From assembly GCA_033471095.1 (NCBI GenBank), contig CP136752.1, positions 550,195-598,279 on the forward strand: a stretch of DNA of 48,085 bases, in the 5' to 3' direction. Below the pieces are notes generated by a model that was not told where the DNA came from, did no database searches, and worked only from the letters and a program-made list of their open reading frames with translations. The stretch comes from Nitrosopumilaceae archaeon AB1(1) (GTDB taxonomy: Archaea > Thermoproteota > Nitrososphaeria > Nitrososphaerales > Nitrosopumilaceae). Positions within the stretch are counted from its first letter, which is position 1. Each line of letters opens with the position of its first letter. Position numbers and translations under genes: made by a program. This document shows, piece by piece, positions 1 through 48,085 of the stretch.

Positions 1-533
1 ACCAACTCAATTTGAATATCACGTGATGTCCTATCAGCTGATGTGATTAATAATAATATCTGTAGTGTGATATCATCATGATCTAAATTTGGTGTAGAAG
101 CAATTTGTTTTTCACTTTCAATAGAAACATCTTCAACTAAATCAATTTCTTGATCAACTGTTTTACTATTTTCACTTTCAATTTTTTCATTTTCAATTTC
201 TGCACTAGTTGTTGGTTTAATCTTTTCAAACTGTTTCACTATTTCCTCACTATTTTCTTGTTGATCTACCTTTACTGTTTGAGTAATTTTAGGCTTGATT
301 TCATACCTATTTTCATCATTTTTTTTGTTTTCACTTTCAAGTGATAACGCATCCATCCTGATTCTTAGTTGTATAATTTGTTGTTCATAATAATTTAATT
401 GTTCCAAGTGTTGCATAGATGGTAATATTTTTTTTTCTTGTGATGTTTGGAATCTATGAAAGAGATACAAACCCATGAAACCAATAAAGAAAGCTGCAAC
501 ACCAATTATTAGTACATCAGGAACATCTGCCAT
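1..533 (-). CDS. Membrane-anchored protein with probable winged-helix C-terminus (3' end outside window)
   Basis: An open minus-strand frame starts at ATG 533 and runs without a stop to the left edge, giving 177 codons. It begins MADVPDVLIIGVAAFFIGFM, a single N-terminal membrane segment (about residues 5-25). A long polar, Glu/Lys/Gln-rich stretch likely to be coiled coil follows (about 30-150). The visible end reads LQILLLITSADRTSRDIQIE, which resembles the first helices of a winged-helix domain. I infer a membrane-tethered, possibly DNA-binding protein facing the cytoplasm. The DNA-binding part lies mostly outside the window, so the function is not proven. Its upstream region is unusually rich in TATCAC/GTGATA motifs. 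Confidence 0.7.
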   Translation of the reverse strand, partial: MADVPDVLIIGVAAFFIGFMGLYLFHRFQTSQEKKILPSMQHLEQLNYYEQQIIQLRIRMDALSLESENKKNDENRYEIKPKITQTVKVDQQENSEEIVKQFEKIKPTTSAEIENEKIESENSKTVDQEIDLVEDVSIESEKQIASTPNLDHDDITLQILLLITSADRTSRDIQIEL

Positions 534-820
534 ACCATATCATGTGATATTCTATGATATATACATTAGCTATTACACACCCTATTGTTAATTCATTACT
601 ATGTGATTAATCATTATACCATCACGATCTTATCACCTAATTACGTTGAATTCCATAGCCAAAATATCACTAAAATAACTGTGATACTACATGATTAGCA
701 CAATATCACTCATTATATCATGTGATAATTAATAATATCATATAATTATACATAATATCATGTTAGAAATTATTAATATCACAGTTTTTAATCAGTTTTT
801 ATTAAGTTTTGGCTATAATA
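534..820. promoter_or_regulatory. Intergenic region dense in TATCAC/GTGATA motifs
   Basis: This 287-bp gap holds no convincing gene. The hexamer TATCAC or its complement GTGATA occurs at 544, 631, 665, 681, 704, 722 and 777, and again at 819 across the end of the next gene. Some copies sit in near-palindromes of the form ATATCATGTGATAT (around 538-550 and 716-727). Spacing is irregular (16-87 bp), so it is not a simple tandem array. A cluster of operator-like sites serving the upstream regions of the flanking genes is possible; that role is inferred. Confidence 0.45.
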
Positions 821-1183
821 TCACATTTTAGAAAGCTTTTGCACTACTTCGTCTATCATCTTACCAACATCCCTCTCCCGTTCATTAAAGATATCACTAT
901 CTAATATCACATCAATGTGCTTGCCTAGTTTAGTTACTACCTTGTAGTGTTCATCATCAATAAGGTCTAGTCCACGCAGTAGTATCATAGAGTAGTATAA
1001 CCCCTCCAACTTCTCTTGTGACTGCTGTACCTGCCTGTAATAAGCCCCCCTAGTCACGTTAAACTCCATATCAGACATGTGCCTCTGTTTTAGAATAATT
1101 TCTATTTGTCGTTCAGTAAACAATGATTTCTCAATGATTTCCTTTATGATACCTGTAAATTTTTTCTTTTGAACCTTACCCAT
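821..1183 (-). CDS. Conserved-looking hypothetical protein with possible HTH
   Basis: A 120-residue basic protein starting MGKVQKKKFTGIIKEII. The middle (about 22-70) is predicted helical, with FTERQIEIILKQRHM and a following YYRQVQQSQEKLEGLYYSMI, which could form a helix-turn-helix plus helical hairpin. No signal peptide or membrane segment is visible. I do not recognise the family. It is transcribed away from the GGGP synthase gene, which starts 60 bp away on the other strand, and its 3' end runs into the TATCAC-rich intergenic region. A small DNA- or RNA-binding role is possible but not shown. Confidence 0.65.
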   Translation of the reverse strand: MGKVQKKKFTGIIKEIIEKSLFTERQIEIILKQRHMSDMEFNVTRGAYYRQVQQSQEKLEGLYYSMILLRGLDLIDDEHYKVVTKLGKHIDVILDSDIFNERERDVGKMIDEVVQKLSKM

Positions 1184-1243
1184 CAGCTATACAATATAGT
1201 ATGCATAACTTAAACTTTAATGAAAGGTGTTATTAATTAAATC

Positions 1244-1987
1244 ATGCCAGGTAGCACTGAACAGTACCTAAATGAAGAAATTAAGAAGAAAAAAACTCTA
1301 GTTTTTGTACTAATTGATTCCGAAGTCTCAAATTCTACAGAATCTACATCTTTGGCAAAACAGGTACAAGAAATTGGAGCATCTGCCATTCTTGTTGGTG
1401 GTTCATCTGCTATTGATCAGTTTGAAATGTTAAAAGTGGTAGAAAACATAAAGAGTTCAGTTAGCATACCTGTGATATTATTCCCTGGTAATGTATCCGG
1501 TATAGTTCCAGGTGCTGATGCAATCTTGTTTATGTCATTATTGAATTCTGATAATCCATACTTTATCTCACAGGCTCAAGCACTTGGATCATACAATGTC
1601 CTAAAGTATGGAATAGAGGCTTTACCAACAGCATACATCATAATTGGAAATGATACCACTGCATGGTTTGTTGGTTCTGCAAAAGGCATACCACACAACA
1701 AACCGAAAATTGCAGCTGCATATTCTTTATCTGCTAAATTCCTTGGTATGCGTTTTGTATATCTTGAAGCAGGATCTGGAGCATCTCAGAATGTTACACC
1801 AGAAATGGTCCAGACTGTTCGTAAAGTCTTTGACGGTTTCATCATCGTAGGTGGAGGAATTGGAGATGCTAAAATAGCTACTAGCCTTGCTAATGCAGGG
1901 GCAGATGCCCTAGTTTTAGGCACGATTTTAGAGAAAAATAACAATCTAGAGACACTGCGAGATATCATTAATTCCATACAAAAGTAG
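1244..1987 (+). CDS. Geranylgeranylglyceryl phosphate synthase
   Basis: This enzyme joins geranylgeranyl diphosphate to sn-glycerol-1-phosphate and forms the first ether bond of archaeal membrane lipids. The 247-residue length fits the family. The TIM-barrel fold shows in IDSEVSN near the N-terminus, AILVGGSSAI (about 45-55), VILFPGNVSGI (about 76-86), and the C-terminal phosphate-binding GGGIGDAKIATSLANAGAD (about 203-221) followed by LVLGTILEK. Start ATG 1244 gives the family-like N-terminus. The DP2 gene begins 11 bp downstream on the same strand, so the two are probably co-transcribed. Confidence 0.95.
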   Translation: MPGSTEQYLNEEIKKKKTLVFVLIDSEVSNSTESTSLAKQVQEIGASAILVGGSSAIDQFEMLKVVENIKSSVSIPVILFPGNVSGIVPGADAILFMSLLNSDNPYFISQAQALGSYNVLKYGIEALPTAYIIIGNDTTAWFVGSAKGIPHNKPKIAAAYSLSAKFLGMRFVYLEAGSGASQNVTPEMVQTVRKVFDGFIIVGGGIGDAKIATSLANAGADALVLGTILEKNNNLETLRDIINSIQK

Positions 1988-1998
1988 CCTCATATCTA

Positions 1999-3750
1999 AT
2001 GTCAGAATCTACCACTCTAAATCGAATTTCAAATATGGATATGCCAGAATACTATTCGAAATATTACATAGATATAGCAAAACAGTCTTATAAAATGTTT
2101 GAAGTTGCAGCTGACGCTAAAGCAACTCTGCGTGATTCCTCCAGTATTGTGGAGCCAAAAATTGCATTTGATCTATCAGATCGTGTGGCTAAAATGCATG
2201 ATATTGATATAGCTGATCATCTACGTGAACTTCTCACTAGCCATAGTAAAGAAGAATCTGCATTACTACTCTCTAAAGAAATAGCAGAGGGTAAATTTTT
2301 ACCCATTGATGCTACCAAGGAAGAAAAGGCTGATTTGGCAGTTAGAGTTGGATTGGCAGTTGTAACAGAAGGAGTAACCATAGCTCCATTACAAGGAATC
2401 AGTGATATTAAAATTAAAAAAAATAAAGACTCATCTGAATATCTATCAGTATACATAGCCGGACCGATGCGCTCAGCAGGTGGAACAGAATCTGCTGTTA
2501 CAATGTTGATAGCAGATCATGTAAGAAAAATTCTAGGTCTATCAAAATACCAAGCAAATTGTTTTGATGATGAAACAGGTAGATTTATTGAAGAATTGAG
2601 AATCTATGAGCGTGAAGCAAGCTCATTTCAATATCACGTGGAAGATGATGACATCACAACGGTAATCACAAACTTGCCAGTAGAGTTGAACGGTGTTGAT
2701 ACAAATCCATTTGAGGTAGTAAATCACAAAAACATGACTAGAATTTCTACCGATAGAGTTCGTGGAGGAGCTCTGCGTGTATTGAATGATGGTCTTATTG
2801 GGCGTTCCAAGAAACTCACTAAACGAGTAGAACATTACAAAATGGAAGGTTGGGAGTGGTTGAAAAATCTTCATGGAGCCGTACAGAAAGATTCTGATGA
2901 TGAAGACGCAGGAGAGAAAAGAATGCATGACCTTATAGCTGGTCGTTCCATACTTTCAATTCCAAAAAAACTCGGCGGTTTTAGATTACGCTATGGAAGA
3001 TCTTGTAACACTGGCTTCGCCTCAATGGGACTACATCCAGCTGTAGCTGAAATTTTAGATCATACCATAGTCGTGGGAACTCAGATTAAAACAAATATTC
3101 CAGGTAAAGGATCTACCGTTGCTTTTGTAGATAGTATAGAAACCCCCATTGTCAAATTGAAAAATGGCGACGTGATAAAAATTCAAGATGTAAAAGAAGC
3201 AATTAAAGTAAAAAATAATATTGCAAAAATATTACATCTAGGAGACATACTAATTTCATATGGAGATTTTGTTGAAAATAATGCACAATTAATTCCATCT
3301 GGATATGTAGAGGAATATTGGCAGGAGGAGTTGCGAGAAAAAATAAAGGATTCCAAGTATGGTAAATTTTTAACAGACATACCTACTCTAGATGAATCAT
3401 TACAGTTATCCAAAGAACTCCAAATACCACTTCATCCAAAATATACCTACTATTGGAATCATATATCACAAAAAGAATTGCAATTATTAATCACCCCAGT
3501 GAATCCAACAAGAGATCTCATTACATATACCATGGAGTGTAAAACTACCCTAGAGACATTGGGTGTACCTCACACAATACAAGACGGTATGATTATCTTG
3601 AAAAGTAATGAGGCCAGAATATTTCATAAATTACTGTTAGACAATCCTCTTGTAAATAACGATGAATCAATTCTTCAAATAATATCAAACTCTTCTGGAA
3701 TTACTATACGAGAAAAATTTTCTACCTCTGTTGGAGTCCGAGTAGGTTGA
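1999..3750 (+). CDS. polC: DNA polymerase D large subunit DP2, N-terminal part (ended by in-frame TGA)
   Basis: This is the first 583 residues of the large, catalytic subunit of archaeal replicative polymerase D. Recognisable DP2 blocks include VYIAGPMRSAGGTESAVTML (about 151-170) and LRYGRSCNTGFASMGLHP (about 330-347). The frame stops at TGA 3748-3750 directly after SVGVRVG. The next eight codons (PEKAAARE) and the downstream ORF are in the same frame, and DP2 proteins as I know them read ...G-R-PEKA... here. A single CGA to TGA change would therefore explain the stop. The catalytic aspartates lie in the downstream part. Without the stop the protein would be 1122 residues, normal for DP2. 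Confidence 0.9.
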   Translation: MSESTTLNRISNMDMPEYYSKYYIDIAKQSYKMFEVAADAKATLRDSSSIVEPKIAFDLSDRVAKMHDIDIADHLRELLTSHSKEESALLLSKEIAEGKFLPIDATKEEKADLAVRVGLAVVTEGVTIAPLQGISDIKIKKNKDSSEYLSVYIAGPMRSAGGTESAVTMLIADHVRKILGLSKYQANCFDDETGRFIEELRIYEREASSFQYHVEDDDITTVITNLPVELNGVDTNPFEVVNHKNMTRISTDRVRGGALRVLNDGLIGRSKKLTKRVEHYKMEGWEWLKNLHGAVQKDSDDEDAGEKRMHDLIAGRSILSIPKKLGGFRLRYGRSCNTGFASMGLHPAVAEILDHTIVVGTQIKTNIPGKGSTVAFVDSIETPIVKLKNGDVIKIQDVKEAIKVKNNIAKILHLGDILISYGDFVENNAQLIPSGYVEEYWQEELREKIKDSKYGKFLTDIPTLDESLQLSKELQIPLHPKYTYYWNHISQKELQLLITPVNPTRDLITYTMECKTTLETLGVPHTIQDGMIILKSNEARIFHKLLLDNPLVNNDESILQIISNSSGITIREKFSTSVGVRVG

Positions 3751-3774
3751 CCAGAGAAAGCAGCAGCTCGTGAA

Positions 3775-5367
3775 ATGGACCCTCCTACCCACATACTATT
3801 TCCAGTTGGTGATAAAGGAACAAACACACAAGATCTGACAAAGGCCGCTGCCATACCTGATTTTTTCACTAGCATATCGAATCGCATATGTCCGAAATGT
3901 AATGAATTATCTATAGAGCTGCGATGTAGGAATTGTGATGAAAAGACCATATCCAATTACATCTGCCCTAGCTGTCACACAGAACTGACAGAGTCAGAAT
4001 GTAAGCGGTGTAAAAGAAAAGCACTTCAATATTCCTTTAAACCCTTTCCGTTGAAAAAAAAATTGCTCAAGGCACAAGAGAGAACAGGCATACGCGTACA
4101 GAGTCCTTTCAAAGGAGTCAACGAACTTGTAAACACTAATAGAATTGCAGAACCATTAGAAAAAGGACTGATACGTCAGAATCTAAATCTTACAATGTTT
4201 AAAGATGGAACAATAAGATATGAAGCAACTAATTCACCATTGACACACTTTAAGCCTAGATGGATTGGAACATCCTTGGATAAATTACATCAGCTTGGAT
4301 ATACAAAAGATATAAACGGAGATCCCTTGCAAAATTTAGATCAAACAGTAGAAATCCTAATGCAAGATGTTATAATACCATTATCATGTGCTACATATCT
4401 TGTGGCAACTACAAAGTATATTGATCGAGAACTAAAATTACTATATGAAAAAAAGCCTTTTTACAATGTAAATAATACTGATTCCCTTCTAGGCCAATTC
4501 ATCATTGGTCTTGCCCCGCACACTTCTGTAGGTATAGTTGGTAGAATAATTGGGTACACTAATACACATGTTTGCTTTGCAACACCTAATTGGCACTCTG
4601 CAAAAAGACGTGACGCAGACGGTGATGCAGATTCTATCATGTTATTATTAGATCCGTTGTTAAATTTCTCTAGACACTTTCTATCAGATAGAATTGGCGG
4701 ACTGATGGATATACCTCTACTTGTACAACCTATTGTTATGCCACACGAATCACAATCACAAGCACATAACTTTGAGGTAATGCATAGATTTCCATTAGAA
4801 TTCTTCCAAAAAACACGAGAAAAAATAAAAGCATCAGACATTACATGTGTAGATGTAATAAAATCACGACTAGACACATCAAAGCAATTTTCTGATTATT
4901 ATTTTACACATACCACTTTAAATCTTGTCACATCAGAATCGCGTAGTGCATACTCTACGCTAGATTCCATGATGGATAAATTTGATATGCAGGTGAAAAA
5001 TGCAGAGTTGATCAATGTTGTAAATCCTAGTGAAACCGTATCAGATGTAATCTCTACACATTTTGTTCCTGATATTATGGGAAATCTTAGATCATACACA
5101 CGACAAAAGGTGAGATGTACAAAGTGTGGTGAAAGTTACAGACGTATTCCTTTAACAAAGAAATGCAAATGTAAACATGTACTAATTCAAACAATAACAC
5201 GACCGTCTATAGAAAAATATCTTAAACTTGCAAAACGATTAGTTGAAAAATATGATGTTGGTGAATATCAAAAGAGTAGGATCCACGCTCTTGCTGATGA
5301 AATTGAATTAGTGTTTGGGAAGAGTAAGGGAGAGCAATCATATCTAAGTGATTTTAGCGCAACTTGA
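3775..5367 (+). CDS. polC: DNA polymerase D large subunit DP2, C-terminal catalytic part
   Basis: The continuation of DP2 in the same frame, eight codons after the TGA. The first in-frame ATG is at 3775 (MDPPTHILFPVGDKG). It carries two N-terminal Cys pairs of a zinc ribbon (CPKC, CRNC, CPSC, CKRC, about residues 41-80). The polymerase active-site motif RRDADGDADSIML (Asp residues about 278-284) follows, then a C-terminal zinc finger (CTKC...CKC, about 447-466) that in other archaea helps contact DP1 and PCNA. No obvious ribosome-binding site precedes ATG 3775. The part could be made by readthrough or reinitiation, or the stop could be an assembly error. Its 3' end overlaps glyA (opposite strand) by 14 bp. 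Confidence 0.9.
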   Translation: MDPPTHILFPVGDKGTNTQDLTKAAAIPDFFTSISNRICPKCNELSIELRCRNCDEKTISNYICPSCHTELTESECKRCKRKALQYSFKPFPLKKKLLKAQERTGIRVQSPFKGVNELVNTNRIAEPLEKGLIRQNLNLTMFKDGTIRYEATNSPLTHFKPRWIGTSLDKLHQLGYTKDINGDPLQNLDQTVEILMQDVIIPLSCATYLVATTKYIDRELKLLYEKKPFYNVNNTDSLLGQFIIGLAPHTSVGIVGRIIGYTNTHVCFATPNWHSAKRRDADGDADSIMLLLDPLLNFSRHFLSDRIGGLMDIPLLVQPIVMPHESQSQAHNFEVMHRFPLEFFQKTREKIKASDITCVDVIKSRLDTSKQFSDYYFTHTTLNLVTSESRSAYSTLDSMMDKFDMQVKNAELINVVNPSETVSDVISTHFVPDIMGNLRSYTRQKVRCTKCGESYRRIPLTKKCKCKHVLIQTITRPSIEKYLKLAKRLVEKYDVGEYQKSRIHALADEIELVFGKSKGEQSYLSDFSAT

Positions 5368-6661
5368 CATAATCATAACCACCAAGTTTTTTATCAAAAC
5401 AAAAACCCACCTTTTGATATTTTTGTCTTAATTTACTTATTTTAGCTTTAATTACAGATGTACTCTTTTTCTCAATAATGACCTGACTTATGAAATCTGC
5501 GATAATTTCCATCTGTGGTTCTTTCATACCCAATCTAGTAATTTCAGAAACCCCAAGTCTAATGCCACTTGGATGAAAGTAATTTCTACCAGCCTTGATA
5601 TCCCCTGGTATTAATTGTCTATTCACAATAATGTTGGCCTTTTCTAATTTAGCCTCTACAACTCCACCATCACTATACTGTAGTACGTCTACAGCAATCT
5701 GGTGGGACTTTGTAAAACCTCTATTCTCTCCCAATACCTTGAATCCTTTATCATTTAACGCAACGGCCAAAGCCTTTGCATTTTTTACTACAATCTTTGC
5801 ATAATCCTTGCCAAACTCTAGTGCCTCAGCAAATGTTACTGCTTTTGCAGCCATGTGATGTATGTGATGACTACTAGTAAGACCAGGAAACATTGCTTTT
5901 TTGATTACTTCTGCATGTTTTTCAGAACCAAGCACCAAACCACCCTGAGGACCAAATAATGTTTTGTGTGTACTCATAGTCATAGTATCTGCACCTTCAC
6001 GCAGAGGATCTTGAAATTGTTTTCCGGCGATAAGACCTGCAACGTGAGCAGCATCATAGTTTATGTGTATATCATAACTCTTTAGAAAATCACCAGACTC
6101 CTTTACTGGATGAGGAAACAAAAACAGCGAGCCACCAAACATTGCAATTTTTGGTTTTTTCTTTAAACTTTTTACTTTCTTCATTGTCTTGTCTACATCA
6201 ATCGTCATCTCTTGTGCATCAAAAGGATAAAATTCTATATTCAAACCATGTACAAGTCCTGCAGTTCCAGAATGTTCTTTCTTACCATGTGATATGTGTC
6301 CTCCTGCAGGTATGGATGGAGCTAACATTATATCATTAGGGTCAGAGAATGCAGAGTATATTGCAAGATTAGCTGCTACACCAGATACTGGTCTTACATC
6401 TGCAAATTTTGCTCTGAATAATTTCTTTGCAAGTTGCATACACTTTACTTCAACTTTATCAATGTATGTACAACCTGCATACACTCTCTCGCCGGGCCAA
6501 CCTTCTGCATAACGATTTCCAAAATCAGATATTATAGCCTCTCGTACAGCCGGACTTGGTATATTCTCACTTGCTATTAGTGGGATGGAATTTGCAAACC
6601 ATTTATGATGAGTCTGAAGATTTGCAAATATACCGTTATACTCTTGTTTATTAGAAGGCAC
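5354..6661 (-). CDS. glyA: Serine hydroxymethyltransferase
   Basis: This PLP enzyme interconverts serine and glycine with transfer of a one-carbon unit to a folate-type (in archaea often pterin) carrier. The 435-residue protein has LIASENIPS (28-36), YAEGWPGERVYAGCTYID (51-68), and the cofactor-binding DAAHVAGLIAG (203-213) with Asp203 and His206. The PLP lysine motif is STHKTLFGPQGG, Lys233. Length and motifs match a full-length enzyme. The gene converges on polC and overlaps its end by 14 bp. A 486-bp intergenic region lies upstream. Confidence 0.96.
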   Translation of the reverse strand: MPSNKQEYNGIFANLQTHHKWFANSIPLIASENIPSPAVREAIISDFGNRYAEGWPGERVYAGCTYIDKVEVKCMQLAKKLFRAKFADVRPVSGVAANLAIYSAFSDPNDIMLAPSIPAGGHISHGKKEHSGTAGLVHGLNIEFYPFDAQEMTIDVDKTMKKVKSLKKKPKIAMFGGSLFLFPHPVKESGDFLKSYDIHINYDAAHVAGLIAGKQFQDPLREGADTMTMSTHKTLFGPQGGLVLGSEKHAEVIKKAMFPGLTSSHHIHHMAAKAVTFAEALEFGKDYAKIVVKNAKALAVALNDKGFKVLGENRGFTKSHQIAVDVLQYSDGGVVEAKLEKANIIVNRQLIPGDIKAGRNYFHPSGIRLGVSEITRLGMKEPQMEIIADFISQVIIEKKSTSVIKAKISKLRQKYQKVGFCFDKKLGGYDYVKLR

Positions 6662-7147
6662 AAAATTAACTAGCCAATTCCTAATTTAACTATTATTGGA
6701 TATGGTTCTATAAAGTTATCTAAACCCAATAACACAATCCTCTAAAGATTACTGACTTTGGGTTATTATCATAAGATGATAAACATCATAACTATGCAAT
6801 AAATTCTATGAAGTTCTGGAATGGTAGATGTGGATCTTCTAAGGATTGAAATTCCTAGTGGTTCTGGTACAAAATAGTGATTCTGATCACCTAAATTGAC
6901 CAGATCTTTCTAGCCATGTTTTAGACATTATATCACAATTCTTTTTAGTAAATTTATCTCAATCTTGATCATAGTTGTAATCTCCACTATGTTTTTTACA
7001 ATTTCCACATTTTAATAATAGTCGGTGAATTGTAAAATGTTTGTTAGCAGTGTTCAAGTATACTACAAAATTACATTCTACACTTATGAGAAAAACCAGA
7101 TTTACTAATTATTTAGTACACTTTTTTCAATATTATTAAAAACTAAT
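6662..7147. other. Non-coding stretch between glyA and the accessory island
   Basis: This 486-bp AT-rich gap holds no gene I can support. The longest starts give only very short peptides, for example an 18-residue ORF from the ATG near 6831. It contains the glyA upstream region near 6665-6720 and one inverted repeat (6994-7037, listed separately). It marks the change from housekeeping genes to the accessory region starting at 7148. Confidence 0.6.
6994..7037. repeat. Inverted repeat, 10-bp arms
   Basis: TTTTACAATT at 6994-7003 is perfectly complementary to AATTGTAAAA at 7028-7037, with a 24-bp spacer. It lies about 110 bp beyond the 3' end of the minus-strand gene at 7148. It may be a hairpin, a terminator-like element or the remains of a mobile-element end. 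Confidence 0.4.
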
Positions 7148-7831
7148 TTAGCTGAATTTCAAATCATCATCTGTTTTTATATGAATTTCAGCACTATTTG
7201 TTTTTATAATTCCATATACACCTACTCCTAAGAATATTTCTTTATTCAATTTTTCTTTCTGTTTAGGTGATTTAGATCTAACATTGGAAGTTGTTTTACT
7301 CTTGGTGTCTTTTTTTTGTTTATCTCTTAATTTTAAAAATTTTTCTTCAGAAATCGTCCCAGTTAAATTTAGAATATCCAAGATACAATTAATTGTAGTG
7401 ATGTATGGGTGTCTTCTTTTAGGATTTCCAACAGATGAATTTATTAGAATTTTTTCAATAAACGACTCTTTTGTTATGCTATTATTATCCAAAATAATAT
7501 GAAGAATATCTGATAGGTATGACTCTTCTATAATCTCGTTTGCTTCTTTTGTAATGTCTTCACCAGTTTTTAACTTTTCAGCAAATTTCATAGAAACATC
7601 ACTCAAATGATAAGTATCGTTTTCATTATTTGTGGTGAGCATTTTAATATTTTCTAGCAATTTTACAGTGTTTTTGACAATAAATGGTGATTTTGAAATT
7701 GTTTTTATAATTTTCACAGTAGTAATATCCTTATTTGCTTTTTGGCAAGTATAACAATATGCAAGGATTGATTTAATGTCATCCAAAAAAACACTCTGAG
7801 GAATATACCAAACATCGTCTCCACTTTTCAT
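7148..7831 (-). CDS. Probable winged-helix accessory protein, divergent partner of the Abi-like gene
   Basis: A 227-residue protein using ATG 7831; an in-frame ATG at 7837 would add two residues. The N-terminal half (about 10-80) looks like a winged helix: ILAYCYTCQKANKDITTVKI, then FIVKNTVKLLENIKMLTT with a following TYHLSD strand. A second helical domain (about 100-150) contains a basic NPKRRHPYITT. After a Lys-rich linker comes a short beta tail. I do not recognise the family. It is divergent from the gene at 7881 with a single TATA-like box between, placed about right for both. The overall plan (two wHTH-like domains) resembles its neighbour, so they may act together. Confidence 0.65.
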   Translation of the reverse strand: MKSGDDVWYIPQSVFLDDIKSILAYCYTCQKANKDITTVKIIKTISKSPFIVKNTVKLLENIKMLTTNNENDTYHLSDVSMKFAEKLKTGEDITKEANEIIEESYLSDILHIILDNNSITKESFIEKILINSSVGNPKRRHPYITTINCILDILNLTGTISEEKFLKLRDKQKKDTKSKTTSNVRSKSPKQKEKLNKEIFLGVGVYGIIKTNSAEIHIKTDDDLKFS

Positions 7832-7850
7832 GTTCATAATTGTGGAGTTC

Positions 7851-7860
7851 TATTATATTA
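7851..7860. promoter_or_regulatory. TATA-like box between two divergent accessory genes
   Basis: TATTATATTA is AT-only and nearly symmetrical. Its centre lies about 25 nt before ATG 7881 on the plus strand and about 24 nt before ATG 7831 on the minus strand. Both distances fit leaderless archaeal transcripts, so one box may serve both genes. This placement is the reason for choosing those two starts. Confidence 0.45.
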
Positions 7861-7880
7861 CCTTTTTGGATAATGATTGT

Positions 7881-8870
7881 ATGAGTGGTGAAAGCAATTC
7901 CAAATTGACATTACAAGATATTTCGGTAGATAAAGTTATGAAAATGGCTAAATTAATTGCCAATACAGACAGAGATTTATCTAAAGAAGATATTTTCATG
8001 GGCTTCGGTTCCAAACAGACTAAAAAAATGTTAGAGAGATCATTGAAAACATGTTTGGATTTGAAAATTATAGTAAAATCAAATAATTGTTTCAAGATAA
8101 GACCAGATATGGTTGATGAAATTAGAAATTGTCATGTATCTGATTTGTTAGTTTTATTTAGAAAATTCTTACAAGATTTTCCACCTTTTCTACTTTATGT
8201 TAATCTCTTAACTCAGGGACTAACTAAATCAGAATCTGTAGGTTTTATCAAAACACTTATGAAAATAGATAATTCAGAAAAACAAATTATGTTAATTCTC
8301 AATAAATGGGGTAATTCATCAGGTGCGTTAAAGAAAGATAAAACAGGTGATTATATCACACTAAAACCCACAAATATTCTACCAAGACAATATTTGGATA
8401 AATTAGTTGAATCATTAAATAATGAAATAGGAGTAAAAAACTTTCTAATAGATATTTTGGATGGACGTACTTTCACATTTCTAAGCGAACAAGGACTGGA
8501 TTTAAACAACATAACAAAAGCATTATTAGAACACGAAAAAAATCCTCGAGATTCCATGTTTGAGGGATTATCTTTTTTTGAGTTTTTTCTCAGAAAAATT
8601 ACTAAAGATCTTAGTATTGATGTGACCAAATTAGATGGAATTGGTGGTATTGTTAAAAAACTTGAGAATGACAAATTTATTTCACACTCTTTAGCCAACA
8701 TAGGTCATGGTGTTGGTGGTGCTAGAATTATTAGTAATCATGGAGTTGATAAAGAAACTTCTGAAATATGGAAACAAACTCCGATTGGTTCATTATCTTC
8801 AGTATTATTTACTATAATTACTATCAAAAGTTATTATTTGTATATTAAACATAAAGAACTTAGTTTTTAA
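7881..8870 (+). CDS. wHTH protein with possible Abi/HEPN-like C-terminus
   Basis: A 329-residue protein from ATG 7881; the frame stays open 17 codons further upstream, but the TATA-like box supports 7881. The first 100 residues look like a winged helix (VMKMAKLIANTDRDLSKEDI, then a basic recognition-type helix). A second helical domain follows to about residue 200. The C-terminal 80 residues, including KLENDKFISHSLANIGHGVG and a final hydrophobic helix, are reminiscent of abortive-infection C-terminal domains. There the usual motif is Arg-Asn...His-Gly; here the Arg is absent (NIGHG), so nuclease activity is doubtful. A defence role is inferred from the fold impression and from the neighbouring HEPN genes. 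Confidence 0.6.
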   Translation: MSGESNSKLTLQDISVDKVMKMAKLIANTDRDLSKEDIFMGFGSKQTKKMLERSLKTCLDLKIIVKSNNCFKIRPDMVDEIRNCHVSDLLVLFRKFLQDFPPFLLYVNLLTQGLTKSESVGFIKTLMKIDNSEKQIMLILNKWGNSSGALKKDKTGDYITLKPTNILPRQYLDKLVESLNNEIGVKNFLIDILDGRTFTFLSEQGLDLNNITKALLEHEKNPRDSMFEGLSFFEFFLRKITKDLSIDVTKLDGIGGIVKKLENDKFISHSLANIGHGVGGARIISNHGVDKETSEIWKQTPIGSLSSVLFTIITIKSYYLYIKHKELSF

Positions 8871-9171
8871 TTAATTTTAAAAGCAAGCATCAAATGTACA
8901 AAACCAACTAAACTTTGAGTCCTGATCCGGTCAAAGTTACTATGTATTGTCCACAAAAAAGTGGTAATGAGTTAATATGGGAGAACCTTGGATATTGACT
9001 TAGCAAGTCAGCAATTGATATTTATAAATATAGAATAAAATAAAAGTATGGATTCAAATCTCGTGCCTAGCGATTCAAAATTTTGGGAGATTTAGCCATG
9101 AGTTTTAAGAGGACCTGAATAGATACAACAAAAATTAACTATACAAAATTATGGTTTATTGTCCATAGTTG
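8871..9171. other. Non-coding stretch with one hairpin
   Basis: This 301-bp gap holds no gene I can support. It contains a hairpin 40 nt after the stop at 8870 (AACTTTGA 8911-8918 with TCAAAGTT 8931-8938, 12-nt loop). A stretch at 9054-9074 faintly resembles a tRNA T-arm and acceptor strand but does not form a proper tRNA. It separates two accessory modules. Confidence 0.5.
8911..8938 (+). terminator. Hairpin downstream of the Abi-like gene
   Basis: Perfect 8-bp arms AACTTTGA and TCAAAGTT enclose a 12-nt loop, starting 40 nt after the stop codon at 8870. No T-run follows directly, so it is not a canonical terminator. It may mark the mRNA 3' end or a processing site. Confidence 0.3.
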
Positions 9172-9996
9172 TTATGTTACATTTTCAGAATTATTTATAT
9201 CAAAATTTTCATTATCAAAAATATTTGATTTTATATCAGAATAAAAAGATAATATATTATGCTCCGTGACTGTTGCCTTTCCTGGATGTGCTACATTATT
9301 TCTTGTCTTTAAACAAGACTTTAAACGATCAAATTGACTAGAATCAATTAAATCCCCAAATTCTAGAACTTGTAATATATCACTGTCAGGAATTACTTGT
9401 AATCCAGCTATATTTTGAACATTGAATGATTTTGTAAATTTTTTATATCTGCCACTTTTAGTTTCATGCATAGTAGTACTTTTCGTATTAAATTCTTCGA
9501 ATCCTCTATTTTTTATAGTTATTTGAATTCGAGATATTGTAGCATTCCAACCTAATAGAATACTAGCACGGTAACAATTCCACTTGTAACAAGTTTTTGC
9601 CTCTCCAAAATAATCTTCTTCCTTCTTTGTTATATTTTCTGAAATATCTAATTGCCTAATTTGATTACTAGTAGTATTAAATATTGCTGGAATCAATTTA
9701 TTTTTTAAGATTTTAAGTATTTTCGATATTATGTTAACATATGTTTTAACACGAGCATGACTTGAACATGTTTCTAATAACATTGTAAATAATTTTGTAC
9801 ATTCATCAACAGAATCAACATTTTGTAAATAATCAGTTAAACTTGGCTGTATTTCGTCAGACCATCTCCAAGAAATAACTCTACAATCTTCTTTGATATT
9901 TTTTCTTGGAATTTTTGTATTTTCGGTAGTTTTTAATTTAGTTTTAATACATGTTAAATCCTTCTGCAAATCTTCTAATTTAGTTCTTTGGTTCAT
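9172..9996 (-). CDS. HEPN-domain protein (candidate RNase effector)
   Basis: A 274-residue protein with an N-terminal coiled or helical part (about 1-120) and a C-terminal HEPN-like domain. Visible HEPN features are the helix YKWNCYRASILLGWNATISR (about 137-156) and TRNNVAHPG with Arg232 and His237. That is the Rx4H motif that forms the active site of many HEPN ribonucleases. Known HEPN proteins often act as toxins or antiviral effectors that cut RNA; here that is inference. The start ATG 9996 overlaps the upstream gene by 17 bp, so the two are probably translated together. Its codons are very AT-rich, fitting an accessory gene. Confidence 0.65.
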   Translation of the reverse strand: MNQRTKLEDLQKDLTCIKTKLKTTENTKIPRKNIKEDCRVISWRWSDEIQPSLTDYLQNVDSVDECTKLFTMLLETCSSHARVKTYVNIISKILKILKNKLIPAIFNTTSNQIRQLDISENITKKEEDYFGEAKTCYKWNCYRASILLGWNATISRIQITIKNRGFEEFNTKSTTMHETKSGRYKKFTKSFNVQNIAGLQVIPDSDILQVLEFGDLIDSSQFDRLKSCLKTRNNVAHPGKATVTEHNILSFYSDIKSNIFDNENFDINNSENVT

Positions 9997-10633
9997 CTAT
10001 CTTAATAATTTTTTCTATAGTTTCTACTAATTTCTGTTGACCTTGAACATTTAATCTATATTTTATATCTTGTCGTGATTTATTGTTACCTTGCTTGAAA
10101 GAAGTATTTTTATTAGCTATAAACAGTCTTTTCCCTGCTTTTAAATGAGTACTAATATTATCATCAAGAACACGATATTTCTTACAAAGTTCATCTATTT
10201 CCCTACGCGTACATGAAAAGTTATTATTCACATCTTTAATAAAATTTTTAAGAGTAAGAAGTAATGTAAGTTGAATAACTTGTTTGCCCCTTGCGGCAGG
10301 AGGGAGAGTACAGTGTATTTTTATCTCACCATCTTTACTCTCAAATAATTTTTCAATTATGGTTTTATCTAATTTAAATTCTTGAAGAAATATTATAACA
10401 TGATTTGGCATATCTATTTTATCTTTTAAGATAACGCTCTGTTCATCTTTACTATTTATAGATTCATTATTAGATTTTAAAGAACCTTCTAAATGAAAAT
10501 TTAATAAAAACTCAAAACATGATTTCTTATATGGCTCTTTAATTTGATCACAGACCGTAATTATTTCTTTAATTTCTGCTAATTTAAATTTGGTTTCTAA
10601 GTTCTCTTTATTAATAATTTGTTTATCGACCAT
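9980..10633 (-). CDS. Hypothetical partner of the HEPN protein, possible wHTH
   Basis: A 217-residue protein from ATG 10633. A TTG two codons earlier is possible. The N-terminal half is helical and acidic. About residues 110-205 look like a winged-helix unit: basic LPPAARGKQVIQLTLLLTLK, a helix with CTRREIDELCKKY, and a final strand-helix YRLNVQGQQKLVETIEKI. It is the first gene of a two-gene minus-strand operon with the HEPN gene. By analogy with two-gene toxin-antitoxin or sensor-effector modules it could control or guide the HEPN protein. I do not recognise a named family. Confidence 0.6.
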   Translation of the reverse strand: MVDKQIINKENLETKFKLAEIKEIITVCDQIKEPYKKSCFEFLLNFHLEGSLKSNNESINSKDEQSVILKDKIDMPNHVIIFLQEFKLDKTIIEKLFESKDGEIKIHCTLPPAARGKQVIQLTLLLTLKNFIKDVNNNFSCTRREIDELCKKYRVLDDNISTHLKAGKRLFIANKNTSFKQGNNKSRQDIKYRLNVQGQQKLVETIEKIIKIDEPKN

Positions 10634-10711
10634 ATACAAAATTAATTAGTTTATCTTATTAAATAGATTGCTATATAATATACTGTTAAAAATAAGGGGC
10701 ATTTGACAGCG

Positions 10712-10781
10712 GTGTTAAATTAAGGTCATGAAAATTAAATTATTATGACTCTTATTCGTATACATGTCCCAAATTTAACAC
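10712..10781. repeat. Inverted repeat upstream of pcn
   Basis: GTGTTAAATT (10712-10721) is the exact complement of AATTTAACAC (10772-10781). With two mismatches the arms extend to about 14 bp. The spacer is 50 bp. It lies between the divergent start regions of the HEPN operon and pcn, about 80 bp before the pcn start, and could be an operator or the boundary of the accessory island. Confidence 0.4.
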
Positions 10782-10828
10782 TAGACTGAAAAGTACCGAG
10801 TTTTGAACAATGTACTCATCTTTTAGAA

Positions 10829-10837
10829 ATATAAATA
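10829..10837 (+). promoter_or_regulatory. TATA box of pcn
   Basis: ATATAAATA is centred 28 nt before TTG 10861. This matches archaeal TATA-to-start spacing for a leaderless mRNA and supports the TTG start over the upstream ATG 10810, which would lie before the box. Confidence 0.55.
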
Positions 10838-10860
10838 ACCTATATGCATTAAATTATAAC

Positions 10861-11607
10861 TTGACATTTTCAGTTATGACAAATGGATCAGATGATCTCA
10901 AAGCTATAATTTCTGCAATATCTACATTAATGGAAGAGGCGACTTTTGTTGCAACTGAGGAAGGAATAACATTTCGAGGAATGGATCCCTCTCATGTTGC
11001 ATTGATAGATATTCTTTGGCCAAATTCTGCATTTGAAAATTATGAATGTGATGACAAGATTGAATTTGGTGTAAATATTGTAGATTTTTCCAAACTAATT
11101 AGACGAGCTGATAAAAAAGATGCAATAAAGATTAATGTAACTGATGATAATAACCTTCAAGTTGTAATAGGTAAAAATAAGAATTATAAAATTAGATTAT
11201 TAGAGTCCTCTAGTACAGATACACCATTACCCAAAGTTCCATATAATTCAAAATTTACAATTGAATCTGCATCATTTAATCGAGTTCTTGGTGATATTCA
11301 AGTTGTATCTGATTATTTAACGATAACAACAAAGACTAATGGTGTTATCTTTTCTGGTTCAGGGGATAGTGGTGATGCACATGTTGATTTTAAGAAAAAC
11401 AATGATGAATTAATAGAGTTACAAGTGGATGAGGAGGGAACCGGCACATACAGTCTTGATTATCTAAATCCGGTTGTAAAAGCAGTTGGGAATACAACTG
11501 GTTCAATAATGTGTGAATTTTCCTCTTCTAAACCATTACGTCTAGAATTCAAGGTGGCCAATGTAGGTAGAATTCACTTTTATCTTGCACCTAGAGTAGA
11601 AAACTAA
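10861..11607 (+). CDS. pcn: Sliding clamp PCNA
   Basis: This is the ring-shaped processivity clamp that tethers polymerases and repair enzymes to DNA. It has 248 residues, the usual length. Starting at TTG 10861 gives MTFSVMTNGSDDLKAIISAI, which keeps the first beta strand. The later ATG 10876 would remove it, and the earlier ATG 10810 adds 17 non-conserved residues. Family blocks include EEATFVATEEGITFRGMDPS (21-40), HVALIDI (41-47), YSLDYLNPVVKAV near 200, and the C-terminal PLRLEFKV...GRIHFYLAPRVE. lysC follows 30 bp downstream on the same strand. Confidence 0.96.
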   Translation: MTFSVMTNGSDDLKAIISAISTLMEEATFVATEEGITFRGMDPSHVALIDILWPNSAFENYECDDKIEFGVNIVDFSKLIRRADKKDAIKINVTDDNNLQVVIGKNKNYKIRLLESSSTDTPLPKVPYNSKFTIESASFNRVLGDIQVVSDYLTITTKTNGVIFSGSGDSGDAHVDFKKNNDELIELQVDEEGTGTYSLDYLNPVVKAVGNTTGSIMCEFSSSKPLRLEFKVANVGRIHFYLAPRVEN

Positions 11608-11637
11608 AAACACAGGTAGATTTTGTAGGATACTGAA

Positions 11638-13035
11638 TTGAAACTAGTCTTAAAATATGGTGGGGAAACGTTAGATGATTCTAAGAGTATAAGCCAGATT
11701 GTGGAAAATATCGTAGAGTTGAACAAGAATGCTGATATTGTAGTTGTGTGTTCGGCACTTTCTGGAGTGACTGATAATCTAGTAAAAATCTCTGAACACA
11801 TTACAAACAAAGATCAAGTATTCATTGATGATATTCTCTCAAATATCATGTCTAAACATGAAAATATTATTCATGAATTAATTCATACTGATTCTAACAA
11901 AAAATTAGCACTCAATTTACTCAAGGTTACACTTAACGAATTGAGAGATTTAACAAATGGATTATTACTACTAGGCGAATCTACACCGCGCTCACTAGAT
12001 TATTTACTCTCATTTGGTGAAAAATTCTCTGCATATCTCTTTTCAACTATTCTACTTGATCATGGCATACAAGCTATTGGACATACTGGTAAAGAAATTG
12101 GAATAATTACAGATTCAAACTTTAGTCAAGCACGTATTTTGAAAGACACTACAAAATTACATGTAACTAAAGCTATAAATAAATTATTTTCAAACGGTAC
12201 CATTCCTGTAGTAGGTGGATTTTCTGGAGCCGATCAATACGGTCACATAACAACTATTGGTAGAGGCGGTTCTGATTACACCGCTACTATAATTGCTCAC
12301 TGTATACAGGCAGACGAGGTCTGGTTACTTACCAATGTTGATGGAATGATGAGTGCTGATCCTGAAATAGTGAATAACACAACTATAATCAAAAATGTAT
12401 CCTTTGTGGAAGCAATAGAGATGGCATTGTTTGGAGCAAAGCAAATTCATCCCTTAGCATTTGAACCCATATTAGAACAAAATATATCGATTCGTGTACG
12501 TAATGCTTTCAAAATGAATAATGAGGGAACTCTGATCTCAAAGTCAATACATGAAACTGAAAATCCAGCTAAATGTGTATACGCAATACGTCATTGTTGT
12601 CTAATTGATATTGTAGGATGGGGTATGACCTCAGAGCCTGGCACGGCAGCTAAAATATTTGCAAATCTTGCGCAAGCTGGAGTGAATATAATGATGATAT
12701 CTCAAAACCCATCAGAGTCTAGTATATCAATAATGATAAAGGAAGAAGATGTTTCAAAAGCAACTCATTCATTAGAAACAAATCTCTTAGGTAAGATGTT
12801 TAAAAATTTGGAATTGACACCAGATGTAGCTGTGGTAACTTTGATTGGTTCTGGAATGCGTGGAACTACTGGAATTGCATCAAGAGTGTTTACATCTGTT
12901 GCAAAAAATCATATCAATATTATAATGATAACCCAAGGGTCATCAGAGTTGAATATTGCATTTGCTATAAAAGATAAAGATCATAAAATAGTATTAAATG
13001 CACTTCATGAAGAATTTAGTTTATCAAAGTCATGA
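11638..13035 (+). CDS. lysC: Aspartate kinase
   Basis: This enzyme phosphorylates aspartate, the first step to lysine, threonine and methionine. It has 465 residues, starting at TTG 11638 (MKLVLKYGGETLDD, a variant of the usual KFGG nucleotide motif). The kinase domain includes FGEKFSAYLFS (about 123-133), GGFSGAD (about 193-199), GRGGSDYTA (about 208-216) and VDGMMSADP. Two ACT domains follow, GTAAKIFANLAQAGVNIMMI (about 337-356) and TGIASRVFTSVAKNHINII (about 411-429). Two such domains usually bind amino-acid end products as feedback inhibitors. Probably co-transcribed with pcn. Confidence 0.95.
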   Translation: MKLVLKYGGETLDDSKSISQIVENIVELNKNADIVVVCSALSGVTDNLVKISEHITNKDQVFIDDILSNIMSKHENIIHELIHTDSNKKLALNLLKVTLNELRDLTNGLLLLGESTPRSLDYLLSFGEKFSAYLFSTILLDHGIQAIGHTGKEIGIITDSNFSQARILKDTTKLHVTKAINKLFSNGTIPVVGGFSGADQYGHITTIGRGGSDYTATIIAHCIQADEVWLLTNVDGMMSADPEIVNNTTIIKNVSFVEAIEMALFGAKQIHPLAFEPILEQNISIRVRNAFKMNNEGTLISKSIHETENPAKCVYAIRHCCLIDIVGWGMTSEPGTAAKIFANLAQAGVNIMMISQNPSESSISIMIKEEDVSKATHSLETNLLGKMFKNLELTPDVAVVTLIGSGMRGTTGIASRVFTSVAKNHINIIMITQGSSELNIAFAIKDKDHKIVLNALHEEFSLSKS

Positions 13036-13093
13036 TAATATTTGGCAAAGACCATAATTTTTAAAACAAAAAATAAACAAAAAATAAAAAAGA

Positions 13094-13393
13094 CTAGTCG
13101 ACTAGTTCAGTCCAACCCTTAACAAAGACAGAGTTTTTGTAAAGAGGAACTGGCTGACCAACAGTAAAGTCCATAGGGCGCATCCAAAAGATGGCCTTGG
13201 TTGGGCAAACGCCTATGCATGCTCCATCAGAGATGCAACGTTCTGGATAAAACACGAATGCTTTACCTCTTTTCCAACCCTCGACTGGCTTTACTCTTAA
13301 GACGTCTGGTCCTAATGTAGTGCATATTTCAACGCAAAGAGCGCATCCTATACACATTTGTTCACCTATATCAGGTATTATACCAACTGGCAT
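13094..13393 (-). CDS. Ferredoxin with one Asp-substituted cluster motif
   Basis: A 99-residue electron carrier with two iron-sulfur motifs. The first is complete: Cys14, Cys17, Cys20, Cys24 (CIGCALCVEIC). The second is CISDGACIGVCP, with Cys53, Asp56, Cys59 and Cys63, so Asp replaces the second Cys. Asp at this position is known from Pyrococcus and Sulfolobus ferredoxins, where the cluster is labile or is [3Fe-4S]. It is longer than minimal clostridial ferredoxins because of the 24-residue insert between motifs and a C-terminal tail. It converges on lysC, with a 58-bp A-rich gap between the ends. Confidence 0.93.
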   Translation of the reverse strand: MPVGIIPDIGEQMCIGCALCVEICTTLGPDVLRVKPVEGWKRGKAFVFYPERCISDGACIGVCPTKAIFWMRPMDFTVGQPVPLYKNSVFVKGWTELVD

Positions 13394-13482
13394 AGTTGAA
13401 CTTTCAATCTCTGCTTAATATAATTTACCTAATCTAGTATGATTATAACGCTGTTTGAATTTTTTATAACTCCGTTTAGAAT

Positions 13483-14043
13483 CTATACTAGACTAATCAA
13501 AGTTCCCTTTTTACTCCATTTTAAATGAATTTTAGTTTCATTCTCTCGATTGATAATTTTACCACCAGTAATGGCAACTGTCCACTCTTTCTTTTTTTTC
13601 TTTTTTATCATACAAGGTATTATTACAGTTGATTTTGAATGTCTAGCTATTAATCCTAATAACATAATATGTGCATAAATTATTCGTGTAGAATTTCTCT
13701 CTAGCATACTGGATAATCCATTAAGTGAATCTAAAACAATTATTGATCTTTTATTAGATGTGTAACTCATTGCTGACTTTAGAGTATCTTTCCATGTGTA
13801 TGGTGTAGGTGTTTTTATTGTAACTTTATGATTCGTTTTTATCAAACCAGTATTAATATATCCACTAAATAATAAATCAAAATCCAGATATAGTATGGGT
13901 ATATCACAATTATTCATTATCTGCGATATTATACTAATCTTGGAAGCTGGCTCTTCATATAACAAGTAATTTAGTGTGTTTTTATTCAGCAGTTTGATAA
14001 TATCTATATGTTTAAGATTTTTATTTACGGTCACGAATATCAT
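13483..14043 (-). CDS. RecA/KaiC-like ATPase-fold protein with degenerate P-loop
   Basis: A 186-residue protein with the layout of a RecA/KaiC ATPase core. The Walker B-like strand is RSIIVLDSLNGL (99-110), and strands at about 50-56 (ILYLDFD) and a late beta hairpin (AITGGKIINRENETKIHLKW) fit the fold. Where the P-loop should be, it reads YEEPASKIS (29-37), lacking the glycines and the GKT/S. It therefore probably does not bind ATP in the usual way. A poly-Lys run (about residues 147-152) may contact nucleic acid or lipid. The start lies only 13 bp from the divergent aminotransferase start. A regulator or RadA/KaiC paralog is likely; the exact role is unknown. Confidence 0.6.
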   Translation of the reverse strand: MIFVTVNKNLKHIDIIKLLNKNTLNYLLYEEPASKISIISQIMNNCDIPILYLDFDLLFSGYINTGLIKTNHKVTIKTPTPYTWKDTLKSAMSYTSNKRSIIVLDSLNGLSSMLERNSTRIIYAHIMLLGLIARHSKSTVIIPCMIKKKKKKEWTVAITGGKIINRENETKIHLKWSKKGTLISLV

Positions 14044-14056
14044 CTCATCTAATATA

Positions 14057-15214
14057 ATGACTCAAATAAATGACGTGAAAGAAGATTTCAATTTTGGCGA
14101 TAAAATATATCTGAATAATGCATCTGTGTCACTTGTACCCAAGCCTGCGATTAAAGCAATGAATAATTTTCTAATACAATATAATGCACTAGGGGCAGAC
14201 TCTAAAACCTGTGATTCGTATGTGAATGACAAATTAATCAATACTAGAAAGATTATATCTAAATTAATTAATTGTAAACCTGAAGAACTTGTTCTTGTAA
14301 ATAGTACTACTGACGGAATTAACATTGTAGCAAACGGTCTGAATCTAACGTCATCATCAAATATTATTACTAGAGGGGGAGCACATGAACATCATGCAAA
14401 TTATTATCCTTGGCTAAATCTAGGTAAAATAGGAGCACAAGTTAAAAATTTAAAAATAGATGAAAATGGAGTTTTTAATCTTGTACAACTAGAGAATTTT
14501 ATAGACAAGGAAACTAAACTTGTATCTCTCAGTCATGCTCTATACAATACTGGAGCAATACTTCCTGTTGAGGAGGCAGGGATCATACTATCAGAACAAC
14601 TCATACCATTTTTGGTTGATGCTGCACAAACTGTAGGATGTCTAAATTCCATTGATGTTAAATCCATCAAATGTGATTTTGCTGCATTTACAGGGGCCAA
14701 ATGGCTTTGTGGTCCCATGGGAACCGGAATATTATATTGTAAAAAAGAATCTGCTCATCTATTAACTCCTGATAGAATTGGAGGCGAGTCTGCTATGATT
14801 TATGATGATGATAAATTAATCTACAAAGACATACCGTCTAAATTTCAAACTGGTTTTAGAAATTATGTGGGAATGGTTGGCCTTGCAGCGTCTGCTGAAT
14901 ATCTATCTAATGTTGGATTTAGTAATATCAGAAATCATATAATGAATCTTGCACAGATTATGCGTGAAGAATTGACAAACATGAGTAATGTTACCATTCA
15001 TGGACCAGAAGATCCTAAATTACGAACTAGTATTGTATCATTCACAACTAGCAAGTCTGCAGATGATTTAGTCAAACAGCTAGAATCACAGGGTATAGTA
15101 CTTGCAACTCGTGAAATATACGATAAAAAGATTGTACGTGCATCACCGCATTTTTTCAATACTGAGGAAGAAATTTTACATGTTACAAGTGTCATTAAAA
15201 CAATTATCAAGTAG
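14057..15214 (+). CDS. Class V aminotransferase (cysteine desulfurase-like, no catalytic Cys loop)
   Basis: A PLP enzyme of 385 residues from ATG 14057; an upstream in-frame ATG at 13976 would lie inside the divergent gene. Visible motifs are IYLNNASVSLVPKP near the N-terminus, SLSHALYNTGAILPVEE (157-173), VDAAQTVG with Asp188 and Gln191, and the PLP lysine in FTGAKWLCGPMGTG (Lys215). The SufS/IscS loop carrying the persulfide cysteine is not seen near the C-terminus, which reads IVRASPHFFNTEEE. The reaction may thus be an epimerase, lyase or kynureninase-like step rather than sulfur transfer. It overlaps the converging RAM-domain gene by 8 bp. Confidence 0.85.
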   Translation: MTQINDVKEDFNFGDKIYLNNASVSLVPKPAIKAMNNFLIQYNALGADSKTCDSYVNDKLINTRKIISKLINCKPEELVLVNSTTDGINIVANGLNLTSSSNIITRGGAHEHHANYYPWLNLGKIGAQVKNLKIDENGVFNLVQLENFIDKETKLVSLSHALYNTGAILPVEEAGIILSEQLIPFLVDAAQTVGCLNSIDVKSIKCDFAAFTGAKWLCGPMGTGILYCKKESAHLLTPDRIGGESAMIYDDDKLIYKDIPSKFQTGFRNYVGMVGLAASAEYLSNVGFSNIRNHIMNLAQIMREELTNMSNVTIHGPEDPKLRTSIVSFTTSKSADDLVKQLESQGIVLATREIYDKKIVRASPHFFNTEEEILHVTSVIKTIIK

Positions 15215-15464
15215 ACTGTTCATCAATTACAACCATTGTTAGTGTTGCCTGAATATTATCAATTCGTCTAATCTTTGTAGTGATTACTGACTCTAACAAC
15301 TCTGAATTATCAGAACTAATCTTTAGTATTAGATCATATACTCCATATACCTCTTGAACTTCGTATGTTATACCATCTATACTCTTTAGTATATTATCAA
15401 TTTCATCGGCGATCGTTTTCTCTGAACCTAATTGAGAGTTTAACAAAACAAACGAAATTGACAC
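15207..15464 (-). CDS. Stand-alone Lrp/AsnC ligand-binding (RAM) domain protein
   Basis: An 85-residue protein starting at GTG 15464. It matches the C-terminal effector domain of Lrp/AsnC regulators without the DNA-binding part: a first strand, the helix SEKTIADEIDNILKSI, then YEVQEVYGVYDLILKISSDN, where the VYGVYD turn is typical, and a final strand TLTMVVID. Such stand-alone domains bind amino acids and may oligomerise with full Lrp proteins. Its end overlaps the aminotransferase gene by 8 bp. Confidence 0.85.
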   Translation of the reverse strand: MSISFVLLNSQLGSEKTIADEIDNILKSIDGITYEVQEVYGVYDLILKISSDNSELLESVITTKIRRIDNIQATLTMVVIDEQST

Positions 15465-15555
15465 GATATGATATACTCTAAATACTATTTATCTTTATGT
15501 AGTGATGTAAATATTCAATCAAATAATTAAATACTTTAATTAATCAAATGCTATC

Positions 15556-16191
15556 ATGCTGGATTTTACTTTGGAGATTTCTAAAATCTTACCTAATCAT
15601 CCTGATTCTCCAAAACAAGAATTAATTCTCTGGAGTGATTTGAATGAGGACGGATATAATCTAGAGATGTTATTTCTTAGCACTCACACAGGTACTCACA
15701 TGGATGCCCCATATCACTTTAGACACAATGGTTTGAAAATTCATCAAATATCACCAAAACGACTTGTACGAAGTGCAGTTGTAATCAAGATAAAAAAATC
15801 AGCCAATCAAAATATTACTACACATGATATAAAGAAATTTGAAAAAATTCATGGCATACTGCCCAAACATGCCTCAATAGTATTTGCAACAGGGTGGTCT
15901 GCCCACTTGAAGAATAAATTCTACTTTACAAAATGTCCGGGATTATCTATTTCTGCTGTAAGATATATCGCAACAAAGAAACCGAATCTGATTGGTATAG
16001 ATACACCAAGTATTGATCCGGGAAATTCTAAGAAATATCCAGCACATCATATTCTTGCAAAATCTAACACACTTGTGGTAGAGAATCTAGTCAATCTTGA
16101 TAAGATACCTCAGGAATTATTCAAACTAGTAGTTTTACCATTAAAGATACGAAACGCATCCGGTTCACCAGTAAGAGCAATTGCTATTTAA
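15556..16191 (+). CDS. Cyclase/kynurenine formamidase-family metal hydrolase
   Basis: A 211-residue protein with the family signature STHTGTHMDAPYHF (42-55). Its His and Asp residues bind a divalent metal. A second conserved block is LIGIDTPSIDPG (about 144-155), followed by PAHHILAKSNTLVVENL. Members hydrolyse amides such as N-formylkynurenine or act on polyketide-like substrates; which one applies here is unknown. The class V PLP gene upstream could include a kynureninase-like activity, but the link is weak. The phosphatase gene follows after 23 bp on the same strand. Confidence 0.88.
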   Translation: MLDFTLEISKILPNHPDSPKQELILWSDLNEDGYNLEMLFLSTHTGTHMDAPYHFRHNGLKIHQISPKRLVRSAVVIKIKKSANQNITTHDIKKFEKIHGILPKHASIVFATGWSAHLKNKFYFTKCPGLSISAVRYIATKKPNLIGIDTPSIDPGNSKKYPAHHILAKSNTLVVENLVNLDKIPQELFKLVVLPLKIRNASGSPVRAIAI

Positions 16192-16214
16192 GTAGATAAT
16201 TCCAAACAATAGCA

Positions 16215-16703
16215 ATGAGCAAACCTGGTAATGTATGGCGACGCATACATGGAAAGATTACAAAAAAACCCACAAATTTTTCATGGGTAATTGATAATAA
16301 TCTTGCCGGTTCTGGAATACCAACATCACAAGATGAATTTAATTGGATTTTATCAAATAATATTAAATGTGTCATAACCATGACTGAGCAAGCTCTGCCT
16401 GGTTCTTGGACAAAAGATATCAAATATTTACATCTACCAACACCAGATTTTTCACCACCCACACTAGATGACATTAATCAAGCTGTTCAATTCATTGATG
16501 AGAATATACGAGTGAAACGACCTGTGATGGTTCATTGCGCTGCAGGTCTTGGTAGGGCCGGTACAATTCTCACGTGCTATCTTATCGCACATAAGGGATA
16601 TTCTGCCAAAGATGCAATTGAAAAGATACGAAATGAACGCCCCGGCTCCATACAATCTGAATCACAGGAAGAAGCAATTTATCATTACGAGAAAGCAGTC
16701 TGA
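16215..16703 (+). CDS. Dual-specificity/tyrosine-type protein phosphatase
   Basis: A 162-residue phosphatase with the CX5R active-site loop HCAAGLGRAGT: nucleophile Cys108, phosphate-binding Arg114. The likely general acid is Asp78 in LPTPDFSPPT. Before it come WVIDNNLAGSGIPTS and a strand CVITMTE, as in archaeal atypical DSPs. It probably removes phosphate from proteins, although some relatives act on RNA 5' ends or lipids. The stop (16701-16703) is 3 bp from the end of the converging small gene. Confidence 0.92.
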   Translation: MSKPGNVWRRIHGKITKKPTNFSWVIDNNLAGSGIPTSQDEFNWILSNNIKCVITMTEQALPGSWTKDIKYLHLPTPDFSPPTLDDINQAVQFIDENIRVKRPVMVHCAAGLGRAGTILTCYLIAHKGYSAKDAIEKIRNERPGSIQSESQEEAIYHYEKAV

Positions 16704-16706
16704 TAA

Positions 16707-16859
16707 CTATTCTGGTGTACACTCGGATACTAATTTTCCATCAATAATTTTTATTTTGATGGTCTGATTATCCTTAAAAATCAGTGTCAAACCGCCATCT
16801 GAGTCTGGATCTTCAACCTTTACTAATTCCATCATACGTATACTATCAAATTTGACCAT
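16707..16859 (-). CDS. 50-residue hypothetical protein, downstream copy of a tandem pair
   Basis: A short ORF from ATG 16859 to TAG 16707. It reads MVKFDSIRMMELVKVEDPDS at the start, then GGLTLIFKDNQ, and ends DGKLVSECTPE. It aligns along its whole length with the next gene upstream (VEDPDSDGGLTLIFKDN against VEEPDKEGGITLIFKDN; both end in PE). The predicted fold is a small all-beta unit. No function is recognised. Shared reading frame, length and end point make a true gene pair more likely than chance. Confidence 0.7.
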   Translation of the reverse strand: MVKFDSIRMMELVKVEDPDSDGGLTLIFKDNQTIKIKIIDGKLVSECTPE

Positions 16860-16865
16860 CATTCA

Positions 16866-17018
16866 TCACTCCGGTATTGACACCGTGCTTATCTTTGTAC
16901 CATTAATACTAATGAATAGGAATCTATTATCCTTAAAGATTAGTGTGATACCTCCTTCTTTATCTGGTTCTTCAACTTCTAATACAGGCTGACCTAACAA
17001 TCCATCATATTTTGCCAT
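16866..17018 (-). CDS. 50-residue hypothetical protein, upstream copy of a tandem pair
   Basis: Starting at ATG 17018 (MAKYDGLLGQPVLEVEEPDK), it has the same length as its downstream paralog, which begins 6 bp after its stop. The frame is open 12 codons further upstream, but a TATA-like ATTATAAAG at about 17037-17045 fits a leaderless start near 17018. The shared core is PDxxGGxTLIFKDN followed by an alternating hydrophobic strand. No cysteine, membrane segment or signal peptide is present. Function unknown. Confidence 0.72.
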   Translation of the reverse strand: MAKYDGLLGQPVLEVEEPDKEGGITLIFKDNRFLFISINGTKISTVSIPE

Positions 17019-17160
17019 ACTAATCATTATGACATCTTCTTTATAATCCAACACTTGGAAAACATGTTATTTCACTAAATGGTTACCAATTTTTACCCAC
17101 TCGAAATACTTGACATAATATTTTCAACATGTATAATGATTTATGATGTATTATTAATAA

Positions 17161-17697
17161 TTATTTTATTGTTACCTTAAATGAATCAGAATGTTTTGAG
17201 ATTTTATCTTTTTCAATATAGTCATGCTTTTCCCATGACACAAATACCTCAGCACTTGTACTGTGTGTACCAATTCCAAGAACAGAGGCATCAAATTCAA
17301 AGTCTTCCTCAAAATCAAATAGTTCACCTTTAACTTCTTCCTCAGTTAATTTAATTACTGGTTTGAAATTTTTTGATACTTGTACCCACACCCGTTTCTC
17401 TTTCATAGGATTTACCAAGTTTGGATTACGTGTCCAAAAAATTGCAGCTTTTTTATACGTATCTACAATCTCACCTAAATTCTGTTTTCGTAATTTTCCA
17501 CTAGAAAGTTTAACCCCATATTTCATCTTAAACGTAACATCATTTTTCTCATATGATTTCGTCCAGTTTTTTTCTGTAAATACATCTCTGAGTTCCCCTT
17601 TGAGTGAAAACTTTGTATGCACAACAATCTTGTCTGCCATAGAGTATGATTCATTTTCTGTAGATATGTTGATGCTTGATATGTAGTTGTCAGTCAA
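17161..17697 (-). CDS. Hypothetical beta-rich cytoplasmic protein
   Basis: A 178-residue protein from TTG 17697; the next in-frame ATG (17640) would give a 159-residue form starting MADKIVVHTKFSLKGEL. No signal peptide or membrane segment. Alternating hydrophobic strands, WVQVSKNFKPVIKLT and the last part STSAEVFVSWEKHDYIE suggest a beta sandwich. An acidic patch (DFEEDFEFDAS, about 128-138) is notable. It is divergent from rpoL and shares an AT-rich 45-bp gap with a central TATA element. I do not recognise the family. Confidence 0.65.
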   Translation of the reverse strand: MTDNYISSINISTENESYSMADKIVVHTKFSLKGELRDVFTEKNWTKSYEKNDVTFKMKYGVKLSSGKLRKQNLGEIVDTYKKAAIFWTRNPNLVNPMKEKRVWVQVSKNFKPVIKLTEEEVKGELFDFEEDFEFDASVLGIGTHSTSAEVFVSWEKHDYIEKDKISKHSDSFKVTIK

Positions 17698-17709
17698 TTG
17701 TATTGATAA

Positions 17710-17719
17710 TTATTTATAA
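17710..17719. promoter_or_regulatory. Near-symmetrical TATA box between rpoL and the divergent gene
   Basis: TTATTTATAA is readable as a TATA element on both strands (TTATAAATAA on the minus strand). Its centre is 28 nt before rpoL ATG 17743, right for a leaderless mRNA. It is also about 17 nt before TTG 17697 on the minus strand, which is short, so minus-strand use is less certain. Confidence 0.55.
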
Positions 17720-17742
17720 CCGCAATAATTACTTTATCTCAC

Positions 17743-18021
17743 ATGGAAATTCAAGTCTTGGAATCTTCACCTAAACAAGTCCAATTATCGGTCATAGAAT
17801 CTGATATAGGTCTATTATACATCATACAGCACGAATTATTATCTAGAAAGGATATTGATTTTGCAGGAGTTATCGTAAAACATCCACTTACCAACGAGTG
17901 TTGGGTAAAGGTTGATTCTACCAAAGATCCCCTGCCAAAACTAATGTCATCAGTTGATGATTCTCTCAAAGTAATTGATAACTTAATCTCAGTGTTTCAA
18001 TCTTCAATAAAGAAAGAATAA
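17743..18021 (+). CDS. rpoL: RNA polymerase subunit Rpo11 (L)
   Basis: The small assembly subunit that pairs with Rpo3 (D), equivalent to half of the bacterial alpha dimer. 92 residues with the L-subunit pattern: SDIGLLYIIQHELLS (about 24-38, replacing the usual HTLGNLLR), then IDFAGVIVKHPL (41-52, the FAGY..PHP block) and a C-terminal amphipathic helix. The TGL core is less conserved than usual. Its TAA overlaps the tfs ATG by one base, so the two transcription genes are translationally coupled. Confidence 0.92.
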   Translation: MEIQVLESSPKQVQLSVIESDIGLLYIIQHELLSRKDIDFAGVIVKHPLTNECWVKVDSTKDPLPKLMSSVDDSLKVIDNLISVFQSSIKKE

Positions 18022-18335
18022 TGAAATTCTGTCCTATATGCTCTTCACGCCTGAAAAATAACGGTACTGCTTTGGCATGTATAAAATGTGATTTTACTGA
18101 AGGAATAGTATCAAAAGATAAATCTGAAATAAAAACTAAAAACACCACATCTGAATTTAATGTGTTTGATGAAAAAGATAAAGATGAATCACTACCAACA
18201 ATAAGTATTGAATGTGAAAAATGTGGTAATGATCAAGCTGTATGGTGGATGCTACAAACTAGAAGTGCAGATGAACCGACAACTCAATTTTATCGATGTG
18301 TAAAGTGCAAACATACGTGGCGTGATTATTCCTAA
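18021..18335 (+). CDS. Transcription elongation factor TFS
   Basis: An archaeal TFIIS-like factor that makes stalled RNA polymerase cut its backtracked transcript. 104 residues with two zinc ribbons: Cys4, Cys7, Cys20, Cys23, and Cys65, Cys68, Cys93, Cys96. The acidic hairpin that reaches the polymerase active site is RSADEPTTQF with Asp84-Glu85 intact, so the protein should be cleavage-active. Overlaps rpoL by one base; the aminotransferase gene follows 12 bp later. Confidence 0.95.
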   Translation: MKFCPICSSRLKNNGTALACIKCDFTEGIVSKDKSEIKTKNTTSEFNVFDEKDKDESLPTISIECEKCGNDQAVWWMLQTRSADEPTTQFYRCVKCKHTWRDYS

Positions 18336-18347
18336 TGTTGGTTAATC

Positions 18348-19430
18348 ATGATTCCAATTAATATCCCAAGTTTAGATAAACGTGAAAAAAATGCTGTACT
18401 AAAAATATTGAATACTGGAGTATTAACATCTGCAGCAAGGACAGGGGGACCTAGTGTGAGAATGTTTGAAAAAGCAGTATCCTCATTTGTAAATTCACGA
18501 TATGTTCTAGCTGTCAATTCAGGCACAGCTGCCCTTCAGGCAGTTCTCTATGGATTAGGGGTAAAATCTGGTGATGAGGTACTTTTACCCTCATTTACGT
18601 TCCTAGCAACTGCAAATGCTGTTTTATCTGTTGGTGCAAAACCCGTCTTTGTTGATATTAGTAATAATAATTATACCATGGATCCAATAAATCTACAAAA
18701 AAAGATCACGAAAAAATCCAAAGTAGTAATACCTGTTCATATGTTTGGAAATGTTGCATATCTAGAACCACTTTTAGATATAGCAAAATCTCATAATCTC
18801 AAAGTGTTAGAGGACGCAGCACAGTCTATGGGTTCTACTCTGAATAATAAACACACAGCAACATTTGGAGATGCAGGAATCTTTAGTATGTATCCAGGTA
18901 AGGTAATGACTACAGGAGAGGGAGGAATTATAATTAGTCGCAGCAAAAAGTTGCACGATAAAATTCTCATGATAAGAAATCATGGAATGTTTAACGGTTA
19001 TGACAGCAGAATTTTAGGATTGAATTTTCGAATGCAAGAGATGAGTGCTGCTATTGGTACCATTCAAGTAAAGAAATTATCATCATTTCTAAAAAAACGG
19101 CGTAAAAATGCTAAAATCTTATCTGAATTATTATCTGATATCATTAATGTACCAGTAGAGAGAAGCGGTGAGAGAGTAAATTGGCTCTTGTATACTGTAC
19201 AGGTTAAAAATCGTAATAAGATTCTAAAATATCTGTTATCTAAAGGGGTGGGAGCTGCGGCATACTATTCCACACCTATACACAAGACCCCATTGTATAG
19301 ATCGAATGTGAAATTACCCATAACTGTTCGTGTATCGAATCGTATATTGTCACTACCAGTACACCCCAAAGTTACAGAGAACAATCTGCATTATATCGCA
19401 AAAACTCTTACTAGTGCATTACGTCAATAA
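18348..19430 (+). CDS. DegT/DnrJ/EryC1-family sugar aminotransferase
   Basis: A 360-residue PLP enzyme that typically transfers an amino group to a keto-sugar nucleotide for surface glycans. Motifs: VNSGTAALQAVLYGLG (57-71), PSFTFLATANAVLSVG (81-96), VLEDAAQSMG (153-162), and the cofactor lysine in SMYPGKVMTTGEGG, Lys185. Length and motifs are complete. It lies 12 bp after tfs, so it may share the rpoL-tfs transcript. The exact sugar is unknown, and no other glycan genes are beside it. Confidence 0.93.
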   Translation: MIPINIPSLDKREKNAVLKILNTGVLTSAARTGGPSVRMFEKAVSSFVNSRYVLAVNSGTAALQAVLYGLGVKSGDEVLLPSFTFLATANAVLSVGAKPVFVDISNNNYTMDPINLQKKITKKSKVVIPVHMFGNVAYLEPLLDIAKSHNLKVLEDAAQSMGSTLNNKHTATFGDAGIFSMYPGKVMTTGEGGIIISRSKKLHDKILMIRNHGMFNGYDSRILGLNFRMQEMSAAIGTIQVKKLSSFLKKRRKNAKILSELLSDIINVPVERSGERVNWLLYTVQVKNRNKILKYLLSKGVGAAAYYSTPIHKTPLYRSNVKLPITVRVSNRILSLPVHPKVTENNLHYIAKTLTSALRQ

Positions 19431-19780
19431 TCATCTTTTTGTCTCTGATGATTAATCTTATTCTTTTTCGTATACTCTTCTAGAATATCTTTAGGTTGTA
19501 GATTCAATTCAATAGATGCTTGAATTAGAAAATGCCAAATATCAATCAATTCCTCTCTTGCATTTTTTGTATCAAACTCGTTTGGATTCTTCCACCACTT
19601 CCAATTAGTAAGTCGTTGCAGTTCAATTGTTTCATGAATCATGGCAGTACATAATGCAGATATACGTTCTTCAGTACCACTTGGATACCTGTCTGAATTT
19701 ATAGCATCTGCCAATTTACGTTGCATCGTAAATAGTAACTCTAGTGTATCTGGCTCTTCAAAATTATTCAATGTTGACAT
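19424..19780 (-). CDS. Dimeric all-alpha dUTPase/MazG-like NTP pyrophosphatase
   Basis: A 118-residue all-helical protein. The helix MIHETIELQRLTNWKWWKNP (about 47-66) and EELIDIWHFLIQASIEL (about 75-91) supply the EExx..E/D..D metal-binding residues of this superfamily. The C-terminal KKNKINHQRQKDDY resembles the KNxxNhxRQ tail of dimeric dUTPases. It probably hydrolyses dUTP or a related nucleotide to the monophosphate and keeps uracil out of DNA. It is the last gene of the glnA-thpR-cca-kinase-glycosylase run and overlaps the converging aminotransferase by 7 bp. Confidence 0.82.
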   Translation of the reverse strand: MSTLNNFEEPDTLELLFTMQRKLADAINSDRYPSGTEERISALCTAMIHETIELQRLTNWKWWKNPNEFDTKNAREELIDIWHFLIQASIELNLQPKDILEEYTKKNKINHQRQKDDY

Positions 19781-19821
19781 TTTTGTATGTTTACCTAAAT
19801 GTCTTTATGTTTTTAAAACAT

Positions 19822-20424
19822 TTAATCAATATTCAAAGTTAATGATTGCCAAATGTACCATGTTGCAATACTCCTAAAGGGACGCCATTTCTCAGCAATG
19901 ACTAACATCTCTTTTTCAGACATTGACTGGTTAGAGTACATCTTTCTGAATCCATTTCGTACACCTAAATCTCCAAGAGGCAAAATATCCAATCTACCCA
20001 AAGTAAACATTAGAAACATCTCTGCAGTCCATCTGCCTACTCCTTTAATCATTACTAACTGCTCTACAACTTTTTCATCAGATAATCGTGATATGGACCG
20101 AAGTTTCAACTCTCTTGACTCTATCTTTGCAGACAAATCTCTAATATACTCTATTTTCCTCTCTGATAGACCAACTTTTCTTAATTTCTTATGAGAGAAT
20201 CCCAATGTCTCATCTGGTTTTGGAAATCTCCCATCTCCAAGTTTGGAGAATCTCTTAAAGATGGCCTGAGCTGCGGCACCTGCTAATTGTTGTGAAATTA
20301 TAGCTCTTACTAGTGACTCGTATCTGTTTTTCACATGTTTCAATTTGCATTCTCCTACTTTTAATATGACATCTCTCATCACCTGATCTTTACTCAAAGT
20401 TTTGATTGCTTTGGCTGGAATCAT
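19822..20424 (-). CDS. DNA-3-methyladenine glycosylase (HhH-GPD superfamily)
   Basis: A base-excision repair enzyme of 200 residues that removes alkylated bases. The helix-hairpin-helix is LVMIKGVGRWTAEMFLMFTL (123-142), and the catalytic aspartate is Asp152 in LPLGDLGVRNG. The N-terminal SLVRAIISQQLAGAAAQAI (37-55) is typical of AlkA-type enzymes. There is no C-terminal iron-sulfur cysteine set, which argues against MutY or Nth. It overlaps the kinase gene by 4 bp and lies 41 bp before the dUTPase, a genome-maintenance pair. Confidence 0.93.
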   Translation of the reverse strand: MIPAKAIKTLSKDQVMRDVILKVGECKLKHVKNRYESLVRAIISQQLAGAAAQAIFKRFSKLGDGRFPKPDETLGFSHKKLRKVGLSERKIEYIRDLSAKIESRELKLRSISRLSDEKVVEQLVMIKGVGRWTAEMFLMFTLGRLDILPLGDLGVRNGFRKMYSNQSMSEKEMLVIAEKWRPFRSIATWYIWQSLTLNID

Positions 20425-21161
20425 AAATCTAACACTTTGAGTAATTTATTAAATTGTACTCTGGACATATCTTTCTTGTATGCACGTAATGCTTTAATCA
20501 AAACATCTCTTCGTGGAACTTTACGATACTTTTTGATTTTTTTTGCAATTCGGGGAACAATGAATAATCCTTGTGTTGCAGATGTAACATTTGATGGATG
20601 TCTGTTACTGCTTGCACTTTCAAAATCCATCAAAGTAGTCTTGCGACCAATAATTACATGTCTTGATATTCTACTCAATTCCCCATGATCAACTCTTGCC
20701 ATATCCAGCTTGAAACAATCTGTCAAGATTTTTTTCAAATGTCTATTGATATTCGTCGAGTCTTCCAACCAATCTGAAATTCTTTTACCACTGGTATACT
20801 CCATTACAAGAATATCACTACTCGATGCAATGAATCTAGGACCGACCCCAACATTATTTACCAACTGTAACAATTTGGATTCATTATTCATGTTCCTTCT
20901 ACGTGAATCTAAACGACGAATCTTTACAGCGACTTTGATGTCATTCATTCTACCTAGTAGTACTATACCTGAATAACCTTTTCCAAGAATATCTTGATTC
21001 AATATTCTGGTACATCCTACAAATGCTATTTTCTGTATATCCAGTTTGCTCATCTGTGCAATGCGTCTCTTCACTTGAGCACGACTCCCATTTGGAAATC
21101 CTACTATGCCACTGTATGGTTCCTCTCCAAGTCGGTTAATATTTAGAAAAGAATGCTTCAT
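20421..21161 (-). CDS. RIO-like serine/threonine protein kinase (archaeal)
   Basis: A 246-residue kinase-like protein. The nucleotide loop is LGKGYSGIVLLGR (about 59-71), followed by the lysine-containing strand VAVKIRRL (77-84). The hinge reads ILVMEYTSGKRISDWL. The catalytic loop is VDHGELSRISRHVII (about 157-171, with HGELS...H replacing HRDLK..N), and the metal site is LMDFES (DFE in place of DFG). It is a compact archaeal kinase with an atypical catalytic loop. The start overlaps the end of cca by 26 bp, suggesting coupled translation and perhaps a tRNA-related role. Confidence 0.85.
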   Translation of the reverse strand: MKHSFLNINRLGEEPYSGIVGFPNGSRAQVKRRIAQMSKLDIQKIAFVGCTRILNQDILGKGYSGIVLLGRMNDIKVAVKIRRLDSRRRNMNNESKLLQLVNNVGVGPRFIASSSDILVMEYTSGKRISDWLEDSTNINRHLKKILTDCFKLDMARVDHGELSRISRHVIIGRKTTLMDFESASSNRHPSNVTSATQGLFIVPRIAKKIKKYRKVPRRDVLIKALRAYKKDMSRVQFNKLLKVLDL

Positions 21162-22464
21162 CTACAGACACAAATTCGTATAATGCCTTTTTAATTAATT
21201 TGTTTTTGACTTGCCTGCCAAGTATTACTTTGAACTGTTTGATATCATTTTGAATACCTTTTGATACCCCCATGGCGTACAAGTTATTCTTTAATGAGTC
21301 ATTAAGAAATTTACCTGCATGTGTTGCATCTCTCTTGTGTAATGATAAAACATTACCACTAGAATTTATCCACATAGATATGCTAGTTTTGAAATTTTTA
21401 TTTATAAATTTCTGCACGTGATCACCACCATAAATTGTAGGTCCATTCTTTATCATGTTTTTATTAATATCCATACTTTGTAAAGCAAACAACATGTATA
21501 CCACACCCTGATTAATAATAACCATATTTTGTAATGGATTGAATCCTGCCATGATTAATTGTCGTGAAAGTGATGTAGCTGTTCTTTTACTCTGACCCCA
21601 TATGATTTCTGGACTTCTTGACTTGAAACTAAACTGCACAACTAGACAGTCATCTAAATTGCCATTTGGTTTCATAGTTTTCTTGTTTGCAAATGATGAA
21701 TGTGTAGGTTTTTTAAGATATTTTCTACTTGCAAGAACGAATTTCACTAAATTTTCGGTAGATATTGCAGCTGCTAAATTCCTATTATTATCAACTGGAT
21801 CTATGATTACAATTGGTGTTTTAAACTTTAAACTAGTATCTCCTATTATTTCATTTTCCTTTATTGTTGCCATTTTTTTTATAACATTAGAAAAATTACC
21901 AAGATTCCAAATTAATACCTCTGATACGTATCCACTGAATCCTTCCTTTGCAATCTCTGCACCATAAATCATATTACTTTTTAAAAATGCCTTTAACAAT
22001 CTAACATCTTGCTGTTTTTTTGATGTGAGATGCTTCTTCATGAATGTGGTGTGGTACTGTGATCTATCAGCAGCGCTATGCCAATCCCCTATTTTGACAT
22101 CATAACACCCAACTACATTAACACGTGTACCCTGAACTACTGCCTCTACATACGGATGTTCGGCAAATCGTACATACGGCTTGTATTTCTTCATGGATGT
22201 ATATCCAATATCAAGTACTAATTTTGTGAATTTTTCATCGCTAACATTTTTCTCTACTTTAACAAAAATATCAATATCTGCACCTACAAGCCAAGTATTC
22301 TTTGCATATAATCCACCCAACTCTACACCCGTCACAATGTCTAATTTTGAACTACTTGCCTCAACCAACTTTAGTGTCATATCTGCAATCTTTTTCTTTC
22401 TTCTCTTCTCTGAAATATTTGGAGTTAGCAGTCTCCTTGCTCTTTCCTGAATTACACTCCTCAT
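21136..22464 (-). CDS. cca: CCA-adding tRNA nucleotidyltransferase (archaeal class I)
   Basis: This enzyme builds or repairs the CCA 3' end of tRNAs without a nucleic-acid template. 442 residues, the usual archaeal size. The nucleotidyltransferase motif is GGLYAKNTWLVGADIDIFVK (about 47-66), with Asp63 and Asp65 as metal ligands and a third acidic residue in the VEAVVQGTRVNVVGCYDV strand. Further on are HLTSKKQQDVRLLKAFLKS and IIDPVDNNRNLAAAIS. It overlaps thpR by 4 bp and the kinase by 26 bp in a tight operon. Confidence 0.95.
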   Translation of the reverse strand: MRSVIQERARRLLTPNISEKRRKKKIADMTLKLVEASSSKLDIVTGVELGGLYAKNTWLVGADIDIFVKVEKNVSDEKFTKLVLDIGYTSMKKYKPYVRFAEHPYVEAVVQGTRVNVVGCYDVKIGDWHSAADRSQYHTTFMKKHLTSKKQQDVRLLKAFLKSNMIYGAEIAKEGFSGYVSEVLIWNLGNFSNVIKKMATIKENEIIGDTSLKFKTPIVIIDPVDNNRNLAAAISTENLVKFVLASRKYLKKPTHSSFANKKTMKPNGNLDDCLVVQFSFKSRSPEIIWGQSKRTATSLSRQLIMAGFNPLQNMVIINQGVVYMLFALQSMDINKNMIKNGPTIYGGDHVQKFINKNFKTSISMWINSSGNVLSLHKRDATHAGKFLNDSLKNNLYAMGVSKGIQNDIKQFKVILGRQVKNKLIKKALYEFVSVDEAFFSKY

Positions 22465-22991
22465 CCCAATCTTACCTCACCTAAATCTGAGTATATCACT
22501 CCTTTTGAATCCAACACACTCTGTTTTAATTTGAATTTTGTTATACTTTGTGAATGAAATGATTCATTCGAAAACTCTTCCAACTTGTTGCCAAAATTTG
22601 TTTCATGTTTGATTCTACATATGGTAAGATGGGGTTTGAATTTTTTTGTTGGTGTATAGTAATTAATAGCCATTAATGATTCTTGGATGGTATGTGCCAA
22701 TTGGATTAGTGATTCACTCCCATGAGTGGTATTCATCCATAAAATTCTAGGATTCTTTGCACTAGGAAATGCACCTAATCCACTTAATGTTATATGAAAT
22801 GGCTCCATCTTTACTCTCTGTAACGCGGCCATTACTCTATCTGATGAATCAATCTCACCGAGAAATGCAAGTGTAAAGTGTAGATTTTCTACTTTTATCG
22901 GCTTTTCTTTTAATTCAAGCGTGTCTCTAATTTTACTAATTATATCATGTATGTATCTACTGGTAATTTCTATGCACACAAATGCTCGCAT
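22461..22991 (-). CDS. thpR: 2'-5' RNA ligase/cyclic phosphodiesterase (ThpR)
   Basis: A 176-residue 2H phosphoesterase with both HxT motifs, HFTLAFLGEI (43-52) and HLTICRIK (144-151). Family members hydrolyse 2',3'-cyclic phosphates or join tRNA halves through 2'-5' linkages; the main role in archaea is unsettled. Pairing with cca in the same operon is common in archaea and suggests a tRNA-end job. The start ATG follows the glnA TAG with no gap, and its end overlaps cca by 4 bp. Confidence 0.93.
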   Translation of the reverse strand: MRAFVCIEITSRYIHDIISKIRDTLELKEKPIKVENLHFTLAFLGEIDSSDRVMAALQRVKMEPFHITLSGLGAFPSAKNPRILWMNTTHGSESLIQLAHTIQESLMAINYYTPTKKFKPHLTICRIKHETNFGNKLEEFSNESFHSQSITKFKLKQSVLDSKGVIYSDLGEVRLG

Positions 22992-24452
22992 CTATACATC
23001 AAAATATAAATAAAATTCATGTGGATGTGGTCTCACTGAAATCTCTTTTTGATCTTGTCTCTCCAACACAATTATTTTATCAATTACTTCATTAGAAAAT
23101 ACTGGATTGAGGAATTTGCGATCGCTTTCCAATTCATCAAGTGCCTCACCTAGATTAGCAGGTAAAATATCAATTTTCTTTTTGTCACGCATAGCTTTTG
23201 TCATTTTGAAAATATCTTCTTTAGTTTGTTCTCCTGGATCTGACTTCTTTTTTATACCATCTAATCCTGCTGCTAAGACTGCTGAAAATACAAGGTATGG
23301 ATTTGCAGATGGATCAGGGGCTCTGAATTCTAGTCGTTTGAGTTTAGAGTATTTATCACCAGAAAAGTGTTCAGGAATTCTAACAATAGCAAATCTATTA
23401 CTTGAACTCCATGCAATGTATACTGGGGCCTCATATCCTGGTACCAATCTATGGTAAGAGTTTGTTGTAGGATTGGCTATGGCACATAGAGCTTTTGCGT
23501 GATTAATTATTCCGCCACAAAAGTACCTACCAATCTGGCTCAATTCTGCGTCCTCTTTTTTATCATAAAACGCATTTTGCTTATTCTTCCATAGACTTAC
23601 GTTCGTATGCATTCCAAATCCTGCATCCATGGCTATTGGTTTTGGCATCATAGTTGCAATTTTGTTATGATTTTTCACTACATTACGCACGACAAACTTG
23701 TAAGACTGTGTGGCATCTGCTGCATTTGTCATATAGTCATATTTGATATCAATCTCACACTGTCCTGCTGTTGCAACTTCGTGATGGTGATTGTCGCAAA
23801 GAACGCCAAAATTTTCATTCAAAATATCGACACATTCATTTCTAAATGGCGTGAGTGTATCTGATGGTGTACTAGGATAGTAACCTTCCTTTAGTCCCAT
23901 TGGAAAACCTGTACCCTCTTTACTCCATGGAGATTCAACTGATTCTATTGAATATGATTGACCTTTGTATGGTGTAAGTACAGCCCAATGTACTTCATCG
24001 AATACAAAAAATTCAACCTCCGGTCCCCAATAACTAAAATCAAATCCTTGTGTTTTCACAAATTTTTCTGCCTTTTGACATATTCCGCGCGGGTCACTGT
24101 CCAATCGTCCACGTCCTCTGCCCCAATAAATATCGCAGAGTAATCTAGCAGTTTTTTTCTCTGTTAGCCATGGTATAATTGCAAATGTATTTGGATCAGG
24201 TTTTAAAATAAGATCAGAATCATCAATGGTTGTAAATCCAACAATTGATGAACCATCAAGTTTCGGTAATCCATCAACCATCTGATCTTGTGTAAATGTA
24301 CTTGCAGAGATGGTTGTGTGGTGAAATCGTCCAGTTAGACCTGTAAATTGAAAATCTATAAACTTTATATTTTCATGACTAATCAGTGAGAAAACATCAT
24401 CTACAGAATATTTAATTTGTAAAGATTCACCGTGGTTTAGCTTGTAAGGCAA
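22992..24452 (-). CDS. glnA: Glutamine synthetase, type I
   Basis: Makes glutamine from glutamate, ammonium and ATP, the central entry of ammonium into biomass. 486 residues. Motifs: SYWGPEVEFFVFDE (about 140-153, metal Glu), HHHEVATAGQCEID, GFGMHTNVSLW (the usual second His of MHxH is Asn here), NPTTNSYHRLVPGYEAPVYI and RAPDPSANPYL. No Tyr is seen at the adenylylation position, and no GlnE-type control is expected in archaea. It heads the minus-strand run that continues into thpR with TAG and ATG touching. Confidence 0.94.
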   Translation of the reverse strand: MPYKLNHGESLQIKYSVDDVFSLISHENIKFIDFQFTGLTGRFHHTTISASTFTQDQMVDGLPKLDGSSIVGFTTIDDSDLILKPDPNTFAIIPWLTEKKTARLLCDIYWGRGRGRLDSDPRGICQKAEKFVKTQGFDFSYWGPEVEFFVFDEVHWAVLTPYKGQSYSIESVESPWSKEGTGFPMGLKEGYYPSTPSDTLTPFRNECVDILNENFGVLCDNHHHEVATAGQCEIDIKYDYMTNAADATQSYKFVVRNVVKNHNKIATMMPKPIAMDAGFGMHTNVSLWKNKQNAFYDKKEDAELSQIGRYFCGGIINHAKALCAIANPTTNSYHRLVPGYEAPVYIAWSSSNRFAIVRIPEHFSGDKYSKLKRLEFRAPDPSANPYLVFSAVLAAGLDGIKKKSDPGEQTKEDIFKMTKAMRDKKKIDILPANLGEALDELESDRKFLNPVFSNEVIDKIIVLERQDQKEISVRPHPHEFYLYFDV

Positions 24453-24500
24453 ATTATATCGTCAAATAGGAACAAATAACCCACCATTTAAGGTTTGAGT

Positions 24501-25100
24501 ATGTCAGAGACTAAGGATATTACCCTAGACGCTCTCCACTCTTATCTTAATAGAGAGATACAAAATGATATTCCACACGAGATGCCGCTTGAGACTTACA
24601 CATCTATAGCAGAGTTTTTAGACAAATTCGCTAACGAACAATACGATGATACCCGAAATAGTATTAGAGATGCCATGATTAATCTGATAAAGACAATGGC
24701 CTCGTTACTACTCCGCATTAGACTAGAGAAAGCTCATCGGAATAATGGCATGTATACTCTAAATCTACTAAATTTAGAAAAATATATTCTATCTATGAAT
24801 GAGAAAATGATAGGACGGGAAAAATCAGTTTCAGAGGCAATCTTAAATGGTCAAACAGAATTGTTGAAATCTATGTCTCAAGAACAAAATAAAGAAATGG
24901 TTTTGACACGTTTTTTAAAACCTGCTGATGTTATGATGGGGGTAAATCTCAAACAGTACGGTCCTTTCGAGTCTGAAGATGTTGCTACCATCCCATTTGA
25001 AAATGCACATGCACTTGTTACTCAAAACATTGCTGTTTTTATAGAACAATCAGCTGCAAATAAAATACACGACAATTCAAATCAAACATGTCCCATCTAG
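24501..25100 (+). CDS. GINS complex subunit (archaeal Gins51-like)
   Basis: Part of the replicative CMG helicase, linking MCM and Cdc45/RecJ-like proteins. 199 residues from ATG 24501; a TTG two codons earlier is possible. The helical A domain covers about 1-125 (LIKTMASLLLRIRLEKA). The small beta B domain at the C-terminus reads RFLKPADVMMGVNLKQYGPF then DVATIPFENAHALVTQNIA (about 136-185). The A-then-B order is that of Sld5/Psf1-type Gins51. It overlaps the next membrane-protein gene by 13 bp. Together with DP2 and PCNA this is the third replisome gene in the window. Confidence 0.85.
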   Translation: MSETKDITLDALHSYLNREIQNDIPHEMPLETYTSIAEFLDKFANEQYDDTRNSIRDAMINLIKTMASLLLRIRLEKAHRNNGMYTLNLLNLEKYILSMNEKMIGREKSVSEAILNGQTELLKSMSQEQNKEMVLTRFLKPADVMMGVNLKQYGPFESEDVATIPFENAHALVTQNIAVFIEQSAANKIHDNSNQTCPI

Positions 25101-25366
25101 ATGTAGATGTATTTGATTTTTTACTAATAGCATTATACCCCGGAGCTGGATTATTAATTATAGAATTAATTAGTAGAGCGGTAAAAATTCCTAATTGGAT
25201 AAAGTTATCTATACAAGGTATTGCAATGCTTGGATTTGCAGTAGCCTATGTTACACTAATTACCGCACACTGGCTTACATCACTAGTACTCGCTGCTCTT
25301 GCTATATCCTTATTTTATCAAGCACGCAGAATGCGTATATTTCCCAATAAAACTGAATTATACTAA
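25088..25366 (+). CDS. Small membrane protein (NADH-quinone-like or hypothetical, 2-3 TM)
   Basis: A 92-residue hydrophobic protein. Predicted membrane segments are FDFLLIALYPGAGLLIIELI (about 9-28), then about 37-60 (LSIQGIAMLGFAVAYVTLIT) and LTSLVLAALAISLFYQA (about 63-79), followed by a basic end ARRMRIFPNKTELY. The start of the protein faintly recalls the H subunit of respiratory complex I, but it is too short to be one. It is co-transcribed with the GINS gene (13-bp overlap) and its end overlaps the converging zinc-finger gene by 4 bp. Function unknown. Confidence 0.7.
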   Translation: MSHLDVDVFDFLLIALYPGAGLLIIELISRAVKIPNWIKLSIQGIAMLGFAVAYVTLITAHWLTSLVLAALAISLFYQARRMRIFPNKTELY

Positions 25367-25581
25367 CGCTTGAATCGATCTAGAAATTTTTTAAAAAATG
25401 ATGACGTATCTTTGCGTACTATACCTTTTTTTCCAAATCGTCCTGCATGTATCTGTGTCAATTTTACACATCTGTGCTCCTCAGGCAATCTATGTTCTGC
25501 ACAAAATGGATCTTTACAATAATTGCATTCAAAAGGCATGTCTGTTTCGTCACCACAATATGCGCACTTTTCTATTTTCAT
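25363..25581 (-). CDS. AN1-type zinc-finger protein
   Basis: A 72-residue protein with the AN1 pattern: Cys6, Cys9 (CAYCGDE), then FECNYCKDPFCAEHRLPEEH with further Cys and His, ending HRC. This gives two zinc sites. The remainder is a basic tail (FFKKFLDRFKR). AN1 proteins in eukaryotes bind ubiquitin-related or proteasomal partners; archaeal roles are unclear. It converges on the small membrane-protein gene. Confidence 0.88.
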   Translation of the reverse strand: MKIEKCAYCGDETDMPFECNYCKDPFCAEHRLPEEHRCVKLTQIHAGRFGKKGIVRKDTSSFFKKFLDRFKR

Positions 25582-25618
25582 TAATAATATCTAGTGTAAT
25601 TCACATAAATCTTATTCT

Positions 25619-25792
25619 ATGAAATACTCTGCTCAAAATGAAGAGGTATTTGATATGGGTGTTAAATTAGAGGCATGGAATTGGCTATTTATGATTTTAA
25701 AGGATCCGAATACATTCGATTGTTTAGTAAAAACAACTTCAGTCTTAGGCCTACGTACAGATGTGTCAGAATTAGGTACAGAACCACTATGA
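25619..25792 (+). CDS. Small hypothetical ORF carrying the left arm of an inverted repeat
   Basis: A 57-residue ORF from ATG 25619 to TGA 25790-25792, starting MKYSAQNEEVFDMGVKLEAW. It contains WLFMILKDPNTFDCLVKTTS, and this stretch is copied in inverted orientation at 26101-26156. There is no known family, and it could be a truncated gene. The presence of a second, shorter copy that keeps the frame of the shared block favours a coding origin. Confidence 0.45.
   Translation: MKYSAQNEEVFDMGVKLEAWNWLFMILKDPNTFDCLVKTTSVLGLRTDVSELGTEPL
25685..25734 (+). repeat. Left arm of an inverted duplication
   Basis: This 50-bp arm pairs with 26101-26156. The 41-bp core (25694-25734) differs from its partner at only two positions. 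The outer 9 bp (CTATTTATG) also match after a 6-bp insertion in the right arm. It lies inside the 57-codon ORF. Confidence 0.8.
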
Positions 25793-25853
25793 TAATCAAA
25801 TTTTAATTCGTCATAAACTCTTTTTTTATATGATAAATTTGTTCATCTTGAAT

Positions 25854-26069
25854 TCATAATAACAATACTTCGTTTTCGTCTACACTTCGAATTCTTTTTA
25901 ATAATGGGGTATATGAGGGGGATTTTTGTATAGCCATATTATATGTCTCAATCATATCGTCACTATTAGCAATTACATTTTTACCTACTATCGCAATCCA
26001 TTTTCCACTATACTTTTTTTTATCTTGTTCGGTCATAGATGACAAATAGATATCTTCTGTACTGGACAT
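25854..26069 (-). CDS. DUF5678-like small protein
   Basis: A 71-residue protein whose core SGKWIAIVGKNVIANSDDMI (about 21-40) followed by a helix and a final strand matches the short DUF5678 type (W-I-A-hydrophobic-x-G-x-x-V-I-A/S). No function is established for the family. It sits between the arms of the inverted duplication. Its start ATG 26069 faces the right arm, which begins 32 bp upstream of it. Confidence 0.75.
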   Translation of the reverse strand: MSSTEDIYLSSMTEQDKKKYSGKWIAIVGKNVIANSDDMIETYNMAIQKSPSYTPLLKRIRSVDENEVLLL

Positions 26070-26100
26070 TGTAAACTATATTCATAACCCTGATATTGAT

Positions 26101-26156
26101 GTTTTTACTAAACAATCGAATGTATTCAAATCCTTTAAAATTCTGCTCATAAATAG
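26101..26156 (-). repeat. Right arm of the inverted duplication, with a 37-codon remnant ORF
   Basis: Near-exact inverse copy of 25685-25734. On the minus strand it encodes, from an ATG near 26198, a 37-residue ORF reading LFMSRILKDLNTFDCLVKTS and ending GL-stop just past the arm. The left copy reads LFMILKDPNTFDCLVKTTS. The 6-bp insertion keeps the frame. This looks like a truncated paralog of the small gene at 25619. Confidence 0.75.
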
Positions 26157-26223
26157 TGAAAAATTTGAGTTGTTAGACAAGGAATCGGAATACATTTTTA
26201 TGATTTTCATTACTAATAATATC

Positions 26224-26964
26224 ATGATAACTGGCAAAGTAGCACTAGTTACCGGTGCTAGTAGTGGTATAGGTTATGCCACTGCCATTGCACTTGCAAA
26301 AGCTGGTGCCAAAGTTGCAATTTGTGCTCGAAGAACAGATAAACTAGCACAATTAGAAGAAGAAATTAAAAAAATTGGTGCAGAGGTATTGGTACAAAAA
26401 GTCGATGTAACTGTAAGATCTGAATGTGAATCTTTTGCAAAGAAAGTTCTTAATGAATGGAACTCTATTGATATTTTAGTAAATAATGCAGGACTCATGC
26501 CTCTGAGTTTTATAAAAAATCTCAAAGTAGATGAATGGGATCAAATGATTGATGTGAATATTAAAGGTGTCTTGTATTGTACGGCAGCAGTTATTTTACA
26601 TATGAAGGAGAAAAAATCCGGTCACATCATTAACATATCCTCTGTTGCGGGACGACTTGTTTTTCCTGCCGGTAGTGTATACTGTGCTACAAAACATGCA
26701 ATTACAGCTTTTAGTGAAGGGTTGCGACAAGAGTTGAGTGCACGCAGTAACATTAGAGTGACATGTATTGAACCTGGAGTTGTAACTACTGAATTAACTA
26801 ATACCATAACCGATGAATCACTACAAACTTTTGTAGAAGGGGCTAAAAAGATGGAATCACTACGAGCAGAAGATATTGCAAATACGATATTATATGCTGC
26901 TCAAGCTCCCAAGCATGTAAATGTAAATGAGATCTTGATACGACCAGTTGAACAAGAACGCTAG
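26224..26964 (+). CDS. Short-chain dehydrogenase/reductase
   Basis: A 246-residue classical SDR using NAD(P)H, from ATG 26224 (MITGKVALVTGASSGIG). The frame is open for 18 codons upstream, but the family N-terminus starts here. Motifs: TGASSGIG cofactor loop (10-17), an Arg-Arg after the second strand (ARRTDK) that favours NADP, NNAG (about 86-89), and the catalytic Ser-Tyr-Lys: ISSVAG, then YCATK. It overlaps the converging zinc protein by 4 bp. The substrate is unknown; this type often acts on 3-oxoacyl or small alcohol substrates. Confidence 0.93.
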   Translation: MITGKVALVTGASSGIGYATAIALAKAGAKVAICARRTDKLAQLEEEIKKIGAEVLVQKVDVTVRSECESFAKKVLNEWNSIDILVNNAGLMPLSFIKNLKVDEWDQMIDVNIKGVLYCTAAVILHMKEKKSGHIINISSVAGRLVFPAGSVYCATKHAITAFSEGLRQELSARSNIRVTCIEPGVVTTELTNTITDESLQTFVEGAKKMESLRAEDIANTILYAAQAPKHVNVNEILIRPVEQER

Positions 26965-27155
26965 TCTTTCTCTTTTGTCAAATATTCTAAAATCACTTTG
27001 ACTTCTGGTGCCAATTCTGCATCTTTAGCAATGTCTAGCTTTTCTAAAAGTGAATCCTTGAAATTTTTGTCTTCTAGATCGATACGTAATTTCTCCTTAC
27101 AATCAGTATGGTCCCCTGTTGCTGAAATCTTATTACAAATTGAACATTTTGCCAT
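26961..27155 (-). CDS. Small zinc-binding hypothetical protein
   Basis: A 64-residue protein from ATG 27155 (MAKCSICNKISATGDHTDCK). The frame extends 12 codons upstream, but those residues are hydrophobic and unlike the rest. CSIC and HTDC form a likely single zinc site near the N-terminus. The rest is a charged helix pair (LRIDLEDKNFKDSLLEKLDI). Function unknown. It lies 53 bp from tRNA-Pro, on the other strand. Confidence 0.75.
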   Translation of the reverse strand: MAKCSICNKISATGDHTDCKEKLRIDLEDKNFKDSLLEKLDIAKDAELAPEVKVILEYLTKEKD

Positions 27156-27208
27156 GATTAATTGTATAATAATATGATTTAATAATTTCACTATTGGAAT
27201 TTACTCGT

Positions 27209-27282
27209 GGGACCGTCGTCTAGATTGGTATGATGCTAGCCTGGGGTGCTAGTGGTCGCAGGTTCAAATCCTGCCGGTCCCA
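27209..27282 (+). tRNA. tRNA-Pro (anticodon GGG)
   Basis: A full cloverleaf. Acceptor stem GGGACCG (27209-27215) pairs with CGGTCCC (27275-27281), with discriminator A 27282. The anticodon stem CTAGC/GCTAG encloses the loop CTGGGGT, giving anticodon GGG. The T-arm GCAGG-TTCAAAT-CCTGC is standard. No intron, and CCA is not encoded. Its 3' end is duplicated 1.4 kb downstream, as expected for an integration target. Confidence 0.95.
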
Positions 27283-27286
27283 TCAT
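27263..27286 (+). repeat. att-like direct repeat, copy within tRNA-Pro
   Basis: The 24 bp starting TTCAAATCCTGCCGG at the T-loop and running 4 bp past the tRNA recur at 28672-28695 with one C to T mismatch. It is the expected left attachment site of an element integrated into the tRNA 3' end. Confidence 0.75.
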
Positions 27287-27533
27287 ACTTTAGTGACTCA
27301 AATAATTCCACAACGTAACACAAACATTAGACTTGGAAGATGTTGGAGAAAATATCTGTTGATAATTTTCTAGAATCTATGAGAAGCAATGGAAACTAGA
27401 CGCATGTACTAGTCGGAATGAGTTACTGAAAGGGTTGGCAACAGCTAATTAGTATTAATTCAATCTTTTGAATATCTAGTTTATATATCAAAACTGCATA
27501 AAGAATTAATGACACCATTCAGTGATTTAATTT

Positions 27534-27755
27534 ATGACAGAATGTGATATGGAAGAAGCAATAGATAAAGCAAAAGGATTTCTTGAAGAATATCATAGTA
27601 CGACAAATCTGAAATCCTCAAATTTAGAAAATGGAACTTGGTCTATTATTTTTGATGTTGGTTTCTTGAGTGAACAGTTGAAGGAAATTAAAGTCGATGC
27701 AAATTCAAGAAAAATTACTGAATATACTGACATAGATTCAGAAGATAAAGATTAA
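27534..27755 (+). CDS. Small hypothetical protein, first gene of the cassette
   Basis: A 73-residue acidic protein: a helix EEAIDKAKGFLEEYHS, then two or three strands (WSIIFDVGF, EIKVDANSRKITEY). The helix-strand layout recalls small PepSY-like or hypothetical archaeal proteins, but no family is certain. Its TAA overlaps the next ATG by one base, so the cassette genes are translationally coupled. Confidence 0.65.
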   Translation: MTECDMEEAIDKAKGFLEEYHSTTNLKSSNLENGTWSIIFDVGFLSEQLKEIKVDANSRKITEYTDIDSEDKD

Positions 27756-28147
27756 TGTCTGCCCAAATTGATGCAACAAAAAATAAGACTGATAAATATG
27801 CAAGTATGGTTTTACATTATAGTCATAATGCAGAAAAATATTTGAAATTAAAAGATTATAACAAAGCTAGTGAGATGATGTGGGGTGCTATGTCTTGTGT
27901 TCTTAAAACAGCGGCAGCAAAAAGAAATAAATCCATTAATAGTCATAAAACACTTGGACAATTCGCCAAAACATTATCTAAACAAGAACAAGACAAAGAA
28001 ATTTTTATATCATTTTCATATGGTAATGTGCTACATCGGAATTTCTATGAATCTAATTTAGATACAGTTTTGGTAAAATCAATGTGTTTTGATGTAGCAA
28101 AAACTATTGGTAAATTAATGCGAAACATGAAATACAGAGCTCCATGA
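27755..28147 (+). CDS. PaREP1/HEPN-like protein in the cassette
   Basis: A 130-residue helical protein. AEKYLKLKDYNKASEMMWGA (about 26-45) matches the PaREP1/HEPN-like start (helix, then WGAxxxxLKxxA), and SYGNVLHRNFYESNL (about 88-102) is the typical later helix turn of this archaeal family. Such proteins are abundant in archaeal mobile or variable regions. A toxin, antitoxin or RNA-linked role is suspected for HEPN relatives, but no complete Rx4-6H motif is clear here. It overlaps the next gene by an ATGA. Confidence 0.72.
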   Translation: MSAQIDATKNKTDKYASMVLHYSHNAEKYLKLKDYNKASEMMWGAMSCVLKTAAAKRNKSINSHKTLGQFAKTLSKQEQDKEIFISFSYGNVLHRNFYESNLDTVLVKSMCFDVAKTIGKLMRNMKYRAP

Positions 28148-28428
28148 TCATGACTCAAAAGAAATTTGACAAAGCTAAAAAATCTAGAAATTCACTAATA
28201 TTAATAGCTAGTGTGGGAGCAATATTTTATATTATTTATACAGCACTTTTCTCTTTACTACCAAATATTTCTACAGATGAAATTCTCCTTTCTAGCTCAC
28301 TTGCATTAGCAATTGGTTTGTTTTTTGTTATAATTGCACTCATATTAAATTTTGAAACAACAAAAGAACTCATTAAGATTGATGACAAATTAGATGAAAT
28401 CAATAAAAAATTATCAAAAAAGAATTAA
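28144..28428 (+). CDS. Small membrane protein with two TM helices and coiled-coil tail
   Basis: A 94-residue protein with two predicted membrane helices, SLILIASVGAIFYIIYTALF (about 17-36) and ILLSSSLALAIGLFFVIIAL (about 47-66). A charged coiled-coil tail follows (TKELIKIDDKLDEINKKLSK). ATG 28144 overlaps the preceding stop; ATG 28150 is an alternative. A membrane partner next to a HEPN-like gene resembles some toxin or defence modules in which the membrane protein is the effector; that is inference. Confidence 0.68.
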   Translation: MIMTQKKFDKAKKSRNSLILIASVGAIFYIIYTALFSLLPNISTDEILLSSSLALAIGLFFVIIALILNFETTKELIKIDDKLDEINKKLSKKN

Positions 28429-28570
28429 TGTTTATTTTGAGACTAAAGTACTGATCTTCTAAAAGAAAGAAATCGAATCTATGATCATCACATCATGGAA
28501 TTATATATATTGTACCTATATGCAGAAGATCCAACCATCTTTTTTCATAATTGGTAACTTTAGAATTCCA

Positions 28571-28592
28571 AATAGGTTATTCTAAACCTATT
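28571..28592 (+). terminator. Hairpin after the cassette operon
   Basis: AATAGGTT (28571-28578) pairs perfectly with AACCTATT (28585-28592) around a 6-nt loop. The right arm runs into a TTTT run. It lies 143 bp after the last cassette stop, in the non-coding right flank of the element. A transcription end is the simplest reading. Confidence 0.4.
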
Positions 28593-28671
28593 TTGACAGT
28601 TGTCAGTACATTCCACAAACTGAATTGAATCTGAAAACACCCTATAATCTAACAGAACAATCACTAAAACC

Positions 28672-28695
28672 TTCAAATCCTGCCGGTCTCATCAT
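28672..28695 (+). repeat. att-like direct repeat, distal copy of the tRNA-Pro 3' end
   Basis: Copy of 27263-27286 with one mismatch (CCGGTCTCA instead of CCGGTCCCA). It has T-loop-derived and acceptor sequence only, with no upstream tRNA half, so it is a right-hand attachment site rather than a second tRNA gene. Confidence 0.75.
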
Positions 28696-28701
28696 TATTC
28701 A

Positions 28702-29592
28702 TCAGCGTGAACTTTTAATCGCATCAGCTATTCTTCTTGATACATCAATCATGATCGTATCACTTTTTGGTATTGTGTTAGAAGCGATAATTTTAGCAAC
28801 GCCAGATTTACGTATTTTTTTAGCAGCGTCCTTTACCAGTAACGCATGTGTGCACACTACAAAAATTCTACCGCACCTATGTCTTTTGAGAAATTGAACT
28901 CCTTTCAGTATACTATTGCCTGTACTTATCATATCATCTACCATGATGATATCTCTGTCTTTGATATCCCCTATACTCTTAGTTGATATTTTAATTGCAC
29001 CAGTTTTTCTATCTCTGTGTTTTGTTAAATGAGTAATCGGTAATTTTAGAACAGACGCAAATTTTTTGGCCCTATCTAATCCACCCTTGTCTGGTGAAAC
29101 TATTAGTGGATTGATTAATTTTTTACCTGTAAAATGATCTGCCAAATCAAAAACACCACTAATATTTTTTGTTGGTATTTTAAAATGACGCAAACTCATC
29201 TTGCTGTGTATGTCTACTGTGATTATTCGTTTAGCACCTGCAGATGTAATTAATTTTGCTACAGTTTTCATGGTTATAATTTCACCAGATAAAAATACAC
29301 GATCTTGTCGCGCATATCCCATGTATGGTATAACTAAAGTTATATTATTAGTAATTAATCTGGCCTCTATAATTAATGATAAAAGTTGTACAAGATGTGT
29401 ATCTACTGGTGGATATAATGATTGAACAATTACTATCTTTTTACTTTTAATTTTAGAGTTTATTGTTATCTTACTCTCTCCATCAGGAAAAGTTTGAACC
29501 TTTGCCTCTACAAATTTGGCATCAAGTAACTTTGAGATACGTTTTCCCAGATCAACAGATGCACTCCCACCAAGCACTGTGAGACTTAACAT
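28702..29592 (-). CDS. prs: Ribose-phosphate pyrophosphokinase
   Basis: Makes PRPP from ribose-5-phosphate and ATP, feeding purine, pyrimidine, histidine and tryptophan synthesis. 296 residues from ATG 29592 (MLSLTVLGGSAS); the longer frame adds seven residues without family support. Motifs: QTFPDGESKI, IPYMGYARQDRVF (ATP-binding flexible loop region), VDIHS, and the PRPP loop DIIMVDDMISTGNSIL (about 208-223). The length fits archaeal enzymes. Its 3' end lies 6 bp from the distal att-like repeat, so the integrated cassette ends just short of this gene. Confidence 0.95.
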   Translation of the reverse strand: MLSLTVLGGSASVDLGKRISKLLDAKFVEAKVQTFPDGESKITINSKIKSKKIVIVQSLYPPVDTHLVQLLSLIIEARLITNNITLVIPYMGYARQDRVFLSGEIITMKTVAKLITSAGAKRIITVDIHSKMSLRHFKIPTKNISGVFDLADHFTGKKLINPLIVSPDKGGLDRAKKFASVLKLPITHLTKHRDRKTGAIKISTKSIGDIKDRDIIMVDDMISTGNSILKGVQFLKRHRCGRIFVVCTHALLVKDAAKKIRKSGVAKIIASNTIPKSDTIMIDVSRRIADAIKSSR

Positions 29593-29632
29593 AACAAAAA
29601 TTAAACAATACACATCTTAAATCTTTAATGTG

Positions 29633-31378
29633 TCATTCTGATTCGCCTTCACCACGACCAAGATCACCAATACCAAACTCTCTCATGGTCTTCTCCCTCT
29701 CATCGTTTAGACTAGAAATCTCCTCTGCCTCTCGCTTCTCATCACCCTGATACACAGTTCTAATTGGCCATGGTATTCGTATATCATATTTTTTAAACTC
29801 CTCATAAATCATTAATCGAAGATCACTTTTTACTTTAAACTGAGACCCATAGTCTCTTACGTATACCCATAGAGCAAAATCCAAGGATGAATCACTAAAT
29901 GCGTTAAATCGTACTGTTGGTTGATTTAGATCTACTGTATATATTGTATCACAACCACAACTGGCCTGATTACGTTTAATATTTGGACATTGCTTTTGTA
30001 TAATCAAATGTTTTCCCTTTGAATCTTTTATTTCCGTCATTGCGCGTGTACCTATTTTGACTAGTATCGATGCAACTTGTTTTGGATCATTCAAATATGA
30101 TACACCCACATCAACTATAGCCGGTACCAATTTAATATTTTTAGAATAGTTTATGATCTGTGCATTTACTAGTTGACGTGTTGGTATTATAGCAATTGAT
30201 TCGTTTAATCCATGTCGTACATAAGTTACACGTGGAGTTATCTTATGGACATACCCATTATAACCTGATTCTAATTTTACTCTATCCCCCTCGACAAAAA
30301 TCTTATCTTTTCGAATTATTATATATGCAAAATAATTCTGCATGGTCTCTTGTAGTGCAAAACCAACTCCTACAGCCATACCACCGGTGGCAGTGGCCAA
30401 TACAAACAAATCTATTCCCCACCAACTTGCAACTCCAATTGCTACAGCTAGAAAAATCCCTATTGGTAAAAGCTGTTTGAAAGATTTTGGCAACTCTTGT
30501 CTCTTCTTTTTGGCATATCCGGGAGGACGAGCACCGGCCTCTATCTTTTCATAATCATTTATTCTCTTCTCCTCACGCCATGTGTCTATTCGATAAATCT
30601 CCTCAGGATTTCCATCTAGGCTCATTTTACGACCAGATAAATTATCTCCACTAGTGCACTTTTCTAGATATTCTACATACTTGATACGTTCTGATTCCTT
30701 CCATTCAGAGTATGGATCATCTACTAGTTTTTCAAAACTTCCTATAGAGTTACCTCTTGACGTACTGAATTTTTCTAAAATTAATCTACCTTCCTTTGTC
30801 TCCAAATTTTTCTCATACTCTATTTTATCGATATCTTCAGGAGGATTTGCAGGTGGAACCCATTTGTATAATCTATGAAATAGAACATCTACATCATCCT
30901 TGAATCCTTTCATCATTCTCCATCCTTCAAAATCTTCACGCTCAAGCATTCTTTTTTCTCGTTTTGTAATTATAATTGGAACTAAATGTGCAACTGTATA
31001 CCCAATGACTAAAATATTTATACTATTCAGTATCATTGCGAATAATTCTTTTGCTGGATTACTAATACTAGACGATTCTATATCTACATCTAGATCAAAT
31101 AGTTGTATGTATCCATTTATTCCAGTTATAAGTGCAATTGCGAATAATGGTAATATTGCAATACGAACAAATCTTGCAGTGTGTGGTCTTGTATAACTAA
31201 ATCTATGTGACATTGTAACTTTACCAATTTTTTTATAACCGATTGCAATAGTAATTAATCCCACAACAAGTATAGCTAGAGCAATTTGTAATGATGGTGA
31301 CGTACTTATGATCTCGACTATACCTTGAAACTGGTTGATCTGACCTGTTACTGCTTGTCCTAATTCTTGTTCTGCCAA
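29633..31378 (-). CDS. MscS-family mechanosensitive channel
   Basis: A large (581-residue) membrane channel starting at TTG 31378. Predicted membrane helices lie at about 29-48, 70-90, 108-130 and 310-335. Between the third and the last is a long cytoplasmic insert (about 135-305) with many charged residues, not present in minimal MscS. The pore-lining TM3 equivalent is ATATGGMAVGVGFALQETMQ (about 329-348), followed by the beta domain (IIIRKDKIFVEGDRVKLESG...GYVHKI). The channel opens when turgor rises and releases small solutes. It is divergent from the aminomutase gene, with 85 bp between starts. Confidence 0.9.
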   Translation of the reverse strand: MAEQELGQAVTGQINQFQGIVEIISTSPSLQIALAILVVGLITIAIGYKKIGKVTMSHRFSYTRPHTARFVRIAILPLFAIALITGINGYIQLFDLDVDIESSSISNPAKELFAMILNSINILVIGYTVAHLVPIIITKREKRMLEREDFEGWRMMKGFKDDVDVLFHRLYKWVPPANPPEDIDKIEYEKNLETKEGRLILEKFSTSRGNSIGSFEKLVDDPYSEWKESERIKYVEYLEKCTSGDNLSGRKMSLDGNPEEIYRIDTWREEKRINDYEKIEAGARPPGYAKKKRQELPKSFKQLLPIGIFLAVAIGVASWWGIDLFVLATATGGMAVGVGFALQETMQNYFAYIIIRKDKIFVEGDRVKLESGYNGYVHKITPRVTYVRHGLNESIAIIPTRQLVNAQIINYSKNIKLVPAIVDVGVSYLNDPKQVASILVKIGTRAMTEIKDSKGKHLIIQKQCPNIKRNQASCGCDTIYTVDLNQPTVRFNAFSDSSLDFALWVYVRDYGSQFKVKSDLRLMIYEEFKKYDIRIPWPIRTVYQGDEKREAEEISSLNDEREKTMREFGIGDLGRGEGESE

Positions 31379-31463
31379 TTTGTATTTTGTAGATTAAAAC
31401 GCCTAAAAATACTTTTTATAATATTGAGTTAACTTTAAACACGGGATACGATATAATAGTACA

Positions 31464-32816
31464 TTGGCCAGTCAAATCACTACAGAATTTACACAAGACG
31501 ACTCACCGCGTATAAAATCATACACATTAATGAATTTCGAAAAATTAGAGCAAATTAATAATTTGTCAGACAAACAAATTCACGAGATAAAAGTTGTGGG
31601 AAATGTACTACCGTTCAAGTCAAATAATTATGTCATTGAACAACTGATAAACTGGAATGACATACCGAATGATCCTATGTTCATACTGACTTTTCCTCAG
31701 CGTGATATGTTGAAATCAAATCACTTTAATCTTATGGAAGCTGCTTTGAGTAGCGGAGATAAAAAAAATATTCAAGAGACTGCAAATACGATCAGATTAC
31801 AACTAAATCCACATCCTGCAGGTCAAATGGAATTAAATGTTCCAAAATTAAAAGACGGAACTCAATTATTTGGTATTCAACATAAATATTCTGAAACTTG
31901 TTTGTTTTTTCCTAGCCAAAGTCAAACTTGTCATGCGTATTGTAGCTTTTGTTTTCGCTGGCCACAATTTGTAGGAATGGATGACATGAAATTTGCTATG
32001 AAAGAAGGTGAACAACTAGTGCAATATCTAAAAGAGCATCCAGAAATTACTGATGTGTTATTTACCGGTGGTGATCCAATGATAATGAAAGCACGCATAT
32101 TCTCGACATATGTGAATACTTTACTTGAAGCAGATGTACCTAATCTGAAAACAATTCGAATTGGTACTAAAGCTCTAACTTTTTGGCCTTACAAATTTCT
32201 CACAGATGACGATTCTGATGAAATGTTAAATGTATTCAAACATGTGACATCTAATAAAATTCATTTAGCAATAATGTCACATTTTAATCACTCAGTGGAA
32301 TTGTCCACCGATTCTGTCAAGAGTGCTATATTCAAAATTAAACAAACTGGAGCAGAAATTAGAACACAATCTCCATTACTTGCACACATAAACGATGATG
32401 CAAACATATGGAAAACTATGTGGCAGAAGCAGGTTCAATTGGGATGTATTCCATACTACATGTTTATGGCAAGAGATACTGGTGCACAACATTACTTTAG
32501 CGTGCCACTAGTTCAAGCCTATGAATTATATCGTTCTGCGTACATGCAGGTCAGTGGTCTTGCTAGAACCGTTAGAGGTCCTAGCATGTCTGCAACACCA
32601 GGTAAAGTTTTGATCGATGGTATACCTACTATTAACGGTGAACGTGTATTGAGTATGCGCTTTTTGCAAGGTAGAAACCCTGATTGGGTTCAAAAACCAT
32701 TTTATGCTAAATATGATGAAAATGCGATATGGTTAGATGAACTTAAACCGGCCTTTGAAGATAAATTTTTCTTTGAGAAGGATCCCATATACAAACCAGC
32801 CTCTAAATTGACATAA
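31464..32816 (+). CDS. KamA-family radical SAM 2,3-aminomutase (possibly glutamate-type)
   Basis: A 450-residue radical SAM/PLP enzyme starting at TTG 31464. The cluster motif is CHAYCSFCFRW (about residue 156 on), and TGGDP (about 202-206) follows. Such enzymes move an amino group from C2 to C3. By eye against lysine 2,3-aminomutase, the PLP lysine aligns with Lys381 (SATPGKVLIDG). The two lysine-binding aspartates (Asp293 and Asp330 in KamA) align with Arg337 and Ser374. The C-terminal zinc cysteines of KamA are missing. In glutamate 2,3-aminomutase those positions are Lys and Asn, so an acidic substrate is plausible. The second glnA-like gene follows 63 bp downstream; MscS is divergent. 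Confidence 0.82.
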   Translation: MASQITTEFTQDDSPRIKSYTLMNFEKLEQINNLSDKQIHEIKVVGNVLPFKSNNYVIEQLINWNDIPNDPMFILTFPQRDMLKSNHFNLMEAALSSGDKKNIQETANTIRLQLNPHPAGQMELNVPKLKDGTQLFGIQHKYSETCLFFPSQSQTCHAYCSFCFRWPQFVGMDDMKFAMKEGEQLVQYLKEHPEITDVLFTGGDPMIMKARIFSTYVNTLLEADVPNLKTIRIGTKALTFWPYKFLTDDDSDEMLNVFKHVTSNKIHLAIMSHFNHSVELSTDSVKSAIFKIKQTGAEIRTQSPLLAHINDDANIWKTMWQKQVQLGCIPYYMFMARDTGAQHYFSVPLVQAYELYRSAYMQVSGLARTVRGPSMSATPGKVLIDGIPTINGERVLSMRFLQGRNPDWVQKPFYAKYDENAIWLDELKPAFEDKFFFEKDPIYKPASKLT

Positions 32817-32879
32817 TTTACTATATAGTTTAAACTTTCTTACTAAATCAGTTTAGTATAAAAAACTACAATTTAACGC

Positions 32880-34325
32880 ATGGATACAAATCAGGTCTTT
32901 GAGATAATAGAGAAGCAGAATATAACATTCCTTGATTTCTGGTTTGTAGATATCTTCGGTGAATTACACAGAATGGGAATGCCCAGTTATGCTGTATCTG
33001 AATCTAATTTTACCGATGGATTAGAGAAACTCGATGCAAGCTCTATTCGTGGATTTAAAGATGTTAATCAATCCGATATGATACTAAAACCTGATCCTGA
33101 TTCATTTTGTATTTTACCACCAGATTATGATAATGGTACAAGAAAGAATGGTAGGATATTTTGTGATCTTTATGAGGCAAATACTAAATCCCCAACTAGA
33201 TACGGAAGAGATTCTAGAGGGATTGTTGCAAAAGCTGAAGAACGTTTGAAACAATTTAATCTAACACATACACACTGGGGACCTGAAATAGAATTTTTTG
33301 TGTTTGATGCAATCAATGTATATCCATCACCATATGCAGCTACTCATTCGTATGGTGGTTCTGGTTATTCAATTGAATCCAAAGAATCTCCATGGGCAAA
33401 GGGGAATATTAGTACTGCCATCGACATTAAAGAAGGATATTATCCATCACAACCCAAAGATACACTTGAAGTATTTAGAAAAAATGTTTGTGATGATTTA
33501 TATCATTACTTTGGAATAAAAATAGAAGCTGAACATCATGAAGTTGCAACATCTGGACAATGTGAAATCAATTTACTATACGATAACATGAAAATAATGG
33601 CAGATAATGTAATTACGGTCAAAAACGTGACCAAAGTTAAAGCCAAAAATTCAAACAAAGTGGCCACATTCATGCCCAAACCAATCTTTGGTGATAATGC
33701 ATCTGCTATGCATGTACATCAAAGTATTTGGAGCGATGATTCGAATAAAATGTTTGACAAAGATGATGATATCACTCAACTAAGTCAGATGGGCAGATAC
33801 TACATTGGAGGCATACTAGAGCACGCATCTACAATATGTTCAATATCGAATCCTACAACCAATTCCTATAAACGACTAGTCCCTGGTTTTGAGGCCCCCG
33901 TTTACATATGTTGGGGAATTGGAAATCGTTCTGCAGCAGTACGAGTACCAATGTATAATCGTGATAATCAAAATAGTAAAAGAATCGAGTATCGTGTACC
34001 TGACCCAACTGCAAACATCTACTTGTTAGAGAGCGCACTACTCCTTGCCGGTCTTGATGGAATTAATAAGAAAATTGATCCTGGAGATCCTATAAAAGAT
34101 AATATCTACAAAATGCCTGATAGTAAAAAACGCGAATATGGAATTAAATCACTTCCTTCTAATCTCCAAATTGCACTAAACGCATTAGAAAATGACTCGG
34201 CATTTCTTGAAAAAGAATTTACCTCAGATTTCCTAGACACATACGTTGAATTGAAACATGCAGAGTTTTCTGCATTCGCACAGACCCCTACTGCATGGGA
34301 AGTATCCATGTATGCTGACGCATAA
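32880..34325 (+). CDS. glnA: Second glutamine synthetase-family protein
   Basis: A 481-residue GS homolog clearly divergent from the one at 22992. Catalytic blocks are kept: HWGPEIEFFVFDA (about 134-146), EHHEVATSGQCEINL, ASAMHVHQSIW (intact second His, unlike paralog 1), NPTTNSYKRLVPGFEAPVYI, NRSAAVRVP and YRVPDPTANIYLLES. A Tyr sits in DNIYKM near the adenylylation position of bacterial enzymes, but no such control is expected here. A TATA-like TATAAAAA (32857-32864) lies just upstream. Plain glutamine synthesis is the default call; its place after the aminomutase raises use on beta-glutamate. Confidence 0.92.
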   Translation: MDTNQVFEIIEKQNITFLDFWFVDIFGELHRMGMPSYAVSESNFTDGLEKLDASSIRGFKDVNQSDMILKPDPDSFCILPPDYDNGTRKNGRIFCDLYEANTKSPTRYGRDSRGIVAKAEERLKQFNLTHTHWGPEIEFFVFDAINVYPSPYAATHSYGGSGYSIESKESPWAKGNISTAIDIKEGYYPSQPKDTLEVFRKNVCDDLYHYFGIKIEAEHHEVATSGQCEINLLYDNMKIMADNVITVKNVTKVKAKNSNKVATFMPKPIFGDNASAMHVHQSIWSDDSNKMFDKDDDITQLSQMGRYYIGGILEHASTICSISNPTTNSYKRLVPGFEAPVYICWGIGNRSAAVRVPMYNRDNQNSKRIEYRVPDPTANIYLLESALLLAGLDGINKKIDPGDPIKDNIYKMPDSKKREYGIKSLPSNLQIALNALENDSAFLEKEFTSDFLDTYVELKHAEFSAFAQTPTAWEVSMYADA

Positions 34326-34468
34326 ATCCAGATTACTCATTATACACTGAATACTCTGAAAACTCTAGATACAAGAATTACTCTATACTTGCTGAAAATA
34401 CAACTAGACAATGATTCCCTCACTATTCATTAATAATAATCACTTAAAATGAACAATTGAATCATAAG

Positions 34469-34478
34469 TTTTAAATAT
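34469..34478 (+). promoter_or_regulatory. TATA box of tfb
   Basis: TTTTAAATAT is centred about 28 nt before ATG 34502, fitting a leaderless transcript. Confidence 0.5.
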
Positions 34479-34501
34479 CTAGTAGTTAAGAATAATATTC
34501 T

Positions 34502-35416
34502 ATGGTTAAAACAGAAAAATCATCAGGCGTTAAATGTCCCCGTTGTAATAAAGGCAAACTAGTGACCGATAATGAATCTGGTGAAATGTTTTGTACAAAA
34601 TGTGGTTTTGTAGTATCTGAAAAGATTGAAGAATCTGGTCCAGAGTGGCGCTCCTTTACACAAGATGAACACGGAGATAGAGCAAGAGCTGGTGCTCCAA
34701 CATCACTAACAATGCATGATATGGGTCTTGCTACAATAATTAATCCAATAAATAAAGATGCTTCAGGCAAACCTCTTGCAGCATCTATGAAAAGTACAAT
34801 TGAGAGACTTCGTACTTGGGATAGTAGAAGTCAAGTACACGAACCAGTAGATAGAAACTTTCGTCAAGCATTTAGTGAATTGAATAGATTAAAAGATAAA
34901 CTAGCAATATCTGACGCTGTTATTGAAAAGGCAGCATACATTTATCGTAAGGCACTTGAAAAAGGACTGGTACGAGGTCGTTCTATTTCTGCTTTAATGG
35001 CATCTGCTCTTTATGCTGCATGTAGAGATACATCAACACCAAGAAATCTAAAAGATGTTGAACAAGCCGCAAACATAAAACGTAAAGATATTGCAAGATG
35101 TTATCGATTACTTGTTAAAGAATTAGATTTGAGAATGCCTGTAACAAGTTCTATTCAATGTGTTGCTCGAATAGCAAGTCTCATTAATATTAAAGAATCT
35201 ACAAAACGTTATGCAGTTGAAGTGTTAAAAAAGGCACAAGAAAATGAAGTTTCTGCAGGAAAAGATCCAATGGGTCTAGCAGCAGCAGCACTATACCTGT
35301 CTTGTGTAAAATATAATGAAGAGAAAACTCAGCGAGATATTGCCGAAGCTGCAAATGTTACTGAAGTGACAATCCGTAATAGATACAAAGGTCTTAAAGA
35401 ATCTTTAAACATCTAG
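34502..35416 (+). CDS. tfb: Transcription initiation factor TFB
   Basis: The archaeal TFIIB homolog that binds TBP-DNA and recruits RNA polymerase. 304 residues, complete. The N-terminal zinc ribbon is Cys12, Cys15, Cys31, Cys34; the B-reader region is ESGPEWRSFTQDE (about 44-56). Two cyclin repeats follow, starting about 115 and about 210, with SALMASALYAACRDTSTPRN and MGLAAAALYLSCVKYNEEKT as their core helices. Thaumarchaea often carry several TFBs, so this may be one of a set. The end overlaps the converging antiporter gene by 4 bp. Confidence 0.96.
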   Translation: MVKTEKSSGVKCPRCNKGKLVTDNESGEMFCTKCGFVVSEKIEESGPEWRSFTQDEHGDRARAGAPTSLTMHDMGLATIINPINKDASGKPLAASMKSTIERLRTWDSRSQVHEPVDRNFRQAFSELNRLKDKLAISDAVIEKAAYIYRKALEKGLVRGRSISALMASALYAACRDTSTPRNLKDVEQAANIKRKDIARCYRLLVKELDLRMPVTSSIQCVARIASLINIKESTKRYAVEVLKKAQENEVSAGKDPMGLAAAALYLSCVKYNEEKTQRDIAEAANVTEVTIRNRYKGLKESLNI

Positions 35417-36759
35417 TCTTTGATTTCAGATTCATCTACATTTGGTTTTACAAATCCACCTCTATCACTTTCTTTGTTGGGTATTTTTTTGGCCGTTGAC
35501 AGACCAATTGTAGTTAGAATTACTGATGTTAATATGATTACAAATACAATTTGCGGATAAATGTGAGCGTTTGGTAATCCAAGTGTTATTGGAAATGTTG
35601 CTAGTACCGCAGCTGCCAAACCTCTAGGAATCATTACAGACGTGACACGTTTATCTAATCTTGAAAATCTACTTGTAAGTGTGACCCTGGTAAGAGCTAA
35701 TCGTCCTAGGTAAATTCCAAGGGTTGCTACAATTCCAAATATGATATATTCTATATTTCCAAAACTTGCAAGTAATCCTACAAAGACAAAAAAGAATGCA
35801 CGTACTAGAAATGTAAGTTGATTGTGCATAGTATCATCATTTGAAATATATGGAATTTTTATGTGTAGTAACCTGAATAATCTCTTTCTATTTCCCAACA
35901 TTAATCCAAATACAAGAGCTGTAAGTGCGCCAGATTCGCCCAATGTCTGAGCTAGGAAAAATAATACAAAAAGCATTCCGAGTGTTAACATGTATGCGTG
36001 TTTTGTGTTTGGTAGCTTTGATGTGAGGAACATCCATGGAATTCCTACTCCAAGTCCTAATGCTAATCCAATTATCACCGAATCGCCTATAGCGCTTAAT
36101 GTAGATAAATCAAAGTATCCTACCAGTACAGCTCCGAACAAAATGAATGCTATAATGGTGGACAGAATATCTGTCATTGCAGATTCAAAACTTAGAACTG
36201 ATTTTGTGTCCTCAGACACTTTTAATTCACGTACTAGACCAAATACAATAATCGAACTACTTCCACCTACAATTGCTGCAAGTAATATACTATCTAGTAT
36301 CTCCCACTCTAACCAAAAGAAAGCAAGTGTCGCTACTATAACGACCGACATAACAAAACCGATTATAGCTAGTAAAAATGAAAAATGTGCAATCTTTGCC
36401 ATACTTTTAAGATCAAGATTTAATCCGCCATCAAACATGATTATGATCAAAGCTAATGCTGCAAAGTATGGAACAACACTTGTAACTGTACTTGGCTCTA
36501 CTATGCCAAGAATTGGCCCAATAATTACTCCAAATATCATCAAGAAAGCAATATCTGGTATACCCGTGCGTTTGAAAAATGCCTCCCCTGCTATCCCTAA
36601 AAATATTATGACTCCTGCTGTAAGAAGTAAAACGTGTGCAGAAATTGTACCTTTAGTTAGTGACTCGAAACCATTTTGTAGATTGCGTAAAATATCAAAA
36701 ATTGTATCTACATCAAATGATTCAATTAATAGTATAATCATAGTTGGATCGAGAATCAT
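35413..36759 (-). CDS. Cation/proton antiporter (CPA1/NhaP-type)
   Basis: A 448-residue integral membrane protein with about 12 hydrophobic helices. Family landmarks are FMLIFGVIIGP-like text (AFLMIFGVIIGPILG, about 70-84), IIMFDGGLNLDLKSM (about 105-119), and FESAMTDILSTIIAFILFGA (about 190-209), where the ES..TD acidic pair matches the ion-binding aspartate region. GALTALVFGLMLGNR lies further on. It likely exchanges Na+ or K+ for protons to set internal pH and salt. The C-terminal tail is short and acidic, with no TrkA domain. Near the osmotic gene block. Confidence 0.9.
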   Translation of the reverse strand: MILDPTMIILLIESFDVDTIFDILRNLQNGFESLTKGTISAHVLLLTAGVIIFLGIAGEAFFKRTGIPDIAFLMIFGVIIGPILGIVEPSTVTSVVPYFAALALIIIMFDGGLNLDLKSMAKIAHFSFLLAIIGFVMSVVIVATLAFFWLEWEILDSILLAAIVGGSSSIIVFGLVRELKVSEDTKSVLSFESAMTDILSTIIAFILFGAVLVGYFDLSTLSAIGDSVIIGLALGLGVGIPWMFLTSKLPNTKHAYMLTLGMLFVLFFLAQTLGESGALTALVFGLMLGNRKRLFRLLHIKIPYISNDDTMHNQLTFLVRAFFFVFVGLLASFGNIEYIIFGIVATLGIYLGRLALTRVTLTSRFSRLDKRVTSVMIPRGLAAAVLATFPITLGLPNAHIYPQIVFVIILTSVILTTIGLSTAKKIPNKESDRGGFVKPNVDESEIKD

Positions 36760-36851
36760 CTAGTTTACGATTAAATTATATACATTTATTTCAATTTGTT
36801 AAATCAAATTGTCTTGTATGATGATTCATTATTCATTAATGATTTACTCAT

Positions 36852-36860
36852 GATATAATT
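36852..36860 (+). promoter_or_regulatory. TATA box of the hemerythrin-like gene
   Basis: GATATAATT lies 30 nt (centre) before TTG 36886. The alternative GTG 36868 is only 12 nt from the centre, too close, so the TTG start is preferred. Confidence 0.45.
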
Positions 36861-36885
36861 AGGACTAGTGTGTTTTCTACCTATA

Positions 36886-37434
36886 TTGAGTGCCACAAAT
36901 ACCTTACAGCAAGATCATATCCAGGCTCGTCGTATAGAGAAACTTGCATCTAAAGCATCTCAAGTTCTTTACACCGGTGGTAATGTGCCATTCTCTGATA
37001 TACAAAAGATGATAGTAATAATGGCTGAATTCTTTGATTCTATTCATTATTCTAGGGAAGAGGATTCATACTTTGCCTGTGTTGCAGGGTATAATCGTCT
37101 GCAAGATGAGGTTCGTGTATTCATGATTGAACATGAATTTGGTAGAAGAATTGCTAATAAAATTAAATTTCATCTTGAAGAATGGCAAAATGGTAAAGAC
37201 TCACGTGAACCCGTAGCTAGATTTCTGCGTACATATTCGATATATCTGATGGATCATTTACAAAAGGAGGACAAGTTTTTCCAAGAAGCGTCTTCAACAG
37301 TTTTGAATAAGGATGAGGAAGTTGAAATGTATAATTTATTTCATTCTTCAGATACGATTAATATGAAAATTTCAGAAATTGTAAAAGAAATTGATAATCT
37401 TGAAAATCGATCTTGGTATACTCAATCTCTGTAA
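36886..37434 (+). CDS. Hemerythrin-like (HHE) domain protein
   Basis: A 182-residue four-helix protein from TTG 36886 (MSATNTLQQDHIQARRIEKL). Metal-binding candidates follow the HHE pattern: QQDH near residue 10, HYSREEDSYF (about 54-63), IEHEFGRRI (about 83-91) and MDHLQKEDKFFQ (about 128-139), giving His-ExxE/D-His spacing for a di-iron site. Such proteins sense or bind oxygen, nitric oxide or iron; which one is not evident. It is monocistronic, with the antiporter divergent upstream. Confidence 0.87.
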   Translation: MSATNTLQQDHIQARRIEKLASKASQVLYTGGNVPFSDIQKMIVIMAEFFDSIHYSREEDSYFACVAGYNRLQDEVRVFMIEHEFGRRIANKIKFHLEEWQNGKDSREPVARFLRTYSIYLMDHLQKEDKFFQEASSTVLNKDEEVEMYNLFHSSDTINMKISEIVKEIDNLENRSWYTQSL

Positions 37435-37447
37435 ATTATACATCTAA

Positions 37448-37469
37448 TAATTTAGGGTTCTGTTACATT
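37448..37469 (+). repeat. Direct repeat copy 1, IS-end-like
   Basis: TAATTTAGGGTTCTGTTACA plus two bases recurs at 38372 with one mismatch. GGGTTCTGTTGCA-type sequences are common at the ends of IS6-like elements. Copy 1 also forms a 6-bp hairpin with AGAACC about 30 bp downstream (37487-37492). Confidence 0.6.
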
Positions 37470-37575
37470 TTCGGATATTATTCATAGAACCATAGAGAAG
37501 AAATAGTTAAACACCTGATAATGTTATAGAATACTCGCACATATACTTGATATATTACTAGTCATTTACAAAACT

Positions 37576-37986
37576 ATGTCAAAAAGTAGATTATCAGAAA
37601 TTTATGTAAGAATATTCATATTCTTTCTCTGTATCAATTTAGGATTACATGTAGTTCAAGAAGCAACTGGTGCTGATTTTAACGCACCTGATTATCCTAG
37701 TTTTTCACACATCATTGGACAAATTAATTCAGATTTTGCATCCGATAATCCATTAGACATTATACAATCATACACATATTGGACATACGAATTGGTACGA
37801 GTTCTTTTCGGTACACTAACTGGTGGATTCATCATGAGTGTAATTAATACAGTATATCCATTCCCTGATGCTTTTACTTATGGTGTACAAGTAATTCTAT
37901 CCTTCTTGTTGATATTGACAATTCTTCCCTATCTTCTCCAAATAGGATCACTAATACTTGGCAGAACTATAAAATCTCCAATTTAA
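37576..37986 (+). CDS. Hypothetical membrane protein, 3 TM
   Basis: A 136-residue protein with predicted helices IYVRIFIFFLCINLGLHVVQ (about 9-28), VLFGTLTGGFIMSVINTVYP (about 75-94) and VQVILSFLLILTILPYLLQI (about 104-123). A longer extracellular or cytoplasmic loop lies between the first two (ADFNAPDYPSFSHII...). No known family. It sits between the two IS-end-like direct repeats and could be cargo. Function unknown. Confidence 0.65.
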   Translation: MSKSRLSEIYVRIFIFFLCINLGLHVVQEATGADFNAPDYPSFSHIIGQINSDFASDNPLDIIQSYTYWTYELVRVLFGTLTGGFIMSVINTVYPFPDAFTYGVQVILSFLLILTILPYLLQIGSLILGRTIKSPI

Positions 37987-37995
37987 TATGAATAA

Positions 37996-38229
37996 TTAAT
38001 CATAATCTTCATTGACATAATATTCATCATCTACATCAGGATCATTAATTAAAACTAATTTCATACCACAATCAACACACGATGTAGGCTTTATGTATCT
38101 TGGATCATCTTCAAACTCTAATCTATCAAATTCAACTGGTTCGTGATATCCCCTACGATCACATTTCCTAGCATTATAGTGTGATTGTATAGCAGAGTAG
38201 ATTAATCCACATAGAGTTTTTAAAGACAT
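37996..38229 (-). CDS. Small hypothetical protein with one CxxC
   Basis: A 77-residue protein from ATG 38229 (MSLKTLCGLIYSAIQSHYNA). The N-terminal helix carries Cys and a CDRRGYHEP segment; the middle has SCVDCGMKLVLIND. CDRRGYH and CVDC could build one zinc site (CxxxxxH/CxxC), resembling zinc ribbons of small viral or mobile-element proteins. The acidic end (DPDVDDEYYVNEDYD) is striking. It lies between the two direct repeats and converges on the preceding membrane-protein gene. Confidence 0.6.
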   Translation of the reverse strand: MSLKTLCGLIYSAIQSHYNARKCDRRGYHEPVEFDRLEFEDDPRYIKPTSCVDCGMKLVLINDPDVDDEYYVNEDYD

Positions 38230-38371
38230 GTGCAATATTTTTCATTCTAATATTTAACATATTATTCAAAGTTTTATCAGCATATTTAGTCAAATTCATT
38301 AATTTGTAAAAAAATTAGAGTTTTCAAAGATAATCCATATTATGCATATCACTAGATGACTTCACACAACC

Positions 38372-38393
38372 TAATTTAGGGTTCTGTTGCATT
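38372..38393 (+). repeat. Direct repeat copy 2, IS-end-like
   Basis: Second copy of the 22-bp repeat (GGGTTCTGTTGCATT, preceded by TAATTTA), same orientation as copy 1, 0.9 kb away. The bases before it (AACC) make a near-palindrome AACCTAATTTAGGGTT. Confidence 0.6.
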
Positions 38394-38429
38394 ATTGAGA
38401 CCTAGTCAAAAGGTTTGAATAAATTAAGT

Positions 38430-38888
38430 TTAGCCATAGTATGATGAAAAACTCACAGTACCATTTGCTTCTAAAATTTCATATCTGTTATTATTCTCAT
38501 ATTCAAAATTAAAATCAACGGTATCATTTTCCTGCTCGATGATGAGTCCTAAATTAATTTGATATATTCCATTTGGACCTATTGCTGAAACAATTTCCTC
38601 AAACTCCGTTTTCCCTTTTATTATGGCTTTTTCTGAAGTTAATTTTACATTTATGTTATATGCAATTCCCTTGCCTTGATTATGAATTATAAAATGTGCT
38701 GATGTACTCGCTGTAGACTTTTGATCCTCGGTAATTATTTTACATACCAATAATGGTGTGAGATTATCATTTCGTTCTTCTTTAATTATTTCATATAATT
38801 GTCTGTTGTGCAAAAATGTTAATATACCCACACCTGCCAAAACAATCGTACTAATGATTAAAATTAATTCTCCAAATTGATGTTCCAA
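38430..38888 (-). CDS. Membrane-anchored hypothetical protein
   Basis: A 152-residue protein with one N-terminal membrane helix (GELILIISTIVLAGVGILTF, about 6-25), a short basic-acidic linker and a beta-rich domain. The domain resembles immunoglobulin-like or CARDB-like folds: AHFIIHNQGKGIAYNINVKL (about 64-83), then several strands to the end. No known function. It lies beside the restriction enzyme gene, divergent from it with a 64-bp gap. Confidence 0.62.
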   Translation of the reverse strand: MEHQFGELILIISTIVLAGVGILTFLHNRQLYEIIKEERNDNLTPLLVCKIITEDQKSTASTSAHFIIHNQGKGIAYNINVKLTSEKAIIKGKTEFEEIVSAIGPNGIYQINLGLIIEQENDTVDFNFEYENNNRYEILEANGTVSFSSYYG

Positions 38889-38952
38889 TTATGTTATATC
38901 TAAAATATTAAACTTAAAAAACTTTATGTATAAACTCACAAACATATGATTT

Positions 38953-39804
38953 TTGGTTAATAAATACTATTACAAATATGATGTTTTATTGATAAGCAAA
39001 AATAAAATAAAATCGTATTTAAACAAATCAGTATCAAGTAATCCAGTAATATTGGGAATAGATAAAACAAGTTTTGGACATAGCGCAGGTAACATATTCG
39101 AAGAATGGACATTTAATAATCTCAAATCTAAAGATTCAAATTTTGAAATTTGGCGACCAAATGAATTTTTAAATTTAGCAGTACAACAAAACAATGGCAA
39201 TTCTATTACTAAATCACTAACTCAAACATGGTGGGCTGATTTACATTTTAATTCAAAAATTAAAGATGTGATTAATTATGATAGAACCCAACAAGATGGA
39301 GCTGATCTATTGTTGCACTATGGCGATACAAAAACTATCCTAACAAATATGAATAACGTGATTTTGATTAATGTTAAATCTCATAACGCAGATAAAGATG
39401 GTCGTGATCCTAATATTTTATCTGCATATCGTCTTTTAAAATTTTTGAATGGCGTATTACACAATAAAAATCCACAAAAAAACTTAAATCGTATATCATA
39501 CTGGATAATTGGATTTTCATATAAATATGATAAAATAATCAAACAAACTAAAATCACAGAAGTGAATGTTAAAGATTTGTTTTTGCTTGATGTGGATTCT
39601 ATGCCTAACATTAATTTTGACTCAGCAATTCAAATACAATGGCATCCATCTAAAATGAGTGAAATACACAATCAATCAAAAAAACAGTTTGTTGATAAAT
39701 TAGTAGACAAATTTGATCATGCATGGATTAAACATAAAACTTCAAAAGATGAACGTTTTAACACATTACTTGGAGATATAAAAGGATTTTTAGATACGAT
39801 ATAG
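38953..39804 (+). CDS. HincII-like type II restriction endonuclease
   Basis: A 283-residue protein starting at TTG 38953, with a TATA-like TTTATGTATAAA about 24 nt upstream. Along its length it follows HincII: GHSAGNIFEEWTFNNLKS (HincII GHAAGEPFEKLVYKFLK), DGADLLLH, PNILSAYRLLKFLNG and DSAIQIQWHPSKM (HincII AAMQIQFHVRDL). The catalytic acidic residue Asp118 and Lys142 align with HincII Asp114 and Lys129. Asn140 replaces Asp127, so cutting may be weak or lost. By homology the target could be GTYRAC-like, but this is unproven. It converges with the methylase gene (15-bp overlap). Confidence 0.82.
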   Translation: MVNKYYYKYDVLLISKNKIKSYLNKSVSSNPVILGIDKTSFGHSAGNIFEEWTFNNLKSKDSNFEIWRPNEFLNLAVQQNNGNSITKSLTQTWWADLHFNSKIKDVINYDRTQQDGADLLLHYGDTKTILTNMNNVILINVKSHNADKDGRDPNILSAYRLLKFLNGVLHNKNPQKNLNRISYWIIGFSYKYDKIIKQTKITEVNVKDLFLLDVDSMPNINFDSAIQIQWHPSKMSEIHNQSKKQFVDKLVDKFDHAWIKHKTSKDERFNTLLGDIKGFLDTI

Positions 39805-40539
39805 TTTTTTAACATATTTGTTTATATTATCAAAGTCAGTCATATTTTGTGTAAGTATAGCATCAACTTCTTTAACTATGCGATTATGTAAATAAACTTC
39901 TCTTTTATTATTCCAATTAATTAATTTAATTGGTATGTTTGCAAGTGGTCGTTCAGAAAATTCTGCCACACCGCCACGAATCAAACCTTTATTTTTAATC
40001 CATTCAAATATTGTATCTGAATTCAATAGACCTAAAAGATATTTTGTAGATTCTTGCATATGAGGTTTCTTTACTAAAACTGCTACATCTTGTGCTGTAA
40101 AATAATTTCCATTTGAATAACTAAATCGAACAAATTGTTTTTTATTTATTCTTTCTTTACATGGCACAATGATCTTTTCAGTGTTATTTTTCATCAAATT
40201 ATAATTCCTCATGAAAGACCATTCAAACCACTTTATATTATTTTTATAATCGAATCGTTTGATTAAATCTGTCCTGTACTTAAAAAGTTGTTCATAAAAA
40301 TTTGGAAATTTCTTGACATCATCATCATGATTGAGTAAAATATATCGTACAAATCCATCATGTGTGTATTTGTTAAGATGGTACGCTTTGATTACTTTAA
40401 TTGTTTTTTTCAATTCTTTTTTTAATAGTTTTGAATCATCCTCAAGTTTGAATGCTCGATCCAAACCTGAAACCATTCCATTACCAATGTCTACAATATC
40501 TCCTAATCGTACATCACTGTTGTTTTTGATCTCTATCAA
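39790..40539 (-). CDS. DNA adenine methyltransferase, C-terminal (target-recognition) part
   Basis: A 249-residue frame continuing the methylase at 40514, in the +1 frame relative to it. It starts at TTG 40539 if made alone. Its content, such as VRLGDIVDIGNGMVSGLDRA (about 10-29), KEIIVPCKE-like KIIVPCKERI, and YFTAQDVAVLVK, is the usual C-terminal recognition half of HincII-type gamma-class adenine methylases. The two parts sum to about 500 residues, close to M.HincII. A 1-base insertion within the 26-bp overlap explains the split best. Confidence 0.8.
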   Translation of the reverse strand: MIEIKNNSDVRLGDIVDIGNGMVSGLDRAFKLEDDSKLLKKELKKTIKVIKAYHLNKYTHDGFVRYILLNHDDDVKKFPNFYEQLFKYRTDLIKRFDYKNNIKWFEWSFMRNYNLMKNNTEKIIVPCKERINKKQFVRFSYSNGNYFTAQDVAVLVKKPHMQESTKYLLGLLNSDTIFEWIKNKGLIRGGVAEFSERPLANIPIKLINWNNKREVYLHNRIVKEVDAILTQNMTDFDNINKYVKKLYRI

Positions 40540-41278
40540 TTTGTTTAGATATGCTAAATGGAAACATAGACCAGATGGAACTGTCCGTAAATTGTTTTTG
40601 CTTATATTGAATTTTTTCAGTCATATCCACAACAGTGAATTTTGATTTTGAATGATTTTTAACAAATTTAAATATCATAATACTTGATGCGACATTTTTA
40701 AAAATTGGTTTCTCTCCATACATGATAATCTTTTCAATATGACCTTTTTCCATCATAATTTCACGTAATTTTTTAGTATGCAATGTTCGTAACCAGTAAT
40801 CAGGTGTGATGAGAATCATCTCTCCATCATCGGTTAAAACATCAATTGCTTTTAAGATAAATGCATGTAAAATATCCATCAATCCATTACATAGTTTCAT
40901 TTCTTTTAATTCATTACGAATATTTTGTGGTAAATTCTTCCAACGTATATACGGTGGATTGCCGATAACTACATCATATTTTTTAGGTGGTTTCCATGTT
41001 AAAAAATTCTCATAGATTATATCTACATTTGATTCATTCGTAAGTGTATTATCTATCTCTACTCCACAAATATTTTGAAATCCTTTTGATTGTAAAGTAG
41101 TTAAAAAAATACCTTTTCCAGCAGATGGTTCCAATATTGCAGAATTTTTAGATTTACTAATCATTGATGTCATCTGCTCAGTTAAGAATTCTGGTGTAAA
41201 ATATTGACCTAATGCCTTCATGTTTATTTGTGATTTATAATTCCGTTGTTTTTGTATTGTTGAATTGAATTGATTCAT
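40514..41278 (-). CDS. DNA adenine methyltransferase, N-terminal catalytic part
   Basis: A 254-residue frame holding all catalytic motifs of a gamma-class N6-adenine methylase: GQYFTPEFLTEQM (24-36), the SAM-binding ILEPSAGKGIFL (48-59), and the catalytic NPPYIRW (107-113). It ends prematurely at TGA 40514-40516 after SISKQIDRDQKQQ, where the recognition domain should follow in another frame. The protein as read has no target-recognition domain. It overlaps the zinc-ribbon gene by 4 bp. It is expected to protect the host from the HincII-like nuclease. Confidence 0.85.
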   Translation of the reverse strand: MNQFNSTIQKQRNYKSQINMKALGQYFTPEFLTEQMTSMISKSKNSAILEPSAGKGIFLTTLQSKGFQNICGVEIDNTLTNESNVDIIYENFLTWKPPKKYDVVIGNPPYIRWKNLPQNIRNELKEMKLCNGLMDILHAFILKAIDVLTDDGEMILITPDYWLRTLHTKKLREIMMEKGHIEKIIMYGEKPIFKNVASSIMIFKFVKNHSKSKFTVVDMTEKIQYKQKQFTDSSIWSMFPFSISKQIDRDQKQQ

Positions 41279-41466
41279 TCTACCTTCTTTTCCTTTTTAA
41301 ATTTGGTATTTTTGTTTTTTCGTGGTTTATCCCAATACGGACTTTTACATGTTGGACATATTATGGGTGGATCGATAAATTTAGACTTTTGTTGATTGAT
41401 TGATTTAGGACACCATTTATGGTCACATCGTTCACATTGAAATCCTTGAATTTGTATTCGTGCCAT
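41275..41466 (-). CDS. Small zinc-ribbon protein, possible R-M control protein
   Basis: A 63-residue protein with Cys pairs CERC and CPTC (MARIQIQGFQCERCDHKWCP, then PIICPTCKSPYWDKPRK), forming one zinc ribbon, and a Lys-rich tail. Proteins of this exact shape are common in archaea beside accessory genes and are often thought to be DNA-binding. The start of the methylase overlaps its stop (ATGA), so it is the first gene of the methylase operon and could control its expression. Confidence 0.78.
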   Translation of the reverse strand: MARIQIQGFQCERCDHKWCPKSINQQKSKFIDPPIICPTCKSPYWDKPRKNKNTKFKKEKKVE

Positions 41467-41556
41467 TTCACATATTGTTTATAGTACATAGTTATATAAA
41501 CATTGACTAACAGGTTATACTTATATTATGTATAAATTATGCCTATAACGTAAGAA

Positions 41557-42661
41557 ATGAACAAACGTAAACAAAAAGCGATGGAAATGATCACAGCAGG
41601 AGATCATTTTGCATAAGTTGATTACAACAAATTTAAAATCAAATTACAGAGTAAACCAACAAAAGAATACATGGTAAATAGAACTGATAATGGTTTGATT
41701 TGCTAGTGTAAAGATTAGGAAGTAAGACGAACAGATTGTAAGCATATTCAATTTGTCCAACTAATGATAATTAGAAATAGAGGTTATGCAAATAATAATT
41801 TCAAGATTATTCAACGTGCTAAACTGAATCTTTGTAAATATTGTGATATGGTAAAATAATCAAAAAAAGGAATAAAAGAAAATAGAATAAGCAAGGTTCA
41901 AATATATCAGTGTAAAGATTGTAATAGAAAATTCACTACCAAATTTGGTTTTGAAAATAACGATATAATCCAAACATCATAACAAGAGCGCTTCAAATGT
42001 ATTATGTTGGTATGTCGGTTTGCGATATTTCCACACATTATGAAATGTTAGGAATTGATGTGAATTATAGTTCAGTATATCGCTGGATTACAAGTTATAC
42101 AATAATAATTAAGAAATATCTTGATGAGATTGTGCCACTAGTAGGCAACCAAGTAAGAGCAGATGAGATTTGGGTCAAAGTAAATGGAAGCAGAATTATC
42201 TATTTGCATCAATGGATGATGACATACGTTATTGGCTAGCTAAATACATGGCAGAATCTAAATTTCATCACAATGCTGACACTTTATTGAAATTAACTAA
42301 AAAAGCAATTGGAAATAAAACACCTCGATATTTTACAACTGATGGATTTCCTGCATATGAAAAATCGTCTAAGAAAGTATTTGGTAAAAAAACTCAACAC
42401 CACAAACACATACATCTTCGTTGGGACATGAACAATAACAAAATGGGAGACTGAATGGAGAAATCAGAGATTCGAGAAAAAGTATTCAGAGGGCTGAAAA
42501 GAAAAGACAGTCCAATTATTACTGGTATGAAAATATACTACAACTTTACAAAAAAACATAGTGCATTGAATGGCATGACACCAGCAGAAGTGGCAGGAAT
42601 CAAAATCAAAGAGAAAAACAAATGGAAGGTTTTGATTCAGAACTCAGTTGTTGGGAAATAA
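41557..42661 (+). pseudogene. Decayed DDE transposase (IS6-like/archaeal)
   Basis: Read across frames it spells an archaeal DDE transposase. The N-terminal part (41557-41990) has a SWIM-type zinc motif (CKD...DCKHIQ) and a ribbon (YQCKDCNRKFTTKFG), with in-frame stops TAA or TAG near 41615, 41703, 41716 and 41857. Then comes MSVCDISTHYEMLGIDVNYS. The first catalytic Asp lies in RADEIWVKVNG (near 42170), with a shift, then YLFASMDDDIRYWLA, TTDGFPAY (second Asp), and a third-acid region broken at 42430-42470. It ends TKKHSALNGMTPAEVAG. At least three frameshifts and several stops make it non-functional. I find no clear terminal repeats. Confidence 0.88.
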
Positions 42662-42668
42662 AATTTAA

Positions 42669-43037
42669 TTATTCTATGCTATTTGAAAATACAAAGTGGC
42701 TGAATAAATTCAAAATAGATCTTGCTTTTAGTTGTTTATCATTATCATTTCCAACTATGTTATAAAGTGTGGATGGTCGATTGTCTATTGTTATACCTTT
42801 AAGATTATCCCATGCTTTTTCAAAATCACTTTTAGAAATTTGAAATATTTTGTTTTTGTTAGATGTGTCATTAACATTTGCTTGTATAATATATTGTGGA
42901 TCAGATTGCGATGATGGTGTGTTAGAAGGTACAAAATTACGGATAAATATTATACTGTGTTCTTCAAATTCCATTACTTGCTTATTTGATTTATCAAATG
43001 ACTTTTGTAGTATTTTCCAAAATTCCTCAAATTTCAT
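42669..43037 (-). CDS. Hypothetical protein downstream of the dead transposase
   Basis: A 122-residue protein starting MKFEEFWKILQKSFDKSNKQ. It has a mixed alpha/beta layout: helix, strand (EHSIIFIRNFVPS), a polar loop, strand (QYIIQANVN), then FQISKSDFEKAWDNL and a final helix. No motif is recognised. It lies 8 bp beyond the transposase stop on the other strand and belongs to the accessory island. Confidence 0.6.
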   Translation of the reverse strand: MKFEEFWKILQKSFDKSNKQVMEFEEHSIIFIRNFVPSNTPSSQSDPQYIIQANVNDTSNKNKIFQISKSDFEKAWDNLKGITIDNRPSTLYNIVGNDNDKQLKARSILNLFSHFVFSNSIE

Positions 43038-43142
43038 GTTATCTTTTCTGATATCACTAGTTTAATTGTTATGAATAGGCCTCGCTATCTTAACAAAACC
43101 TAATTTAACTATATACAAATATTAGCATATTTTACACTATTC

Positions 43143-43751
43143 ATGAAATCACTATTCATTTGTACGCTTTTATTATTATTTACAATTCCATTTGCATCTG
43201 CACATACTACAGTAAACGTTGGTTCCTATCAATTTGAAGCCGGGTGGGATATTGAACTGCCAATAGTTGATTTTAATAATAGAATCGTATTTGAAATTAC
43301 TCAAAGCCCATCTCCTTCCATTTTCGAACCTGTCACTAATGCATTTACTGATTTAGAAGCTACGATAAAGTTTGGTGGTATTTCAAAAACCCTTGATGTT
43401 AATATTGATTCTAATCCTGGACACTATTCTTCTAAAATTATTCCAACAAAGACTGGTTCATACATAATTAGTCTTAGTGGTATGATTGATAACACTCCTA
43501 TTGATATTGAAATTCCTATAGAAGATGTAGAGACATCAGATTCTCTTGATTTTCCATTACGACAATCTTCATCTAGTAATGAATTAACTGTTATTCAAGG
43601 AGCATTAAATCTACTAGAACAAGACATTCAAGAATTACAAAGTGGTAATATGATTAATAATGAGACAACTTTTGATCTTGCAATTCTTGGTGCTTCAATG
43701 GGAATCATAGGCCTGATCATTGGTGTTATTGCCATTATTAAAAAAAGATAG
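43143..43751 (+). CDS. Exported protein anchored by a C-terminal membrane helix
   Basis: A 202-residue protein with a clear signal peptide (MKSLFICTLLLLFTIPFASA, cut before His21), a beta-rich extracellular domain, an acidic-helical stalk (LNLLEQDIQELQSGN, about 158-172) and a C-terminal anchor (LAILGASMGIIGLIIGVIAI, about 179-198) ending KKR. The mature protein would start HTT, which resembles the N-terminal His of CopC-type copper proteins. The next gene is a cupredoxin, so a copper-handling role is possible but unproven. Confidence 0.7.
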   Translation: MKSLFICTLLLLFTIPFASAHTTVNVGSYQFEAGWDIELPIVDFNNRIVFEITQSPSPSIFEPVTNAFTDLEATIKFGGISKTLDVNIDSNPGHYSSKIIPTKTGSYIISLSGMIDNTPIDIEIPIEDVETSDSLDFPLRQSSSSNELTVIQGALNLLEQDIQELQSGNMINNETTFDLAILGASMGIIGLIIGVIAIIKKR

Positions 43752-43761
43752 AATAAAATTT

Positions 43762-44652
43762 CTAGATTCTTGATATGATATTCATTCGAGAACTAATTGC
43801 TACTATACTTACTATAGCAACAGCTAGAATCATAATTGCGATTGTTCCAAATTCTGGTACAGCTTTGTATTGTGCTACAACACCTGTAGGTCCATTATAT
43901 GATTCATCAGGTAGACCTATACGTACAAGTGTGACTTTGATGTCTACTGGTACATCTTGTGCTGATGTCGATAATGATAGTGTATTGTGTGATCCTGTTC
44001 CAGTATGTTCATGTGTTGATTCTTCTAATAACATATTTCCATCTTGCATCACTACTATTTCATACTCTACATGAGGTACAACTAGACCTTCTGTATCTTG
44101 GAATTCTACATCAATTGAAAGTGGACTTCCCACAGAACCGCCTGTAGTTGAAATACGAGCTACGATATCATCCATACTGGCAATCTCCATTGTTGAATAT
44201 TCCATATCCATCATCTCATCTGTATGCTTCATCTCATCTTCCATCATCTCTTCACCACCAACTACAACAGTACCTACCATCCATCGATGTCCAATACAAA
44301 AGTATGGATATTCTCCTGCAACTTCAAACTTATTTTTGAAAGTTTGACCTGCAGCAAATATACCACTATCAAAACCATTTGGATAATCTTCTCCTGTAAC
44401 ATTACTTGAGATAACACCTGCAGTTACTGTATGTACAGCTGCATCGTTGTTTGTCCAAATTACTTCTCCTCCTTCGTCTACAGTTACTGTAGATGAAATA
44501 TAGCACTCATTAGTCTCTGCACATGCTGGTACACCTGCACCTTGTGGTATTTCTACATCCACCATACTATGATCGCCATAAACTGATGCTACTGATAAAC
44601 TTGTAAGAATTAATAATGTTGCAAAAACAACGCTTATTTTTTGTGTAATCAT
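43762..44652 (-). CDS. Plastocyanin-like cupredoxin with PEFG-CTERM sorting signal
   Basis: A 296-residue exported type 1 copper protein. Signal peptide about 1-26. The cupredoxin domain (about 30-131) keeps all four ligands: His74 (AAVHTVTAG), Cys119, His122 and Met125 (YFCIGHRWMVG). A Met/Asp/Glu/His-rich linker (about 134-155) may bind extra metal. A second beta domain follows (about 160-262). The C-terminus is PEFG (266-269), a membrane helix and a basic tail, the archaeal sorting signal handled by an archaeosortase. Thaumarchaea use such proteins as electron carriers for ammonia oxidation. Confidence 0.93.
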   Translation of the reverse strand: MITQKISVVFATLLILTSLSVASVYGDHSMVDVEIPQGAGVPACAETNECYISSTVTVDEGGEVIWTNNDAAVHTVTAGVISSNVTGEDYPNGFDSGIFAAGQTFKNKFEVAGEYPYFCIGHRWMVGTVVVGGEEMMEDEMKHTDEMMDMEYSTMEIASMDDIVARISTTGGSVGSPLSIDVEFQDTEGLVVPHVEYEIVVMQDGNMLLEESTHEHTGTGSHNTLSLSTSAQDVPVDIKVTLVRIGLPDESYNGPTGVVAQYKAVPEFGTIAIMILAVAIVSIVAISSRMNIISRI

Positions 44653-44695
44653 TACTAATAAAATCGTATTTTTAAATAAATATGTATGTCTAAAA

Positions 44696-45545
44696 TTAAC
44701 ATAATTGCCTAGTATTTTTTTTATATATTACAAATTGTCTAATTATTAGACTAGGAAGTATAACATACATACCTAGATTTAAAATTATAATTCCTATTCC
44801 AACACCTAATACCTGACCTTCTGAATTCAGGATCTATATAATCTAGTAATAATATTGATGATATCAGTGGAGTTATTATTAATCTCACTAGATTTTGAAA
44901 TGTGTCATTACCTCGTTCCATATCTGATATTGTTGGTGAAAATGTATAGTAAATCTGATTGAATTGTTGTAAAAACACATTACCAGAATGTGTATTGGTG
45001 ATATCGGTACGAATTTCTCGTAGATGTTGTATTTGTGATGACATTTCTGTACCAGATACAGCAGTTGCAATCAAACAACCTCCTGTGTTGTTATCAATAG
45101 TGGGTTGTTTTACATCTGTTTGAGAATTGTTGGGCTGTGCAATACTCTGACCAATATTTATCATAAATGTTGCTGTCTCTATCGGTATAGGTTGAAATAA
45201 TATTCCTTCAATCTTCACTACACCTTTGTATTCTCCATCTTTGGGAAATATGATTGGAAATGTAACTGAACCACTTGATGTGTGCGTCAGGGGAATCGGA
45301 CCGAACACATTTTGATCATCTACTGAAACTGTGATAGTATAATCGATATGTTCTTGTATGTTTTTTGAGATTGGATTTATGAAATCTATTTTTAACTTTG
45401 CAGCCTCCCCTGATTTAGGTGATATAGGCTCTGTTGAAATATTTAATTTTAGAATATCCCCTGATGTAGATATAATCTGTGAATTAGTTTCAGCAGCAGC
45501 TGGAATAACGACTAGTAATACTAGCAGACTAAATAGCCATTTCAT
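44696..45545 (-). CDS. CFI-box-type exported protein, C-terminus frameshifted
   Basis: From ATG 45545, a signal peptide (MKWLFSLLVLLVVIPAAA), a beta-sandwich domain (about 25-130), and the CFI-box-type GGCLIATAVSGTEMSSQIQH with FSPTISDMERGN. The frame as read ends at TAG 44751 with an odd Arg/Cys-rich tail. In the +1 frame from about 44820 the sequence continues GQVLGVGIGIIILNLGMYVI, the expected membrane anchor of this family, to TAA 44696. A one-base insertion near 44815-44830 therefore probably disrupts the gene, or the read has an error. The uncorrected form is 264 residues. Confidence 0.8.
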
Positions 45546-45634
45546 ATCTATAAATTATATAACTATAATTAAAATTAAACCACAATTAAATCTTTTATTC
45601 ATAAATTATATATGAGATCTTACTATTGTAGTAT

Positions 45635-47287
45635 ATGAAATATATTATTTTGATTCTGTTTTTCATATTTTTCATACCACTTAATGTAGCATTTGGTCAT
45701 GGTCTTGGTGGTGATCAAGCACCGCCAATAAATTTTGATGGTTTAAATGTTACTGTCAGCACAATTTTAGATCCTTATGATATTACCGTAGGTGATCTTT
45801 ATACGGCAAATATGGAAGTACGATTTTTTGATTTGAATTCCAACAAAAATTTTAAAGAAGTAACATATAGAATTCAAGTTTGGAGAAGTGGTAATCTATT
45901 GGCCAATAAATTATTCTATGCTGTAAATGGTAAACTAGATGTAGAAATACGACCTGTTTATGACTGCATAAAGGATATACTTTGGAAATGTACAACTTAT
46001 TTTGGTGCAGAACATACTATATCCGGAGGATTGTTTGCACAAGGGGAAGGCAGACCATTAATTCAAGGTCCTATATTTGACAAAGGTGGATTGTACAATC
46101 TTAAAGTCGATATTGAAGGCGCAATATCTCCAAAAACACTAGTAACTCAACGATTATCATTTGAGACATTTGTGAGTGTGGCTCAAGAACAAAACTTTAT
46201 TCTTCCAACTGCGTCCGCTGAGATACCAATAGTGATAAAAACATATTATGACCAAGTTGATAATTTTGCATTCTCCCCAATTGATAATTCAATGACTTTT
46301 GACATGCCATTTGACTGGAACCCTGAATACATTTCTCTTGTTCAAGTGGTACATGAAGAAATTAGAGTGCCTAAATTCTTTGATCCATACTATGAGGGTA
46401 AACATTTCAATGGATTTGTTAATGGAGTGGAACTATCCAATCGTATTCTTCTAGTAAATCCATATTCTTTTGAGGATTATAATGTTATACATTTTCTTAT
46501 ATCAAGTAACGAACTTGAACGTATAAACTCCATTTTAGGCGAAGATAATTTTGATAGTAATTTAATGACGTTCAAATTAGTTCCTACAGATTCAGCTGTA
46601 AAAAATTCTATTGCATTTAATGTAGGCTCTAGTGCTAGTGCTACAATTAATTGGGATGCTACATATTCGACAGGCGATGAAATAGCATTTCAGTTTGAAT
46701 TCTTTGATAATTCTGGTGATTTATTAAAAGATGTATTGTATGGGTATAGAATAGAGACAAAATCTGGTGATGTGTTGTATGAAAATGTTGGTAGTTCTAC
46801 AGAGTATATTGGTATATGGGCATCTGAAGGAATAGATATTCAAAATTTAGTCATTTCTAATGAAGGTGAGTATAAAGTATCTGTCAGTATTTTTGGAACT
46901 AGTACCTTAAATCTTGATACCACACTTTCAGGACTTGGTAGCACATTAATTGAAATTGGTTCATTAAATTCTAATTTGCAACCTGTTACACCTACTGAAT
47001 CTTCTACAGAGCCTACTGTTAGTATACCAAATTGGATTAAAAATAATGCAAAGTTTTGGTACGATGGTGATATTGATGATCCAACATTTATCACTGGAAT
47101 TCAATATCTTATACAAAATGAAATCATAATTATTCCACCAACTGATCAGACTCAAATTAATGACGAATCTACTATTCCATCATGGGTAAAGAACAATGCA
47201 AAGTTTTGGTACGATGGTGTGATTGATGACTCTACATTTGCAGCTGGAATTCAATACTTGATACAATTTGGAATTATTGTGATATAA
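45635..47287 (+). CDS. Secreted protein with two C-terminal WIKNNAKFW repeats
   Basis: A 550-residue secreted protein with signal peptide (MKYIILILFFIFFIPLNVAF) and a long beta-rich body (about 25-450). A Thr/Ser/Pro linker (about 448-464) leads to two near-identical units at the C-terminus, IPNWIKNNAKFWYDGDIDD and IPSWVKNNAKFWYDGVIDD. Each is followed by a TFxxGIQYLIQ helix and a hydrophobic strand. This unit is widespread in thaumarchaeal surface proteins and may anchor or organise the S-layer surface. The CFI-box gene is divergent upstream. Confidence 0.85.
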   Translation: MKYIILILFFIFFIPLNVAFGHGLGGDQAPPINFDGLNVTVSTILDPYDITVGDLYTANMEVRFFDLNSNKNFKEVTYRIQVWRSGNLLANKLFYAVNGKLDVEIRPVYDCIKDILWKCTTYFGAEHTISGGLFAQGEGRPLIQGPIFDKGGLYNLKVDIEGAISPKTLVTQRLSFETFVSVAQEQNFILPTASAEIPIVIKTYYDQVDNFAFSPIDNSMTFDMPFDWNPEYISLVQVVHEEIRVPKFFDPYYEGKHFNGFVNGVELSNRILLVNPYSFEDYNVIHFLISSNELERINSILGEDNFDSNLMTFKLVPTDSAVKNSIAFNVGSSASATINWDATYSTGDEIAFQFEFFDNSGDLLKDVLYGYRIETKSGDVLYENVGSSTEYIGIWASEGIDIQNLVISNEGEYKVSVSIFGTSTLNLDTTLSGLGSTLIEIGSLNSNLQPVTPTESSTEPTVSIPNWIKNNAKFWYDGDIDDPTFITGIQYLIQNEIIIIPPTDQTQINDESTIPSWVKNNAKFWYDGVIDDSTFAAGIQYLIQFGIIVI

Positions 47288-47288
47288 T

Positions 47289-47495
47289 ATGAAGGACATT
47301 AACGATATTTTACCAAAAATACCAGATATGCGATGGGGTGCTCTTATGAATACACCGCCTACCAACAAAAAGGTAGAAGAAATGAATAAGATCTTTCCTG
47401 ATAACGGCAAATGGCATACTGTATTTGAGGAAAAAGATCAAATTCATATTGACGGAAATCGTATTTGGAAGAAAAATTCCCAATCTTGGACCTAG
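47289..47495 (+). CDS. Small hypothetical protein
   Basis: A 68-residue charged protein starting MKDINDILPKIPDMRWGALM one base after the preceding stop. The C-terminal half holds a beta hairpin (QIHIDGNRIWKKNSQSWT). No cysteine pair, signal or membrane segment is visible. Probably co-transcribed with the secreted protein. Its end overlaps the converging CARF-type gene by 4 bp. Function unknown. Confidence 0.6.
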   Translation: MKDINDILPKIPDMRWGALMNTPPTNKKVEEMNKIFPDNGKWHTVFEEKDQIHIDGNRIWKKNSQSWT

Positions 47496-48085
47496 TCTAA
47501 AAATTTTGTAGCGTTTTCTCCCGCTTTTGTCAGAGTTATCCATCTAGTACGTCCAATTTTTTCTATTTCGATGAAATTCCATATATCCTCTAACGGTTCT
47601 ATAATATTTTTCTCTAAACTAGTCAATCTAACCTGATTAATATTCTCCTTGGAGTTTATTTTTATAATTCCTTTTTCTACTGCAATATTAGACAAATCAT
47701 TTTTACTGATTCGTTTTTTTTCTTGAATTACATTTAATGCTAAAATTAATTCCTGTTTTGGTCTTTGCATTTTGTATTTAGGTAGTGGAAATATTTCCTT
47801 AACTCCGCTTGATAGTGGTTCTCCAGGAGCTGTATAATTTTCTGCTTCAACATAAAATGGTACAATCTCTTTCTTTTCGCTATACATCATACATGTCATC
47901 ATTAATGCTATTGATTGTATCTTTGATCCAGAGGCTAAATTAACATAGATATTATTTCCTTCTTCTTCTCTGATTATTTCTTTTGTCACTTTAATGATAC
48001 TGAATAAATCTTGTCTATCGTGCTCTTTCATTTCATATTCTATGTTTACTTTTTCTAGACGTTTTTTGAATCTCTGCAATGTATT
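47492..48085 (-). CDS. CARF-domain transcriptional regulator (HFX_2341/DUF6293-like), N-terminus outside window
   Basis: The frame is open through the right edge; 197 codons are visible before the stop at 47492. Text such as NIYVNLASGSKIQSIALMMT (about 43-62 from TTG 48079) is the CARF-like loop NxS/TGxK, used in relatives to bind nucleotide second messengers. The C-terminal 90 residues look like winged-helix: ELILALNVIQEKKRISKNDL, VRLTSLEKNIIEPLED, WITLTKAGENATKFL. This fits the archaeal HFX_2341 regulator family. TTG 48079 is only an apparent start; the family's N-terminal strand and helices should lie beyond the window. Confidence 0.8.
   Translation of the reverse strand, partial: NTLQRFKKRLEKVNIEYEMKEHDRQDLFSIIKVTKEIIREEEGNNIYVNLASGSKIQSIALMMTCMMYSEKKEIVPFYVEAENYTAPGEPLSSGVKEIFPLPKYKMQRPKQELILALNVIQEKKRISKNDLSNIAVEKGIIKINSKENINQVRLTSLEKNIIEPLEDIWNFIEIEKIGRTRWITLTKAGENATKFLD

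What the first reader, a model, noticed from the sequence alone, without database searches (positions are those of the whole stretch)
25685..26156. Near-perfect inverted duplication flanking a DUF5678-like gene
Seen: a 41-bp core with two mismatches, inverted, about 370 bp apart. Both copies encode the same peptide block (LKDxNTFDCLVKT) and the only indel is 6 bp, which keeps the frame. Inferred: recent inverted gene duplication, or a MITE-like or invertible segment whose middle is the DUF5678-like gene and its upstream region.
Basis: partly seen in the sequence, partly recalled or inferred. Interest (0 to 1): 0.5.

Follow-up and report, generated by a model that had tools for sequence, protein, structure and literature searches.

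The report
Small inverted copy beside decayed protease
A stretch of about 50 bases has been copied backwards a few hundred bases away, inside a small inserted and partly decayed gene pair of an archaeon; it is genuine, but looks like ordinary genome debris rather than a switch or a mobile element.

Summary
The inverted repeat is real: arms 25685-25735 and 26100-26156, 49 of 51 aligned bases identical plus one 6-nt gap, far beyond shuffles. It sits in a lineage-specific insert: in 24 of 25 relatives' loci the AN1 zinc-finger and SDR genes are divergent neighbours about 63-140 bp apart, here about 640 bp. The insert holds an open DUF5678 gene (26069-25854, minus), then a decayed N-terminal piece of a retropepsin-like protease gene (minus, about 25842-25690), then half of a degraded MITE-like repeat (up to 25680). 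DUF5678 plus protease is a conserved pair in relatives; this genome's only other protease match follows its only other DUF5678 match and is also broken. Arm 2 is best read as an inverted partial copy placed upstream of DUF5678. No third copy of the arms, no target duplication and no tyrosine-recombinase match were found, so the transposon and invertible readings are not supported. Low interest.

The parts
25363..25581 (-). AN1-type zinc-finger gene (left ancestral neighbour)
   Evidence: PF01428, 42.2 bits; same neighbourhood in relatives
25605..25680 (+). Left half of a degraded ~150-bp MITE-like repeat (core similarity 25633-25680); another copy at window 10671-10825 and more elsewhere in the genome
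   Evidence: score 51; 0 of 200 shuffles reach it
25619..25792 (+). 57-aa ORF carrying LKDPNTFDCLVKT; probably not a gene
   Evidence: no Pfam match; no convincing relative; overlaps the repeat and, on the other strand, the protease remnant
25685..25735 (-). Arm 1: inside the protease remnant, reading VFTKQSNVFGSFKIINS on the minus strand
25690..25842 (-). Decayed N-terminal piece of a retropepsin-like aspartyl protease gene directly downstream of DUF5678; no start codon in frame before the match, and cut off before the catalytic motif
   Evidence: best of 1235 six-frame peptides of the window, E 1.6e-4; genome-wide E 0.034; frames
25854..26069 (-). DUF5678 gene, 71 aa, open
   Evidence: PF18929, E 1.2e-8; relatives at E <= 1e-7 in 6 of 249 other family genomes
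26100..26156 (+). Arm 2: inverted copy of arm 1, 31-87 nt upstream of the DUF5678 start; may hold its promoter
26189..26203 (+). SDR promoter-like box, probably retained; the right edge of the insert would lie upstream of it
   Evidence: best SDR-box score in the spacer, 8.9; second best 7.8 at 25972, inside the DUF5678 gene
26224..26964 (+). SDR-family dehydrogenase gene (right ancestral neighbour); start at 26224 by alignment to relatives
   Evidence: PF00106, 213 bits

Best explanation
A DUF5678 + retropepsin-like protease gene pair came to lie on the minus strand in the short spacer between the AN1 zinc-finger and SDR genes of this lineage. The protease gene then decayed: about 45 codons of its N-terminal part remain, without a start codon and cut off where half of a MITE-like repeat now lies. 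A ~50-bp piece of the remnant (arm 1) was copied in inverted orientation to just upstream of DUF5678 (arm 2), by a local illegitimate copying event such as template switching. Shown: the inverted repeat, the lineage-specific insert, the open DUF5678 gene, the repeat half and the conserved pairing in relatives. Supported but modest: the protease remnant. Inferred: arm 1 as parent, the copying mechanism, the order of events, and that the arms have no dedicated function beyond perhaps giving DUF5678 a TATA-like promoter.
For: The AN1-SDR spacer is about 63-140 bp in 24 of 25 relatives' loci with both genes, here about 640 bp. In 14 of 15 other family genomes with a protease match, DUF5678 lies within 150 nt upstream on the same strand. 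In this genome the protease profile has two matches at E <= 10, and each directly follows one of the two DUF5678 matches. The profile alignment runs RRPKTEV|VFTKQSN across the inner border of arm 1; shuffled arm peptides reach the real score in 4 of 500 cases, whereas the plus-strand peptide of arm 2 scores 0.7 bits. Repeat half: 0 of 200 shuffles reach its score. No third copy of the arms.
Against: The remnant match is weak in a whole-genome search (13.4 bits, E 0.034), did not pass E 0.01 in the family search, and covers about 40 of 172 profile positions. The outer third of arm 1 (FGSFKIINS) has no clear counterpart in the protease. Arm 2 is 6 nt longer than arm 1, so the direction of copying rests on the inner junction alone. 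The AN1 promoter box is only weakly matched at its expected place. No second strain was available to see the state before duplication.
Confidence: 0.68

Rival explanations
1. The arms are terminal inverted repeats of a ~470-bp non-autonomous mobile element carrying DUF5678.
For: Near-perfect inverted arms round a gene inside a lineage-specific insert; MITE-like repeats exist in the genome.
Against: No target duplication at the outer arm borders beyond 4-nt chance matches; no third copy in the genome; in 249 family relatives one 31-nt hit, inside another gene (at most 3 candidates per genome were scored there); eight DUF5678-protease loci of relatives have no comparable inverted repeat (best score 36 against 77); no significant match between the MITE-like repeat and the arms.
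Confidence: 0.1
2. Invertible segment: recombination between the arms flips 25736-26099. As arm 2 lies just upstream of DUF5678 facing inwards and arm 1 is its mirror image, DUF5678 would keep nearly the same upstream sequence in both orientations.
For: Inverted arms with 28 nt of unbroken identity, both facing inwards.
Against: No PF00589 tyrosine-recombinase match at E <= 0.01 in the genome, while the control rings in 14 of 14 genomes; serine recombinases not tested; arms short for homologous recombination; the protease remnant joined to DUF5678 fits the order of the gene pair in relatives.
Confidence: 0.06
3. Arm 2 is the parent (an original DUF5678 upstream region) and arm 1 is the copy, fused by chance into the protease remnant.
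For: Arm 2 holds TATA-like words, the nearer 38 nt from the DUF5678 start; arm 2 has the longer form.
Against: Protease similarity appears to continue into arm 1 (4 of 500 shuffles); the TATA-like scores are modest (6.8, against 5.2 and less at other sites).
Confidence: 0.15

Closest known systems
DUF5678 (PF18929) gene next to a clan AA retropepsin-like protease gene in related archaea
   Same: DUF5678 open and homologous (48% to G006); remnant of the protease in the expected place, strand and order
   Different: Protease reduced to about 45 N-terminal codons without a start; an inverted copy of part of it lies upstream of DUF5678
MITEs (miniature inverted-repeat transposable elements)
   Same: A short repeat family with imperfect terminal inverted repeats is present and half a copy abuts arm 1
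   Different: The finding's arms do not match it, are not dispersed and have no target duplication
Short intrachromosomal inverted duplications / templated insertions (recalled, no paper consulted)
   Same: Single short near-identical inverted copy a few hundred bp from its source
   Different: Nothing in particular; the mechanism is not testable here

Membership tests
DUF5678 (PF18929) | Profile match above the curated cut-off | tested here: met
   35.1 bits against 23.2
Retropepsin-like aspartyl protease (relatives' downstream gene) | DSGA catalytic motif and an Asp_protease profile match | tested here: inconclusive
   DSGAD invariant in six relatives; one relative scanned: PF13650 22.3 bits, just under its cut-off of 24.3
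Retropepsin-like aspartyl protease (window remnant) | Catalytic DSG motif present | tested here: not met
   The remnant ends before it: a remnant, not a protease; no Pfam match
MITE / TIR element (the 25685-26156 segment) | Terminal inverted repeats | tested here: met
MITE / TIR element (the 25685-26156 segment) | Target-site duplication | tested here: not met
MITE / TIR element (the 25685-26156 segment) | Several dispersed copies | tested here: not met
Site-specific invertible segment | Cognate recombinase in the genome | tested here: inconclusive
   No PF00589 match; serine recombinases not tested
Site-specific invertible segment | Both orientations in reads or strains | not testable with these tools
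   One genome in the genus, no reads
MITE-like ~150-bp repeat family (25605-25680 as a half copy) | Several copies with inverted ends | tested here: met
   4 fuller copies, one more diverged copy and one distant relative in the own genome; the inverted ends are imperfect and clearest in the distant relative; target duplications not tested

The most novel reading that the evidence does not exclude
DUF5678 is the small partner (inhibitor, adaptor or antitoxin-like) of the retropepsin-like protease encoded next to it, and outlives it when the protease decays; here it lost its partner twice in one genome, and the inverted copy of a piece of the dead protease gene now serves as its promoter.
Probability: 0.1. 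Interest if true: 0.5.

Novelty: new member of a known kind. Interest (0 to 1): 0.17.

Why it matters
As a finding it is mostly a correction: a suggestive inverted repeat is explained as a local duplication in a decaying, lineage-specific gene pair. The by-product is a conserved DUF5678-aspartyl protease pair in archaea, seen also in two bacterial candidate-phylum records, which gives a testable partner to a family of unknown function.

Tried and rejected
Weak DNA matches of the arms or the repeat in relatives: those in G092, G041 (two) and G044 were looked at with their ORFs and lie in, or at the end of, unrelated coding genes; those in G018, G019 and G023 were printed but their genes were not examined, and the G010 hit was not looked at. 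Exact arm patterns gave nothing in genome contigs or viral contigs (the own genome or near ones may be left out there). In viral contigs 51 stretches matched a protease pattern but none encodes a relative at E <= 1e-3. No Rfam match up to E 1 in 25300-26400. A MITE end on the right side of arm 2 was suspected by eye and rejected (130 of 200 shuffles reach the score). A match of 26078-26095 to the repeat was not significant (36 of 200). A reading of arm 2 as the protease C-terminus was considered and dropped (0.7 bits). Papers: DUF5678 (1 paper, off topic), MITE + Thaumarchaeota + insertion sequence (0), miniature inverted-repeat + archaea + Nitrosopumilus (0), retropepsin + archaea + aspartic protease (7); of these I saw the listing and the starts of abstracts only, and opened none.

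Full report
Observation. The inverted repeat is present as described. Arms of 42 nt (25694-25735, 26100-26141) are 95% complementary with 364 nt between them, and a gapped alignment extends them to 25685-25735 and 26100-26156 with one 6-nt gap. The local self-complementarity score is 77 against at most 46 in 200 shuffles. In the own genome (one contig, 1,455,463 bases) the arms have no third copy; six further rows of 14-19 nt have E 0.58 or worse. In 250 genomes of the family including the own one, one other match at E <= 0.001 was found, 31 nt in G092 (at most three candidates scored per genome), and it lies inside an unrelated coding gene.

The insert. In relatives the AN1 zinc-finger gene (25581-25363 here) and the SDR gene (from 26224) are divergent neighbours. 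One search found the AN1 protein in 51 of 61 genomes and returned 30 loci, one of them the own. Of the 29 others, 25 hold the SDR gene within the locus; 24 of these 25 have about 63-140 bp between the starts and one GC-rich genome has 372 (starts are set by alignment and approximate). Here it is about 640 bp. The SDR promoter-like box of relatives is best matched at 26189-26203, 21 nt before the SDR start (score 8.9; a second site inside the DUF5678 gene scores 7.8). The AN1 box is only weakly matched near its gene (25599 and 25614), the best AN1-box scores lying in the arms. So about 530 bp, holding everything in the finding, is specific to this genome among those compared; its exact edges are not fixed.

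What was inserted. DUF5678 (26069-25854, minus) is a real family member. Relatives at E <= 1e-7 were found in 6 of 249 other family genomes, each followed by a protein of 169-179 aa with an invariant DSGAD motif; the one scanned is weakly matched by Pfam Asp_protease_2, just under its cut-off. A search with that protein family found 15 other family genomes with a match at E <= 0.01; in 14 of these DUF5678 lies within 150 nt upstream on the same strand, the exception being G080. Of twelve genome-contig loci, six carry the same gene pairs as the family loci (judged from identical scores and spacing). Of the other six, three (L110, L113, L115, from Kaiserbacteria, Woesearchaeota and Taylorbacteria records) have a DUF5678 match 13-114 nt upstream and three (L111, L112, L114) do not.

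The protease remnant. In the window, the minus-strand frame 25842-25636, which opens about 12 nt after the DUF5678 stop codon, is the best of 1235 six-frame peptides against the protease profile (E 2.7e-4 with six sequences; 1.6e-4 with nine). It has a stop just before it and no ATG, GTG or TTG in frame ahead of the match, so it has lost its start as well as everything after about 45 codons. In the whole own genome the profile has two matches at E <= 10: one at 1407757-1407897 (E 0.0017) and this one (E 0.034). The own genome has two DUF5678 matches at E <= 1e-3, and each protease match lies directly behind one of them; the one at 1407 kb is broken by frame changes and a stop. The score in the window is low, but the place is the predicted one. 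Without the arm and what follows, the peptide scores 9.4 bits; the full peptide scores 17.4; with the arm part shuffled the mean is 10.4 and 4 of 500 reach 17.4. So arm 1 is most likely protease coding sequence on the minus strand, and the plus-strand peptide LKDxNTFDCLVKT is most likely not real: the 57-aa ORF has no Pfam match and only two marginal hits, in one other genome.

The repeat beside arm 1. 25605-25680 (core 25633-25680) resembles a ~150-bp repeat with imperfect inverted ends: fuller copies at 740.7, 744.4, 560.9 and 1347.1 kb, a more diverged one at 533.8 kb, and a distant relative at 707.8 kb. The similarity covers only the left half (0 of 200 shuffles reach it); no significant similarity was found in the arms or the right flank. 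In 60 other genomes only short matches in five genomes at E 0.002-0.005 were seen; the three of these matches that were examined with their ORFs lie in or at the end of unrelated genes.

Mechanism. The simplest course is gain of the pair, loss of most of the protease together with invasion by the repeat, and an inverted copy of ~50 bp of the remnant to the upstream side of DUF5678; the order of these steps is not shown. The inner border of arm 1 falls inside the protease similarity and that of arm 2 does not, which makes arm 1 the likelier parent. Arm 2 then lies 31-87 nt upstream of DUF5678 and contains TATA-like words, so it may be part of its promoter; this is a guess. There is no target duplication, no comparable inverted repeat round eight related gene pairs, and no tyrosine-recombinase match in the genome while the control search rang in 14 of 14 genomes.

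Verdict. Real, and best explained as an ordinary local inverted duplication inside a lineage-specific, decaying gene pair. The conserved DUF5678-protease pair is the more interesting by-product; two searches of the held library turned up no listing that is evidently about it, and that library covers only part of the literature.

Noticed in passing
L037, L075-L079, L082-L095, L110, L113, L115: DUF5678 is followed by a retropepsin-like aspartyl protease gene in 14 of 15 other family genomes that have the protease, and in three of six more distant loci including two bacterial candidate-phylum records: a conserved two-gene module of unknown function.
   Followed up: partly
L097 1221-1614 (own genome 1407.5-1407.9 kb): A second DUF5678 gene in the same genome, also followed by a broken protease gene.
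   Followed up: partly
window 10671-10825; L012 1510-1690; L024, L027, L028: A dispersed ~150-bp MITE-like repeat with imperfect inverted ends, one copy directly upstream of a PCNA-like gene (name by recall); no long match in 60 relatives.
   Followed up: partly
L030 around 1400-1560 (own genome 707.8 kb): A related ~140-bp element with longer, cleaner inverted ends (ATTATACACTGTTCCAAACTCGGCGCTTT), apparently a sister repeat; by eye another diverged copy may lie at L012 1190-1330.
   Followed up: no
L092, L098, L102 (G167): Protease matches split over three pieces behind an open DUF5678 frame: the protease may decay while DUF5678 stays in other genomes too, though assembly errors are not excluded.
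   Followed up: no
L076 1786-2700 (minus strand): An ORF that looks like a tyrosine integrase lies just upstream of the DUF5678-protease pair in G226 (read by eye, not scanned).
   Followed up: no

Follow-up and report, generated by a model that had tools for sequence, protein, structure and literature searches.

Three adjacent genes of Nitrosopumilaceae archaeon AB1(1), encoding an MscS-family mechanosensitive channel, a KamA-like radical-SAM/PLP aminomutase and a second glutamine synthetase (GS2), probably form a beta-glutamate osmolyte locus of the Nitrosopumilaceae. We consider it likely that the aminomutase forms beta-glutamate from L-glutamate through 2,3-migration of the amino group, a radical-SAM/PLP reaction, as an earlier note on this sequence had proposed. 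This assignment is strongly supported by active-site alignment, by relatives of the IdnL4 type and by the metabolite content of Nitrosopumilus maritimus. In N. maritimus SCM1, no identified metabolite is more abundant than beta-glutamic acid, at 730 mM; the compound increases with ocean depth and did not occur in the phytoplankton cultures of the survey (Heal et al. 2021, PMC8269262), and the accessible part of that paper names no gene for it. Our literature search, which covered open-access journal papers, found no paper linking an aminomutase or a beta-glutamate gene to these archaea, in agreement with the earlier note, which knew of no such thaumarchaeal locus. Genome G044, which we take to be this strain and which has an ectoine synthase, as SCM1 should, carries the aminomutase, GS2 and MscS genes together in a row.

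In the mechanism that we propose, Arg337 and other invariant arginines would recognise the distal carboxylate of the substrate where the aspartates of lysine 2,3-aminomutase (LAM) hold the lysine amine. Beta-glutamate, which is not used in protein, would build up as the main anionic compatible solute, and the divergently transcribed MscS would let it out on hypo-osmotic shock. GS2 of some lineages, AB1(1) among them, could then amidate part of the beta-glutamate to zwitterionic beta-glutamine.

Layout of the locus

The window (the whole stretch of 48,085 nucleotides that was analysed) covers bases 550195-598279 of a 1.455-Mb single-contig genome of the family Nitrosopumilaceae, and its relevant features are listed in Table 1. 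Gene order and strands are as reported previously, and re-measurement of the gaps gave the same spacing. The 85-bp region between the divergent genes contains a TTTTTATAA element ~45 bp ahead of the aminomutase start, and presumably holds the promoters of both MscS and the aminomutase. GS2 may be transcribed separately from the aminomutase, because a TATA-like TATAAAA lies in the 63-bp gap shortly ahead of its start. The 1.455-Mb genome contains exactly two PF00120 genes, GS2 and the housekeeping GS1, so the description of GS2 as a second glutamine synthetase was correct. The transcription factor B (TFB) gene 3' of GS2 is also found near the aminomutase in some relatives (e.g. 69 bp downstream in L063), though not generally.

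Table 1. Positions within the window of the genes and intergenic regions discussed in the text.
Feature	Position	Strand	Basis or remark
MscS-family mechanosensitive channel gene, 581 aa	29633..31378	-	Pfam MS_channel_2nd/3rd; divergent from aminomutase
Intergenic region between MscS and aminomutase genes, 85 bp	31379..31463	.	sequence
KamA-like radical-SAM/PLP aminomutase gene, 450 aa; proposed glutamate 2,3-aminomutase (beta-glutamate synthase)	31464..32816	+	key residues: Fe-S Cys156/160/163, PLP Lys381, Arg337, Ser374
Gap between aminomutase and GS2 genes, 63 bp	32817..32879	.	sequence
Second glutamine synthetase gene GS2, 481 aa; candidate beta-glutamine synthetase	32880..34325	+	
Housekeeping glutamine synthetase gene GS1	22992..24452	-	comparison gene outside the block
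Transcription factor B gene	34502-35416	+	3' of GS2

The aminomutase, its active site and its relatives

The aminomutase branches deeply within the lysine 2,3-aminomutase (KamA) family. It has the CxxxCxxC motif and PLP lysine of the superfamily and matches the KamA family profile TIGR00238 at E=3e-38, although its 131 bits fall below the cutoff of 199. An AlphaFold model built from 17 homologs reached a pLDDT of 79.6; an earlier model from 12 sequences had a pLDDT of 67 and was poor around the active site, before phage homologs were added. In Foldseek, the best match of the final model was by far lysine 2,3-aminomutase 2a5h (E 1.5e-17; next protein 1.7e-5). Profile and fold agree with its initial description as KamA-like. 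Scores against narrower models were low: 124 bits for lys_2_3_AblA (TIGR03820; cutoff 525) and 104 bits for the glutamate 2,3-aminomutase model EAM (TIGR04368; cutoff 650), and the protein is also far from the curated arginine aminomutase model. We rejected membership in TIGR03820 on the score, on Arg337 and Ser374 at the Asp sites and on the lack of a C-terminal Cys cluster; membership in the EAM equivalog was rejected on the score and on Arg/Ser where EAM has Lys/Asn.

A gap-free HMMER alignment to 2a5h places Arg337 on LAM Asp293. If the HMMER register is extended to the PLP lysine, over a stretch that HMMER itself did not align, Lys381 coincides with that lysine and Ser374 with Asp330. The family alignment comprises 64 homolog rows, contributed by archaea, Bacteroidota, Actinobacteria and Burkholderiales. 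R337, R368 and K381 show no exception in it, and D338 is almost invariant; C156/C160/C163 are likewise invariant among the homologs. Ser occupies position 374 in Bacteroidota and in 50 of the 51 rows from archaea; most actinobacteria have Val there. Three Cys after K381, corresponding to the C-terminal zinc cysteines, occur in none of the 64 rows, and the family alignment has Asp at the Cys268 position. The by-eye reading of the earlier note, with its PLP lysine, its two substituted aspartates and its missing zinc cysteines, is therefore borne out: an alignment check for Asp at both lysine-binding positions found Arg337 and Ser374 there instead. In glutamate 2,3-aminomutase, the two lysine-binding Asp are replaced by Lys and Asn (PMC3965090), as that reading had stated. 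A cation at the Asp293 position would fit a substrate with a distal carboxylate. Judged from the alignments, the assignment to glutamate appears strongly supported by the invariant Arg at this position, which parallels the Lys/Asn signature of EAM; counting against it are the 104 of 650 bits and the failure to see IdnL4 activity in vitro.

Full-length bacterial homologs, found by tblastn of plasmids, share 45-52% identity with the archaeal enzyme. One of them, in Streptomyces sp. NBC_00334, lies within a polyketide cluster of the incednine macrolactam type. The best solved relatives of its neighbours are 3wmr, 5jjq, 8k4r, 6akd and 5czc, and a PLP enzyme follows directly after it; we take these structures to be VinJ (3wmr), IdnL1 (5jjq), VinM/IdnL7 (8k4r/6akd) and VinK (5czc). 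Through this presumed IdnL4 orthologue, the archaeal enzyme has full-length homology to the radical-SAM enzyme of a 3-aminobutyrate-starter macrolactam cluster. In incednine biosynthesis, feeding showed beta-glutamate to be an intermediate, which IdnL3 decarboxylates; the radical-SAM gene idnL4 is required, and IdnL4, whose activity was not seen in vitro, has been assigned to the conversion of L-glutamate to beta-glutamate (PMC11284099).

The neighbourhoods of other relatives contain NRPS genes, hydrazine-type genes (Rhodococcus) or CoA metabolism genes (Amycolatopsis), and the wider family may therefore have several uses. In the Rhodococcus sp. DK176 plasmid (L075:5023-19991), the relative is accompanied by cupin, SidA-type monooxygenase, class I tRNA-ligase-like and MupA-like genes, a set resembling hydrazine-forming natural product pathways. 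In a midpoint-rooted tree the archaeal clade (99/99) adjoins Bacteroidota with a joint support of 100/100, a topology that would be compatible with one transfer; inspection of the Bacteroidota neighbourhoods revealed no shared partner gene.

Homologs are also present on uncultivated marine tailed-phage contigs from IMG/VR (L156:7995-9263, L157:8025-9293, L158:3204-4472, L159:4474-5742 and L160:3317-4585). These encode 422 aa at 53-55% identity, keep all key active-site residues and lie directly upstream of the terminase large subunit gene. The phage aminomutase has no PHROG family match and no full-length relative in the phage records searched, and is an apparent auxiliary metabolic gene. On a further IMG/VR contig (L155:1-6045), a thaumarchaeal MscS-aminomutase-TFB block abuts genes of virion-structural type (phrog_3287 and phrog_1276 matches), and may represent a provirus border, a virus-borne copy or a chimeric assembly.

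Distribution and partner genes

We surveyed 250 genomes of the class, 146 of them Nitrosopumilaceae. The full-length aminomutase is present in 108 of the 146, at 60-75% identity outside the window's own genome, and the rest of the class gave weak partial KamA matches only. MscS occurs in 98 genomes, 96 of which have the aminomutase, with the two genes divergent and adjacent in 92 of these. GS2 occurs in 83 genomes, 80 with the aminomutase, and in 64 of the 80 it follows the aminomutase immediately on the same strand; a gene neighbourhood search of this kind had been put forward with the original proposal. Both associations are highly significant by Fisher's test when kinship among genomes is ignored (MscS p=2e-21, GS2 p=3.5e-13), and the gene arrangement is far beyond chance. 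Nonetheless, an unrelated PRPP synthetase gene adjoining MscS is likewise syntenic in 29 of 35 loci, so gene order alone proves little, and we dropped neighbourhood conservation as sole proof. The joint presence or absence of MscS and aminomutase is more telling than order, although block deletion could produce the same pattern.

Several further features of these genomes bear on osmolyte physiology. True ectoine synthase (E<1e-50) is found in only 11 of the 250 class genomes, and ectoine synthase, AblB and any KamA-family gene besides the aminomutase are all missing from the window genome. Carriers of the aminomutase are not strictly marine, since the gene also occurs in the genome that we take to be that of the soil archaeon N. 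koreense MY1. As a salinity proxy, proteome acidity around GS1 was compared between 20 aminomutase-negative and 20 aminomutase-positive genomes. Net charge did not differ (p=0.15). When one high-GC locus with spurious ORFs was left out, proteins with pI<5.5 made up a fraction of 0.26 in positives versus 0.14 in negatives (p=7e-4), a difference confounded by genus, and the salinity link was set aside as evidence.

The MscS gene product exceeds the gathering scores of PF00924 and PF21082, and so has both the beta-domain and the C-terminal domain of the family. A partnership of the channel with the aminomutase is supported by neighbourhood and co-occurrence, and we lean slightly towards MscS acting as a release valve for beta-glutamate. 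All 32 homologs of this MscS subfamily have a conserved Cys insert, CP-x(n)-SCGCD, in the C-terminal region, which might give the channel a metal-binding or redox site.

GS2 scores 504 bits against TIGR00653 (GlnA; cutoff 429) and qualifies as a type I GlnA. Across 43 GS2 sequences it retains D50, E131, Y179, E212, E220, N264, H269, R321, E327, R339, R344 and R359, which make up the metal, ammonium, phosphate and glutamate sites. At positions 51, 265 and 267 (Salmonella numbering) Gly is replaced by Ala in all 43, versus Gly in GS1 and bacterial GS. Accommodation of the shifted amino group of a substrate is plausible for GS2, because positions 264-265 contact the amino-acid moiety of glutamate. 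That GS2 is a beta-glutamine synthetase is a suggestion we make with some doubt. In SCM1, conversion of beta-glutamate to beta-glutamine can be at most partial under the metabolome conditions, because the presumed SCM1 genome has GS2, yet the measured pool is beta-glutamate. The earlier note had the pair of enzymes make beta-glutamate and then beta-glutamine: the first step is strongly supported and the second weakly so, with the GS2 pocket substitutions and co-occurrence with the aminomutase in its favour, and the measured pool and the 28 of 108 aminomutase genomes without GS2 against it. These 28 include all Nitrosopelagicus loci examined, and among 15 Nitrosopumilales loci from named records, mostly Nitrosopelagicus, aminomutase and MscS are kept and GS2 is nearby in only two. 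Almost every genome of the family that was probed has GS1, at 72-80% identity, whether or not the aminomutase is present. The GS1 clade has Ala/Ser where the glutamate-binding loop (DAG.GMH) normally carries Asn264, which is unusual for an apparently sole glutamine synthetase.

Alternative readings and known systems

That the enzyme acts as a lysine 2,3-aminomutase, supplying beta-lysine that might be acetylated to give an osmolyte, is very improbable. While 2a5h is its nearest structure, lys_2_3_AblA is among its best-scoring specific NCBIfam models and NCBI names the bacterial relatives 'lysine 2,3-aminomutase', that score reaches only about a fourth of the required value, neither Asp that binds lysine in LAM is present, with an invariant Arg at one of the two sites, and beta-lysine has not been reported in N. 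maritimus; residues, score and the missing AblB led us to reject lysine as the substrate. A different acidic or neutral amino acid, or a secondary metabolite, is an unlikely though less remote choice, with N. maritimus then making beta-glutamate by another route, such as one through CoA. The very different clusters that house the relatives speak for it, as does the NMR work that ruled out a glutamate aminomutase in methanogens (PMC1224877). Against this, the aminomutase is single-copy and conserved beside MscS across Nitrosopumilaceae with no biosynthetic cluster, and R337, D338, R368 and K381 are common to archaeal and incednine-type members.

The remaining alternative competes only with the partner roles and leaves the main enzyme assignment intact: the aminomutase makes beta-glutamate, MscS is a general channel and GS2 an ordinary ammonium-assimilating isozyme, both mere syntenic neighbours. 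We give this a little under an even chance. It accommodates the equal synteny of PRPP synthetase, the complete catalytic residues and GlnA score of GS2, the absence of GS2 from Nitrosopelagicus loci and co-loss by block deletion. It accounts less well for the seven genomes in which GS2 and aminomutase co-occur without being directly adjacent, for the clade-invariant GS2 substitutions, and for the rarity of MscS without the aminomutase (only 2 of 146 genomes).

Taking the glutamate assignment and the partner roles together, we tentatively envisage that the principal solute of most marine ammonia-oxidising archaea is the product of a transferred radical-SAM glutamate 2,3-aminomutase, whose closest sampled relatives are in Bacteroidota and which is convergent with the methanogen route; that these archaea let the solute out through a dedicated MscS and, in some lineages, turn it into beta-glutamine with a re-specialised GS; and that marine tailed phages carry the enzyme to raise host beta-glutamate or turgor. 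KamA-type glutamate 2,3-aminomutases, beta-glutamate osmolytes and MscS channels are already known. The literature searched did not describe what we propose here, an archaeal route of KamA type to beta-glutamate whose gene forms a block with that of a channel. In the sources as far as available, beta-glutamate is a metabolite without a gene, present on a molar scale in one of the ocean's most abundant groups and rising with depth; the locus offers a specific candidate enzyme, a genomic marker for beta-glutamate producers and, in MscS, a candidate exit through which the compound would reach the pool of dissolved organic nitrogen.

Comparison with characterised systems places the archaeal locus among several partial parallels. 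KamA/AblA (2a5h) shares its fold and cofactors, and differs in having the lysine-binding Asp pair and the Zn cysteines. Clostridial EAM likewise has the KamA-superfamily radical-SAM/PLP fold and a cationic residue instead of LAM Asp293, but pairs Lys with Asn where the archaeal enzyme has Arg and Ser, differs enough to leave the latter at 104 of the required 650 bits, and comes from anaerobic hosts, unlike the archaeal enzyme. The Streptomyces homolog (L076), standing in for IdnL4's own sequence as the presumed orthologue, is full-length, 45% identical and equipped with the same radical-SAM motif, R337, D338, R368 and K381, whereas position 374 is Ser in the archaeal enzyme and Val in most actinobacteria. 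In the IdnL4 pathway, furthermore, beta-glutamate is decarboxylated to a polyketide starter, while the archaeal locus has no decarboxylase or cluster, its partners being a channel and a GS. The methanogen abl operon also yields an archaeal osmolyte beta-amino acid from an aminomutase, but with the AblB acetyltransferase that the window genome lacks. Finally, beta-glutamate is a known osmolyte of methanogens, for which a CoA route was proposed, and Methanohalophilus makes beta-glutamine with a glutamine synthetase (PMC1224877), as the earlier note had stated. The compatible solutes are the same as those proposed here, and if our assignment is true, the radical-SAM aminomutase of the Nitrosopumilaceae provides a route to beta-glutamate distinct from the CoA-thioester route of methanogens.
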